Assembly: GCF_020520425.1 (NCBI RefSeq)
Contig: NC_079490.1
Coordinates: 6,882,001-6,946,000 of the forward strand
Direction of reading: 5' to 3'
Origin: Spinacia oleracea
Taxonomy: Eukaryota; Streptophyta; Magnoliopsida; Caryophyllales; Amaranthaceae
Length of the DNA stretch: 64,000 nucleotides
This document shows, piece by piece, positions 1-64,000 of this stretch (position 1 is the first letter of the stretch; each line of letters opens with the position of its first letter). Below the pieces are notes generated by a model, which was given only the letters and a program-made list of their open reading frames with translations, had not been told where the DNA came from and did no database searches. A program made the position numbers and the translations under genes.

Positions 1-1569
1 ACCAACTTGAAATACAACAATTCCATCTTTGTAGTCATTACTTGATGCTACCCTATCATCAATTGTAACCCAAATCACACAAGTTGAAGAGGCCCTTGGA
101 AGTTCAAACAACGACTTACAAACATCATTTCCCGAACTTAGTAGATCTTCTTTAGATTTAAAGAAGCGGTAAGGAGCTCTTATATGAAGCTCTTCTAAAA
201 CAGTTGCATTACTCAGAATGTAAGCTATCAATTCAAGCTCAGGATCATGAGTGTACCTAATCAATTCAAGTATTGTTATTCTCTTTAGTTTATTCACCAA
301 ACAATCTGCTGGTTCATTACTTGGTGCATACCAACTCACGTGCTCTACTGCAACATCATCTATATCATCAATAGGCCAATAATGTAGCACCACAAGATTG
401 TTTAAGTTGGGAAAACATTGCAAACAAAGTACCAAATCCTTCCACCCAATCAGACCAATCCCTTCCAAATCCAATGTAAGTGTGACTAGATTACCAAACA
501 TAACTCCATGATTTATGCCGTCATAATTAGAAAGGTAACCGATTATATTCGAGTTTCTCTCTATTGTTAAGTGAAGATTGTTATTAACATTACACATTCT
601 TCTAACAAACTTGGCCATGTCTTGACAATAATCATCATCTCCTACCATTGCAGTTATAGTTCTAGTTATGGTCAAATCAAGTGATGCTTCCAGTAATGTA
701 GTTGGAATTTGGGTCAAGTAATAACATGAAGAGCCATCAAGTATAGTCAGGTATTCCAAATTGGGTGCATCAATGAAGAATCTGTTGCGATGTGTACTTA
801 AGTAGTGGTAATGAGTCTCTATCCTCAATGACTTCAAATTGGTACCAAATATATTCGCAATACGAGGCCCAATGTCTCGTAATATAAACTTTAAATCTAT
901 AACTTCCAACAAAGGGCTACACCTACATAGTGTTTCTAACCAAGGAGGGATCTTGGAAAGATAGCGCAAATGCAGATTCTTCAAATTAGGAAGTTGAATA
1001 GCTACGTTTTCAGGCATATCAAACATAATATGCATGCAACCCAAAGTTAAACTTACCAGAGATTTGGTTTTAAACACAAAGTCTGGCACCAAAAGAAAAC
1101 GTTTATTTATCGCACTTGGTGGCCATAAGATATCGATATTCTCCACATCTCGACAGCAAACTTCACGAAAGCCGGAAGATATTTGATCTCTTAGACTATT
1201 TTTTAAAACGTTAGGTATCAAAAAGTTAGATATTTGATCTCTTAGACTATTTTTTAAAACGTTAGATATCGAAAACTTAGATATTTGTGAAAACTTAGAT
1301 AGAGATTTCAATTCAATACGAAAGTTGTGCAGTTTCAAAGAGGTCAGCTTTATAAGCTTTTGTAAAAAAAGGATGTCGTCGTGGGGTTTGCCGGTTTCGG
1401 ACAACACGACAAAGTTGGTGACTCCGGTCCAGAGGTAACGCCATCGGGTGGATAGGACGGAGGTGGAAGCAGCGGAATTGATAGGGAGGCAATTGAGTAT
1501 TTTGGTGAGGATATCATCTGGAAGTGAACTCAACATGTCTTCTTTGTGCCCTGTGACATTGTTCTCCAT
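1..1569 (-). CDS. F-box/LRR protein (FBD-like class), C-terminus beyond window edge
   Basis: Reading the minus strand from ATG at 1569 gives an open frame of 523 codons to base 1 with no stop, so the gene continues out of the window. The N-terminus has an F-box core (LSSLPDDILTKILNCLP, then STRWRYLW, about residues 13-50). Leucine-rich segments follow (SLVSLTLGCMHI, LPNLKNLHLRYL, PNLEYLTILDG). A late stretch (ELELIAYILSNATVLEELHI) resembles the FBD region of plant F-box/FBD/LRR proteins. Such proteins are normally substrate receptors of SCF ubiquitin ligases; the substrate cannot be inferred. The start is chosen because it is the first Met directly before the F-box. An in-frame 51-nt tandem duplication adds 17 residues between the F-box and the LRRs. 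No intron is needed within the visible part, although this class often has a late intron. Confidence 0.88.
   Translation of the reverse strand, partial: MENNVTGHKEDMLSSLPDDILTKILNCLPINSAASTSVLSTRWRYLWTGVTNFVVLSETGKPHDDILFLQKLIKLTSLKLHNFRIELKSLSKFSQISKFSISNVLKNSLRDQISNFLIPNVLKNSLRDQISSGFREVCCRDVENIDILWPPSAINKRFLLVPDFVFKTKSLVSLTLGCMHIMFDMPENVAIQLPNLKNLHLRYLSKIPPWLETLCRCSPLLEVIDLKFILRDIGPRIANIFGTNLKSLRIETHYHYLSTHRNRFFIDAPNLEYLTILDGSSCYYLTQIPTTLLEASLDLTITRTITAMVGDDDYCQDMAKFVRRMCNVNNNLHLTIERNSNIIGYLSNYDGINHGVMFGNLVTLTLDLEGIGLIGWKDLVLCLQCFPNLNNLVVLHYWPIDDIDDVAVEHVSWYAPSNEPADCLVNKLKRITILELIRYTHDPELELIAYILSNATVLEELHIRAPYRFFKSKEDLLSSGNDVCKSLFELPRASSTCVIWVTIDDRVASSNDYKDGIVVFQVG
1177..1278 (-). repeat. 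51-nt in-frame tandem duplication in the F-box gene
   Basis: Two adjacent 51-base units (1177-1227 and 1228-1278) differ at only a few bases. A degraded start of a third unit follows (AGATATTTG). In the protein this doubles a 17-residue segment containing VLKNSLRDQIS. The length is a multiple of three, so the frame is kept. Confidence 0.9.
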
Positions 1570-1990
1570 TGACAAAGCTCAACCGTCGATCTCTATAGAA
1601 AAATATGATTTTTATATGACAAAATATGAGAGTAGGAAATTTGTTTTGTGTATTTCCGTTGGCTTATATCCGGAGAAGAGAACAGGTAATATACAACCTA
1701 ATGTTCTAGGTGCCGAAAACCTAGTAGGAAACTAGAATAATCAACATACACAAGAATACAAGATATTTAGTTTCCTAAAATACAGGATTATACAAGGAAT
1801 ATAACACTAGAGACCTAATATGATAAGGAAACTGTATGTTAAAAAAAATAAAAAGATAAAATAAGGAAACAAATACTCGGTAGCTAGTTTTACAAAAAGA
1901 TCAATAAATATCCAATTAATTTTAGAATTAAATAATTCAATTAAATCACCATATCAGCAAAAACAGCGATGAGAGTAAGATTCCGTTGTT
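1570..1990. other. Upstream region of the F-box gene, no gene seen
   Basis: This AT-rich stretch lies between the start of the minus-strand F-box gene and a PPR remnant. It presumably holds the F-box 5' UTR and promoter. I see no convincing ORF, repeat or RNA gene. The plus-strand frame running to 1735 is antisense to the F-box coding region and then tails off. Confidence 0.5.
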
Positions 1991-2371
1991 TCAGGCTGCC
2001 TGGACAGAGTAATAATGGTGGAATAAGGTTGGAGGTGTTTTAATTTGAGAATGGCAGTGAAGACCTGACTGAAAATGATAACAGAAGGAAAGAGGGCGCA
2101 AATAGATCAATTGATGGAAAAGAGAAACTGGGAATTTCAAATTGGAAAACCCTAATTTACAATATTCTCTAACGGAATTGAGAACTAGGTGACGATCATG
2201 AGTAAAATTGAAATAACGGAATATAAATCGATAAGGGGAAAACAAGGGGAAATTAGGGGAAGTGAAAAAGGACAAAGAAGAAGGGAAAAGAAGAATACCA
2301 CCATGAAAGAAGGAAGCAGGACCTTGAGGATGAATCTTCATCTTCATCCTCATCCTCATCCTCATCCTCAT
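1991..2371 (-). pseudogene. PPR (restorer-of-fertility-like) N-terminal fragment
   Basis: On the minus strand the frame contains SVREYCKLGFSNLKFPVSLF and then HQLIYLRPL. This matches the N-terminus of the PPR gene at 17617 (SVRDQSKLGFSDLKLPLSLF, then HQLTSLRPL). After LRPL the frame shifts by one base; the other frame continues LPSVIIFSQVFTAILKLKHL, matching VIVFNQLFTAMNKLKHLKPH of the same paralogue. Similarity then fades and no PPR motif array follows. It is a truncated, frameshifted duplicate of the pre-PPR leader region. The apparent Met-Arg repeat at its start is a hexanucleotide microsatellite, not a real N-terminus. Confidence 0.75.
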
Positions 2372-2375
2372 CCTA
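2335..2375. repeat. Hexanucleotide microsatellite (TCATCC)n
   Basis: About six TCATCC/TCTTCA-type units in a row. Translated on the minus strand they give an artificial Met-Arg run at the 5' end of the PPR fragment. Confidence 0.9.
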
Positions 2376-3276
2376 GCGTTTTCTGGGTTTTCTTCTCCGT
2401 TATGCTTTCTAACTGTTTCCCTAAATTGCTCTTCTTGATTAGTGGATCAGTTCGAGCATTTCCGGTAGGCTATACTGCTATAGTTAGTTAGCTACTGTTA
2501 ATTCTCAGGGTTGTTAATTCTCAGTTAGTTAGCCCAAATCAGAAATGGGCCGGACCGAATCGATCCGAACTGGACATAGGCGGACTTTAAGTGGGCAAGT
2601 TATTCATGGTCCATCATGGACAGAGGCGGGTCTGAAGTGGGTCAACAAAGGGTCAACAAAAGATAACTATTTTTTTTTTGAGAGAAAAAAGATAACTATT
2701 TTTGGGTCAACAAAATGTAAATTTCTTTTTACCAGTTATTACTTGTTATTTCATTAGTGGCGTAATTTGTGGTTAGACCTATGCAATCTTGTGATTTACG
2801 TTTTTTTTTTTTAGTTTTTCTTATTTACTTCTGACTTTTCCCCCTTGTGACGTTATTTATTGTGGCTATTTACTGATTTTCTTTTTTGCTTTTTATTGTA
2901 TTTAATAATTATCTATTACTCCCCCGTTTCTTTTTGTTCTTTACGTTTACCTTTTTGGTATTTCAAAATGTTTTTTACATTTCCTTTTATATTATCACAT
3001 AAATGATTTAATATTCTATCAAAATTTGTGTCCAATGATTATTTTAACCAATTAAATTCATTGGGTCATTTAATCTCTCACACTTTTTAAGTTAAGTTAA
3101 ATTAAGGAGCATTCAGTTCAGTTCAGTTAAGTCCAGTTTAGTCCAGTTCAGTTCAATTCAATTCATTTCAGTTCAGTTCAGTTCAGCTCTAAAGAACAGG
3201 GCTTAAACCATAGCTAGCTTTACAACTTTTAGGGCTTTATTCTTACATAATTCGTGTTGCGGATAATAATTAATCT
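2376..3276. other. Non-coding region with TTCAG-rich repeat
   Basis: No gene is visible. A short direct repeat around GTTAATTCTCAG lies at 2495-2535. Bases 3110-3190 are built of degenerate TTCAG/TTCAA units. They are flanked by GGAGCATTCAGTTC and GAACAGGGCT with TAA on each side, reminiscent of a small PIF/Harbinger MITE but too short and degenerate to be sure. Confidence 0.4.
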
Positions 3277-3825
3277 CATTGGGATGCTGCCCTACGTGTC
3301 GTTCGTTATCTCAAAGGTACTCCAGGTCAAGGTATTCTCCTACGCGCCGATAGTGATTTATTGCAAGGTTGGTGCGATTCAGATTGGGCAGCTTGCCCGA
3401 TTATTCTTCGTTCTCTATCCGGCTGGCTAGTTTTTCTGGGTAAATCACCTATTTCATGGAAGACTAAGAAGCAACACACAGTGTCGCGCTCATTAGCAGA
3501 GGCTGAATATCGTTCTATGACAGCTATCACCTGCAAACTTAAATAGTTGAAGGGGTTACTATTAAGCCTCGATGTTCATCATCCTAAGGCCATTTCGCTC
3601 TTTTGTGACACCCAGTCGGCCTTATATATTGCAAAAAATCCGGTGTTTTATGAACGCACCAAACATATCGAAATTGACTGCCACGTCGTTCGAGATGAGG
3701 TGACAGAAGCGATTATTGCGCCATCATATGTTGATACAACGTCTCAATTAGCTGACATTTTCACCAAAGCTCTAGGCAAGAAACAACTTGACTTCTTGTA
3801 CGTTGTCCAAATTGGACATTCTTGA
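3277..3825 (+). pseudogene. Ty1/copia polyprotein C-terminus (RNase H) remnant
   Basis: Reading from 3277 gives WDAALRVVRYLKGT, then GWCDSDWAACP, SLAEAEYRSM and, past one stop, [13 protein letters not shown] and [14 protein letters not shown]. These are the linker and RNase H motifs of Ty1/copia retrotransposons. The frame is interrupted by a TAG at 3544-3546, where relatives have Trp (ELKWLKGLL), so one point mutation explains it. Nothing upstream encodes reverse transcriptase or integrase, so this is the 3' end of an element cut at its left side. It ends in [16 protein letters not shown], followed by a polypurine tract. Confidence 0.9.
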
Positions 3826-3854
3826 TCCACACCATGCTCCAACTTGAGGGAGAG

Positions 3855-4026
3855 TGTACGGGTAATAATTAAGTTAATTATTAGGATTGGACTACATAAT
3901 GAAAGACATCGATGGCCTTTTAAAGTTAAGATTGGAAATGTAATTGGAATAAACTACACTTGTATACTTAGCTTTGTTCTTCTTCTCATTGTTTTTATTA
4001 TGTTTGATTTTGGAGATTAACATTCA
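3855..4026 (+). mobile_element. Probable 3' LTR remnant of the copia element
   Basis: Directly after the polypurine tract (TTGAGGGAGAG) the sequence starts TGTACGGGTAATAATT, as a 3' LTR would. The right border is uncertain because no partner LTR or target-site duplication is visible; 4026 is only an estimate. Confidence 0.4.
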
Positions 4027-4080
4027 ACGATTTTTTATACGGGCATCCGCGTGCGATAGCGAGCTGTCCGAATCCTAGTT

Positions 4081-4350
4081 TGTCAAGGTTAAAATTTGAC
4101 TATTGATTTTTTTTTACAAAATAGGTAAATACAAAGCACAAAAAATAAAAGTAAAAACTCCATAGATAAAGGTTATTAGTTTGGAATCAAAAGCTTGAAA
4201 TGGCTTGTGTTAATTATTTTCATTTATCATCAGGATTAAGTTAAGTTTTACTGGTCTTGAAGTCATACTACTGAAGTCTGCTTGCTAGTGCAACTCTGAT
4301 TGTCCTTTTGTTAATTAAGGTAGCCAAAGATGATTTGCATAGCTTAAACT
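4081..4350 (-). repeat. Inverted copy of the PPR 3' flanking region
   Basis: The reverse complement matches 20045-20290, downstream of the restorer-like PPR gene. Shared stretches include the bases around TGCAACTCTGATTGTC, AGCAAGCAGACTTC and the run GGTTATTAGTTTGGAATC. Together with the PPR fragment at 1991-2371 it shows that parts of that PPR locus were copied here in inverse orientation, though not collinearly. Confidence 0.75.
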
Positions 4351-4426
4351 CTGAAACATTGCTGCTACTAGTAATCAGGAGTACCATCATGGCAAGGATA
4401 TTATTCACACAGTATTATATTATAAT

Positions 4427-5030
4427 CAGGCCCGGCCCTGAGGGTTGTTTTGAGGGGCGGCCGCCCAGGGCCCCCGAGGGGGGAGGGCCCCGAAATTGTA
4501 GTTTAAGATGTAGTTAAATATTATACGTTGCACACACCTATTGAAATTGTTGGCAGCGCAGTTGGTTGACGCTTTTAACCAAATAGAAGGGGTTCGCAGG
4601 TTCGATACCTTTGCCTATCAAATTTACCTCATTTTTTTACTGACTTGTTGTATCTCTTGTTTTTTCTTTTTACTTCATGCTTTCTAAAACCTTTTCAGTT
4701 TATTGTTTTTGGCTGAATCAACTCTTCAACTTTTTGATATGGTGAATTTATTTTTTATTTTTTTAAAATTTTTCTCCTTGGTGTTGTTTGTCTCACTGGG
4801 ACTCTTTTTACCCACTTCTTTAAAAATATTTTACATCTTCGTTTCGATGAAATTTATAAAAGACATTTTATCTTATATTTTCTTGTATTAGACGGGAAAA
4901 AAACACAACATTGATAATTAATTGTATTTTATGTGCTACGTACATTGCCGTGTTCTTTAGAAAATATGAAAACAAAGGGCCCCAATTTATCATCTCGCCC
5001 TGGGCCCTTAAAATGTCAGGATCGGGCCTG
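4427..5030. mobile_element. Non-autonomous hAT element with tRNA-like core
   Basis: The left end reads CAGGCCCGGCCCTGAGG and the right end reads TCAGGATCGGGCCTG, imperfect terminal inverted repeats. The element is flanked by an exact 8-bp target-site duplication ATTATAAT (4419-4426 and 5031-5038). An 8-bp duplication with CAGG-type ends is the hAT signature. There is no transposase ORF; the 62-aa frame inside is hydrophobic noise. The GC-rich GGGCCC ends contrast with the AT-rich interior. Confidence 0.9.
4555..4609 (+). other. tRNA-like pol III A and B boxes inside the hAT element
   Basis: AGCGCAGTTGG at 4555-4565 fits an A box (RGCNNAGYNGG), and GGTTCGATACC at 4599-4609 fits a B box (GGTTCGANNCC), with tRNA-like spacing. 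The segment does not fold into a full tRNA by eye: acceptor stem pairing is not obvious. It is best described as a tRNA-derived segment, perhaps a captured tRNA pseudogene or SINE head. Confidence 0.65.
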
Positions 5031-5307
5031 ATTATAATCAACCCCAAAACTATATTTGAGCAAATTAATCAAATTTCGAGAATAATTTAGGTAGCAGGGA
5101 AAACATATATTCTCTCAATAAACTAACTAATAGAGTAGAGTATTTAGGAACCCATAAAACATTTCAAAATCAAACAATTAAACTCTTACCATATTGAAAA
5201 TACAACATAATAAACCATAACATTACAACTTTAGAGCTTTCTTCTTTCATACTGTACAAAACTAAAAGTTCATAAACAATTACAATCACTGCTCAATGTT
5301 ATGAAAA

Positions 5308-6858
5308 TTAGGCCTTAAATCGATTCTCCAGCTGTGTAGCAAAATCCATAAAAGTTTTACCTTCCTGATCTTTCAAATAGAATATCTTTTGAACTTCCTT
5401 CTTCTTTGTTAAATAAGAGAAAACATCAGGTCTTGCATATTTAACAGCAATATGAAGAATGCTTCGACCTCTTTTATCAACATCGTGTATAGTTAAGGGA
5501 CATGATGATATAAACTCTTCCACAATGTGAACATGTCCTGCACCAACTGCCTTCTGTATTGGGAAAGAGCCATCTCTGTCGCATTTCCTAGCAGAATCTG
5601 GAAAATTGTTCAGGAAGAAGTGAACTTCTTCTAGGTAACCTTCATATGCTGCATATGATAGTGGCTTCCATCCTTCTTCATTTAGCGAGTCAATAGAACC
5701 GGGTAATTCCTCCATTACTCTTTCCAATATGCCTAATTTAGCAGTAAACAAAAGGGGAAAAAAAGAGAGTAATCATAATCATGTAATAAGTCTTCTAGGA
5801 AAACCAGATAAGCAGGCATTATTTGTTAGATGCAGATCACAGTAAATGAAAAAAAGAGTCATACCGAGATTTCTAGATCTTACAGCAGCGTGTACAACTG
5901 ACGCATTCTTAGCTCTAAGCAGACTCTTTTTGATGGACGAGTCAATCCTAGTCCCTGGAAGTAGTTGGAAGATGCGCCTCACTATATCATTGTAATGTAG
6001 TTCAATTGCCAAGTGCAATGGCGATACTCCATCTTGGTTAAGCAAGTAAGCGGACTTGGGTGCCACCTCTATCAAGTAGAGTGCAGAGGCTTCATCTCTG
6101 CCCTTATTAAGGGCAAGGTGCAAAGCAGTATCACCAGCTTTGTTCCTTTCAAGTGGTAAACTAGCTAACTCAGAGTTATTCATAAACTTGACTAGCAACT
6201 TTAGTATATCAACCTTGCCTGGTTTTGCAGCAATAATATGGAGTAAATTTCCTCCAGATCGATCAAGTTCCAACTCTATATGCTTTGTTTTGATGACTCC
6301 ATTTGCGGAGGCCTTCAAAAAAGCACCCCTTACACCTATTGGGGTGCCTTCAATCCACTTCACCTTATATAGCTCATCTAATTCAATGTCTGCCATTGCT
6401 AGTCTCATTTCAATATCTGCTACTCCTGAACAATACCCGGCCTCTTTATCAAGGTCCCACGGAGATATTCCATCCTTGTTCAATTCATCCTTGGCAAACT
6501 CCTGTCGGTCCCCCAACCTGTAAGCTGCCTCCTTGTGATTGTGTTTAATGGCCGTATCCCCGTCTACATTTTTCTTAAGCAACACCTTCATCCAATGATG
6601 TCTCATGAATGTCTGCATCAACTTAGTAATAGTGAGCGCATGTCCAGCTCTTGCAACCACATGAACAACAGTTTCTCCAACCACATCTGCTGTGAAAATG
6701 AGTTCTGGATCACTCCTCAAGATACGTAGCATTTCCTTCGTGTGACCTTGTTCGGCAGCAACTAAGAGTTGATCCCATCCAACACCGTGGTTACTGCATT
6801 TCATCAACGCCGCTAAAAATGGTTTTTTCATAAACATCCAACACCCTATGTCCTCCAT
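5308..6858 (-). CDS. Ankyrin-repeat protein, two exons, no visible PGG/TM domain
   Basis: Exon 1 runs 6858-5865 and exon 2 runs 5732-5308, joined over a 132-bp intron with GT/AG ends; a Gly codon spans the junction. The product is 472 aa. Ankyrin motifs are clear: DVVGETVVHVVARAGHALT (about residue 58), GNLLHIIAAKPGKVDILKLL, AGDTALHLALNKG, DGVSPLHLAIELHYNDIV, then after the intron GWKPLSYAAYEGYLEEV, DGSFPIQKAVGAGHVHIV and GRSILHIAVKYARPDVF. Plant proteins of this type (ACD6/ITN1-like) usually end in a PGG domain with four membrane spans. Here the frame stops after GKTFMDFATQLENRFKA, so that part is missing. It is paralogous to the gene at 7557-9199, with the same junction and ending. Role unknown; relatives act in defence or stress signalling. 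Confidence 0.82.
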
Positions 6859-7556
6859 TAAAAAGGAAGGAATAGAATTTTGAAGTATAGCTTAGTGAGC
6901 TTACCACTGCTACTTTTATGTTCTTCTGAAATTCAGATTGTGGCTGGAAATTCGTTCATAGACTTTTAAGTCGTTTTTCCTGTTCGGAGTCAACCATCAT
7001 TTTTCTTTGAAGCTAAGATTACGACTCCGTACAATGCATTATATCATCTCATTGTTTGATGGATTGACTTTAGTTACAAGTTGCCGTGTGTAGTCGTCGC
7101 CTTTTTCTTCCTTCAGCAACACAAGCATGGTCCACCAAGCACACACAGGAGTGCTAGATACGTTCTTCTGAGTGGATTTTTAGTTCACTGTCATGAGGAA
7201 ATTGAAGACAAATTAGTGAAGGTAATGTGTCTTTTAGTTCTTATGGAAGTTGCCATGAAATATATGTTCTGTTTTTACTTGCTGATGTAGCTGTCACCTT
7301 TTTCTTCTTCCCCAGAGGGTATTTTGTTCACTCTATTAAAATACTACAAGTAATTACATAACATGTACTTGCATATTTACGCTGCGGATGTAACAAATTA
7401 AACTAGAAAACATTTTCACATTAATAACCTTGGTAATTGGCATTCCATAATGCAGAAAGTTAGCTCTTTTAATTGCAGTACAGAACAACTACAATTTTTT
7501 TAAAAAAAGCTCTAAATGTTAAAAACTCCAAAGCCATACCATAAGATTACGTTTTT
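6859..7556. other. Intergenic region between ankyrin genes
   Basis: This holds the promoter and 5' region of the upstream ankyrin gene and the 3' flank of the next. A 69-codon plus-strand frame at 7081-7290 shows no recognisable motif. I see no repeat with defined ends. Confidence 0.45.
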
Positions 7557-9199
7557 TCACTCAGCAATGTTTCTTTTGAGCTCATTCGCCAAATCCATAA
7601 AAGTTTTACCCTGTCCATCTTTCAGATAGAATATCTTCTCAACTTCCTTCTGTTTGGTTAAATAAGAGAAAACATCAGCTCTCGCGTATCTGACTGCAAT
7701 ATGGAGGATGCTCTGACCCTTTTCATCAACATCATGTATAGTTGAAGGACAGGATGATAGAAACACTTTGACAATGCTAACATGGTTTGCACCAACTGCC
7801 TTATGTATCGGAAAGGAGCCGTCTGTATCAGATTTCTTTGCAGAATCAGGAAACTTTTGAAGGAAGTAGCTAACTTGGTCGAGATAACCTTTGTAAGCTG
7901 CATAGGATAATGGCTTCCATCCCTTTCCATTTAATGAATCAATGAGACTGGGTAGTTCCTCCATTACAATCTCCAACATGCCTAAACATTAATTAAAAAA
8001 AAATCTAATTTAAATGTAATTTAATTTCAGAACAGATCATGCATCAAAGTAGAATTTCCTCCATATAATCACCATTCCGCAAATGAAATCCAATTCCTTA
8101 AAAATAAGTTGAAGGTCTAATATAGAATACTAACCTATAAGTTCGGTGAAGAAAGTCAAATTCCAGGAAGAACCACAACAAAGGCACAAAGTGGCCAAAG
8201 AAACTATAGCATTCTTAGGGTAATTAGAGCATAAATACTAAGATCACTCTTATTTGCCCACTCTTAATCTCTCTCCTTAACCACCTCATCACTATCTCTT
8301 ATTATGAGTTCTCTATCAACAAACCCAAGAAATAAGCTAACTATTATAAACTAACTCTTAAATGCCTTTTTACATGTTTTTTTTTTTTCCAGAGAAAAAT
8401 AGCCTAAAAGTATGCATAAATATACACCTCACCCCCTCTTATTTTTAAGAGTTACCTCTTATATTTTCTCTCTCCTTAAGAGGGGGCTAAGAGCTCCCTA
8501 CAATTGATGTTCTTAGTACTCCGTAGAAAGGAAAAATAATACCAGCACAGCCATAATGGATAAAACAAACTTCACAAATTATAAATCAACATGAATGGAC
8601 ATCAGAGTATAAAATGATATGATACATTAATTGCTTGAACTTTGATGGAATGCTCTATTCTAGGCGGACGAACCTAAGAAAAAATGTAGCAGTAAATGAG
8701 AGAGGCAGGCAGGCAGACAGACAAACATACCTAGGTTCCTAGCTTTGATGGCAGCATGAGCAAGTGAAACCTTTTCAGAATGTGCAAGCAGAGCCTCTCT
8801 ACTGGTAAACCTTAACATCAAAAATGCATACTGCACTATTTCCTTCATCCCCAACTTGACAGCTAAAAGCAATGGCGACACCCCCTCACAGTTTACACAA
8901 CATGCCACCTCGGGCGTAACACGAATCAAGTATTTTGCCACGTCATTCTGGTGGCTCTTGATTGCCACGTGTAAGGGGGTGTCACCCTCTTTGTTCTTCC
9001 CTTCAATCATCAACTTTGTCACCTTGTTAGTTATAATTGATGTCGAAACAGAGAAAGCGATCCTCATCATAAGCATTTCAATATCACTAAGGGAACCTTG
9101 AAAGTTATGGTGATTGGGTGGGTTATTATAAGCTAATCTAAGTAGCTTCCCTATCAGATGCCAACACATTACCTTGATACAAGCGATCAAGCACACCAT
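7557..9199 (-). CDS. Ankyrin-repeat protein paralogue, N-terminally truncated (possible pseudogene)
   Basis: Exon 1 runs 9199-8731 and exon 2 runs 7981-7557, joined by a 749-bp GT/AG intron at the same codon position (NL-G-ML) as in the neighbouring gene. The product would be 297 aa. Ankyrin motifs: EGDTPLHVAIKSHQNDVAKYL, EGVSPLLLAVKLGMKEIVQ, then GWKPLSYAAYKGYLDQV, DGSFPIHKAVGANHVSIV and GQSILHIAVRYARADVF. It ends like its paralogue, without a PGG domain. The ATG at 9199 looks secondary. Another frame from about 9213 reads LRASSNGVLDRLYQGNVLAS, related to FLKASANGVI of the paralogue, but runs into TAG. So the original 5' part is frame-broken. The intron holds a MITE-like insertion. Confidence 0.65.
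8225..8516. mobile_element. MITE-like element in the ankyrin intron
   Basis: The left end (TTAGAGCATAAATACTAAG) and right end (GAGCTCCCTACAATTGATG, then TTCTTA) are imperfectly inverted, with pyrimidine-rich CTCTTA blocks inside. This resembles the common plant MITEs of the GAGCATC type. Target-site duplication not resolved. Confidence 0.4.
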
Positions 9200-9524
9200 T
9201 GCTTGAAGCCCTCAACTAAATCTTACTTCAGTGCAACTGGAATTTTTTTTGCTAGATTAATATCAAGTATAAAATATATAGTCAATATTCAATAGTTTGT
9301 GTTTAAATTAGTCAACAGTCTTAGTTGGTGAACTTTGAACATTGAAATGCCAACCACATGAGTGTGAACTTTAGAGCTTCGTTTATTAAGTCAAAATGAA
9401 CATTAAATGTTGTGTACCACAAATTAGAAAAAAAAAAAGAAAAAGAAAAAGCACAATACTTAATCATGATGGAAAAATTACAAGAATAACCTGATTACTA
9501 GCTGGAGGTACAGGAAAGATTAGG

Positions 9525-9745
9525 CTAACCTCGCTTTCTAACTGCAAGTGAATTGGAGTCTTGTGATGTTTGGCATTTTTTCACATACTTTTGACTTGAG
9601 CATAACACACTGGGATTCTGTGATATATATGCAGTCAAAAAATTATTCACAAAATTAAAGGAAGCTTTGCTAATACATATACTGTTCCAGAGATGATACA
9701 ATGTGGAGGACATCAAATTCTTGAATTAACCAAAGGCCCTCATCC
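9525..9745. other. Short non-coding stretch up to the SINE
   Basis: No recognisable gene. The left target-site copy of the SINE occupies 9728-9745. Confidence 0.4.
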
Positions 9746-10014
9746 AGTCCATTTCCGATGGAGCCATAGATTCATTTGTTCTTTTGGCTGTGGGATGTGA
9801 TGAACTAAATCAGAATGACTCTTAAAACCTCTTCGCTTCCTTTCCATGAAGTAGAAGATGGTCGTCCTGTTGTCGTCCCGTTATCGCTTTTGGGTCAATT
9901 GGAAACAACCTCTCTGCCATTGCAGGAGTAAGGTTGCGTACACCCGACCCCCCCTTACCCCGCTTTTTGCGGGAGCCTCTTTGAGGCAATGGGGTAATGA
10001 TAATGAATGAATGA
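9746..10014 (+). mobile_element. SINE-like retroposon, copy 1
   Basis: A 269-bp unit bounded by an exact 18-bp target-site duplication (9728-9745 and 10015-10032, beginning AACCAAAGGCCCTC). A second copy lies inverted at 37160-37423 with its own, different duplication. The 3' half holds a conserved block around GTAAGGTTGCGTACACC and the hairpin CCCCGCTTTTTGCGGGAG, which I associate with the 3' domain shared by many angiosperm SINEs (Angio-domain). The tail is TGAATGAATGAA-like rather than poly(A). I could not find good pol III A/B boxes at the 5' end. Confidence 0.8.
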
Positions 10015-10032
10015 AACCAAAGGCCCTCATCC

Positions 10033-12066
10033 GCACATCCTTATCACATGACACAAGAAGCCTCACATTGTAGATCTAAGTCAAGTTTATGCAATAATAG
10101 AAGAGCAAGCCAACCAATTTGATCAAAGTAATGTAACCCAAAATGCAAATAAGTATTTCTCAAACTTACTGGTTAAGTCCATGAAGTACATTTTGCTCCT
10201 CCTCTTCCTCCAGCAGGAAAGGTAACAAATTCATTCACCTTTCAAATCACCTTCTACACAATGCATCCGCTGCCAATTGGATCAATCCGAGAACTTCTGT
10301 GTAGCACGTTAAAGCATCTGCATTTTTAACTCGGTTGGTAAAAGGTAAATAAAAAATCGGGAAGTTTCAAGGACAGAAACAAAAACTATATGGGTTTTAA
10401 GAACCAAAGGGAAGATTTCTTTTTCTAAACAAGATACAAATTCAGATGCAATATAATGACATTAATGAGAAGTAACAGTATCACATATCTCACTACAGAA
10501 GTACAGAACCTTCTTGAAAAGCAGAACGATGACACTAGTCGTTGCTTTTTGAATTATGTGGTACCAATCACATTTCTGGATCCCCAAACTTGTGTCTAAA
10601 AGGCAGATATTCGATTTCTTTATCAAATATAAGGAAATAAAAGCAGAAGTTCTACCACCTATAATAAAAGAAATCTGGAAGAGTTATTACATCGTAGCCC
10701 CTTACCATTGCACAACAATTATCGGGTTTCAGAGGAATCATTAGTTTCAGAAGTTATTAATGCAGATATGAAGATATTGAATACACATAATAAGCACTAA
10801 AACGGTTCTGAGCCGCTTCCTCATTTTGGCCAGCACTTACCAGTACATTACCCTCGACCATTGGAAGTTGGGAGCAAAAGGAGTAACGCAAACAAATGAC
10901 AAGTAAACTGAAAACAGCACCTGCAATTTACATTATTAGAGAAAGTAGAGCTCAAGGAAATCCAAATTATTACTCTTTCATAATGTAGAATCGGAAAATT
11001 TTCCTTATCTAGCAGTCCTTGCTAATTCTATATACTAGACAGATTCCCTTGGACAAAGAGTTTTAGTAATTGGAATATAATTCTATAATCAGCTATTAAT
11101 GCAATGTTTCCTTTTTTTTTATAGTCAGCGCAAGATTGCAATACTATGCAACACAACATTTCCGATGCATATGCAATACACAGCACTAGGGGAGAAGGGA
11201 GAAGCATTCTCCTGAAGAATTTTCTGTACTCCACCATAAGGTAGCATTAGCTTTAAAAAGAAAATATAGCAAGCTGCTAAAACAAAATAAATGTTCCACA
11301 GCAGGATAAAAATTTAACTATTTTTGTGTCTGAATATTCAAGTAAAATAATATTAGAAATAAAAACCATTAGAGCTAGATTCCAGAAATATATACAACAA
11401 CAGTGAAAGTGGAAGGTCCATACATGTACAGTTTAGCAAAATTTCTCTCAATCGTTATTCAAACTTCACCATGGTCTATTATAATTGTCTAACTTAATTC
11501 GAAAAATAATTAGATAATCCTCATCATCAATCCACCATGAATTAGTTTCCTCAACCCTCAAAAATGGCAAAGAGTGGAAGGTCCATACATGTGCAGTTCA
11601 GCAAAATTTCTCTCAATCGTTATTCAAACTTCACCATGGTCTATTATAATTGTCTAACTTAATTCGAAAAATAATTAGATAATCCTCATCATCAATCCAC
11701 CATGAATTAGTTTCCTCAACCCTCAAAAATGGCAAAGAGGGGAAATGTATAAAAGGTAAAAAGAGCATGTGCTACTAGAAAATACTTCGTAGGAAGTAGT
11801 GAAATGGGAATGTAACTAAGAGGTATCAAAAATTTCCAGAATTATCAGCAGTTAGGATTAAAAAAAAAAAAAAAAGCAAAGGTGGGTAATGACATAAAAT
11901 GCAAAAATTGGTGAAACATATGGGATACTGATATGAGTAGAATTCCTCCGAACTGAATATTCAAGAGTTGCTAAGTCCAGTGAAAATCAGTCATGGACAA
12001 TGCAGTCGAAATGTTAAACTAATAATAATATACAGGGGGGGCACAACAAACACTACAGATGAATGT
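10033..12066. other. Intergenic and 3' region of PPR gene, no gene seen
   Basis: This carries the 3' flank of the minus-strand PPR gene and otherwise AT-rich DNA. The frames of 60-70 codons here lack motifs and codon structure. The one defined feature is the 165-bp tandem duplication at 11409-11738. Confidence 0.5.
11409..11738. repeat. 165-bp tandem duplication
   Basis: Two head-to-tail units (11409-11573 and 11574-11738), both starting GTGGAAGGTCCATACATG and ending in AAAATGGCAAAGAG-like sequence. They differ at only about three positions (for example GTACAGTTT versus GTGCAGTTC), so the event is recent. No coding content. Confidence 0.92.
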
Positions 12067-13455
12067 TCAAGGAGCCGTAGTAAATGGTTTAGTCACTGCA
12101 TCAAACACATCACTGAAATTCAATTGCTCATGTTTCATGGAAATGGCTGAAACAGCCAATGTCCAAGAATCGGTATCAATATGATTTCCTTTGGCTAAAC
12201 TATTTACCACTTCAAACAGCAACTCCAAATTCCCTTCTCCACGCAGAAGGTTCATAAACTTGTTTACAGTTAAAAGATGAGGGGAATAACCCTTGAACAC
12301 CATTTCATCCAAAATAAACGCCACTTCCTTCAGTTTCAACCCAGAAAGAAGCCCCTGAACAACTATCCTATAGGACACAACATCAGGTTTACATCCTCGC
12401 CTAGGCATATCTTCAAATAAATCAGTGGCTTCTCTTATTTTTCCTTCCTCGAAATATGCTTTAATAAGCACATTATAAGTAATAACATCAGGTTTACATG
12501 CCTTCTCTTCCATCTCATTTAGAACCTCCAACGCTAAGCCAAAACGCTTCTCTGCACAATATCCACTAATGAGAGCATTATAAGTCGCGGTATTAGGGAT
12601 ACAACCTATCCTTTTCATCTCCTCTAAAACGACATCAACCTCTTCCTTTTGCCCTGCCTTAAAAAGACCGCTAATCAAAGTAGTATAAATAGCCGAATCA
12701 ACTCCAACATTTCTATCTAGCATCTCATCTTTAATCTGGAACGCCAAACTCAACTCTTTCGTCTCACAAAGCCCCTTGATCAATGAAGCATAAACATACA
12801 AACTAGGCTCAACCTTGTAAACCCTGATCATATCTTTCTTCAAGTTAAGCGCTTCCTTCACCTTCAAACTCTTACAAAGCCCAGTAATCAACGTCGAAAA
12901 AGTCACCTCATTCGGCCGAACCCTCCTCTCAAGCATTTCACCAAACACCTTCCATGCACTTCTCATATCATTCCGCACCTTATACGCATTAATCATTATA
13001 TTATAACTACAAACATCTGGAGAAGAAAACCAGTCAAAACCCACAAAAACCCTTTCCAAATTATCATATTCCCGGCAAATCAAAAGCCCATTTAACAAAG
13101 TATTCAAGGATTTTACCGTTCTTGAACACCGATAATCAGGAATTTCATCGAACACCTGGATTGCGCTTTTGGGCAAGTGAGCCCGGGCATAGTAAGTAAT
13201 AATATTGCAGAAAATGATTTCTGTGGGTATAAATCGGGTTTCTAGCTTCAATTTTGATAAAATTTGGTCCAATTCATCGAACATTTTTGCTCGGCCAAGT
13301 TTGGTGATGATGAGATCGTAAGAAACGAGGGAATATGGGAAGGGTTTATGATTAGAATTAGGATTTAGGAAGAGATTGAGGGCAACTTTTGGGTCTTTCT
13401 CTTGTCGGAGGAGAGCTGAGAGCCGAAATGGAGAGATGGACTTCAGTTTCTCCAT
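12067..13455 (-). CDS. P-type pentatricopeptide repeat protein, intronless
   Basis: A single open frame of 462 aa from ATG 13455. It consists of tandem 35-residue PPR motifs. Clear ones include FCNIITYYARAHLPKSAIQV, CSYNIMINAYKVRNDMRSAW, TFSTLITGLCKSLKVKEAL, VYASLIKGLCETKELSLAF, TYNALISGYCAEKRFGLAL and TYNVLIKAYFEEGKIREAT. There is no E or DYW tail, so this is the P class, typically organellar RNA stabilisation, translation or splicing factors. The N-terminus (MEKLKSISPFRLSALLRQEK) is basic and plausible for a mitochondrial signal. It recalls the Arabidopsis At1g53330 protein, but that is from memory. Overlapping E2F-like motifs lie about 20 bases upstream of the ATG. Confidence 0.9.
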   Translation of the reverse strand: MEKLKSISPFRLSALLRQEKDPKVALNLFLNPNSNHKPFPYSLVSYDLIITKLGRAKMFDELDQILSKLKLETRFIPTEIIFCNIITYYARAHLPKSAIQVFDEIPDYRCSRTVKSLNTLLNGLLICREYDNLERVFVGFDWFSSPDVCSYNIMINAYKVRNDMRSAWKVFGEMLERRVRPNEVTFSTLITGLCKSLKVKEALNLKKDMIRVYKVEPSLYVYASLIKGLCETKELSLAFQIKDEMLDRNVGVDSAIYTTLISGLFKAGQKEEVDVVLEEMKRIGCIPNTATYNALISGYCAEKRFGLALEVLNEMEEKACKPDVITYNVLIKAYFEEGKIREATDLFEDMPRRGCKPDVVSYRIVVQGLLSGLKLKEVAFILDEMVFKGYSPHLLTVNKFMNLLRGEGNLELLFEVVNSLAKGNHIDTDSWTLAVSAISMKHEQLNFSDVFDAVTKPFTTAP

Positions 13456-13472
13456 TGTCTATCGGTTACCAA

Positions 13473-13484
13473 TTTGGCGGGAAA
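13473..13484. promoter_or_regulatory. Overlapping E2F-like sites upstream of the PPR gene
   Basis: TTTGGCGGGAAA reads as TTTGGCGG on the plus strand and TTTCCCGC on the minus strand. Both fit the E2F consensus TTTSSCGS. It lies 18-29 bases upstream of the start codon, in the likely 5' UTR or core promoter. Confidence 0.5.
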
Positions 13485-13767
13485 ATGCTGTTATTATAGG
13501 TTTGTTCCACGTTTGGTTATTGCTGTGAAGCCTGTGATCAATGAGGAAATCTCCAATATTTTTCTATTTATAAACCTCTGTTTAGTTCACTTTATTTCAG
13601 AACCTTATTAGTTATTACTTATTTCAGACTTAATCAGATTAGAAAAAAAAATAGAACAGATTAGAAAAAAAAATAGAACAGATTAGATTAGACCAGATTA
13701 GAAAAAGTAAGTTCAGATCCTATCAGATCAGAAAAGATAAGTTCATATCAGATTATTATTATTATTA

Positions 13768-14491
<724 letters not shown>

Positions 14492-14739
14492 TTATTATTA
14501 TTTATTAATTATTATTATTACTAATTTGGCATATATTTATATCATTGTTATTATTATTATTTTCTTACTATTATTGCTTTAATAAAAAATATTGTTGTCG
14601 ATGTAATTAGGATTTACGTAGTTCGGAGTATTACTTAAGGCATAAATAAAACATTAACAAATTAAACATTCAAAGTTCATCTAAGAAAAGCAATAATTAG
14701 TTACAAAGAGAGAAAAAAAATTGAATCGATATTCCAGAT

Positions 14740-14960
14740 CATGTCCACATATAATCGAACTATCCCGATTAGATCAAGTCAGAACCGATTAAATTAGTAT
14801 AGATCTTTCAAGATCAGAACCGATCTGTACAGATCATATCAGATCATGTCCAGATCACAACCGATTTGTACATATCATGTCCATATAAGAACCAATATAT
14901 CCAGATAAGAACTGATACGTCCATATCAGAATCGATCTATGCAGATCATGTTCAAGTCTA
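14740..14960. repeat. Degenerate AGATCAGAACCGAT-type minisatellite
   Basis: Repeated imperfect blocks such as CAGAACCGATCTGTACAGATC and TATCAGATCATGTCCAGATC fill this subterminal part of the Harbinger-like element. No coding content. Confidence 0.7.
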
Positions 14961-15215
14961 TCTAATACATGGAATAGTTAACATAATGACTAAAGTCAAA
15001 TAAATAATGTGTAATGTATAATAACAATATTATAAATTTGAATTAAATTTTTTTTACATGTAAATCATTAAATATTAATAATTGTAGATTTTATTTATGA
15101 AAAATCAGTTCATATCAGATCGGATTAATAAAAATAATTTCAGATCATATCAGATAAGAAAAAATAAGTTCAGACCATATCAGATCAGAAAAAATAAGGT
15201 GAACTAAACGGGGCC

Positions 15216-16885
15216 TAAGAGTCCCCTCCCAAAATATTGTGAAAATGCATTAATCTCTTGTTCTCTTGTATACTCTTTTTAAATTTTATTTTCGTCAAAA
15301 AAAGATGAGGTGACACTAACTTTTTATTTACTAGGTTAGATACTGTGCCACGCACGGATGCTAATAAATAATTTGTTTATTTTTAATGCAATAAATCTAC
15401 TATTCTTAATGGATAGATTGTGTCAATTGTTATTGGAATAATAAGAAAAATATATCATTTATTAGAATTACCAAGTGATGATCGAGTACAGAGTAATATT
15501 TTAGAAGTATAGGATTTCGATAGAAATATTTAAGATGGAAATAAAGAAGAAAATGGATTATCAGGATCAACATCAGCATCTGACCCGATATTCGAATACA
15601 TTGATTTATAGACCATATATACTATTGAGTTTTGGGTTTTTAGATAATTTTGTTTAACCCACTTTTTAACCCTTGTTTAAATGTATAAAATGTAACGAAA
15701 CACAATACAAAATCTCTCAAAATTTTATATACAATAAAAACAATTATAGAAAGACAATAGAAAACTCTTGTTTGGATATGGACGTATAGTAACACATAAC
15801 TTCTTCTTTTTAATACTATTACATCGATTTTTAAAAATTCGGTAAGTAGGCCAAGAGTATTAGAAATTTTTGAAAATCAATTGGGAAAATTAATTTATGA
15901 AAATTATGTGTGGCCTACATAGTCATAATTCTAAATGATTATCTTTTCCTATTGTAAAAGGAGTAAGTTAATTAGTCAAATTATTATATTCTAAGGCACA
16001 ATATATATTTATCTTTTTCTGTTATATACAAAATAGGTTAGTCAAATTATTATTTTTCTAAGACGCATATTTATCTTTCCTATTATATACAAAGTAAGTT
16101 AATCAAATTATTTTCAGCTAACTACGATGTATTATGTATTATCGTTTACATTGTATTTGATATTTTTTCTGAGTATTTGATGCAATATTTAGTAGACTAT
16201 TAATTTTATAAGATGTGTGTTTCGTATTGTGTAAGCCTTATATTTTTATTTATGGGTTTTTTTTTCCTAACTTACTGATTTTATTTTTATTTTTTTAATA
16301 CTCTTTTTGTACATGATATACTTCGTAATATTTAGTCAATCATTTTATTCTCCTACAAAAGGCATGTGTATCCTTTAGTGAGATTATTGAGGCTTAATTG
16401 TGACAAAATTTTAAGCCTCAATAGAATACTCCTTCCGTTCCGGAATACCCACAACGTTTTTTTTTTACTATGTAATATGCTCCTAGATTAATTTTTATTC
16501 GTTTATTTTTTTAATTTTCATATAATTATCCATATCAGATATTTTTAATTCAAAAATACGAGACGCACCAGGAGATGACATATATCGTTCTGCGTGTCTT
16601 TAAGTATATATATTTTTTTGATAATCGCGTGTTTTTTAAGTATATAGTAATTAATTGATTTATTAGTAGTTATAGATTTTGGTTGTTAAAAATGTGCCAG
16701 CAAAATTATCGCGAAGAAAGAACACATATTATTCTTGGTATTATTTTAAAATAAAGTAGTGTAACTATTGATTGTTCAAAAATGAAATTGTAAAAATAAT
16801 ATTATGTAGTACAAAAGATAAGAAGGTGTATGTTGTTGTTTTTTGAAAAGAACATAATATAAGAATATTTTATAACATGTACTCC
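15216..16885. other. AT-rich intergenic region with a solo Helitron-like 3' end
   Basis: No gene seen. At 15331-15356 the minus strand shows a second hairpin-plus-CTAG end (CCGTGCGTGGCACAG, then CTAG preceded by A on the plus strand), suggesting another Helitron whose 5' end I cannot place. A Stowaway-like end (CTCCTTCCGTTCCGGAATA) at about 16427 has no clear partner. Confidence 0.4.
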
Positions 16886-17401
16886 TAGGGGTGTTCATCG
16901 GTCCAAACCCGGACCGGACCGAAGACCGAAATTATGATAATTCAAGACCCGAAGACCGGACCGATTATGCTTGGACCGGACCGAAAAAATCGGTCCAAAA
17001 TCCGGACCAGACCGATTTGGACCGGTTGTAGACCTATTTCTATATATTATTTATTTTTTATAAAAATTATGATAAAAAAGAAAAAATATATATAAAAAAC
17101 TATTTGTTTGAGGCCTTTCTTGGAAGCTAAAATAAAATATATCACAATATAGTAATATTTACAGCATATTAAAGGAGAGAATTAAATTTTTAAATAGGTT
17201 ATATTATATTTTATTAAGGAAAAATCGGTTCGGTCCAAAATCGGATTTTGGACCGGACTAGACCGGACCGGACCAAAGGCCGAAAATTGTTATTTCTCGA
17301 CCCGAAGACCGGACCGATTGTCTTCGGTCCGGTCCGGTTCGATCTGGGTCAATCTGGTCTGGTCTATTTTTTCGGTCCAGACCAATTTTTGCACACCCCT
17401 A
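16886..17401. mobile_element. hAT MITE with GGACCGGACC-rich arms
   Basis: It starts TAGGGGTGTTCATCGG and ends TTTTTGCACACCCCTA, flanked by an exact 8-bp duplication TGTACTCC (16878-16885 and 17402-17409). Both arms are packed with GGACCGGACCGA/TCGGTCCGGTCC blocks, so the 516-bp element can fold into a long imperfect hairpin. No ORF. Confidence 0.93.
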
Positions 17402-17616
17402 TGTACTCCAAATAAAAATTCGATAAAACAATTTCAATATGGATGAGTTAGGACTCGAACCCCAAACTCAAAGATACGCCGTAGGCCGTAGCTCTTTGTC
17501 ACAAACAAACAAACAAAACCCAAAAAAGAACTTCGAATTTCTGTTACACCATCTTCTCCAGGAAGGAAGCTGGAGAATAGCACTTGAAGCAACGCATACA
17601 TAGTTTGCATTTTGGG

Positions 17617-19490
17617 ATGAAGTTTACAGCTCGGACTCCTCCTTCCATGGCGGCTTCGGCTTCCTCTTCCTTCTTTCATGCTGCTGCTTTTGGTAATACT
17701 CTTCCTTTTCTCTCATTCTTCACTTTCCCTAATTTCCTATTGATTTCCCCCTTTCAATTTGTTAGTTTCCGACATTGCTCCCATATCCCCTATCAATTTG
17801 ATGATGAACGCCAATTGCTTATTCAATCTGTTAGAGATCAATCCAAATTAGGGTTTTCTGATTTAAAACTCCCTCTTTCACTCTTCCATCAATTGACCTC
17901 TTTGCGTCCTCTTCCTTCTGTTATCGTTTTCAATCAGCTCTTTACTGCCATGAACAAATTGAAACACCTTAAACCTCATCCCACCATCATTTCTATTTAC
18001 AGATACCTTGAATTATCTGGTATTCGACCCAATATGCATTCCATGGGTATTCTCACCAATTGTTACTGTCATCTCGGCCGCTTTGATTTCGGCTTCTCTT
18101 GCCTCGGTAAAAGCCTGAAACTTGGTTATCCCCCAATGCTATTTTCTTAACCACCTTAATCAACGGCTATATCCACTGTGATAAGCTCCCTTTAGCTGCG
18201 AAATTGCTAGATAAAATAATCAAGTTAGGTGTCCAACCTAACATTGTTACCTACGGCGCTATGGTCAAAGGCCTTTGTCGAATAGGCGACAATGTGAGCG
18301 CTCTCAATTTTCTAAACAAAATGCAATCTGGAGGTCTTTGTAAGCCTGACATTGTAATATACAACACTATAATTGATAGTCTCTGTAAGGACAAGCTCTT
18401 AAAACAGGGCCTGAACCTGTTCTCCTCTATGAAAACTCAGGGCATTCGACCTGATGTTGTCACTTATACCGCCTTGGTTCGAGGCCTCTACAATTCCGGC
18501 TGTCCGGATGAGGCTAAGCGTTTTTTGACTGAGATGTTAGAGAACAACATAACACCGAATGTTAAGACCTTCAGCATGTTGGTTGACATGTTTTGTAAAG
18601 ACGGGAGTGTTGATGAAGCACAAGCCATTCTACACCTTATGACGGAAAGAGGTGTAACTCCCAACATCATTACTTACAGTGCTTTACTAGATGGTTATTG
18701 TTTACGTGGTCAGATGGAAGATGCAGAAAAGCTAATTAAGTTCATGGCCCAAAATGGGTGTGAGCCTGATCTTGTATGTTTCTCTACAATGATAAATGGA
18801 TACTGCAAGGCTAGAAACACTGACATGGCCCTCAACATATTCCACAAAATGTTACAAAAAGGGACAACACTTGATGTTGTTACCTATACCACTCTTATTG
18901 ATGGATTGTGCAAAGCAAGTAGGCTTCCACTTGCCCTCAATCTATTCAAGGAAATGCAAGCTCGCGGAGTTATTCCAAATGTTGTCACATATAGTTCATT
19001 GGTTGATGGCCTATGCAAAAGTGCACGGCTTGACGAGGCAGTTGCAATACTCGAAGATATGGAGGATAAAGGTATTAAGCCTAATATTTTCACCTACAGT
19101 ATCCTAATGGATAGCTTGTGTGAGTCTGGGAAGCTTGAAGATGCAGCAAATTTGTTCAATGATCTTGTACTGAAGGGTCTGAAGCCTAATATTAAAACAT
19201 ACAATATCATGATCAAAGGCTTCTGCAAGAAAAGACTAATGAATCAAGCTGATGTGACATTCAGGAAAATGGAGGAAGTTGGTTGTTTCCCTAATGATAT
19301 CACCTATAATACGATCATCCAAGGATACATTCGCAATAATGACTTGCCGAAAGCATTATACTATTGTGATCTTATGGTTAGCAAGGGATTTGAAGCTAAT
19401 GCAAACACTTTCGCATTATTTGTTGACCTCTTGTCGTCTGATAGCTTAAGTGATTCAACCAAGGGACTGCTTCAGAAGTTTATCAAATGA
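17617..19490 (+). pseudogene. Restorer-of-fertility-like PPR gene with a one-base frameshift
   Basis: The leader (MKFTARTPPSMAASASSSFF at 17617, or from MAAS at 17647) looks like a mitochondrial targeting region. PPR motifs begin near VIVFNQLFTAMNKLKHL. At 18130-18134 a run of five C puts the frame into a stop (PPMLFS, then TAA). If six C were present, the frame would continue through AIFLTTLINGYIHCDKLPLA into the second open stretch, which ends at 19490. The rest has about ten clean PPR repeats (TYGAMVKGLCRIGDNVSAL, TYSALLDGYCLRGQMEDAE, TYTTLIDGLCKASRLPLAL and others). Total length would be about 624 aa, normal for RFL proteins, which process mitochondrial transcripts. All other codons are intact, so this is either a very recent pseudogene or a homopolymer sequence error. 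Confidence 0.85.
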
Positions 19491-20044
19491 ATTCAACTTC
19501 AAGTTCGCTAGGACAGGAGATTTAGGACCCTGGATATCAAATTGTTGTTCTTGAGGTACCTTATTTATCATCCATTTAGTGTAAATTTACTCCTGATGCG
19601 TCACTTCTGTTTTGCTAGTTGCTATGACTTTCAAATTGTAATTTGTTGCAACAAGTGAAAATTTTATTGTGCCGTCCGTTTTAGTAAAGTTCAATGCTCC
19701 TTTTTATTTCTTCTGTATTCATTGGTCCAAGTTAATGGTAATTTCTTTCCTGGCTATAACAAGAAGTAGGCACTCTATTTTAAACCTGTGTTACTAAAAC
19801 AGCAGAGAATAGCCAGAAATATGTTAAACATAAAGCATACTCGGAAATATTAGAAAGTCTGAATCACTGTAAGTGAAGTTGAGCTGCAGCAACAAATCAT
19901 TCATAGCAGTGTTAAGCTAGTAAATAACAACTTTGTTAGTTCTCCTGTACCATTGCTTTTCGGGTTTTGGTATCACAACTTTGTTAGTTCTCCTGTACCA
20001 TTCGTTTCTGTCCCGTCTGTTGTTTTTCATGGTTAATTTGTTTC
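19491..20044. other. 3' flank of the PPR gene
   Basis: Probable 3' UTR and flank. A 27-base direct repeat (CAACTTTGTTAGTTCTCCTG and seven more bases) occurs at 19928-19954 and 19976-20002. The part near 19560-19720 is duplicated in the PPR remnant downstream. Confidence 0.6.
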
Positions 20045-20290
20045 AGCCTTGAAGCTATGCAAGTCATCTCTGGCTACCTTAACAACTTGACAATCAGAGT
20101 TGCACTAGCAAGTAGCAAGCAGACTTCAAAAGTCTGACAAATGAAAAATAACAGAAGGCATTTCAAGCTTTTGATTCCAAACTAATAACCTTTATCTACC
20201 GAGTTTTTTATTTTTATTTTTATGCTTTGTATTTACCTATTTTGTAAAAAATCAATTGCCAAATTTTAACTTAGACACTTTTTATTTTTA
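20045..20290 (+). repeat. Segment shared, inverted, with 4081-4350
   Basis: This stretch of PPR 3' flank matches the reverse complement of 4081-4350 over most of its length, with small gaps. Blocks such as CAATCAGAGTTGCACTAG and AAGCTTTTGATTCCAAAC are shared. Confidence 0.75.
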
Positions 20291-20374
20291 TTTTAGAAGG
20301 TAAGATGAAAGACCCTACCGAACTAGTACCTCTTGCATAAATTTCCGCCAACTTTGCAGGTCAGGCTCATTGGA

Positions 20375-20780
20375 AGAACATTATACTATTGTGACTTATG
20401 GTTAGCAAAGGATTCGAAGCTGATGCATCCACTTTTTCATTATTTGTTGACCTCATGTCTTCTGATAGTGTGTAAGTGACTCGCCCAAAGGCCTTGTTCA
20501 GAAGTTTATCAACTGAATGCAAGTTCAGATGACTGCAAGTTTGTTAGGGTTAGAAGTTTTGGAGCTTGGATATTATATTAATGTTTTTAAGGTATCTTAT
20601 TTATCTCTCTATTCTGTAATGACATCTAGAATGCATTTTGTGGCAACAAGCGAAAAATCTGTTGTGCCATCTATTGGAAGTATTAAAGTTCACTGCTGTG
20701 TTTATTTCTTGTGTTACATCTTGCACTGTTCTGTGCCATGTGTTGAATGAAGTTCAGTGTTCTGTTTATTTCTTGTGTTA
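20375..20780 (+). pseudogene. Duplicated 3' end of the PPR gene
   Basis: ATTATACTATTGTGAC, GGTTAGCAAAGGATTCGAAGC, TTATTTGTTGACCTC and CAGAAGTTTATCAA repeat the last coding stretch of the PPR gene (near 19350-19490), with indels that break the frame. The match continues into the 3' UTR (GGCAACAAGCGAAAAATCTG versus TGCAACAAGTGAAAATTTTA). A local internal repeat around TTTATTTCTTGTGTTAC follows. It is a dead partial tandem duplicate. Confidence 0.8.
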
Positions 20781-21174
20781 CTTCTTGCAGAACAAACATT
20801 TGGTTGTTCCAAGTTATAATGGTTACCTCATAACTAGCTATATTTGTATTGTCATTTTCGAGTTGCTTATGTTTTTCATGGTAAATTGCATTATGACTAG
20901 CAGGAGAACTGGTATTGAAGGCTTTTGGTAGAATAGGCTTATTAGTGAAGCCTAACTGAAACAGAGTATAAGGGCTGCTTTTCACAGTTTTTAAAGGGCT
21001 TAGTTTCTAGTTTGACTTACCAAGTGCATCATACGTTTCATACTTATCCCGATGTTATAGTTAGCCAGGGATTTGAGTTCAGATCACGTCCTTTCATTGC
21101 CTTTTTGTGTTGCTGCAAAATTGATTGATTGATATGAAGTTGAGATGATTGCGACCATAAAGGGGTCTTGGAGC

Positions 21175-21265
21175 TATGATACTGTATATCAAAGAAGTGT
21201 GATTCAGTCAGGTATCTTTCCTGGTGCCCTTAGTGATATTGAAATACTTATGACAAGGTTGTTTT
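21175..21265 (+). pseudogene. Ankyrin-gene fragment
   Basis: GGTGCCCTTAGTGATATTG, then AAATACTTATGACAAGG, closely matches the minus-strand ankyrin exon near 9060-9095 (CCCTTAGTGATATTGAAATG). The translation GALSDIEILMTRLF parallels GSLSDIEMLMMRIAF. The part before it (TVYQRS) parallels RLYQGN. It is too short and broken to be functional. Confidence 0.6.
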
Positions 21266-21683
21266 GACATTAATACTTGTGATGACCCTAAAAGATGAAT
21301 CTGCCTGAGTCTGACAATGATGATCTGAACTGCATTGTTCAGCAGAGGAGCGCAGAACAGAAGGCATTATACAGACCATTCTATTATCCGGACCTCATCT
21401 GCACAGAATATTCACTTGGACCGGATACTAGAATGGTCTGTATACTGTGTTACAGTTTGAAGATAATCTCTCATCAGGTAACTGCTCTTTACCGTCTCAG
21501 TTTCTCACTGATGGTGTGATGGAAAGTGCAAAGGCGGCTGGCCTGGCTACATAGACAACTACTTCAGCTTTCTCAGCAGAAAAAGTGAGTTCATCCTCAT
21601 TAGTTTTGAAATTGGTAGCTTCTGTTTTTGCTAGTTTCGTTTTCACCGTCTTCCTTACTGGTGCATGCTACTAAGTAGTAGTT

Positions 21684-22010
21684 GTGAGATGTAAAGCCGA
21701 CTGTAGGGAGTTCAACAACCTATCTGATCTGCCGATTGATACAATCACCAGGTTATCTTTTGAATCTCTGAGACTGGTAAGCCAAGATTTTGAGAATATG
21801 CTTGGCCATGGAGGATTCGGGTCTGTAATTGCAAGTACCTTAGAACTTAGAAGATGGGACCAAAGTATTGTCAAGAGATTAGATGGGCAAGGGAGCAGGG
21901 ATGAAGGAATTTCTAGCAGAAGTCAATCCCATAGGTTACCTTCACCATTTCAATTTGGTAAAACGGATTGGTTTTTGTGATGATGGATTCCAAAATGGAT
22001 ACATGCAAAA
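21684..22010 (+). pseudogene. Receptor-like kinase fragment (SD2-5-like kinase N-lobe)
   Basis: One frame reads LSFESLRLVSQDFENMLGHG, then GFGSV, the glycine loop and preceding linker typical of G-type lectin SD2-5 kinases. After a frameshift near 21885 the next frame gives GMKEFLAEVNPIGYLHHFNL, then VKRIGFC, the alpha-C region and following strands. The catalytic loop, activation segment and C-lobe are absent. The Lys-bearing strand (IVKRLDG) is present. It is a truncated, frameshifted remnant. Confidence 0.85.
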
Positions 22011-22130
22011 TGGTTACTTTGAGCAAAATATTACAGGACCTTATCATTATGAATTGATTGGTTTCTATGCCTGTGTATGCCGCATCAAATCTGAACTAGC
22101 CGCTTGTGTGCTAACTTTCATTTGAGTGCT

Positions 22131-23585
22131 AACTTCAATTATGCTTTTCTCTCCTAAACGTTCCTAATGCTCAAATGCCAGTAAGTTATCATTTGCTTAT
22201 CTTCTCATCGCCAAAGATGTCTAAGTTTGATTTTCCTCTCCATGCTTTCGCTTGCTTGTTAGTTGTTACTGGTTTTCCTAAATGAAAGCATCTTCTACGT
22301 GGTAATCCTGCATGATAGAAAGAGATATAAATAAGTTATGCATGTGAAGTAGTAGTATTGAGTAGACCAGTAAAGCTTGAGCAAGCACAGGATTCTCTTT
22401 CAAAGGTATAAAAGCTGCGATTCCACTATTTCTTCCAAAGTTTATGTAGGACTCAGACCTACATTCTTATGCACTAGCACAGTGGCACCATGATCCACCA
22501 TTAGATTTACATTTTAACTGCCTATATTTTACATTTTTACAGTGTGTACATGACTGACAGTTTACAATGTTACATAGAACAGTCTCATTGTTCGAGTGTA
22601 CTCCAAGTTGGTTATTCAATCTTCTAGGCATTGCTCTTCGTAATTCGTGTGTTTGGCGCTCTATTATTCCTCAATAATCATTGTTAATTGTTAATTGTTT
22701 TTGTTTTTGTTTTTGTTTTTTACATCTGCTGTTGTAATACTCCATACTAGTTATACGGAAACAGATAATCTTTTCTGGATGAAGTAGATGTTTGCTAACA
22801 GACATAAGTCGAATACTCATTGTTTTTGTGTTTACTTTTGTCGCAGTAATATTAATTACACGGAAACAGACAATCTTCATTCTCTGGCTGTGGCTCAACA
22901 TTCGCTTCCTGTAAGGCTGAGGCAGAAGCAGGTGAGTAGGGTTGAGCATGCATATCTTTAGATTTCACTCTGCCTGTTAGATATATTATTCCTGTCATAG
23001 ATTTGTTAAGTTTCTAGTATTGTGATGGCGATAAAGTTTCCGCAAGGAAAATATAAAGAAGTTGAGGCCTCTTTTTCAATTTTCCTCATAGTTTGAAATA
23101 TCTAGTAAGTATTTTTTTAAACTGAGTTTCCATTTCTTGTGATGACGAATAGAAATCTTCTTAGTCATTGGTCTAGACTGAAGAGACAGCCAGTTTTAAC
23201 CAAATGACACAAAACCATTTACCTCCAATATGTGTTTTAACAAGCCTACTGTTGGATTGTTTTCAGCCAAAATATTGGAACTTTTTTAGGAACTAAACTG
23301 CTTTCACTAGCTTTGCCAAATTAGATGAGAAGTCTCGTGTAATTAAGAACTTTCCTGTGATTAAGAGTGATAAATATGACAATATCATTATCTATGAATT
23401 AGTGATTGTTGAATGTGGGTTTGTTAATGCACTTCTTCCACAAAACATAATTTCCAGTTCTTGTCTATTTGTTGTTTGTACAGTATTTTAAAGCAAAAAC
23501 TGGCGTTACTTGTCTTAATCTATAAGTTCCTTGCAGTACTTTCTTAAAGATTATGTTTGATTTTTGTTGTTGAAAATTACAAAGA
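22131..23585. other. Intergenic region, no gene seen
   Basis: AT-rich DNA with short T-rich runs (GTTTTTGTTTTTG at about 22700). Frames of up to 92 codons carry no recognisable motif. No transposon ends were identified. Confidence 0.45.
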
Positions 23586-24075
23586 TTATGGCCCTGTTTG
23601 TTGATTGTTGATTGTTAATTATAAATTTTTAATTTTTATTTATTAGTAGTAATATGAATTATTAAGTATTTACTTCGTATTATTAATTACTGTATGAATT
23701 ATTAACTACTTCGTATTAATTATTAACTATTACAGTAACTATTAATTATTATTTATTAATTATTAACTATTACAATAACTATTAATTATTATTTATTAAT
23801 TATTAACTATTACTGTAACTACTTCGTATTAATTATTAACTATTACAGTTTCAAATTACCAATTATTAATTGTTGATTGTTGATTGTTAATTATAAATTA
23901 TAAATTATAAATTTTTATTTACAAGTAGTAATATTAATTATTAAGTATTTACTTCGTATTATTAATTATGAATTATTAACTACTTCGTATTAATTATTAA
24001 CTATTACAGTAACTATTAATTATTATTTATTAATTATATATGGAGTATTAAATTATTAATTACGAAGTATTTGGT
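23586..24075. repeat. AT-rich tandem array of TTAATTATTAACTA-type units
   Basis: Repeated blocks built from TTATTAACTATTACAGTAAC, TATTAATTATTATTTATTAA and ACTTCGTATTAATTATTAAC. Two larger copies begin with TTGTTGATTGTTGATTGTTA-like sequence near 23600 and 23870. No coding content. Confidence 0.85.
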
Positions 24076-24137
24076 ATAATTTAATTGGTACGGGCTGGCC
24101 CAATATAGCCATATAGGCTTATGGAGCCCTTACTCTA

Positions 24138-24147
24138 TTTCCCGCGC
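24138..24147 (+). promoter_or_regulatory. E2F-like site upstream of the F-box gene
   Basis: TTTCCCGCGC, about 150 bases upstream of the ATG, contains the E2F consensus TTTSSCGS (TTTCCCGC). A TGGGCC/GGCCCA (site II-like) element lies 35 bases further upstream, at 24098-24103. Confidence 0.4.
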
Positions 24148-24295
24148 AAATATCCGCCAGTTTTAAGCTGCCATTTGCTCCATTTTCTCCCCCAATTTCC
24201 TGTGTTTTCGTCAGTTATTCAATTTCAACAATTACCCACTTCTTCACCCTCAATCCCATCATCTCTGCAACTATTTCACAAATTCGAAGACTAGA

Positions 24296-27200
24296 ATGGC
24301 TGATTCGGGAGTTGAACCAATCGAGAGTAGCTTGAAGAAGAGCAAGATCGATTCGACGCAAACCCTAACCCTAAATCTCCCCGACCACATCCTAATTGAA
24401 GAAATTCTGGCACGACTTCCGGTAAAATCCCTAATTCGCTTCAAATCTGTTTGTAAGTATTGGTTATCAATCATTTCTTCCCGCAAATTCGCAAAATCCC
24501 ATCTGAAATTTTCTGTATTGCGCCTTCAATTTCTATTTCTTCCGTATTGTCATGATTATTGTGGGAAAGGGAATGGAGGTAATTTTCTCTCGTTACCCTA
24601 CAAAGAATCCTGTAGCGTGAAAGATTTAGTTCGATTAGGGTGTGGATATATTGAAGATTTTCCTGTATTAGTGGGTTCTTGTCATGGACTCATATGCGTG
24701 TGTGATAAGGAAGAGTATGCTGGTAAATTTGGTCTGTGGAACCCTGCTACAGAAGAGCATCGTGAGATTACTAATCCCGATAATATTCCCGATGTTAAAG
24801 CTTATGGTTTTGGTTATGTTTCCTCCATTGATGATTATAAGATTGCATCTACATTTGCTACACGTAGTGGGAAGTTTCGGGGGTTTTACGTGTTTTCTGC
24901 ACGTAATGGTAAATGGAAAAGAATTGTTGGTAAATTTGATAGGCATTACCATCAACTTGCTATCTCATTGGACCGCGAAGCACTGTTTGTTGATGGAACT
25001 CATTACTGGCCTACTAAGCGTTTTATTGGATTTAACTTAGATACTGAGAAATTCGAAGAATCCCCATTGAGAGATGATTTACATAGCTATAAAGATGTGA
25101 AATTGTTCAAGTTTAAAGGGTGTTTGACATTCCGTGGTCGTCACTGGAAGAGTACTCACAATGTTTGGGACTTTTGGATGCTGAAAAAACCTAATGGCTC
25201 GATTAGTTGGGAGAAATTGTTCACATTTGATCTTACAAATGTCTCCTTTTTTCGTTTCTCTGAGACAGACAAGTGTTTGGTGCGACAGTTTGAGCAGTTC
25301 AAGCTAATTGACCCGTGTAAGGAAGCTTTGGAACTTGTCCGAGGAGATTCCGATTTTTCTAACAAGGCAGTAACAATGGAATACACTGAGAGTCTTGTTT
25401 CACCTTTTGTTATAACGAAGGTGAAAAACTTTGAGGTTTGATCATGTCTTTTATTCTAATGCTTTGTGCTTAGTTTTATATTCTTGCTAGTTTTAGTTAG
25501 TTGCGCATGTTTGCTATGATCAAGGTTGTAGCCTTTCATTTCTTAATGATAAGTCACCTTTCTTTTTCTTCCTATTTTTAGTTTATAGGACCTATGAACA
25601 AAGTTGTCTCATACAGTGATACAGATGTAGTAGGAATTTTGAAACTCATAGATTTTAGATGGTTCATATGTTTCCATGAACGTGCCTGTTTTTCTTTAGT
25701 TAATGTTGCATCCTTCTCTGATGTCCTCCGAGGTCTTGATTGGTAAAGTTTAGCAGTAAAAGGAACACGATATCTGGATGGAGGAGACTTGATATATCAG
25801 TGTGAAATTTGTTGTTCTATTTTCTCTAGAATTGATGGATGGAATTGTGTTGTATGCTTCTGATATTTAAAGGAAGGTTGGATGACTTATAAATTATAAT
25901 ACCTTCACCTCCGAGTTTGTTAAATGAAAATGAGATGTCAAATACACAAGTTATGAATCATGACCTTCCTACTTATTGGTGCATTAGTTCATATACATGC
26001 AGAGAAGGATAGTTCTGTTTTCTTAAAAATATTGTCCTTTATATTCAACAACTTACACGATTTCTCTAGTGACTTATCCAAATTCTCAAAGTCACAATTG
26101 CCAAAGGATCTAAACACGATCTACGATTGGAGTTGAAAGGAGATGTTTGTATCCACCCTAGAAGTATACATCAGACTCACCCAAAGAGTAAGGAAAATTT
26201 TGTAATATTAATCCAACCTTTGGCCGGTTTTCTTTTATTAATCCCACCTACGACATATTTTTTAATAATCCTACCTTTACTACCCAACGACTTTTATTGG
26301 GCTTAAGTGACCGATAACCAGTGAAAAAATCATCGAGATGCTGATGATTTGATGATGATGACTGAATATATCGAGGGAGAGTACTTCCACGTAGGGACAT
26401 ATTATCGCCTACAATAGGTTTATGACGTTTTAGGTCCAATAAAAGTCGTTGGGTGGTATAGGTGGGATTATTAAAAAATATGTCGTAGGTGGGCTTTATA
26501 AAAGAAAATCGGCCAAAGGTTGGATTAATATTACCAAATTTTCCAAAGAGTAATTAATTGAAACTTTTAAGCATGTTCTTGTTGTTAATCTATTGCAGGA
26601 TTGTAGCGCACATTCTTGGATAGAACTATGACATATTTTCCTTGTGGAGAAGGTGTTTAAGTGCTATAAGAGCCACACGATTTTGACTAATTCAATGTGT
26701 TTAATAGTGGTTTTGGTCATTGGATTGGAAATAAATTATATTGTACAAGCATGTTGCTCGAAGCTTTTATCCGGTGCTTTCTCATTGTATGTATTCATGA
26801 ACTTGGATACATGTCCTGCAATGCCATTGTTATTCCCTTTTCATAAACTAGTCTTTTGGTTAATGTGAGGTGCACTTTTCTTTTAAAGGGTGCCTATTCA
26901 TGTGTTCTGTTTTTATATAGTATCTACATTGTATATATTCCTCCTTTTTTAAAAATTTCATGTCCAATATTCAGAAACTATTCTGTCTTTTATTTCTCTC
27001 CCATTGTTGGCTTGATGCTGTTCATTTTTTCCGGCAACTTGAAGTTACTTGATATTGTTGCAATTCATTTTTTCCTGACAAATTGAAGTTACTTGATAAC
27101 ATCTGTTGTGATAGCTCACTCACTTATCAGTTGTATCAGATATGGTCTAACTATTTCTCTTTTTTTATTTGGGGGTGGAACATTACAGACTGTTAAACAA

Positions 27201-27676
27201 CCAATCGTGGACAATAAGCTTCTCCAAAATAAACGGTAGACATTTCACTTATTTAAGTTTTCAAGTGTTGCAATATTTGTATGCCACATGTATTAATGAA
27301 TGATTTATTATTCTAAATTGGCAGAGTTCTTCCTGTGTCTCGGATGAAGGACTCTTATTATGAAGACGAGGATGACTATGATGATGACTGTGATGATGAT
27401 GACTGTGATGATGATGATGATGATGATGATGGTGATGTCGATGAGAGTGATTTCGAGGAGGAGGAGGAGGAGGAGGAGGAGGAGGAGGATGACAATGCTA
27501 GTGAATTCGAGGAGGCGCATGGCAATGAGAGTGATTCTGAGGACAATGGCAAAGTCAATACTTATTGGGTAAGTTCCGATGATGATGATAAAGACAGCGA
27601 TTATTTTAAGTATGCGCTATCCAATGATGAGGACGAAGATGATGATGAGGATGAAGACGATGAAGATGGATTCTAG
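24296..27676 (+). CDS. F-box protein with F-box-associated domain and spliced acidic C-terminal tail
   Basis: Exon 1 (24296-25435) encodes an F-box (LNLPDHILIEEILARLPVKS, then KSVCKYWLSIISS, residues about 27-62) and a CPR1-like F-box-associated region (GSCHGLICV, LWNPATEEHREI, YGFGYVSSIDDYKIA). Without splicing it would stop after KVKNFEV at 25441 (381 aa). But GAG at 25433-25435 is followed by GT. Two downstream exons with proper AG/GT borders, 27189-27235 and 27325-27676, continue the frame exactly (TVKQPIVDNKLLQNKRVLPV, then SRMKDSYYEDEDD). The spliced product is 512 aa and ends in an Asp/Glu-rich tail of about 110 residues. Intron 1 (1753 bp) contains a Mutator-like MITE. The F-box part is secure; the tail is inferred from frame and splice sites. 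It presumably acts in an SCF ubiquitin ligase. Confidence 0.8.
26193..26544. mobile_element. Mutator-like MITE in F-box intron 1
   Basis: The 352-bp element has long terminal inverted repeats: left GGAAAATTTTGTAATATTAA, right TTAATATTACCAAATTTTCC. They extend inward through CCAACCTTTGGCC and CCCACCTACGACATA. It is flanked by an exact 9-bp duplication AAAGAGTAA (26184-26192 and 26545-26553). A 9-bp duplication with long TIRs indicates the Mutator superfamily. Confidence 0.92.
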
Positions 27677-27800
27677 TAGCTAGAAATCTAGAATCTAGAA
27701 AGACTAAAGAACGTTTTTATATACAGATTTTTCCTCCCCCCCACCTATCTTGTGTTATGATTACTTTTGTTAAGATGTGTTATATACTTATATTCATTTG
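27677..27800. other. 3' flank of the F-box gene
   Basis: AT-rich tail after the stop codon; probable 3' UTR. Confidence 0.4.
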
Positions 27801-28625
27801 GGTATGAGTCATGTCCGGATCAACTAAGTTTTAGATTCGGGTCAAGTATGGATCGTGAATCTCGGATCCGGGTCAAGTTCGAATAAGACGTACCTCGTAT
27901 TTTGGTCAATTACGGATTGAGTTTGTGGTTCAAGTGATCGAGTTAAGTTTGTATTCGGGTGTTCTATAATCGAGTGACTCTCGAGTTCGCGATGAAATTC
28001 AGATAACTAGCTTTATTATTTTAATACTTCGTGCCAAATAAAGATTTTTCGGACTTTTATTACTTTGCCTCCATATTATTTAAGATAAACAGAACATCAA
28101 ATTAAATTCATAAATCGAGTTGGGTTGGATTACATAATTAATAGTTTAATTCAATTACCTTGAGTAAGATCAATGACGAGTAAATTGAAAAGGATTCGGG
28201 TTAAATCGAGTATTTTTTTTTATATCTCGGGTGACTTTTGTTTATCGGGTTAACTCGAGTTGGGTTATTTTCGGATATCAGATTTATTCGGTCGGATTGA
28301 CAACAATTTAGTTGAATTCAGATTCGGATAGACGGATCAATCGGGTTAAATCGGATATCGGGTTTTAGTGGGTTGATTGCATTTGTTTCGGGTAAAATCG
28401 GTGTTCGGATTGCTAAAAGACTGGAAGTGATTTCGGTTCGGTTAAAAATTATCGGATGCAATGTTACGGATCTCCTCGGATTACTAGCGGTTCGGATCCG
28501 AATCTTTAATTTACCGGTTAAATCGAATTTCAGGTCAACAACTGATCAATTTGGATCGGCTATGATCTCTCTATTTCTTAAATACATTCGTTTCGGATTT
28601 CGGTCGATTTCGGTCGATTTTTCGG
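27801..28625. repeat. Degenerate TCGGGT/TCGGAT-rich repeat region
   Basis: The stretch is filled with imperfect blocks such as TTCGGGTCAAG, ATCGGGTTAACTCGAG, TCGGATATCGGG and TTTCGGTCGATTTCGGTCGA. This is a biased, degenerate composition typical of old non-autonomous DNA elements with GGTTCGG arms. No clear ends or target duplication found, and no genes. Confidence 0.55.
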
Positions 28626-28660
28626 TCGCCCCATAAAAAACGAAGAGAATATAAGACTAA

Positions 28661-28681
28661 TGGGCTGACTTTTAATGGGCC
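28661..28681 (+). promoter_or_regulatory. Two site II-like (TGGGCY) elements upstream of the DYW-PPR gene
   Basis: TGGGCT at 28661-28666 and TGGGCC at 28676-28681, 145-165 bases before the ATG. Paired TGGGCY motifs (TCP-factor sites) are common in promoters of genes for organellar proteins, which fits a PPR gene. Confidence 0.45.
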
Positions 28682-28825
28682 GACAAGGCAACAAATACGA
28701 AAAATAAAGATATTTGTATCATAATTCAAATTTGTTTTCAAATCTCCCTATTAGGCTGTTACCCGCCTTCCCCCACCAGACCACCAACAACCAACCCTCA
28801 AAAGCTCAGCCGCAAACTCCACCGC

Positions 28826-30571
28826 ATGATCGCCAAATCCGCCACCACCATCGTTGACACAGCAATCCAAAAATGCAATTCTCTCTCCCACATCAAACAA
28901 ATCCAATCCCACCTCATATCCGCCGGTCTCTTCCAATTTTCTCTCTCTATTCGCTCCAAACTTCTCGAGCTCACCGCCATCTCTTCCTATGGAGACCTCT
29001 CTTACGCAACCATCATCTTCAATTACATCAACCACCCATCAATATATGATTGGAATTCCATAATTCGAGGTCATGCCCAGAGTCCAACTCCCCGAATTGC
29101 ACTCACCTTCTTCCTCTCCATGCTGCGCGCGCCCCAAAAGCCAGACGCCGTCACTTGCTCTTTTGCCCTCAAGGCGTGTGCGCGCGCTTTGGCGAATTTC
29201 GAGGGCCATTTGATACATTCCTTGGTTATTCGATCTGGGTTCAAGGTGGATGTGCTTTTGCAGACGACTTTAGTGGATGTGTATTGCAAAGTAGGGGAGT
29301 TTAAAGATGCCCGGAAGGTGTTTGATGAAATGTCTGACAGAGATATTGCTTCTTGGAACGCTTTGATTTGTGGGTTAGCTCAAGGGAGCTTTCCTAACGA
29401 AGCTCTGGAGTTGTTTTTCAGAGTCTGTAGGATGGGGATGAAGGCAGACAATGTAACAGTCCTTGGTGCTCTTTCAGCTTGCTCTCAAATGGGGGCTTCA
29501 AAAGAAGGGGACAAAGTATGGTGTTATATTAAGGAAGAGAGGTTGGATTTGAAGGTTACAGTATGCAATGCAGTGATTGACATGTACAATAAATGTGGGT
29601 TTGTGGATAAAGCATATAATGTGTTTAACAATATGAGGTGTAAGAAGAACATCATTACATGGAATACTATGGTAATGGGGTTTGCAATGCATGGACTTGG
29701 GGCAGAAGCTATTGAGCTTCTTCAGAAGATGAACAATGCTGGAGTCTTCCCTGACCCAATCACCTATCTTGGTGTATTGTGTGCTTGCAATCATGCAGCC
29801 TTGGTTGATGAAGGGTATCAATTGTTTAACTCAATGGAGAAGAAAGGGATTGTTCGTAATCTGAAGCATTATGGTGCTGTAGTTGACCTGTTAGGAAGAG
29901 CAGGGAGGCTAACTGAAGCTTATGAAATCATAAACTCAATGCCAATTAAGCCTGATATTGTCCTTTGGCAAACTTTACTAGGCGCTTGCAACACATACGG
30001 AAATGTGGAATTAGCAGAAATTGCATCAGAAAAACTCGTTGAAATGGGGTCAGATAGCTGTGGAGATTTCATCCTCTTGTCAAATGTTTATGCTACATAC
30101 AAGAGGTGGAATGATGTAGGTCGAATTAGAGAAGAGATGAAGATCAGGGATGTGAAAAAAGTCCCTGGATTTAGCTACACTGAAGTTGGTGGTGTATTGC
30201 ACAAGTTCATCAGTGGAGATCAGAGTCACCCAAATTGGAGAGAGATCTATGCAAAACTGGGTGAAGTCATGTATAAGATTAAGGAGCATGGATATGTTCC
30301 AGGGACGAGATTTGTGTTGCACGATATAGGGGAGGAAGATAAAGAGTACGCGTTGTGTTATCATAGTGAGAAGTTGGCTGTGGCTTTTGGGTTGCTGAAA
30401 ACAAGCCATGAAACCCCAATTCATGTAATCAAGAATCTCAGAATATGTGTGGATTGTCATGCTGTTATGAAGCTTGTGTCAAAGGTTTATAATCGTGAGA
30501 TTATAGTTAGGGATCGAGCTCGATTTCATAGGTTTAAGGAAGGAACTTGTTCTTGTAGGGATTATTGGTAA
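28826..30571 (+). CDS. PLS-type PPR protein with DYW deaminase domain
   Basis: Intronless frame of 581 aa. PLS-class repeats start near residue 45 (YATIIFNYINHPSIYDWNSI, TLVDVYCKVGEFKDARKVF, NAVIDMYNKCGFVDKAYNVF, AVVDLLGRAGRLTEAYEII). E and E+ motifs follow (ASEKLVEMG; DFILLSNVYATYKRWNDVG; KVPGFSYTEVGG). The C-terminal DYW domain has HSEKLAVAFGLL (the zinc-binding His and catalytic Glu of the HxE motif) and CVDCH, which supplies a CxxC pair. It ends with CSCRDYW. These features are complete, so it should be an active C-to-U RNA editing factor in mitochondria or plastids. The length equals what I recall for Arabidopsis At1g34160, a tentative orthologue. The coding strand has normal codon use and no defects. 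Confidence 0.94.
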   Translation: MIAKSATTIVDTAIQKCNSLSHIKQIQSHLISAGLFQFSLSIRSKLLELTAISSYGDLSYATIIFNYINHPSIYDWNSIIRGHAQSPTPRIALTFFLSMLRAPQKPDAVTCSFALKACARALANFEGHLIHSLVIRSGFKVDVLLQTTLVDVYCKVGEFKDARKVFDEMSDRDIASWNALICGLAQGSFPNEALELFFRVCRMGMKADNVTVLGALSACSQMGASKEGDKVWCYIKEERLDLKVTVCNAVIDMYNKCGFVDKAYNVFNNMRCKKNIITWNTMVMGFAMHGLGAEAIELLQKMNNAGVFPDPITYLGVLCACNHAALVDEGYQLFNSMEKKGIVRNLKHYGAVVDLLGRAGRLTEAYEIINSMPIKPDIVLWQTLLGACNTYGNVELAEIASEKLVEMGSDSCGDFILLSNVYATYKRWNDVGRIREEMKIRDVKKVPGFSYTEVGGVLHKFISGDQSHPNWREIYAKLGEVMYKIKEHGYVPGTRFVLHDIGEEDKEYALCYHSEKLAVAFGLLKTSHETPIHVIKNLRICVDCHAVMKLVSKVYNREIIVRDRARFHRFKEGTCSCRDYW

Positions 30572-30584
30572 AGAGGGTGAGGGA

Positions 30585-30750
30585 TTAGAGTTGTGTATGG
30601 AAAAACTCAGCAATAACTCTATCTGGACTTGGTGATTTAGAGTTGTGTATAGAGAACATGGCATCCTTAATTTCTTGATGAGAAAAGGGCTCCTCCAATA
30701 AAGAGACTTCCTCAAGTTTTTTTTTTTGGGAAAGGAAAAATACAATGAAA
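30585..30750 (-). pseudogene. LINE reverse-transcriptase fragment
   Basis: The minus strand encodes EEVSLLEEPFSHQEIKDAMF, then SIHNSKSPSPDRVIAEFF, matching the start of plant non-LTR retrotransposon RT (EEPFTxEEIKxAxFxIxxxKSPGPDGxxxxFF). Gly of the canonical PGPDG is changed (PSPDR). The fragment abuts the DYW-PPR stop codon from the opposite strand and probably lies in that gene's 3' UTR. Confidence 0.75.
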
Positions 30751-30905
30751 TTAGGACAGTCTTCTCTCAATATTGTATGCACTTCCTTTCTCAAGATATG
30801 GCATCTCATGGTATTAATGTTTCTATGCACCCGGGTGCATCTATCTGTAGGTGCATGGCGTGCATTCCATCTCATTTTATGTTCACTTGTTCTAAACATG
30901 AGCAT

Positions 30906-31419
30906 ACGAGCTGGTTTATGTGAGAGAGTACGTGTACGTTATTTTCAGGTGTACGTGAGAGATTTTAGGTATTATTGGGATGAAATGAAATTGGTTGAAA
31001 ATGATGATTTTACTCTTAATCCTATATAATACGGAGTAATATGGGAAATTCTAATTAGCTTTATGTATATTGTCTTAAGTTATTTTATTTGAAATAAGTC
31101 AAAATAAGTTGAATAGAACATGACTTTAGACATTTGAACTTTGAGAGCATCCTCAGAAGCATCGATTGCAGGGCGACGAGCCGACTTCCGTCATTATTGT
31201 AGCAAAAGACGAGAGATGGAGGAGGCATATAGGTAGAAGTGTACACTCAAACTGTTTGAGTGTTTGACGATGCTGAATTAATAATGATACTTCAACATCA
31301 TTCTTTTCTAGCTATCAAATGAACTAATGAAGTATCAAGTATGTAAAGCAAAAACTTGAGGTTACCAATGAGAGTATTCCTAATAATAAAAATACATTTT
31401 TATCAATTGTTAACTAGTA
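30906..31419. other. Intergenic region, nothing recognised
   Basis: AT-rich sequence between the LINE fragment and a Stowaway MITE. No ORF with motifs and no terminal repeats seen. Confidence 0.4.
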
Positions 31420-31743
31420 CTCCCTCCGTATTTAATTAAGAGATACACTTGCCTTTTCTGGCCGTATTTATTTAAGAGATACACTTGCCATTTTTAGTAA
31501 CTTATCAACCTCACTATCTAATTAAATAATACATCTAATTTACCTTATGACCTACCATCCTATTAAACAAATAATTTCACAAACCCACCCCACCTCTCAC
31601 CCACCAAAATGACATGATCCTCACTTGTTTAATTATTAAAATATCTATCAAACCCCACTTGTTTTATTATTTTGTTTCATTCAATTCTTTTTCTTAATAC
31701 CCGTGTCCGGCCAAGTGTATCTCTTAAATAAATACGGAGGGAG
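31420..31743. mobile_element. Stowaway MITE
   Basis: The ends are CTCCCTCCGTATTTAATTAA and TTAAATAAATACGGAGGGAG, perfect-style Stowaway (Tc1/mariner) termini, with TA on both sides (31418-31419 and 31744-31745). The inverted arms extend through AGAGATACACTTG. Length 324 bp, no ORF. Confidence 0.95.
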
Positions 31744-31909
31744 TACACAAGTGTACAACCCTATAAACTCTAATCCTGAATTCTATACAAGAATTCATAT
31801 TTGTACACTAAGCTTTTAACCAATTAAGTAAATGTAGGTGTCGCTTAACCAACTCATATTATATGAGATTTTTTCAAAACAACTTAGGTGTTATAGGTAA
31901 TGATGGTGT

Positions 31910-32165
31910 GACGAGCGCGAAACCAATATCGTACCTCCCCTAAAACTATTCTGCATAAAAAAAAGTAATATGTCTAAACTATAGAAGTAACATACCTAAA
32001 CTAAGAAGGTATCTCCCCTAAAACTACTCCGTATAAAAAAAGTAACATGTATAAACTATAGAAGTAACATACCTAAACTAAAAAAAAAATACCTCCTCTA
32101 AAATTATATAAAAAAAAGTACCTCCTCTAAAATTATAAAAAAAAGTACCATGTCTAAAACTATAA
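31910..32165. repeat. Tandem ACCTCCCCTAAAACTA/AAGTAACATGTCTAAAC units
   Basis: Several imperfect units combining CTCCCCTAAAACTA, ATAAAAAAAAGTAACATG, CTAAACTATAGAAGTAACAT and ACCTAAACTAAG. Non-coding minisatellite. Confidence 0.7.
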
Positions 32166-32188
32166 AAGTAACCTATCTAAATTCGCAA

Positions 32189-32505
32189 CACAAATTCTTA
32201 TTTACAATGGGTGTACAATAAATATTGTACACCGAAGTAAAAGTTAACTCAAAATGCTTAAAAGTTAAGCTTATATATGTAAAAGTTATCTATTTTTAAG
32301 TAATAAATTTTTTCATTTTAGTAAAACTTAATTTTTTAAAATCACTAAGAATGTATAAAATTAATCATTTAATCATTTCTATCAACTTTTTTTTTTACTA
32401 ATATAAAAGTTAATCAAAACTAGGTTAAAGTTACGAAAAAATGGGTAAAAGTTATGTTGGTGTACAATAAATTTATTGTACACCTTGTGCGCGCAAGACC
32501 TTTTG
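32189..32505. mobile_element. MITE of the CAAAAGGTCTTG family, copy 1 (Mutator-like)
   Basis: 317 bp from CACAAATTCTTATTTAC to GCGCGCAAGACCTTTTG. It contains inverted GTGTACAATAAAT/ATTTATTGTACACC arms just inside both ends. It is flanked by 9-bp near-duplicates AATTCGCAA and AAATCGCAA. Related copies are at 52230-53016 and 53859-54152. Confidence 0.75.
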
Positions 32506-32562
32506 AAATCGCAAATGTGAACTGATCTCACCATCGGTTATTGGTAAAGACAGTCTCATATA

Positions 32563-32821
32563 CTTCCTCCGTCTTTTAATACTCGCAACGTTTGTTAGTT
32601 TCACGCATGCCGATGCACAACTTTGATCATTTATATGTTAAATTCTCTTTATGCAAAAATTATAAAAAGTTGATATTTTGAAAATACACATTAAGACGAA
32701 TCTAACAAGATCCCACATGACTACGTTTTATTTTATATAAAAAACACTACGAATAGTCAAAGTAGATTATATGAATAGTGGAAAAAGTCCAAACGTTGCG
32801 AGTATTAAAAGACGAAGGAAG
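32563..32821. mobile_element. Stowaway-type MITE
   Basis: CTTCCTCCGTCTTTTAATAC at the left and its inverse GTATTAAAAGACGAAGGAAG at the right, with TA on each side (32561-32562 and 32822-32823). Length 259 bp. It lies about 100 bp upstream of the HtrA-like gene start. Confidence 0.92.
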
Positions 32822-32921
32822 TAAGAATTTGGGTATAAACAATGTTAATTACAAAACGATGCTTCTGCGGTAAAAAAAACTTATTGGGTTTATCAGTATT
32901 CAGTAATAAATCTGATTAGCA

Positions 32922-35900
32922 ATGAGGGAAAGCTTGGGTATCAACGACGAAGGGAAGCTGGTTTTTAGAAAACGCAAAAGCCACGTCACTTTCGAACCTT
33001 TCCTTGATCATCCCGATCCCGACTGTAATTTCTTCTCTCTTTAATTTACATACTTCGTACTTTTTTATTAATCAATTCTATTTTAATTAATTATTGTTTT
33101 TAATTTTCTTTCGCAATGCAGTGCTCTCCTATGACGATGAAATTCAACACAAGTGTAAGTCCATTCTTTTCAAAATTCGATTTTTTTCGCTGTTTTACTA
33201 ATTAAGATACTAATTGTTATTTCAATTCTACTTTTTTAGACCTGAATAATCCAGAGGAGGTTGAGGCTGACACTGGTTAGTAATTTTTTTTTTCATAATT
33301 TCATCGAAATTTTATTGTAGTTAAAAGTTGATAACCTAATTTAAGCTTAAATTGGTTTCCTTGTTGCTTTAAATTGATGAATGGTGATCAATTGAAGGTT
33401 AAATTGCCTTTTTTTGGGTTTTTGTTTGTTTCTTTTCCTGAGAAATTATAGTCGGAATGGGGTTATGGGGATGAATGGAGATCATGATTCATGAACAGGT
33501 TTGTTAGGGCAGGATGACCATTGATTCTTTTCTGTATTAGCAACAACTACCCGCCCGTCATCGTCGATAACCATGATCAATTGAAGGTTAAATTTTTGGG
33601 TTTTGTTTGGGTAAAGGTCAGAGAAATTATAGTGGGAATGGGGATGATTTAGGTAGCACGGAAACGGGTACGGGGACAAATATCGGGACAGGTACAGAAA
33701 CGTGAAACGGCAAAATCAAAATTTCATAAGTACGGCAAGGGGATGGAAAAATAGTCCCCAAAAAAATTTTAAAAAAAAAATCAGCCACAAAAATATCAAA
33801 GTTTGGAAAACAGGGAATTATGGGTTACTGTATTTTTTTTCAACAGACGATTATATATTAATTGGCCAACGCCTTAAAGAGTTACACAACAACATAAAGC
33901 AGTAGCAGTAAGTAAGGCACAAAGATGACAGTAAGGCAAAAAGATGGCAGTGGCAGTAGCAGTAGCAAGAAACAAAGATGACGGTAGCAGTAGGCAGTAG
34001 TAAGAAACAATAACATACAACAGCTACTTAAATCAATCCTCGACCAACTGAGAAATTATTCCCTTTTTTAATGGGTACTTATATTTCTAGCCCGAAACGT
34101 CCCAAAACGTACCCGGCTCATCCGTTGACCTGTACCATGTCAATTGACTGTAGCCGAATTTTGGAGACGAATCCGGGACGTTTCCTTGAGGTACCTGTAC
34201 TGTACCCGTACCCAAGAGGTACCGGTACGGATACCTCTGGAAATAGAAGTATCCGTGCATCCTAGGATAATTATGAACAGGTTTAGGGCAAGGATGACCC
34301 ATGATTTTTGCTGTAATGACAACAACGGCCCGCCCCTCATCGTCAAAACCCATGATCAATTGAAGGTTATATTGTCTTCTTTTTTCTTTTGGTTTAAGCT
34401 TACAGTTGTGGACTTGTGGTATTTTTAAAGTAATAGTTGAGTTATTTTTTTCGCTCTTAAAACAAAATAGTTGAAGTTGTATTGTATATAAGCTAGTTTT
34501 ACACATCTTTTTCTGTTTACAGTGTGTACTTAATTTCTTTGACATTATATGTTGCCAGAATGTCGACCTGAAAAGGACTCGCTTTATAGGCTGGGGTATA
34601 AATACCCTATCAGGCACGCTTACTTGGTCCATTCTTTTGAGGAGAAATTTGCGGGTATACAATTTGGTTCCTATAAAGATCCAGTTTTTCAAGCTACTCA
34701 CTCTGTTGTATCTCTTACTTCTTTCATAGGTATCGTATTTTTCTGTCACTAATTTGGTTCACTTTCATTTTTCGTAATTCTGCCAGTGCTCGACCATCAT
34801 GTTTGGTTGGTTAGTTCTCACTTTAAGTAGTTTTGAATTAACTTTTCAGATAACACGCGGTTGTTTACTTGTTCCGGTTCTGTAATTGAAAGTAGTAATG
34901 GCCAATCCACTATCTTGACTTCTGCTTGTTTGATTGCAATTTCAAGTGATGATGGTGCTCTTACAGCTGCTGAAAATGTCAAGGTTGTGTGTTATTTACT
35001 TATTTATATTTTCCTCTTCAGCTGCCCGCATAATATTTCTTTTCCCCCTTATTAGGCTTTATTATTTTCTGAGGCCAAAATTGGATTGTTTTAGATCCTC
35101 GTACATTTTAATGACGGTCCAGCCAAGACTGCTTCTTTGCTCGGGTGTTGTTTGCACTACAACATTGCTTTTGTCAGGGTTGACAAAGAACATCGAAGAG
35201 TTTTGCCATTGGAAGGGAAAGGAATAGAGTCGGCCTCAGAGGCTGTGTTTGCCTTGGGTAGAAACTATGTGTCTCGAAACTACATGGTTGCAACTGGTAA
35301 AATTACATTGAAAACCAACAAATTTTCCTGTTTAGAACTTATGTTCTCAAGCTGCAAGGTTACAAAGGTATGTGTATACGGACTTTTAATTATATTGCTA
35401 TTGATTATTTAATCCTTCCACCCCATATTTGCTTCCAATCAGATGGCATAAAGATTATGATAAGTTGTTAACGTAGAATAAAATAATGTAATGGGTAGAA
35501 GAAGAAAATACATAAGAGAAAATGTTAGAATGAAGAACGATAAAGTGGATTGATGTGATGAAGAGAAAAAGGGACTTTTTACTTTATTAGAAAGGAAATG
35601 GCCAAATGGGAAGGTTATTTGGGGTTTCCTTAACCGGAAAGTTGGTTGATCTTATTTAGGGAGTATTTTATGTTTGTTGACTTGTTGTAGTGGTTGATCT
35701 TATTGTTTTTCTCATTTGCCGTTTTTGGGTTTGGTTATTTTAATTAATAAAGCAATGTTATCAGTTGTATAACAATGTTTTTAGTAGTTATCTGTCTTAT
35801 AAGTGACAGGCTAAAGTCGTATCACCTAATCAAAGATAAAACCTAAACTCACTAGCTAAGTAGCAAGGGAAGTCAGGATCGAATCCACAGTGAAACATCG

Positions 35901-38900
35901 TTCTTTCTACTACTAAAACGATAGGTCTAGACTATTGGTAGTAACAAAAAGGTTGATTAATACTACGGCGATAATAAAATACGAAAATATCAATATTAGA
36001 AGAATTTAGGGTGACGGTTCACCACAAATGCAGACTAGGGATTGATGACAGACACTAATAAACAATTAATGGCCATAACTAGGAAAACATGCATCTCTCG
36101 AATCTTATGGATTCCTTAGGAAATTACAACTAGCAGGCTCATAGCCACAGATCATGAACATCAGATTTATACCTCTCGACGCATAATCTAAAATTCATCA
36201 AATTCAATCAAAATAGTCCGGCCGAACAGAATTGACGAACAAACAAAACAAGCTATAGAAATTATAACTAAAATTCAAATACATAAGTCTAATAAAATCC
36301 CCAATCATACATTTATGAATCGCCTAAACCCTAGAAATTAGACTACTCACTCATATTAATAAATAACAAAGCAAATAATATTATTGGAAACATGATTGAA
36401 AACAAATAATGAAATAAAGAACTAATTGAAATTGAATGATAAAGACAAGGAATGAATTAATACCTATTTGACGAACAAGGAAATAATTGAAAGATTAAAA
36501 CTTGAATTGAAACTAAAATTAAGTTCTATGAATAATTGCTAAGTAAAAGTTCTAATACTAGGAAATAGAGTACGGAATCACGAGAGAGTTTACTACCAAA
36601 AACTAATTTAATATATATAGCCTCCCCCTTAAACCTACGGAGAGAAACGAGCAAAGAAATAAGGGTCGGGACCGAAAACCGGGCACCCAGGTTCTGGGAA
36701 ACCAGCCGGTTTTCGGCCCTTCCCAACATAGTAAAATTGCACCGGTTTCGCACCTAAAACAACAATCCTTCGTTTCTCAAAACCTGCCGGTTTTCGAATA
36801 CCGGGGCCACAGGTTTTGAGGATATTTTGCCGTATTTGCCTTGAGCTTGAATCTTGAGGCCCAAGCCCAACTCTTTTGGGTCTAATTTGCCGTTTGTGGC
36901 CCCTTGAAGTTGGCTAGATCATCTCGTACATGCTAGGGATCTGTGTAGTCATCCAGGAATAATAGAAAACGGGTCTCCAAAGACCAATTATCATCAAAAA
37001 GCGGTCCTGCAACTAAAGACACTACACAACACATATTAGCACTAAAATAGGCTCCGAAGAGCTCAAATGAGATGAAAAGTGCATACGGGACGGGGGTAAA
37101 AACTATATAAAATATGAGTGTATCAATAAGTTCCTGTCTTAAAATTTCTTGCCTTTCCTCATTCATTCATTATCATTACCCCATTAAAGAGGCTCCCGCA
37201 AGAAGCGGGGTAAAGGGGGGTCCGGTGTACGCAACCTTACCCCTGCAATTGCAGAGAAGTTGTTTCCAATTAACCCAAAAGCGATAACAGGACGACAACA
37301 AGAAGACCATCTTCTACTTCATGGAAAGGAAGCGAAGAGGTTTTAAGAGCCATTTTGATTTAGTCCATTACATCCCACAGCCAAAAGAACAAATGAATCT
37401 TTGGGTCCCTCGGAAATGGACATAATTTCTTGCCTTTCCTATTTATAATTTTTACTCTATGTTCCCACTTTCTTGTGTCTTGCTAATAAGGATAAGTCCA
37501 TTTCCCTACCAAGTAGAAATGCAACAGAAAAAGTGTTTATTAAGCAATGTCCTATAGCGTATTACAAGCTAACCCCTGTTTTTATATCATAGCTAGGTCA
37601 GACCTTGGCCTATATCTTCACCTTTTCCATTGATCAAGTCATCAACATCTGATGTCTCCCCTTCATATCTTGACCCAACAATCTCCATGATTACTACTCC
37701 CTCCGTCCCTAAAAGACTGCACTCCTTTTTGGGATGCTCCTTTAAGTTTGCCCCATATCGAAGTATGGTGACTTTTTTCACTTTCTCTCTCTCTCTCTCT
37801 CTTTCTCCTCATTGGCCCAATTTACCCGCTCTCTCGCTCTCCTCATTGGCCCAATTTACCAACTTATACCCAAATATTAATAAAGTGAAGTTTGGTCTAT
37901 AGGGCAATCTTGTAGGAAGGGAGGGAGTAGTTCAATAATTGAAATATTAAGCAAGCAATCATTAAGCCGACTTGTGGATTTGTACAACGTTCATTTATTA
38001 GGGTTGGGTAGGCCGGTAGGGAAGGGAAGGGATTGAGAATGGGGAGGCATCGTTGTGAGCATAGTAATGATGGCGCGTAGCTTATAAGAGAAGCAAGTAG
38101 AACAAGAGGATGAAGATTGGAAATCATCCTGTTTTCATACTAAAATCTCCTTCCTTGACGTCTGGACTCCTGAAAATGGAACTTCAGAAACATTCCTTGT
38201 GATAGTTGAATTCAGCAAATTGGGTTTGGTAAGAGAGGAGTTAAGGAATGTGTTTTTGTGAAGGGTTTCTATCAACTATATGAAGAGATAAAGGTGGGCT
38301 TTCTGGCCGGTTGGTGGTGTTCATGTTGCTGTCCACAGAAGGAAACTGGTCTAGGACTCTAGGAGTCTAGGTACAGGGGATTTGTTCCAGTTTAATATCT
38401 TCATTTCAGGTTTTTCTTTGCCCACTACAAGACTGGAATTGTCACTATTGGGCAGGATGGGACAATGTTTCTCCAACCCAAGACCTTATCTCTTTACTTT
38501 TTGAGTCAAAGCTATTGTGTGACCCTTTTGTAAAACGTTCCTAGAAAATGTTGTCTTCTTCAGTAATTGGATTAGTAGTTGTTCAGTAATTGACTAATTG
38601 GTTATTAGTAGTTGGACTGCTTTGCTTTGACAACTCATCCGAGGACTTCTAATTTAGGCTATGTTCTGTTCACCTTATTCACGCTTATTTCAGGAAAAAT
38701 AAGTTTAGTTAAGTTCAGATAAGATAAGTTCATGAAAAATAAGGGTTGACCAAGTACAATTTATAACTAAAATAAGTTCAGATAAGTTCTTGATTATATT
38801 AATTATCAAACTTTAACACGTCATTGAATAGGATGTTTCTTTTGTGCCAGTGTGGTATTGGTGGTCCCCTTGTAAATTCCCGTGGAGATCTTGTTGGAGT

Positions 38901-41900
38901 CAACTTCCACGACGACAAAGATGATACTCCGTACCTTCCAAGTTCTCTCGTCCTGAGATGTTGGGTGCACCTTAACACTTACGGGTACGTGATGCTCTTT
39001 AATTTGAATTAAGTTAATGTACATGTGGAGTACTTTTGTTAAAGAAATCGCGGTTACAACCTATAAGCAAACTGTTGACATGTATTGTTTCTTCGTTGGT
39101 TTTTTCATTCATAGCATCATAGGTTACTATATGAAGTGTTTTACATTTAACTTTCTGTGCAAAAGCTATGTTCTCTTCACTTTATTTGTTTAGGAACTTA
39201 GTACTAGACCAATCAGAAAGATTCAACACACGTACTAGATCAGATTAACCTTTTTCAGAATATGAATCTTTATTAATATCCTAAACTACATATTATTAGA
39301 AAAATAATGAAATATCATATTTTCAAAATACACATTGAAATGAATCTAACAAGATCCCTCATGGTAATATTTTTCCTAATCTAATAGTAATACATAGGAA
39401 TTGTCAATCGGACTAGACAAGAAAGATTTTGACAAAACCACAGTCCCGCACTAGGAGTCCACAGATCCACTTCATGCAAGGCAGACTCCGACCAAACCAA
39501 TTTATGAAAAAGCTCAAGGTGAACTAAGGCGATTGTTGTCCTGCTTTGAGTGTGCCTCGTTGAAGAGAGGTGCACTTAATACATGATACGAGAAAAAAGA
39601 AAATTGCGCGCCTTGATCAATTTCACTTCAGATGTGCCTCAGAGGAGCGCCTTTGAATGCACCTTGCCTAGCTTTAGGAAAGTGCCTAGCACATTTTTCA
39701 TACACTGGACCAGACCACACAACCTAATTGTTTAAGATTGACCAGACCACATAACCTAATTGTTTAAAATTGACCAGACCACACGAGAAGGATTTAGACC
39801 AGACCACACAATATGTATGTCTAAAATTTATATTTTCGCATGTGAGTATGTGACCGTGCTACGTGGCACTAAGAGAGTGCCGCACTTTTTGTTATACTCT
39901 TTTCCAAAAATGCCTTTGATGTATGACACTAAAAACCAAGATTTTGGGGCTTCTAGTTGTTTGTTATTGCCCCTTTACAGTTTACACTGCCTGCCCTTCC
40001 AAATGAAGTCTTTTATGGTTGAGTTCTCTGCTATACAGAAAATATCTTCCTTGGTTCATTCTTTGTAACCACACGCCTAAGAGCTAACGAGTCTTTTTTC
40101 AGAGATTGTTCACTGTCAATAATCTTCTTTATTTATCGAATGAACATATGCATATATGTGTATACATAAGTACGTGCATATTTCTACCTTTGGTGAAGTC
40201 ATTATTAGGGTCACATAATACGGTCAGTGCCTGTTCGTACTCCGATTTAGTACGATTCGTACTAATACGAGTACGAAATCGATCTAATTCGACCCAATAA
40301 TCGAGTGGATCGATTTCTAGTCTTCTTCGCCGAATCGCTATTGTTATTTTGAAGCTTCATCACGAAAATGGAGAATGGAGAATGTAGGCGTGAAAATGGA
40401 GGAGGGAGAAAGAAAGAGGAAGGTGAAGAGAATGAGGTGGGGAAATTAGGTTTAGCTTTTGTCTTTACTCTTTACGACATACAGCTGTGTTTTTTATTTT
40501 TTTATTTTTTTTGATAGGAAGACAGCTGTTTGTGGCTGATTTTTTTTTTTTTTGTTTTATTTTATTTTTGGAAGGAATCTTTAACATTCCCTTCATTACT
40601 CCTTACAAGTTACGAGATGGCAGTTTTTATCCTTCTGTTTTAGGATTTTTTTTTCAAATTTAAATGAAATCGTATTATGTTACCGAAAACCGTATTTAAA
40701 ATTAATCAAAACGTATTACAAATACGACCACCTCTCGTATTCCGTACTCGTATTACGTTTCCGTACTAAATCGTACTACGTATTAGGTGACCCCTGGTCA
40801 TTAATGTTCAACATTATAATCTAATGACCTTGTGTGTGCTAGTTTATCGAATAATCTATATTTTTTGAATGTTGCTTTGTGAATGGATTACCCTAGTAAT
40901 TACCAATTTATTAATCAATCTCATAAGATCCACATTCTACCTCTAACTCTGTTAAACCAATTCGTACATTTTAAAATATATTGCTAGTTTTGCTTTTGCT
41001 AAAGCTGTTTATAGAGAGGGTTTATATTTGTTCCGAATCATCAACTTAATCTTGATTAACAAGCCATAATGACCAAATTATTTGTATAAATCATATTAAT
41101 TGCAATATTGTGTGGTTCAGTACTTCAGTTCAATTGATATATGTTTCATTTAAAAAAGCCTCTTGAATATTTTGAGCATCTCCTGAACCATAAACCTTTA
41201 AAGTGGGCAGGCTCATTGCTTTTAGCACTGTAATTTGACCATCTATTGAAATTCAAACCTTAAGAAAAGCTCCAGGAGTGCAGGGGCATAATTTTAGATT
41301 TCGAGAGTGACTATAAGCTGCTTCCTATCATCGTAGTTGGGAAATTAAGCCATTGATATTTAAGAATGTTGGCATTCTTAGAGAAGACTTAGTGGAGAAC
41401 ACTTTGGATTCGTATAGATTCTAAGAAGACTTAGTGACTCAATGAGTGTATTGTTTTGAGGTCAATGGCGGAGCCGATGGAAGAAATTATTGATTGATGG
41501 ATAATGTGGTTTTTTTTTTTAGGTAAACTGTGGTGGTAACTGAGTAAACTGACTAAGTGGTGGTTAAACTGAGGTAACTGAGTAAACTGACTAAGTGTGT
41601 GTTTGCGTGTGTGTAGAAGTTTGAGGTGGATAGTATTGGTGCTTTGACGAAAATGATATTTAAGTTGTCATTCTCTCCTACTTGTAAAACTCTCACAATT
41701 CTTTGTTATTGAAGTGAAATAATGTAAGATTACCTATAAATTCTGCTAAAGTCCACCTGACATGTTTGTAGTGTTCGGTGCACAAATAAAATTTGTATGA
41801 TTGACATGTTGGTTTGTTGGGGTAATGATACACAATTTTGTAGGTCTGTGCATCATCTCCATTTCGGTTGGAAAATCAGATTGTTTAGACAAATGGAATT

Positions 41901-43011
41901 TGAACTGCGGGAGAAGATTTACTGGCATTATAAACTTATAAAACTTCCACCGCTTAAACAGGAGCAGAAATCTGAGAGTTCCTTATCTGAGGAGACCAAC
42001 AAGCTTCATATAATTAATGATGGCCTTTTGGTAGAAGAGGTAAAATGTCTTCATCTTTTTTTTGTTGGTTGTGATCCTATGCAAGGTTTGGGACTTTTTG
42101 CTCTTGTCTGCTTGAATTTTCAATTATATTTCAGGTAGCAAGAAATTCACCAGCATACAAAGCTGGAGTTAGAGATGGTGATTTTATTCTTAAACTTTTT
42201 GGAGAACCTGTTGTCACATTACCTGTACCCGAGGTAGGTTTATATCAAATATTGATTTTTAACTTTGTTCTACGAGGTTTCAATTGGTGCGTAAAGTTCA
42301 TATTGGGATAAGGTAGTCCTGTGAGGCCGTGACCACTATTTAATATTTATTGCATTGACACTGTCTTTGTGGGTGATGGCAGTATGCTGCAACTCTTTTG
42401 GACAAATCAAAATTTATGCCAGGAAAAGAAAAAGTTAAAGTTCAGGTCAGTTGAGGATTTTAGTTAATTTGTAACTAATTTTCTGAGTAATTGGTTTTTT
42501 TTTTCTTTAGATCTACTGTATGTAATTAAGCTGTCCTCGTGTTTGAATGTTCAAATCAGGTAGAATTAGTGAGGCAAAATGATCAGCGGAATAGATATCT
42601 GACAATTGACGCTACCAAGCTCAGTAGCAGTAACTTTTACAGGTATGTACTCCGTGTATTTTGTAATATATTGATATAAAATATGTGGTGTGATGGGTGG
42701 CTTAACATGTTGGGGATTCTGTTAATTTATCTATTGTCTCGTCTCAGGTGGCCAGTGCCACGTGCGGAGTGGAAGTTGTTGAAACCAGGTAAGGCAGCTC
42801 ACACTAAATTTATAGTCACGTTTATAATTGTACTTTCTCAATGTTTTGATTATAGTGTCTTCTTTTCCTCTTCGTTTCTTTTGTATAAAAACAAATCGTT
42901 ACCTTATTGCTTGTGATGTTCCAAGTAGTTCATTCTGCTTGTTTTCGGGATTTTATTCTGTTCTAAACTTGCTATCTTATAGAATTAGATTCTGTATGGA
43001 CGCTGTTATGA
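32922..43011 (+). CDS. HtrA/DegP-like PDZ protein with degenerate protease triad, copy A
   Basis: Reconstructed from 13 exons with GT/AG borders: 32922-33024, 33122-33154, 33240-33275, 34559-34729, 34850-34983, 35095-35367, 38851-38984, 41844-42039, 42135-42233, 42383-42445, 42560-42642, 42748-42788, 42983-43011. They total 1395 nt (464 aa) with no frame break. The fold is trypsin-like S1C: SVVSLTSFI, TCSGSVIES, ILTSACLIA, HYNIAFVRV, VFALGRNYV, CGIGGPLVNSRGDLVGVNF. A PDZ domain follows (GLLVEEVARNSPAYKAGVRD, then GDFILKLFGEPV). The catalytic His, Asp and Ser positions read Cys (TSAC), Asn (YNIA) and Ile (GIGGP), so proteolysis is not expected. There is no transit peptide; RKRK near residue 17 could be nuclear-targeting. 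Exon 4 onward is strongly supported by the tail-to-tail paralogue at 44671-52121. Substrate or partner unknown; a chaperone or adaptor role via PDZ is possible. Confidence 0.88.
33490..33641 (-). repeat. Antisense exon-1-like unit in intron 3 of copy A
   Basis: On the minus strand this reads ATGGTTATCGACGATGACGG, then GCGGGTAGTTGTTGCTAA, with ATCATCCCCATTCCCAC and TATAATTTCT flanks. It resembles exon 1 of the gene (GGTATCAACGACGAAGGG, then GATCATCCCGATCCCGACTG, TAATTTCT), but in opposite orientation to the gene. A further unit follows at 34265-34370, split off by a hAT insertion, and a degraded unit end lies near 33445-33490. Confidence 0.7.
33650..34264. mobile_element. hAT MITE inserted into an antisense unit
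   Basis: It starts TAGGTAGCACGGAAACGGG and ends AGTATCCGTGCATCCTA, with 8-bp near-duplicates GGATGATT (33642-33649) and GGATAATT (34265-34272). Interior GGTACGGGGAC/GTACCCGTACCC blocks form inverted arms. The antisense exon-1-like unit resumes directly at the right border. Confidence 0.85.
34265..34370 (-). repeat. Second antisense exon-1-like unit, right part
   Basis: The minus strand reads ATGGGTTTTGACGATGAGGG, then GCGGGCCGTTGTTGTCATTA and CCTGTTCATAATTATCC. It joins the left part (GATCATCCCCATTCCCAC-like, ending 33649) once the hAT element is removed. Confidence 0.65.
35804..37125. mobile_element. Probable solo LTR or TRIM-like element in intron 6 of copy A
   Basis: A 1322-bp block starting TGACAGGC and ending TGTATCA, framed by an exact 5-bp duplication ATAAG (35799-35803 and 37126-37130). 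TG...CA ends plus a 5-bp duplication are what a solo LTR leaves. The interior has no protein motifs; it contains GTCAGGATCGAATCCACAG, which I have seen in non-coding parts of plant retroelements. Family not identified. Confidence 0.65.
37160..37423 (-). mobile_element. SINE-like retroposon, copy 2 (minus orientation)
   Basis: The reverse complement aligns end to end with 9746-10014 (shared blocks GATTCATTTGTTCTTTTGGC, CTTCGCTTCCTTTCCATGAA, GGTAAGGTTGCGTACACC). It is bounded by its own 17-bp duplication AATTTCTTGCCTTTCCT (37143-37159 and 37424-37440). It sits in intron 6 of copy A, antisense to the gene. Confidence 0.85.
37697..37927. mobile_element. Stowaway MITE in intron 6
   Basis: CTCCCTCCGTCCCTAAAAGA at the left and TTGTAGGAAGGGAGGGAG at the right, with TA on each side. 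Length 231 bp. A (CT)n run lies inside at about 37784-37805. Confidence 0.88.
38655..38800. mobile_element. Harbinger-like fragment in intron 6
   Basis: GGCTATGTTCTGTTCACCTTATTCACG followed by AAGTTCAGATAAGATAAGTTC repeats the subterminal style of the element at 13574-15215. No right end seen. A related 5' piece recurs at 39168-39215 (TATGTTCTCTTCACTTTATT). Confidence 0.5.
39708..39810. repeat. Short tandem repeat ACCAGACCACACAACCTAAT
   Basis: Two near-identical units of about 32 bases (CCAGACCACACAACCTAATT, then GTTTAAGATTGA) are followed by two partial units in intron 7 of copy A. Confidence 0.9.
40206..40796. mobile_element. hAT MITE with TACGATTCGTACTAATACGA arms, intron 7
   Basis: The 591-bp element starts TAGGGTCACATAATACGG and ends CGTATTAGGTGACCCCTG, with 8-bp near-duplicates GTCATTAT (40198-40205) and GTCATTAA (40797-40804). 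The arms carry inverted blocks rich in CGTACTAATACGAGTACG. Confidence 0.88.
41523..41600. repeat. Tandem duplication GGTAACTGAGTAAACTGACT
   Basis: Two copies of about 38 bases (GGTAACTGAGTAAACTGACT, then AAGTG) lie in intron 7 of copy A. Confidence 0.9.
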
Positions 43012-44670
43012 CTACGTCGTGGTAGAAGATGATGTCCAACACTTGAAGGCCGAAGGTTGTGGTTCGTTTAACACAGAGGTTCTTTTTGATGGATATATGT
43101 TATATGTAATGTGTTGCCATTTTGAATTAATATTTTATACCATGATACGGACCAATTGAGGCACATGATGCGACTTACCTCCTCCACGATGCTCGAGTAA
43201 CCGGGCTGTAGGGCAAGGGTTTCTCCTTTTGGGATATTATACGATGATGATTAAGCTAATGTAAGTAATGAAATGTTTCTTATCAAAGCAGACAGCCAGA
43301 CAGTGTAATGTAAATATGCAATGTTAATATTCTCCAACTTAGTCTTTGCACTTGGTTTTACAGAGTACTCCGTGTTACGCAGTGATTAGTAATGTAACTC
43401 GAATATGCTATTTGGAAGAACACCAAATTACAACTTGAAAACTGCAGAATTTAGTTGGTAATACCTCCGTTTTAAAGTAGTCTTTACACTTTTCGTTTTA
43501 GTCTGTTTCATAATGTTCTTTATACTTTACTTTATTTTACATTTGGACATTAATTTACTACCTTACCCTTCTTATCCTCATAATATTTATAATTTTTCAT
43601 TCACTTTCTCTTATTTTATTCATTTTTTATTTCAACCACCCACCTTTGTACACCTTTTTCGTACTTTACCCATATTTTATTACAGTGTATATTCAACCAA
43701 CTTTTCTACTTTTATCTTAATATTTGCACAAATAAACGATATGGGTCAAGGTCTCAAGGATATAACGGTTAGCGTAATTACAAGTAATACTAAAAAAATC
43801 TATCACTTTTAACATACATTATATCTCGGAGAACGGGAGAAGGGGTGCTGCTAATGTACTTTTTATATCAGTTTAAACATACATTAATGGCCCGAATTAA
43901 AACAAAGTCCGCAAGCATAAGCTACGATGATGTTTAGAACTTTTACACGACAAAACCATTAACTAGTTGTACTAGCAAAAACAAACAAACTAAAAACTAA
44001 AAACAAGAAACCCAAACTCATAATCTGCACTAACATTGGCTGTGTGACTTTGGAACTGCATCCTGTGTAAAGGAAAACTTCTACCTTTGCTTTCCGGTTT
44101 CCACGGGCAGCCGTTGGCGATTTTCTGTAGTACTTCCTCTGTTTCGCAATAGATGCATCATTTCTTTTTTCACGTATCCCAACATGTTTCTTTGAACATT
44201 AATATCTCTAATTACGTGTAAGTAAAAATTATAAAAAATTGATATTTAAAATCCTCACATTGATACCAATTTAACAAGATCTCACTTGACTAATGGTCAA
44301 AGTTAGTTAATGAATAGTGTCCAAAAGAGAGATGATGCATCTATTGCAGAACGGAGGAAGTAGTAAGGAAGAAAAACCTGTAGAAACAATGGTAATAATC
44401 GGATAGTAGAACCCTTGCGTTGTTGTGGTACCAAACTTTTGATGGAAGTTGTGGGAAGAAAAAAACCCTTACACTAACTACCAAAAACTAGTGGTTGATA
44501 CTTTGAGCTCAGCTATTTACAGTTTTCCGGGAATTGAACTAATTTGTCTAATTACAGAAGAAATACCAAGATTAGGATGATATCTTATCCAAATAAGCAA
44601 AAATGTATTCCTCGATTTCCTATCCAAACATAGTGTTTGAAGAAGCTTAATAATGTCATGACAACATATG
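43012..44670. other. Spacer between the tail-to-tail HtrA-like genes
   Basis: It holds both 3' flanks, a one-ended Stowaway-like sequence (ACCTCCGTTTTAAAGTAGTC at 43465) and a complete Stowaway MITE (44133-44360). No additional gene. The region 43540-43700 is pyrimidine-rich. Confidence 0.55.
44133..44360. mobile_element. Stowaway MITE between the paired genes
   Basis: CTTCCTCTGTTTCGCAATAG at the left and CTATTGCAGAACGGAGGAAG at the right, TA on both sides, 228 bp. It is closely related to the element at 45124-45351. Confidence 0.93.
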
Positions 44671-47600
44671 TCAATCACTTGGTTTAATCTCCCACTCCGC
44701 CTGTGGCAGTGGCCACCTGGGGGAGAAGACATTAGAAATTAGCACGATTTAAAAAATCTGTACCATCAAAGTCGCTGCTACGTTGGCCATATGTTTAAAT
44801 CAATAGACTACAAAATATACGTACCTGTAAAAGTCCCTACTACTGAGCTTGGTAGCGTCAATTGTCAGATATTTACTATCTATTTGAGAATGAGTACTCT
44901 TCCTCAGTATCTTTACCTGATTTTGAACATTCGGGAAAAGAGCTTTATGATTGGTTGAAAAATAAAAATTAGGTCAAAACACAATAACCAATAAACTTCA
45001 CAACTGACCTGAACTTGGACATTTTCTTTCTCCAGCAGTAAGTTTGACTTCTCAAGAAGAATTTCTGCATACTGCCATTGCCATCACCAACAATCATAAA
45101 GCCGGTGTCAATACAAAATTATACTACCTCCGTTTCACAATACTTATATCATTTTTGAACATTAATATCTCTAATTGTGTACAAGTAAAATTATAAAAAT
45201 TTGATATTTGGAATCTCTCATTGATACGAAATTAACAAGATCCCACTTGATTACGTTTCTTCTTACATAATGGTGAAATAAACATTGTCAAAGTTGATTG
45301 ATGAATAGTGTCAAAATGAGAAACGATGCCGGTATTGCGAAACGGAGGTAGTACAAGCCAAAGGACTGCCTCAACAAATATGAACTTGGTAATTAAACCT
45401 CATAACTACGCTTAAGTTAAGTGTTGAATTTAAAGCTTACAGTAGGTACAGGTGTTGCCACAGCAGGTTCTCCAAAAAGTTCAACCGCAATATCACCATT
45501 TCTGATTCCAGATCTGTATGCAGGAGAGCTACTTGCTACCTATTACCATCAGTAAAATGTAAGCGTACAAGAGCGCAAAAATTGAATAGATAATCCAAGA
45601 AACCTTGCAATGAATCACAGCCAATAGAGAAGAGAAAGAAAGTATTACCTCTTCTACCAAAAGACAATCAAATGCAAATTCAAAACTCTCGCAGAGATTA
45701 TACAACAGCTCAGCGTTCATTTGTATAACAGGTCGGATTCTCCAACCGAAATGGAGATGTACCACAGACCTGTAAAATTGCATAACTCGTTACACACAGG
45801 ACCATATCCAATTTGGATTATCCATTAATTTGCAGATTTTTATGAACAACCTTGCATTTATTTCTCTTAAACAGCCAATAATGGTGAATTTTTTACAAGT
45901 AGGAAAAGATGACAACTAAAGAAACGCATTCACCTTAACACAAACTTCATCTCCCACTTTATCTAAGAACCATTGATGCCAACCAATACCATGGAAGCAA
46001 ATTATAATAGCAAAAAGTCATAGGAATCTCAGCAAGTCAGCTTTGCTAATCATGGCTACAATTCTGGAAATTCAACCTGAAAATAATTACCCTAGGAGGA
46101 AACTACCCACCACTCTGTAAGTTACATCCATCGATGACCTATCAAAATAAGCCAAGTTATAATCTGTCAATCACCTCAGGCATTGACCCTAAAACTCTGG
46201 CTGCACTTCCTCAAATTACCTGGCAAGCACCACTTTTGTCAACTTAACAAAGAGATACACACTACCAGATGAAGAGTGCCACATCCTCGTCATTTCATCG
46301 CAAATATCCATGTTACTATTTTTAAACCATGCATGTTACATGGGAAACATATCAATACCCTTACTTGAGAGGCTACAACTTTTAAAAAAATTTAAAATAA
46401 AATTAAAAAATACACATACACTCAATAAAATAAATAAAGAAAAAATGCATGTTAAATGTCAACTATTTTCTCTTCATATGTAACCACAAAATCTTAAACA
46501 AAACTACTACGCATTCCAAAAGGCTAATAAGTCAATCATGTATTAAAGAGCATCATGTACCCGTAAGTCTTAATGTGGTCCCAACATCTTCGAACAAGAA
46601 GACTTGGAAGGTATGGAGTATCATCTGTGTTGAAGAAGTTGACTCCGACAACGTATCCTTTGGAATTCACAAGGGGACCCCCAATACCACACTGGCACAA
46701 AATGGAGAATCTTAAAAGTTAAAACAACTCTATCCACCAACATGTTAAACTAAATAACTTCAAGGTTATATTTTTGTTAGACAAAAGCTCATGTACTAAA
46801 TTTGTCATCATCGTGAATGGAGATCAATGTATCTAGGTGACTAGGTGATCTATTAAACTGTATAACATACTGAAATAATGATATTTTAGTAGTTAATTTG
46901 GTTCCTAGCATTGCCAACAGCCTGACAGGTTGAAACAAATGATAAAATAATACAGTAACAGGTAGGAAAATGATGTATTAGTAGAAAAAAATTGAATATG
47001 TGCCATGCTGCCATTGAAGATTAACACAAATAGAAACTCGGGAAACTTTTGATGCATCATTACTTCACTGGAAGCTACAAACTTTCCTGCCCTGGGAACA
47101 GGGGGGGGGGGGGTAGCCGACCGTGTAGGTACACTAATATAAACATAATGATTGTTTCACTAGATCGTGATTTGAAGAACAAGAGGCGTAAGGATATCTC
47201 GAAAAGTTAAAGCCGTTGGTTTTATGAAGTACATTTCCTAGAATAGCCGTTTAAAAATTGAAACATTACAAAATAGCCGTGTGATTGGCTGGCTGCTCTG
47301 CCACAGCCACATTGACACGGGAAGTTAGCGTTTAAAGGGAAAAAAATTGCTAAATGCAAGTCAAAATTTTGCGTTTTGACAAAGGCCTCTACATGGGCCA
47401 TTTTTGTTGGCATTTAGTCAAAATAAAAATAAAGTTATCCGAATTGTATGGGCCCACTTCACACGATCCAAGGTGATGAGATACTCACACAGTGAAGAGA
47501 TATCATCAAATGAGGAAAAAAGTCTCATGAATGTAGTTCATGATAATAAATAAAAATAAAAACAAATCCCCCAAAAAAATTCACGAGGAAAATAATCTCA

Positions 47601-50600
47601 CAAGTGGAAGTGATTAGGTTTTAATTTTTCTAATCTTAGATAATTCAAGTTAGAAAGGATGGGATCAACCTACTAGGAAATCAAATTCTCTCTTCTTTTA
47701 CTTTTTAAATTTTATATAAAGTATCAAATCGCAGTGTCTCACATTTATTAGAGGCAGCATATCCTAGGGATGCCTCTTTCACCTCACTACTGAGCTTGGA
47801 ATGATAATATAATATGATGTATGGAGGACATTGCCAATTTCAAATACTAAAGAGTGGAGAGTGTATCACAGAGACTTCAACATGCCACGTCACCCTAAGC
47901 TCCTTTTCCCATTTTACCCTATTGACTCTATTTTTCGCATAATCCACATGAAGATCAAGTCATTTTGCTGTTAATTATCCACCAAATTACATTATACCAT
48001 CAACATGCCCAAAATTTCAATTCAAACAAAGAAATAATCTTTGGGGGGGGGGGGGGGGGGAACTCACCTAAGTTTGGAGCAAAATGGATTCAATCAGCCT
48101 TCAAATTCATATCTAGATGAGGTTAGCAAGTTTAAGGCCTTCCCAACATATCTTGTAGAAATTGCCAGACTTCCAGGTATAATATCAGCAAAGAAGGATG
48201 AAATTGCGTTTTGAGTAATTACTCATCGAGGATTTGTGAAATCCTAACTTTAGCCTAATGAAAAATAAACGACTTTAGAAATTATGTTTTGAGTCGGCGA
48301 ATAACTAGTGAATCTAGCAAATGAAATAAAGAGAAGAATACAAAAATTCAGTCTTTTAAGAGATTGAAACTAGCATGAATAAAGAGCTCAACATTTCAAC
48401 CCTTATCACAACTCTTATCAGACCTCACTCTCAGGTGTTCTTTCAAAGATGCAAGCTCTCATACTTAAAAATGGAGTCAACTTCTCTCTCACACATTCAT
48501 TAAAAAAAACTCATAGTCTTACTCTAATCCCATGAGAAAATCTCCTATGCCATTGACAATCTTCCAAGTCACCCCGAGGTCCCCGGCACTTCCTAATTAG
48601 CACTTCTGAAATAGTGAGTGATCCACAATAAAGGAATCTCCAGTGATCAACCATGACCCCTTTATTCTACAATTAACCACATTCCAAACATTTAGTGAAC
48701 TAGAAAATTGCACCAAGAAAATTTGTGACCTATATGACCATTCTCTAAGCACGAAACAAATGGATCTTAGATACAGTCAACAAACCTAACAACTTTCAAC
48801 AGGAAATTTCATGGAAACAACACACTAACATAGATCCCATTCAAGACAAGGTATCCAGGGAAGTCCGAATGTATGCAAACTTATCCTTAAATAATAAATA
48901 ATCACAAAATATTGGTTGGTTTTCAAAAGATTCATATAACCAATTTTTTCAAATAAATTTTCTTTTGACTGGCAGAGGAAGTGAGAAAGACATTTAAAAC
49001 AGTGATAATCAAATATATTAACACATAAGTAATACAGATAAGTAGTTGTTGTAAATAAATAATAAAAATGTTACTAATATAGTAATATATCAAGCAAATC
49101 AAAATAAGTGGTGCAATACAGTAACGACAAAGACAACAATAATATCAGCCATAACCACAATGGAAAATATTAACTAATCTTTTCAATTTAAGATATCCCA
49201 AAATAATATTCAAACTTTTAGTTAAAGTCAGTTTTTCTATCAATCACATCAATATACATGTTAGAACTAGAAGTGTGTCTATTGTACATACCTTTGTGAT
49301 TTTGCAACTTGAGAACATAAGTTCAACACAATCAAAGTTATTTCTCTGAAATACAGATTCACCACTTGCAACCATGAACTCCTGAGACACATAGTGTCGA
49401 CCCAAGGCAAACACAGCCTCTGGCATCGACTCCATTCTTTCCCCTTGTAGACATAGAAGTGATAGAACATCTTTATGGTGTTTATGAACTCTAACAAATG
49501 CCACATTGTAATGCAAACAACACCCTATCACAGAGGCCTCATAAGCTGGACCATCTGTAAAATGCACAAAGATCTGAAAAATCAAATTTTGACATAGGGA
49601 TTAGAAGATATCTGATGTGAACAAAGGGAGAATAATAAAACATAAAAGGTTTTCTGAAAAGGAATTTTTAGATTACCACACAACCTTGACATTTTCCGAG
49701 ACTGCACGGGCACTTTCACCATTTGTAGTTGCAACTAAACTAGCAGAAGTCAAGATAACAGCACAACCATTGGTGCTCTCTATTACGATTCCAGAACATG
49801 TAAATAATCTCTTGTCATCTGGATACAATAATAAACACCAGACACTAAGAGGTAATCAACTGACTTGTTGGGCAAGCACGAGAAAAACTAGTACAACTTC
49901 CACTTTTTATCAACATCCCACTTTGACTTCCACTTTTACCAATAAACAACTTTAATCATCGTTATTTTCATTTCTATGGCTAAAAATTATAAAAAGTTGA
50001 TGTTTTGCAAATACATTCACACAAATCCAAGAACACATTAAATGAGAACATTTGTTTTTATATATTACTACCTAACTACCTCTGTTTCTTTTTATTGGTT
50101 AAGTTTTCCACTTTTCTTCATTCCTTTTCTTGGTTACACTTTTGCATTCTTCTATTTTAGCTAACTTTTTCTTACACAAACCCAGGTTACAACACTCTTT
50201 TTCTTACTTTCTCCTACAAAAACCCTGTTAACGATACTCTTTTTCCTACTTTTTCTTAGACATGCTCCAAATTTTACACTCTCTCACAGTCTCACCTACA
50301 TTCCTCGTTCTGTGTAGCTACCAATAAGATTCCATACTGGATGATTGACTCATTCCATACTTGAAATAACAGCGGGAAATCCTTTGATAACATGGATTCC
50401 TATTTCTCAATGATATCCCAAGATTTAAACAATTGGTGAATCCATAAAACCATTTCATAGAAGTTCATTGATACATTCTTTTATAAAGAAAATCAACTTC
50501 AATACTGGAATAATCCACATCGGTTATGCTTCTATTGTAACGTAAGTAACATAGGGAAGTAGGGAACAGAGGTAGTAATAGAAAATTTTGGTCAAAGTGG

Positions 50601-52121
50601 GACAATTGATAAAAAATGGAGGGATTAAGTAATTGTAATGCAGATAATAGATTATTCAATTTCTTTCTTTATTAGGAAATAGAGTTTACAAATGATTGAT
50701 ACAGAAGAAAAATGAGATACCTATGAATGAACAAAGAGATACCACAGAGGGAGCCAATTTAAGGAGCATCAAGTTTAAAGTTTCATTAATATTAATGAAA
50801 TCTTCACCAAATTTCTGCTCAAACGAATGGACCAAGTAAGCGGGTCTGCCAGGCAATGGATACCCCAGCCTATCATAACTGTCCTTCAAAGATCGAAATT
50901 CTGGCAACATATAATGGGAAGGAAATAACTACAGACAGTAAACAAAAAATAAAACTATTCAAAACTAGCATACATACAACTTCTAATATTTTGTTTCAAA
51001 AGGCGAAAAACAACTTCAATAATATTCTAAGAGTATCAGTGTATCTGATTAGAAATATGGGAACGTATGGGTATCGACGATGAGGGGCCAGTGGTTGTTG
51101 TTAATACAGCAAAAATCATGGTTCATCCTGAGCCCAACAAGCCTGCCTGTTCATGATCATCCCCATTCCCACTGTAATTTCTCCAAGCTTAACCCAAAAA
51201 AAAAAAAGGCAATTTAACCCTCAATTGATCATGGGTGTCGACGATGATGGGCGGGTGGTTGTTACTAATACAGCAAAATCATGTATCATCATGACCCTAA
51301 GTCCCTAACAAACATGTTCATGATCACCCCCATTCCGACTGTAATTTCTCTGAGCTTTACCCAAACAAAAACCCAAAAAAGGCAATTTGACCTTAAATTG
51401 ATCATGGGTTTTGACGATGAGGGGCGGGTGGTGGTTGCTAATACAGCAAAAATCATGGGTCAACCCGACCCTAACAAACCAAAAAAAGGCAATTGATCGT
51501 GGGTAACGACGACGGGCATGTAGTTGTTGCTAATACAGCAAAAATCATGGGCCATCCTAACCCTAACAAACATGTTCATGATCATCCCCATTCCCACTGT
51601 AATTTCTATGAGCTTAACCCAAACAAAAACCCAAAAAAAGGCAATTTAACCTTCAATTGATCACCATTCATCAATTTGAAGCAACAAGTAAATCAATTTA
51701 AGCTTAAATTAGGTTATCAACTTTAAATTACAATAAAATTTCGATGAACTTATGAAAAAAGATTACTAACCAGTGTCAGCCTCAACCTCTTCTGGATTAT
51801 TCAGGTCTTAAAAATAGAATTGGAGTAACAATTAATATCTTAATTAGTAAAACAACGACAAAAAAATCGAATTTTGAGAAACATGGACTTACACTTGTGT
51901 CGAATTTCATAGTCATAGGAGAGCACTGCATGGCGAAAGCAAATTAAAAACAAATAATTAATTAAAATAGAATTGATTAATAAAAAAAAGTATGAAAATT
52001 AAAGATAGAAAAATTTACAGTCGGGATCGGGATGATCAACGAAAGGTTCGAAAATCCGGTAGCTTTTGCGTTTTCTAAAAACCAGCCTCCCCTCGTCGTT
52101 GATACCCACGCTTTCCCTCAT
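44671..52121 (-). CDS. HtrA/DegP-like PDZ protein with degenerate protease triad, copy B
   Basis: Twelve exons on the minus strand, all with GT/AG borders: 52121-52019, 51925-51893, 51806-51771, 50900-50721, 49818-49685, 49573-49292, 46691-46561, 45769-45649, 45539-45441, 45071-45009, 44916-44825, 44716-44671. They total 1320 nt (439 aa), in frame throughout. Exon sizes match copy A except for changes in multiples of three (exon 8 is 75 nt shorter, removing a charged linker before the PDZ) and a different last exon. Protease-fold motifs: CSGIVIEST, ILTSASLVA, HYNVAFVRV, VFALGRHYV, CGIGGPLVNSKGYVVGVNF. The triad positions are Ser, Asn and Ile, so the protein is again predicted inactive as a protease. 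PDZ: CLLVEEVASSSPAYRSGIRN, then GDIAVELFGEP. The C-terminus is WPLPQAEWEIKPSD. Partner unknown. Confidence 0.88.
45124..45351. mobile_element. Stowaway MITE in intron 9 of copy B
   Basis: CTACCTCCGTTTCACAATAC at the left and GTATTGCGAAACGGAGGTAG at the right, TA on both sides, 228 bp, the same length as the element at 44133-44360. Confidence 0.93.
46692..49291. other. Intron 7 of copy B, content
   Basis: About 2.6 kb of AT-rich intron. A 63-codon minus frame at 47222-47413 has no family signature. Two long G runs are present (47101-47113 and 48043-48060). No transposon with both ends was found. Confidence 0.5.
48043..48060 (+). repeat. G18 homopolymer; a G13 run lies at 47101-47113
   Basis: Eighteen consecutive G, and thirteen in the sister run about 940 bases away, both in intron 7 of copy B. 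Such runs are rare in AT-rich plant DNA; the C-rich strand is the one in the transcript. Confidence 0.95.
51067..51662 (+). repeat. Array of four antisense exon-1-like units in intron 3 of copy B
   Basis: Units start at 51067, 51231, 51404 and 51499 (spacings 164, 173 and 95; the last is about 164 long). Each begins ATGGGTNTCGACGATGANGG or close to it, continues through GTGGTTGTTGCTAATACAGC, and three end with GATCATCCCCATTCCCACTG, TAATTTCT or close to it. The third has lost its right half. The unit parallels exon 1 plus the start of intron 1 of the host gene (GGTATCAACGACGAGGGG ... GATCATCCCGATCCCGACTG, TAA), but is inverted relative to it. Each unit also encodes a short frame (DDEGRVVVANTAKIMG), most likely a by-product of the exon-1 origin. 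Confidence 0.8.
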
Positions 52122-52229
52122 TGCTAATCCCGCAAGGGCTTTTGCCAAATCAAAATAATCAAACAGGACGGGAAGAGGTTAGCAAAATTGGAGTTAATTG
52201 TCAAGTAATTAATGATACATAGTTAAATC

Positions 52230-53016
52230 AAAAGGTCTTGCGCGCAACACTAAGAATAACTTTAAGGATTTTTTTAGTTTTTACTACCTTGAAAATACAC
52301 CACTTTTGTATTTACTACCTTATGAAAATTTTATTTTAAATTACTACCTTAAAGTTCCAATTTATTTTTATTTACTACCACTTTACAGTTTTCTCATTTT
52401 AAAATTGAGATATCTCTTTTGTTTCTTAATTATTTTAAGTGATTCAAAGCCCCATTCTTCTCATTTATGTGCAAGGATTCCATAGAGATCTTGCTTTTAA
52501 AATTTTACAAAAGGTAAAACTAATAAAATATTATATGTAAAAAAGTTTAAAATATATATGAATTATCAAACGAATTGTTTTGAAATGTCGTTCTCAATGA
52601 AATCCCTATAGAGCAAGGAGAATAACGAACTTTGAATCACAATAAACGATTAAGAAACGAAAGAGATATCTTAATTTAAAAATGAGAAAACTGTAAAGTG
52701 GTGGTAAATAAAAAAAAATTGGAAGTTTAAGGTAGTAATTTAAAATAAAAATTTCATAAGGTAGTAAATACAAAAGTGGTGTATTTTTAAGGTAGTAAAT
52801 ACCAAAATTTCCTAACTTTAACTCAAGTTTTTGAAACTTTTAATATATTTTGGTTAAAAGACGGAGTATATTATGAGTGATTCTGAAACAAATATTTTTA
52901 TTAAAATTAAAAAATTTATCACTAAAAAATAGATAAATTTTACCGATGTAAGAGTAATTTTTAAGTATTTTCAGTTAACTTTTATTTTGGTGTACACTTA
53001 TAAATAAAACTTTGTG
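52230..53016. mobile_element. MITE of the CAAAAGGTCTTG family, copy 2, split by another MITE
   Basis: It starts CAAAAGGTCTTGCGCGCAAC and ends TAAATAAAACTTTGTG, with 9-bp near-duplicates TAGTTAAAT and TAGCTAAAT outside. The interior after 52822 matches the body of the copies at 32189 and 53859 (AAATTTATCACTAAAAAATA). A 547-bp Mutator-like MITE sits inside. Confidence 0.8.
52266..52812. mobile_element. Nested Mutator-like MITE with long terminal inverted repeats
   Basis: It starts GGATTTTTTTAGTTTTTACT and ends AAATACCAAAATTTCC. The arms stay complementary for well over 100 bases (TTACTACCTTATGAAAATTT / AATTTTCATAAGGTAGTAA-type). Flanked by an exact 9-bp duplication TAACTTTAA (52257-52265 and 52813-52821). 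Confidence 0.9.
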
Positions 53017-53858
53017 TAGCTAAATACCCCTCTGTCTCTAATTATTGGCTCGTACCTTAAAACAATATTTTTTCTCATTTGTTTGAAGGGCTTACTATTT
53101 ACAGCTTCATATTACTCAAACTCGGTCTATTTGTTTACCCATATCCCCTTATATTTAGCTCCCTCCTTTCACATTTACCTTTCTCATTTACCTTTGTCTG
53201 CCTCTAATATTCCCACCACAATTTCTGACCACCACCAACTCCGACCACCACCACCTCTGACCACCACCTCCAGATGTTAATTCGGCCACCGCATCAAGGC
53301 TAACGTCGCCGACAAGAAAACGAATCGCAATTGTTACCTGAGGAACGTCAACGACTTTACAAGAGGTAATTTTTTTGTCCGAAAAATAATTCACAAACTT
53401 GTGCATTTTAAGTTTGTACCATGGTACAGACTTATGAATTTAAAGCAACTTAAAATGCATAAGTCTACGCCATGGTGTGAATTTAAACTGCATAAGTCTG
53501 TGGCATGAAAATTAAATTAACTTTTTTGATTAATTGATCTATATTTATTAATAATTAAAATTACTTGATTTTAATAAAAAAAAAAAGTTAATGGACAGGT
53601 TCCGTTGCTAGATTTTGGTAGCGATAGTACTCCGTATTAATTATAACTCCAAAATCCGTAACTTATGAAGTATTTTCGAGTGATGATGCTTAATGTAAAA
53701 TGATAGGGCAATTTTGAGCATATCTATGGATTGAGAATTCGATCAGGAAACACTCTAAGCGGATGAGTGTGCACTTCCTTCATATACACCTTCTTTATCT
53801 CTCATCTTATGCTACAATTTCAAGACATGTAGAATAGAAAGTCCCTCCAAATTTCAAG
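53017..53858. other. Non-coding region with ACCACC-rich patch
   Basis: A Pro/Thr-like ACCACCACC patch at 53215-53275, inside a frame with no family signature, could be a captured gene scrap but I cannot support it. At 53400-53510 small inverted repeats around GTACCATGGTAC and GCATAAGTCTACGCC occur. No gene called. Confidence 0.4.
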
Positions 53859-54152
53859 CAAAAGGTCTTGTGCGCACAACGTGTACAATAAATTTATTGT
53901 ACACCAAAATAACTTTTACCCATTTTTTTTAAACTTTAACTTAGTTTTGATTAACTTTTATATAGTAAAACAAAGTTAATAGATAAACATTGTAAAGAGT
54001 TCAATGATTAATTTTATACATTATTAGTGATTTTGAAGAAATAAGTTTTATTAAAATGAAAAAATTTATCACTAAAAAATAGATAACTTTTACGCATTTT
54101 GAATTAATGTGTACAATATTTATTGTACAATCCTTACAAATAAGAATTTGTG
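53859..54152. mobile_element. MITE of the CAAAAGGTCTTG family, copy 3
   Basis: It runs from CAAAAGGTCTTGTGCGCACA to AATAAGAATTTGTG and aligns, inverted, with 32189-32505 throughout, including the GTGTACAATAAATTTATTGT arms. The flanking 9-mers (AATTTCAAG, AATTCCCAT) match poorly, so this copy is older or its border has shifted. Confidence 0.8.
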
Positions 54153-55041
54153 AATTCCCATAGAGAACTGACAAGCTAAATTTCTTTAGTCTTAGGAGTT
54201 AGGAGCAATCCCACAAAGTACACAAGTAATACAACAAGGATCAATAACTATGTTCCATCCTAATTCTGTCCAGAATTGCAAGTCATTTGATGAACAAGCT
54301 TTTAGGACTTGCAACATTGTAAAATTATTCTAACCATTAAATTTTCTTATGATTATTTTAATGCAATGAATCATTGTCATGTTAAATTATTGAGTTAATA
54401 TTAGTGGTTTTGTATTTTCATTAACAAATTCTTTTCTCTATTCTATAATGGAAGGGAAGACTTGGTGTCCATGTAAAAGATCAAAAATCAGTTACATTAT
54501 TTCTATTCTATAATGGAATTCTTGAGGTCTTTGATCTTTTATTCTTTTGATATCCCATTTACTACGTATTAAATAACTATGATGCACCTACTTATTACCA
54601 AAAAAAAAAAATTACACAATTTTGCTTTGTACTCCATATTTACTTTCACCCGCGTCGCATGTATATAAGACTAGTATATGTTAATTGATAAGTAAGTCTT
54701 CTAACTCTTCTAGAAGACCATCAACGCGTAAAAATTGTTGATGTCGGCATTAAAAAACATAACTATGGGATGACAAAGTGTAACTATTTTATTAGAAAAT
54801 ATAACTACTACGTAGTATTTTGACTAGAAGTATTAACTATTTGATTGTAAAGAATAATTAACTGAACAAAATCTATATAATATATTAAAAGGCGTTGTGA
54901 AAAATGTATATGTGCCACATAGTACTCTCCCTTTTACGCCACATCATCCACTCACCAAGTGTTATGGCATGTCATAGACAACCAAAACTAATGCAATGAG
55001 GTTCGAACACAAGACCTCATGTGTAGAAGATAAGTTTCATT
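54153..55041. other. Intergenic region left of the copia element
   Basis: No gene. A short direct repeat (TTCTATTCTATAATGGAA at about 54435 and 54505). At 54651-54695 a possible plus-strand Helitron 3' end (ACCCGCGTCGCATGTATATA, then AGACTAGT) is seen, but its hairpin is weak. Confidence 0.4.
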
Positions 55042-55552
55042 TGTTAGGTTATGATTCATATGACAAAACATAAATCATGCGGAAAAACCATAAATCCAGG
55101 AAAGCATATTATTTACACATAATCATTTAGCATAGTTTAGATGCATACACTTTGTTGCGTGCCTTCCCTAGCTGCGCCCGAACCGAACAAGAACAAGTCT
55201 TTAGGACTCCAAATGTCGTCCCTCCGTAGATAGTCCACAGCACGTCCGGATCCGCCTTAAGCTTGACCAACTAGGATCGCCCTTAAGGTACTTAGAATTT
55301 TCGGCACTTTATAGGCAATTGTACGACTGAATTTTGCTCTCAAAAACTCACTTTGAATACTTGAATTCTCGATGTAAATATGTGACCCTAGGCACCTATT
55401 TATAGAGTTATGGAAAAGGATTTGGAATCCTATTAGGATACTAATTTATTTAATTATAATCCTACTAGGACTCTAATTAAATAAACTAAATCTTTTAGGA
55501 TTAGATTTAATCATATGACAAATCCCGGTAGCTTTAGGATTCGAGTAGCACA

Positions 55553-55790
55553 CAAACACACACGCACGCACAGCAGCCCACGAGGGGCGCCATGCGCGCG
55601 AGCGCAGCCCGCGAGCTCGCAACCCACTGCCGCAAGCCCACACGCTGCCGTAGCCTTGGCGCGCGCTGGGCCTGCCTTGCGGTGGGCCTGGCGCAGCCTT
55701 GGCTGGTGCGTTTGTGGCGCGCTGGCTTGCTGGGCGATGGCCCGGCTTCGTGCTGGGCCTTCGTCTGGCAGGCCTCGTCCGATGCTAATT
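55553..55790. repeat. GC-rich block inside the LTR
   Basis: About 240 bases rich in GCGCGC, GCCCGCGAG and GGGCCTGG motifs within otherwise AT-rich DNA. All frames are open on both strands, which explains the spurious long ORFs here. Confidence 0.8.
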
Positions 55791-55799
55791 CGTACGATA

Positions 55800-56120
55800 C
55801 GCTTCCGATTAATTTCCCGATTCCGGAATTCATTTCCGATACGAACAATATTCAATATTTCCGATTTCGGAATCAATTTCCGTTTCGAACAAATATTTAA
55901 TATTTCCGTTTCCGGAATTATTTTCCGATTCCGATAATATTTCCGATTCTGACAATATTTCCGTTTCCGGCAATATTTTCGATTCCGGCAATATTTCCAT
56001 TTCCGATAATATTTTCCGATACGTACCATGTTTCCGTTTCCGGCAACATCTACGACTTGGATAATATTTATATTTCCGATACGATCCATATTTCCGTTTC
56101 CGGCAATATCATCGTTTCCG
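55800..56120. repeat. TTCCGG minisatellite in the LTR
   Basis: More than ten imperfect units of about 20-25 bases built on ATATTTCCGTTTCCGGCA / ATATTTTCCGATTCCGATA. Frames through it are repetitive (Arg/Lys/Tyr-rich) and not genes. Confidence 0.9.
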
Positions 56121-56449
56121 GAGTATTCATTTCTTGCCTTGTGACGATCTCAGCTCCCACTGAAACCAAGATCCGTCGATTCCGAATATCCATAGATGGA
56201 GTATTTAATGACATTAAATACTTGATCCGTTTACGTACTATTTGTGTGACCCTACGGGTTCAGTCAAGAGTAAGCTGTGGATTAATATCATTAATTCCAC
56301 TTGAACTGAAGCGGCCTCTAGCTAGGCATTCAGCTCACTTGATCTCACTGAATTATTAACTTGTTAATTAATACTGAACCGCGTTTATTAGACTTAACAT
56401 TGAATGCATACTTGGACCAAGGGCATTATTTCCTTCAGTCTCCCACTTG

Positions 56450-58700
56450 TCCTTAGGGACAAGTGTGCATTTCCTAATTCCTTTGTCGCTCGATGCTTGC
56501 TCTTGAACATAAGGTAAGAGTTGTCATCCTTATTATGTCCAGAGGTGTTTCTCGGTTTCAGAGTTCAACTGATCAAATAAACAGATAATCATAGCCTATG
56601 ATTCATCCGAGCACGGCCATGCATTTCACAGTTTCTAGCTCTCCGAGTGGCCTTGTACAACTTTTAAGCATCTCATCCCGATTTATGGGAGGACAATCCC
56701 AATCTTGCGATCTTGAGATTAGACTTCGTCTGATAGGTGATTACCTGAGCGTTGCCTTTATAGCCTCCTTTTACGGTGCGACGGTTGGTCAACGTCAAAG
56801 CAACCAGTTCTCAAACAAGTAATCTCAAATCACTCAGGTATTGAGGATTTAGTGTCTAATAATTTTAATGAAATTTACTTATGACAGATTTTCATCTCTT
56901 ACAGTAAAGTTTCATAGGTCTTGTCCGATACTAGTCTTCCCAAAGTAAGTATCTATGCAAATGATTATGACATTGTCATGTCCACATAGTTCAAGAAACA
57001 GAACTACTAGTCATCTTGCATTCTAGTCGTCTAACGTTTTCTATGCGTCCAATTTTATAGAAAACTCCGACTAGGGACCATTTTCAACCTTTGACATTCA
57101 AGTTCACTTGATAGACATTTCTTAGTCACAGGACTGGTCCTGACAGTCTATCTTGAATATATCGTCAAATTGAAGGGACTCATCATTTAATACTAAACCC
57201 AGATTAAATGGAATATGAAAATACATTTCATATATGATAAATGTTCAACCCCATTGTTTTACAACCATGGGCCTCAAACCCATCTTTAAAACAGTTCATG
57301 GAATTCAAAGCTATGCTTGATTTCCAGTGCTACAATGTGAGTGTTGCTTCTCACTTGTTGCATAGGTTTAGTTATCACGCTTTGCCAATCTTAACATCCT
57401 TTTCATCGAATGTACTTCGAGATATGATGATAAGAACTTTTGAGTATGTTTATTTTGTGATCTAGTCTTTCTTGCTACATTAGTGGTTCTACGCATTTTG
57501 CAATGAAGAACCATTAAGTCAACAGACATGTGATCTTCCCAGTTCAATGAACAACTCATATAAACAACTCTATTTTATTGCTTCTTAGGCAATAATTACT
57601 TTACTTCAACTGTATAGGTTGCTAGTGATGCTTTGTTTGGATCTACTTATCCAAGCAGTTCACAGATATGTGGAAGACTCTCCAACTATATCTTAGAACA
57701 TAGAAATTATTATTTTAATTTCCCACGCAACAACTCATGGTCTTCAATCCATGTTGCCATTTCAAAACACGATGCTCTTTAGCTTGTCCTTGTCAATGGT
57801 TAACTCCAAAGGGTCTTGCTTGACCCTTTGCCAGTGTTTATGCGTGTAGCATCAATATTTAGCATATCTTTATTTCCTTGAATCAAGAACTATTTCTATG
57901 TACCTTTTCAAGTACCATAAGTATTCTTGATCTCAATCTAGTTGATCTTTACTTAGATCAATAGAGATTGGTATATGTTCGTCATGGCTAAAGTCATACG
58001 ATACATTTTTGGCGATCCTCATATTATATCATACATGATAAATTCTTTTGCAGAATAATTCCCAATTGAATTCTATTTATGTAACTTTAGCTCATTCAAT
58101 TTCAGTAGATACTGAATCCAGCTAAATTCTTTGACATATAATATAGGTTAAGAATCTCACTTAGATCCTTTGATGTTTTAACTTAGTAAATGCTTATACA
58201 TAGTTCAAACATTCTTTTACTTAGATTTATTCACATGGGTCGAATATCTCCAATGGAGTATTTCGTGTTTGATTTAGTAAATGCCATTACTTAATCCAAA
58301 ACAATATTATAAGATCTTTGTAAATAGATCTTAGTACCCAGTATGTACTAAGTTTCGCCTTGGTCCATCATTGATGAATAATCTCAAATCTAAGTATTTA
58401 GCATTTGAATGTTATTTCACAATAGAGAGATATGTGTGTGATACACATAGGACCAATTAAGTTTTATGTACTCCCACTAAACTTCTTATATATCTATAAG
58501 AATAATGTACATTTTATGAAACTAAAATACTTATTAGCTTCACTAAAATACATTTCTAATTCCCAATTGCTTGCTTAAATCTTTACTTAGATTTTATAAA
58601 CTAGCTTTTCTTTTCAAGCATTTATTTGGATCCACAAATCCTATGACATAGCATGTACATAGTTTCTTCCAACATTTGACCGAGGAAGATGTTTTGTCAT
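56450..58700 (-). other. 3' non-coding and RNase H-side interior of the copia element
   Basis: Between the polypurine tract and the RT remnant. The part 56450-57230 is strikingly free of decay (CTTGTCCGATACTAGTCTTC-type sequence), which I recall as a conserved non-coding block in such elements. No intact ORF; RNase H motifs could not be confirmed by eye. Confidence 0.45.
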
Positions 58701-58712
58701 CCAATTGCCATT

Positions 58713-58937
58713 TTACCAATATGCAATCATTGCTTGAATTATAGACTTAAGCATTACGATTTTGCATGAGGTTTCAACACAATCCACATCGTGAATTTGC
58801 TTGTAACCTTTAGCAACTAATCTAGCTTTGTGCGTGAACACAATTTCATGTTTGATGGTTTTTATCCTTAAAACAAACTTTGCAACCAATAGGTGTGAAA
58901 CTATTCTTGCAAAACAAAATTTCAATTTTGTCATCAA
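58713..58937 (-). pseudogene. Copia reverse transcriptase fragment
   Basis: A 74-codon minus frame contains KARLVAKGYKQIHDVDCVET and MLKSIIQAMIA, matching the start of the copia RT domain (KARLVAKGYKQxxGxDxxET...). The Tyr/Asp catalytic motif region is not in this open stretch, and the frame is closed on both sides by stops. Confidence 0.9.
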
Positions 58938-59399
58938 AACATTGAGTATGTTTTATGGCCTCTAACCATTTAAAACATTTGAGTCTATATATGGCCTCTA
59001 ACCATTTTAGGGAATCTGGGTTTCTTCATAGCTTTCTTACAAGTCACAAACTCATTAATCTACATGATAATAGTTTGACTGCAAGTTGTAGGTTTCTTCA
59101 CTATCTAATAGAAGAATTGCATAGTTTCAGTGACCTGAACTCCATGTTTCTTCACTATCTAATAGAAGAATCTCATAGTTTCAGTGACTTGAACTCTATG
59201 CCTACAAGGGTATAGAACATCAAACAACAGAATATCAATAGCCACTTAAAAGTCCTTTGAATATTCTGTTCTCCTTGAAGCACTTGTAAAGTCTTCTAAG
59301 AGATGTCTATTCTTTAAAGCCACTTCTAAAGTCCTTAAAGAATAAGTTCGGATTTTCTGAAGCACTTCGAAAAGCCTCCGGAATGTCCGTTTATGTTTG

Positions 59400-60240
59400 T
59401 TGTTCGCCTCGAAGACTTTCGAGGTCTATTTTCTCCCACTTGTCATTTTGGAAACGAATCTCCAAAAGGACATTATTTCGAGCAAACAAACATTATGTTC
59501 TCAAAAATTCGTGGTAGAAACAATACCCTTGTGTCTCATTTGAATAATTCACAATGAAACATATATCTATACTTGGGCCTTAGTTTGTCGAATGACAAAC
59601 ACTAAGCTCCCACTGAGTTTTGCAACTCTCTAGATATATTTTATGAAAAGTTATTCTGAAATTACTTTTCAATAGCTTTGACGAATTTGGTTTAGTTTGG
59701 TGGTAGTTGAGCATTTTATTTTAGAAATTATAGGAAAAGTCTTTATGATTCATCATTAATCGAATCAAGTACTAATTGACTTCGATTATTCCAACTAAGA
59801 TATGCCATATCTTATGGACCTAGATTGTGAAATTACAACACACAATCATTGATGATCATATTTGGTCTCAAGTAATCATCAACATGATCTAACCTAGATC
59901 TTTATGATTTCTTGCCAAGTGGATTTTATACTTCTGAATCTTTGAACTAGTCAAACAGATTCAAACTTATATCACTTTGAGTAAATAAACCTATATTCAC
60001 TCAAATCCATGTGAAATAATAAAGTCATAAAATCTTTCTTTAGCTTTGAACTCTATTGTCTAGGCGTTCTAACAATAGTTCATATCTTTTGTTACTTTCA
60101 ACAAGTAAGACTAGTCGTCTTAAATTGATCTAGAAATCAATGAACTTTCAAAAGTCCATCAAAATAGAGCTTTTGAATGTTAACTTGTTGATATGGTCTA
60201 AGCAACAATGCCAAAGATTAGTGGAACTCAAATCAAGGGG
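59400..60240 (-). pseudogene. Copia pre-integrase and integrase remnants
   Basis: Minus strand: SSTNLWHCCLDHINK (60184-60238) matches the pre-integrase zinc-finger stretch (LWHxRLGHI). NETQGYCFYHEF, then CLFARNNVLLE (about 59460-59545), matches the integrase C-terminal GYxFYxxxxxKVFVARNxxFLE motif. Many stops between them; no functional product. Confidence 0.75.
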
Positions 60241-62629
60241 TTGATTTGAACCTAGTAAAGTTTTTATTGTTAAAGAGTTGTTTGTTTTAATCAAGCATAT
60301 TGACTCAACCCGTAATTGACCATTTCACTCAAATAAACAAACAAACAAGCATTGTTTTTGTTCTTCTGAATGTGAGTCTTTCTGTGTTTGAAGCAGAAAT
60401 TTAGGTATGCTGATTATGGAACAAAATAGCCATTAAGTTCCAGCCTTGAAGGGACTTAAAACAAACTAGATGACCCTACAGCTAATGTAGCATTGCCATG
60501 CTTCATTTCCCACTTGTAGGCCATTAGTGTGGCCTAGCTTCCATTATTTGAGTTATTACCGAAGTAAGAACCTCAAGCGGTATATGATACCAAGGAAGTT
60601 TGATTCCTAGGTCACTTCTCTTTAAACATAAACTTATAGGTAGAAACGGAATTGTAAATTCCTGTCATCTGTTCCTTTGTTTTCCTATTTCTTGTACCCT
60701 TTCTTATAGTCTTAAGATTGAATTCTTTAGTGTTGACTTTTATACTTTGTTAGACATGTCCAATGTCACCAACAAGGTTCTTTACCATTTTAATTTATGT
60801 TGAATATTTTGTTTCAACTAGATGATCTTACTAGAAGCTTCTAAAGTTCTCTAAGCATCAATCTACTCGAATGTCTAGGGACTAGACTCATTCGAGAATT
60901 AAATGGAAAAAATATTTTAGGTTGTTAACCATTGGTAAAGCTGAGCGTTTAAACTCAATGCTTTATGATCTCAAAACTACAGTGTATTTTGAATTCACAA
61001 GCACCCAATTGGTTTGCCATTCGACTTTTATGTTCGAAAACAACCATAAAAGTCGCTATAAGAAACGTACATTTTAAATTGCTCACTTTCTCTCATTTCC
61101 GTGAATCGTTCTTGGATTCACTACCAATCGAGAAAATTTACTGTTACCTTTCTAAAAGGGTTTATTGCAGTGCAAGATATTTAATTATAAACAATAATTA
61201 AAACATTCATTGAAGCATGCAAAGTCTAAACATTTATCATGAATAATAACTTGAAAATTAAAGCAATCATGCAATTCAAACAAGTTATTACATTTTATTC
61301 GAATTTATTGTTCCGGCAGGTGTGAATAAAATGATTCCAAGATCCTAAAACCATTGAAGAATTAAGCACAGTTTGTCGACTCAATTCTAAAACATTTTAG
61401 GTAAGCAAAAGCCTTTTGCTAATAGTCTAGAAACTACTCTTGGTTGATAGGTACGTCTAAGAACTTATTAGGTAAACCTATCGATTTTGCCACGACATAA
61501 AAGGACTCCTTACTTATATCGTTGAGTTTCACCAAAACTAACATGTACTCACAATTATTTGTGTACCTTGCCCCTTTAGGACCAATAAGTAACACCTCGC
61601 TGAGCGAAAACTATTACTAGATTGATGTAAAGGATATCCAAGCAAGTGTATATTTTGGCATGGCACCTTTTAACTCAATTTTTAAGTTTGGAACTTAAGG
61701 CTCTTACTATGTTGGTTAGATTTTAAGTGAACTAAAATCCTTAATCATGCAACATAATCAAGCTTTTGATCTCATGCATTTTAAGACATATTTAAAAGCA
61801 ATAAATAACTTAAAACATGCATAAGATAAATGTGATCTAGTATGGCCCGACTTCATCTTGAAGCTTTAACTTCAAAGTCCGTCTTGAAAATCTCCGTGGG
61901 AGGCACCATTTTCTTCAAATAGGATAAGCTATAATTAAAACTAATTACAACTATTTGATGGTACGCAGACCATATTTGAATTGAAAAACAACTTTGGTAC
62001 TTTAGACCAATTACATTCAAATTAATGGTACGCAGACCATATTTTCTATCCTATTTGGGCCATACTAGTCACTTCATAACCTGCAAAACAGTACATATAC
62101 AATATATACCATTCACCCATTCATTATCATGAATGGCCCACATAGCTGGTTAGTAAAACACATTATGCATCACGTAAACATTTGCAGCAATTAATCAAGG
62201 GCACCAATAATCTACCAATTATTCAGTCCTTATTAATTCTAATCAAGTTGTTTTAACCTTAAGGATTTGTAGACCTAATCAAGAGTTTATGACTAAAAGG
62301 GCTCCCACTTAAACCAATAAATTCATATGCTTTACTAATTTTAAACATAAAAATGTATTTCTAGTCTAACCGGAAACATACAAATTTAATTAAAATTTAA
62401 AGCTCATATAAATTTATAATTTAATCCAAAAATTTTAATTTAATTTCAGTCGTATTTAAATTAATTCATGATTTTAATTTTAGTAAAATAATTAGAATAA
62501 ATAAAATTTATTATAATTACAATATTCAAAATTAAAATCCAAGAAAATAATTTAAATTATTAATTTTAAAATTAATTACGTAAACTGAAAATTTCAAATT
62601 AAAATTTCAAAACGATCCAATCGCAACGC
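60241..62629 (-). other. Copia 5' interior / leader, no intact ORF
   Basis: Expected gag region and leader of the minus-strand element, but no gag or zinc-knuckle motif could be recognised. A direct repeat of ATGGTACGCAGACCATATTT occurs at about 61959-61976 and 62027-62046. Confidence 0.45.
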
Positions 62630-63170
62630 AACAACCCCACGCAACGCACGCCCATGGGCCACACGCACACAGCCATCGCTGGCTATGTGCGCGCAGCCCA
62701 TGCGCTGCGTCGCATCGCTGCTGCTGCTCTCCTTCGCAAGGCATCACGCGAGCTGGTGCTCGCTGCGCGCGCCAGCACTCGATGCACGCGAGCCATCGCT
62801 CGCTGCGCTCGCTCGCCAGCGCTCGCTTCATGCGAGCCAGCGCTCGCTGCGCGCGCTCGCCATCGCTCGCTTTATGCGGGCCATTGCTCGCTGCGCGCGC
62901 TTGCCAGCGCTCGATCCTACGAGCCTCGCTCGCTGCGCGAGGCATCGACACTGGGCGTAGCACTCGTGGCACGCGAGCTTGCGCTCGCTGCGCGCGAGGC
63001 TCTGCACGCTTGCGCGAGGCAGTGCGCGCTGTGGCGCAGCTCGCTTGCTGCCCACACGCGACTGCTGTGCCTTGCTTTCGCCCTCGCCCATTCGTCCATT
63101 GCTCACATCCCACGACACAAGGCAGGGCTGCTGCCTTGTGCTCGTGCACCATGGCCTTGCTCATTGCATT
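62630..63170. repeat. CpG-dense GCTCGCTGCGCGCG minisatellite island
   Basis: Repeated imperfect units around GCTCGCTGCGCGCGCTCGCC and CATCGCTCGCTTTATGCGGG in a strongly AT-rich setting (its flanks are AATTTAAAATTT-like). All six frames are open, producing several overlapping Ala/Arg-rich spurious ORFs. It lies in the leader of the copia element. Confidence 0.85.
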
Positions 63171-64000
63171 CGTGCCGCATGGGCGACGAGCTCCCTTGCT
63201 CGTCGTCACATGCCCGCACTATACAACACCCCTTAAGGGTAACACGTAGAGTCCATTGCTTTGTGCGTGCAAGTTATATGAGCGAATCGCATAAAATTTA
63301 AAAAATTTATATTTAAAATTAATGACAAATTAATAAATAATATTAATTTCATAATTTTAGGGCGAAAAATCGAAAATTTATTATTCAATTGATTTCCGAT
63401 TAACATGGATTCAAGTCTAGGTCATAAAAATTTAAAATTTAACATAAATTTACAATTTTTATGGTGGTTTTTAATCATAGATATCTAATTAAATTATAAT
63501 TAATTATGAAAATCAAATTAATTCTAAATTATTCTAATTTTCAACAAATTAATCATAATTACAAATTAGATTGCATAATTAACAAGGCTAGGCATTCAAA
63601 CTTGTTAAACATATACAGTAGGTCAATCAAAAATTCAAGATTTATCAACAAGAATCGCAAATATTTAATTTAACATCTTAAATTTACGAAATTTTGCATT
63701 CGAAAAACTAAAACCTCCGAAAAGTCATAGTTAGGCTTCGAATTTCAGAATTCTGGGTTCGGCAGAAAAATACTGGTTTTGTCAAAATTTTAGAATGCCT
63801 TTTACATGCGGAATTGACACAAAAATCACTCGATTTGGATGAGTAACGAAGAAACTGCCGAAAAATTGCGTACGTATAATTAAATAAACGCAATTTGCAA
63901 TTAATTAACAATTACGAAAATTAATCACCCCTTTTAATTCTTGCAAATTTGTAATATTTAACCATGTTCATGCAATTTTAGATTATGAAAATAATAAGAG
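63171..64000. other. AT-rich leader of the copia element at the window edge
   Basis: AAATTTAATT-rich sequence, no motif recognised. Presumably it leads to the 5' LTR outside the window. Confidence 0.4.

Follow-up and report, generated by a model that had tools for sequence, protein, structure and literature searches.

Inverted duplication of target-gene sequence was reportedly proposed by Allen et al. in 2004 as a source of MIRNA genes, and sirtrons, siRNAs derived from introns, were reportedly described by Chen et al. in 2011. Both arms of a sirtron hairpin reportedly lie inside one intron. Gene conversion between inverted paralogs leaves a sharp divergence step along the gene pair. Inverted repeats are presented as proto-miRNA loci, with inverted target-gene duplication leading to MIRNA genes (PMC13128112), sirtrons are presented as intron-derived siRNAs (PMC5545994), and antisense siRNAs are derived from pseudogenes in rice (PMC2708354). 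Among the matches listed in a search of titles and abstract openings of openly licensed papers, no description of arrays of antisense exon-1 copies in a gene's own intron was found.

Such an array was found in two neighbouring HtrA-related genes, A and B, which lie in inverted orientation in the window (the whole stretch of DNA that was analysed, 64 kb). Intron 3 of each gene contains tandem copies of exon 1 in antisense orientation to the gene itself. The two genes were modelled as follows:

32922..33024, plus strand: gene A exon 1, encoding MRESLGINDEGKLVF...DHPDPD and ending at the GACT/GTAATTTC donor
33122..33275, plus strand: gene A exon 2 (33122-33154), intron 2 and exon 3 (33240-33275), splice sites placed by eye
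33276..34558, plus strand: gene A intron 3
34559-34729, 34850-34983, 35095-35367 and 38851-38984, plus strand: gene A exons 4-7, trypsin-like domain without catalytic serine
about 42129-42236, plus strand: gene A PDZ-like exon
52019..52121, minus strand: gene B exon 1, encoding MRESVGINDEGRLVF...DHPDPD
51771..51925, minus strand: gene B exon 2 (51925-51893), intron 2 and exon 3 (51806-51771), splice sites placed by eye
50901..51770, minus strand: gene B intron 3
46558..50900, minus strand: gene B exons 4-7 (50900-50721, 49818-49685, 49573-49292 and from 46691), the end of exon 7 placed by likeness to A
about 45539-45438, minus strand: gene B PDZ-like exon

The preliminary description had called both genes HtrA-like, and their partial translations were found to match Pfam Trypsin_2 above the cut-off (E 2.7e-12 in A and 1e-13 in B). 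Matches of the same partial translations to PDZ_6 (E 6.1e-5 in A and 0.27 in B) were both below the curated cut-off. The catalytic serine motif of HtrA/Deg proteins is GNSGGPL; at this position both A and B carry CGIGGPL, without the serine of active enzymes.

The units of the two arrays, and the insertion that interrupts one of them, are located as follows:

33381..33582, minus strand (antisense to gene A): A unit 1, profile E 5.8e-50, donor GT reads AT
33571..33649, minus strand: A unit 2, tail piece, profile E 5.6e-16, donor GT reads AT
33650..34264, no strand assigned: insertion splitting A unit 2, about 600 bp, boundaries approximate
34265..34362, minus strand: A unit 2, head piece, profile E 7.3e-31, the match reaching 34244 and surest from about 34265
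34350..34403, minus strand: A unit 3, partial, profile E 1.7e-8
51066..51231, plus strand (antisense to gene B): B unit 1, profile E 3.8e-50
51223..51406, plus strand: B unit 2, profile E 7.5e-54
51396..51480, plus strand: B unit 3, truncated, profile E 3.5e-26
51490..51667, plus strand: B unit 4, at the position corresponding to A unit 1, profile E 5.3e-56

The units follow one another in head-to-tail order, repeating every 173 bp or so. Four tandem plus-strand units had been described in intron 3 of B, and the unit profile recovered four, with the third truncated; for A, where at least two units on the strand opposite to the gene had been seen, about two and a half were found, one being split by the insertion. 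The ends of this insertion look by eye like short inverted repeats (GGTAGCACGGA / TCCGTGCATCC). Clear homology to the gene runs from about codon 4-5 of exon 1 to 15-19 nt past the intron-1 5' splice site, consistent with the original observation that the units resemble exon 1 together with the first bases of intron 1, and the start codon lies outside it. When gaps were treated leniently, the alignment extended further up than codon 4-5. Translated, the units read MG(I/V/F)DDEGRVVVANTAK...HPHSD, a version of the peptide encoded by exon 1. The full units share just 75-80% identity with exon 1 at aligned sites. Stops or frame breaks are present in B units 1 and 2 and in A unit 1. The donor GT and the intron start are retained in three B units, and the donors are lost in both readable A units. 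In a comparison of the unit consensus with exon 1 of B, five of six differences in the head fell at first codon positions, a set of sites too small to be weighed.

As the homology continues into intron 1, the copied source was genomic DNA, and the retention of the donor GT and intron start in three B units indicates that the units are not a retrocopy. Copying from mRNA, from which a joint between exons 1 and 2 is expected, was rejected, as the likeness instead runs 15-19 nt into intron 1.

The unit profile was built from the eight unit pieces of the two introns, with no exon included. Searched against the 64-kb window, it matched exon 1 of A at 32933-33039 on the plus strand (E 2.4e-10) and exon 1 of B at 52111-52002 on the minus strand (E 4.6e-8), in both cases on the strand opposite to the units and colinear with the unit. 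There were 13 matches at E<=10, comprising the eight pieces, the two exons and three matches at E 2.6-4.6; beyond its own pieces and exon 1 of A and B, the profile had no match in the window at E<1. The two exon-1 matches scored 35.0 and 27.6, compared with a top score of 10.2 in 150 dinucleotide-shuffled windows. When exon 1 was aligned locally to the two principal stretches of array, z was 7.1 to 12.4 in the antisense orientation, a level reached by none of 500 shuffles, and -0.2 to -0.6 in the sense orientation. The exon-1/array pair was absent from a blastn comparison of the window with itself at E<=1e-3. Similarity above background, for which a check had been proposed, was thus upheld by the null controls for both alignment and profile. 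The units could be seen as a chance likeness between AT-rich sequences, and the A fragment 34255-34400 taken by itself is indeed close to background, its score against exon 1 of A being reached by 45 of 500 shuffles and that against exon 1 of B by 11 of 500. However, the shuffled-window and shuffled-alignment controls for the main array stretches led to the rejection of chance similarity, which is virtually excluded.

The assembly, which comprises 894 Mb in 242 contigs, was also searched. At least seven matches to the unit DNA at E<=1e-3 and at least five to the unit peptide at E<=10 were found, all of them at the A/B locus. A dispersed repeat or transposon resembling exon 1 by accident would be in keeping with the repeats that plant introns frequently carry and with the insertion that the A array does contain, and a check for a dispersed repeat unrelated to exon 1 had been suggested. 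However, the confinement of all these matches to the A/B locus makes this origin highly improbable, and as far as the genome searches reach it was rejected, as copies elsewhere are expected of such an element.

A protein search returned 21 exon matches, which belong to A, B, a paralog on the same contig (C), a paralog on contig 6 (D) and weaker relatives on contig 1. Exon 1 was recognised by eye in C and D (MKDNFGVDGNG...), and the array is missing from their intron 3, which is 80 bp long in C and 79 bp in D. A family exon-1 profile that included exon 1 of C and D detected, over four scanned loci, solely their sense exon 1s and one match at E 3.4, and the unit profile had no match at E<=1 in eight relative loci, exon 1 of C and D included. 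Compared with exon 1 of A and B, the four full units reached scores of 67-99; compared with those of C and D, the scores were 31-49.5. No closer living donor for the units was found in paralogs C and D or in the assembly, where the searches with unit DNA and unit peptide gave the minimum counts above. The protein encoded by exon 6 of A shares 58% identity with that of B, 52% with C and 47% with D. A and B thus appear to be sisters relative to C and D, a placement that draws on the exon-6 identities and on exon 1, which lies within an exchanged tract, and not on a tree from outside that tract. As intron 3 of C and D is short and without an array, the simplest view is that the A/B side acquired it.

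Divergence between A and B changes abruptly along the gene pair. Exons 1-3 differ with dS 0.093 and dN 0.069 (57 codons), compared with dS 0.582 and dN 0.27 for exons 4-7, where the 235 codon pairs are those aligned to A, some possibly misaligned, and the end of B exon 7 is unset. The part of low divergence corresponds to the following tract:

32914..33583, plus strand: low-divergence tract, A side, 86.4% identity to 52129-51490
51490..52129, minus strand: low-divergence tract, B side, counterpart of the A-side tract

The tract starts 8 bp upstream of the ATG and ends inside the array. Within it, introns 1 and 2 and the part of intron 3 preceding the array are 90.5-93.5% identical between A and B, and units A1 and B4, whose alignment also contains 29 gap columns, agree at 89.2% of aligned sites and so are not more alike than the introns. 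As exons 1-3 and the first unit are much less diverged than exons 4-7, that part was probably exchanged after the split of the two genes, most simply through gene conversion of the 5' module between the inverted neighbours. The original proposal, that the array either predates the split or was exchanged, is thereby sharpened, the step in dS favouring exchange of the 5' part after the split.

The capacity of exon 1 to pair with the array was predicted using exon 1 and 17 nt of intron 1 as the query against the gene's own intron 3. The B duplex had an energy of -99.6 kcal/mol, compared with -62.1 +/- 4.7 in 200 shuffles (z -8.0; lowest -74.5, 0 of 200 as low), and the A duplex -74.8 kcal/mol, compared with -62.3 +/- 4.3 in 200 shuffles (z -2.9), the lowest of which, -76.0, beats A. 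Against 150 random 609-nt segments of the window, z was -5.3 for B and -2.7 for A, and none was as low for either gene, though the lowest for A (-74.5) is close to its own value. In the predicted fold of the 5' 1090 nt of B, 68 of 125 nt were paired with the array, compared with 0, 0 and 16 when the array was block-shuffled; the figure for the first 1000 nt of A, an uncontrolled value, was 33 of 125. Ungapped 21-nt windows with <=4 mismatches, G-U allowed, numbered 112 in B (at most 42 in 30 controls) and 48 in A (at most 23 in 30). The best windows had 2 mismatches, and the best controls 2 (A) or 3 (B). By these predictions, B has a real potential for pairing between exon 1 and the array, and that of A is weak. 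The pairing potential envisaged in the preliminary description is therefore supported for B. Double-stranded RNA over the start codon, which had also been envisaged, fared less well: this codon is outside the clear homology, and its predicted probability of being unpaired was 0.01 in B but also just 0.03, 0.20 and 0.11 in three shuffled-array controls, while in A, at 0.71, it is mostly free.

Selection for pairing was examined within one genome and two conversion-linked genes. The summed exon-array pairing energy was -174.4 kcal/mol for own pairs and -174.4 kcal/mol for swapped pairs. At the 12 exon-1 sites that differ between A and B, counting only cells where two alignments agree on the unit base, the B units matched the B exon in 7 cells, the A exon in 4 and neither in 5, and the A units matched the A exon in 3, the B exon in 3 and neither in 3, with 0 cells from the tail of unit 2. 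Joint folding of the four full units gave 25 predicted pairs, 2 of them changed on both sides, which is not convincing. These comparisons, which form a weak test, give no firm sign that pairing has been maintained, and with the weak pairing of A they leave a conserved function unsupported.

Two functional readings bear on these results. Exon 1 of the nascent pre-mRNA might pair with the array to form a self-targeting hairpin that is cleaved by a Dicer-like enzyme, the resulting siRNAs damping or methylating A and B much as at a sirtron or proto-miRNA locus. The duplex energy in B and the excess of 21-nt windows over controls in both genes speak for it; however, full units agree with exon 1 at just 75-80% of aligned sites, A pairs weakly and is surpassed by a shuffle, the best 21-nt windows are little better than those of the controls, own pairs are no better than swapped ones, and 0 of 4227 Rfam families matched at the gathering score in 30000-56000, leaving this reading unlikely. 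The second possibility is that the array masks the start or sequesters the intron-1 5' splice site, which would make intron-1 splicing or output dependent on folding. The strongest island of matching spans the donor, and the folds predicted for the A and B pre-mRNAs pair most of the donor stretch with the array, but two of three shuffled-array controls also pair most of it. Furthermore, intron 1 is upstream of intron 3 and is normally spliced before the array there has been transcribed, and such an effect is quite unlikely. It is likewise unlikely that B, and formerly A too, regulates itself in the broader sense that a multi-copy antisense exon-1 decoy in intron 3 folds back on the nascent transcript and sets its output, via siRNAs or splice-site sequestration, with conversion spreading the damper among paralogs. 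If functional, the locus would represent a gene that bears an antisense damper against itself in its own intron and has handed it to its neighbour via gene conversion, and an early stage in the birth of a hairpin RNA.

The locus has a real and unusual gene anatomy, which is most likely a by-product of duplication, amplification and conversion. That the array arose when part of the gene was duplicated in inverted orientation, was then amplified in tandem and underwent gene conversion, all with no selected function, is given a probability of about 0.74. Under this scheme, a genomic piece of an A/B-type HtrA-like gene, extending from about codon 4-5 of exon 1 to 15-19 nt into intron 1, would have entered intron 3 as an inverted copy, on the A/B side of the small gene family, after which the unit expanded head to tail at the period of ~173 bp. 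Gene conversion between the inverted neighbours would have homogenised the 5' modules of A and B as far as the array, which has meanwhile drifted at about the rate of the surrounding introns. At present the direct consequence is a pre-mRNA, chiefly that of B, in which exon 1 and the 5' splice site of intron 1 can fold onto the array; effects on siRNAs or splicing, if there are any, would be incidental and not selected for. Decay of the A array, seen in its insertion and lost donors, the frame breaks, and the equal energies of own and swapped pairs were counted in favour of an origin without selected function. Counting against it are the pairing in B, which is well above chance and is used in the whole predicted fold, the lean of the B units towards their own exon (7 cells versus 4), the failure to find any donor besides exon 1 of A and B, the weakness of the selection test, and the reliance of the A/B sister placement on identities in one exon.

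Among the known systems, gene conversion between inverted paralogs is matched by the sharp divergence step along the A/B pair, but here the step is located within the antisense array. As in proto-miRNA inverted repeats, part of a coding gene is inverted so that a single transcript can fold back on itself; in this case, however, a tandem array within an intron of the same gene serves as the second arm, and it matches imperfectly. Like sirtrons, the locus could produce a self-pairing RNA from the intron of a coding gene, a possible Dicer-like substrate, but one arm is supplied by exon 1 and the other by intron 3, not both by one intron. The long self-hairpin capacity that characterises sirtron and proto-miRNA loci is present in B and weak in A (z -2.9 and -2.7). 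The rice pseudogenes also represent partial gene copies whose antisense RNA may meet a functional relative, but they are separate loci with sequenced small RNAs, whereas here the copies lie within the gene's own intron (PMC2708354). With exon 1 and intron 3 as its arms, the array is not assigned to the proto-miRNA, sirtron or pseudogene-siRNA class, though it could work in a similar way, and it illustrates how self-complementary genes can be built by inverted partial duplication and conversion.

The second of the antisense exon-1 units in intron 3 of gene A (pieces 33571-33649 and 34265-34362) was found to be interrupted by an insertion of ~600 bp at 33650-34264. Short inverted sequences, GGTAGCACGGA and TCCGTGCATCC, were recognised by eye at its two ends, and the insertion is perhaps a candidate non-autonomous DNA transposon. 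A MITE-like element is located directly upstream of gene A (32561-32823), and self-blastn of the window identified 34 bp inverted ends of 97% identity in it. The same search revealed two copies of a 172 bp direct repeat (98% identity, 165 bp offset) at 11408-11744, and CCGGTTTTCG-like stretches repeated in both orientations were seen by eye in gene A intron 6 (36600-36850).

The first exons of paralog C, an HtrA-like relative on the same contig, were located at L029:512-2846; exons that are probably its seventh and its PDZ-coding one lie in L032:3019-4340. As the two groups of exons lie ~44 kb apart, paralog C either has a very long intron or represents two broken copies.

Both HtrA-like genes encode GIGGPL in exon 7 (38851-38984 in A; 46691-46558, minus strand, in B). 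Judged from this sequence, the A and B products are likely to be pseudoproteases; active HtrA-like enzymes carry GNSGGPL at this site.
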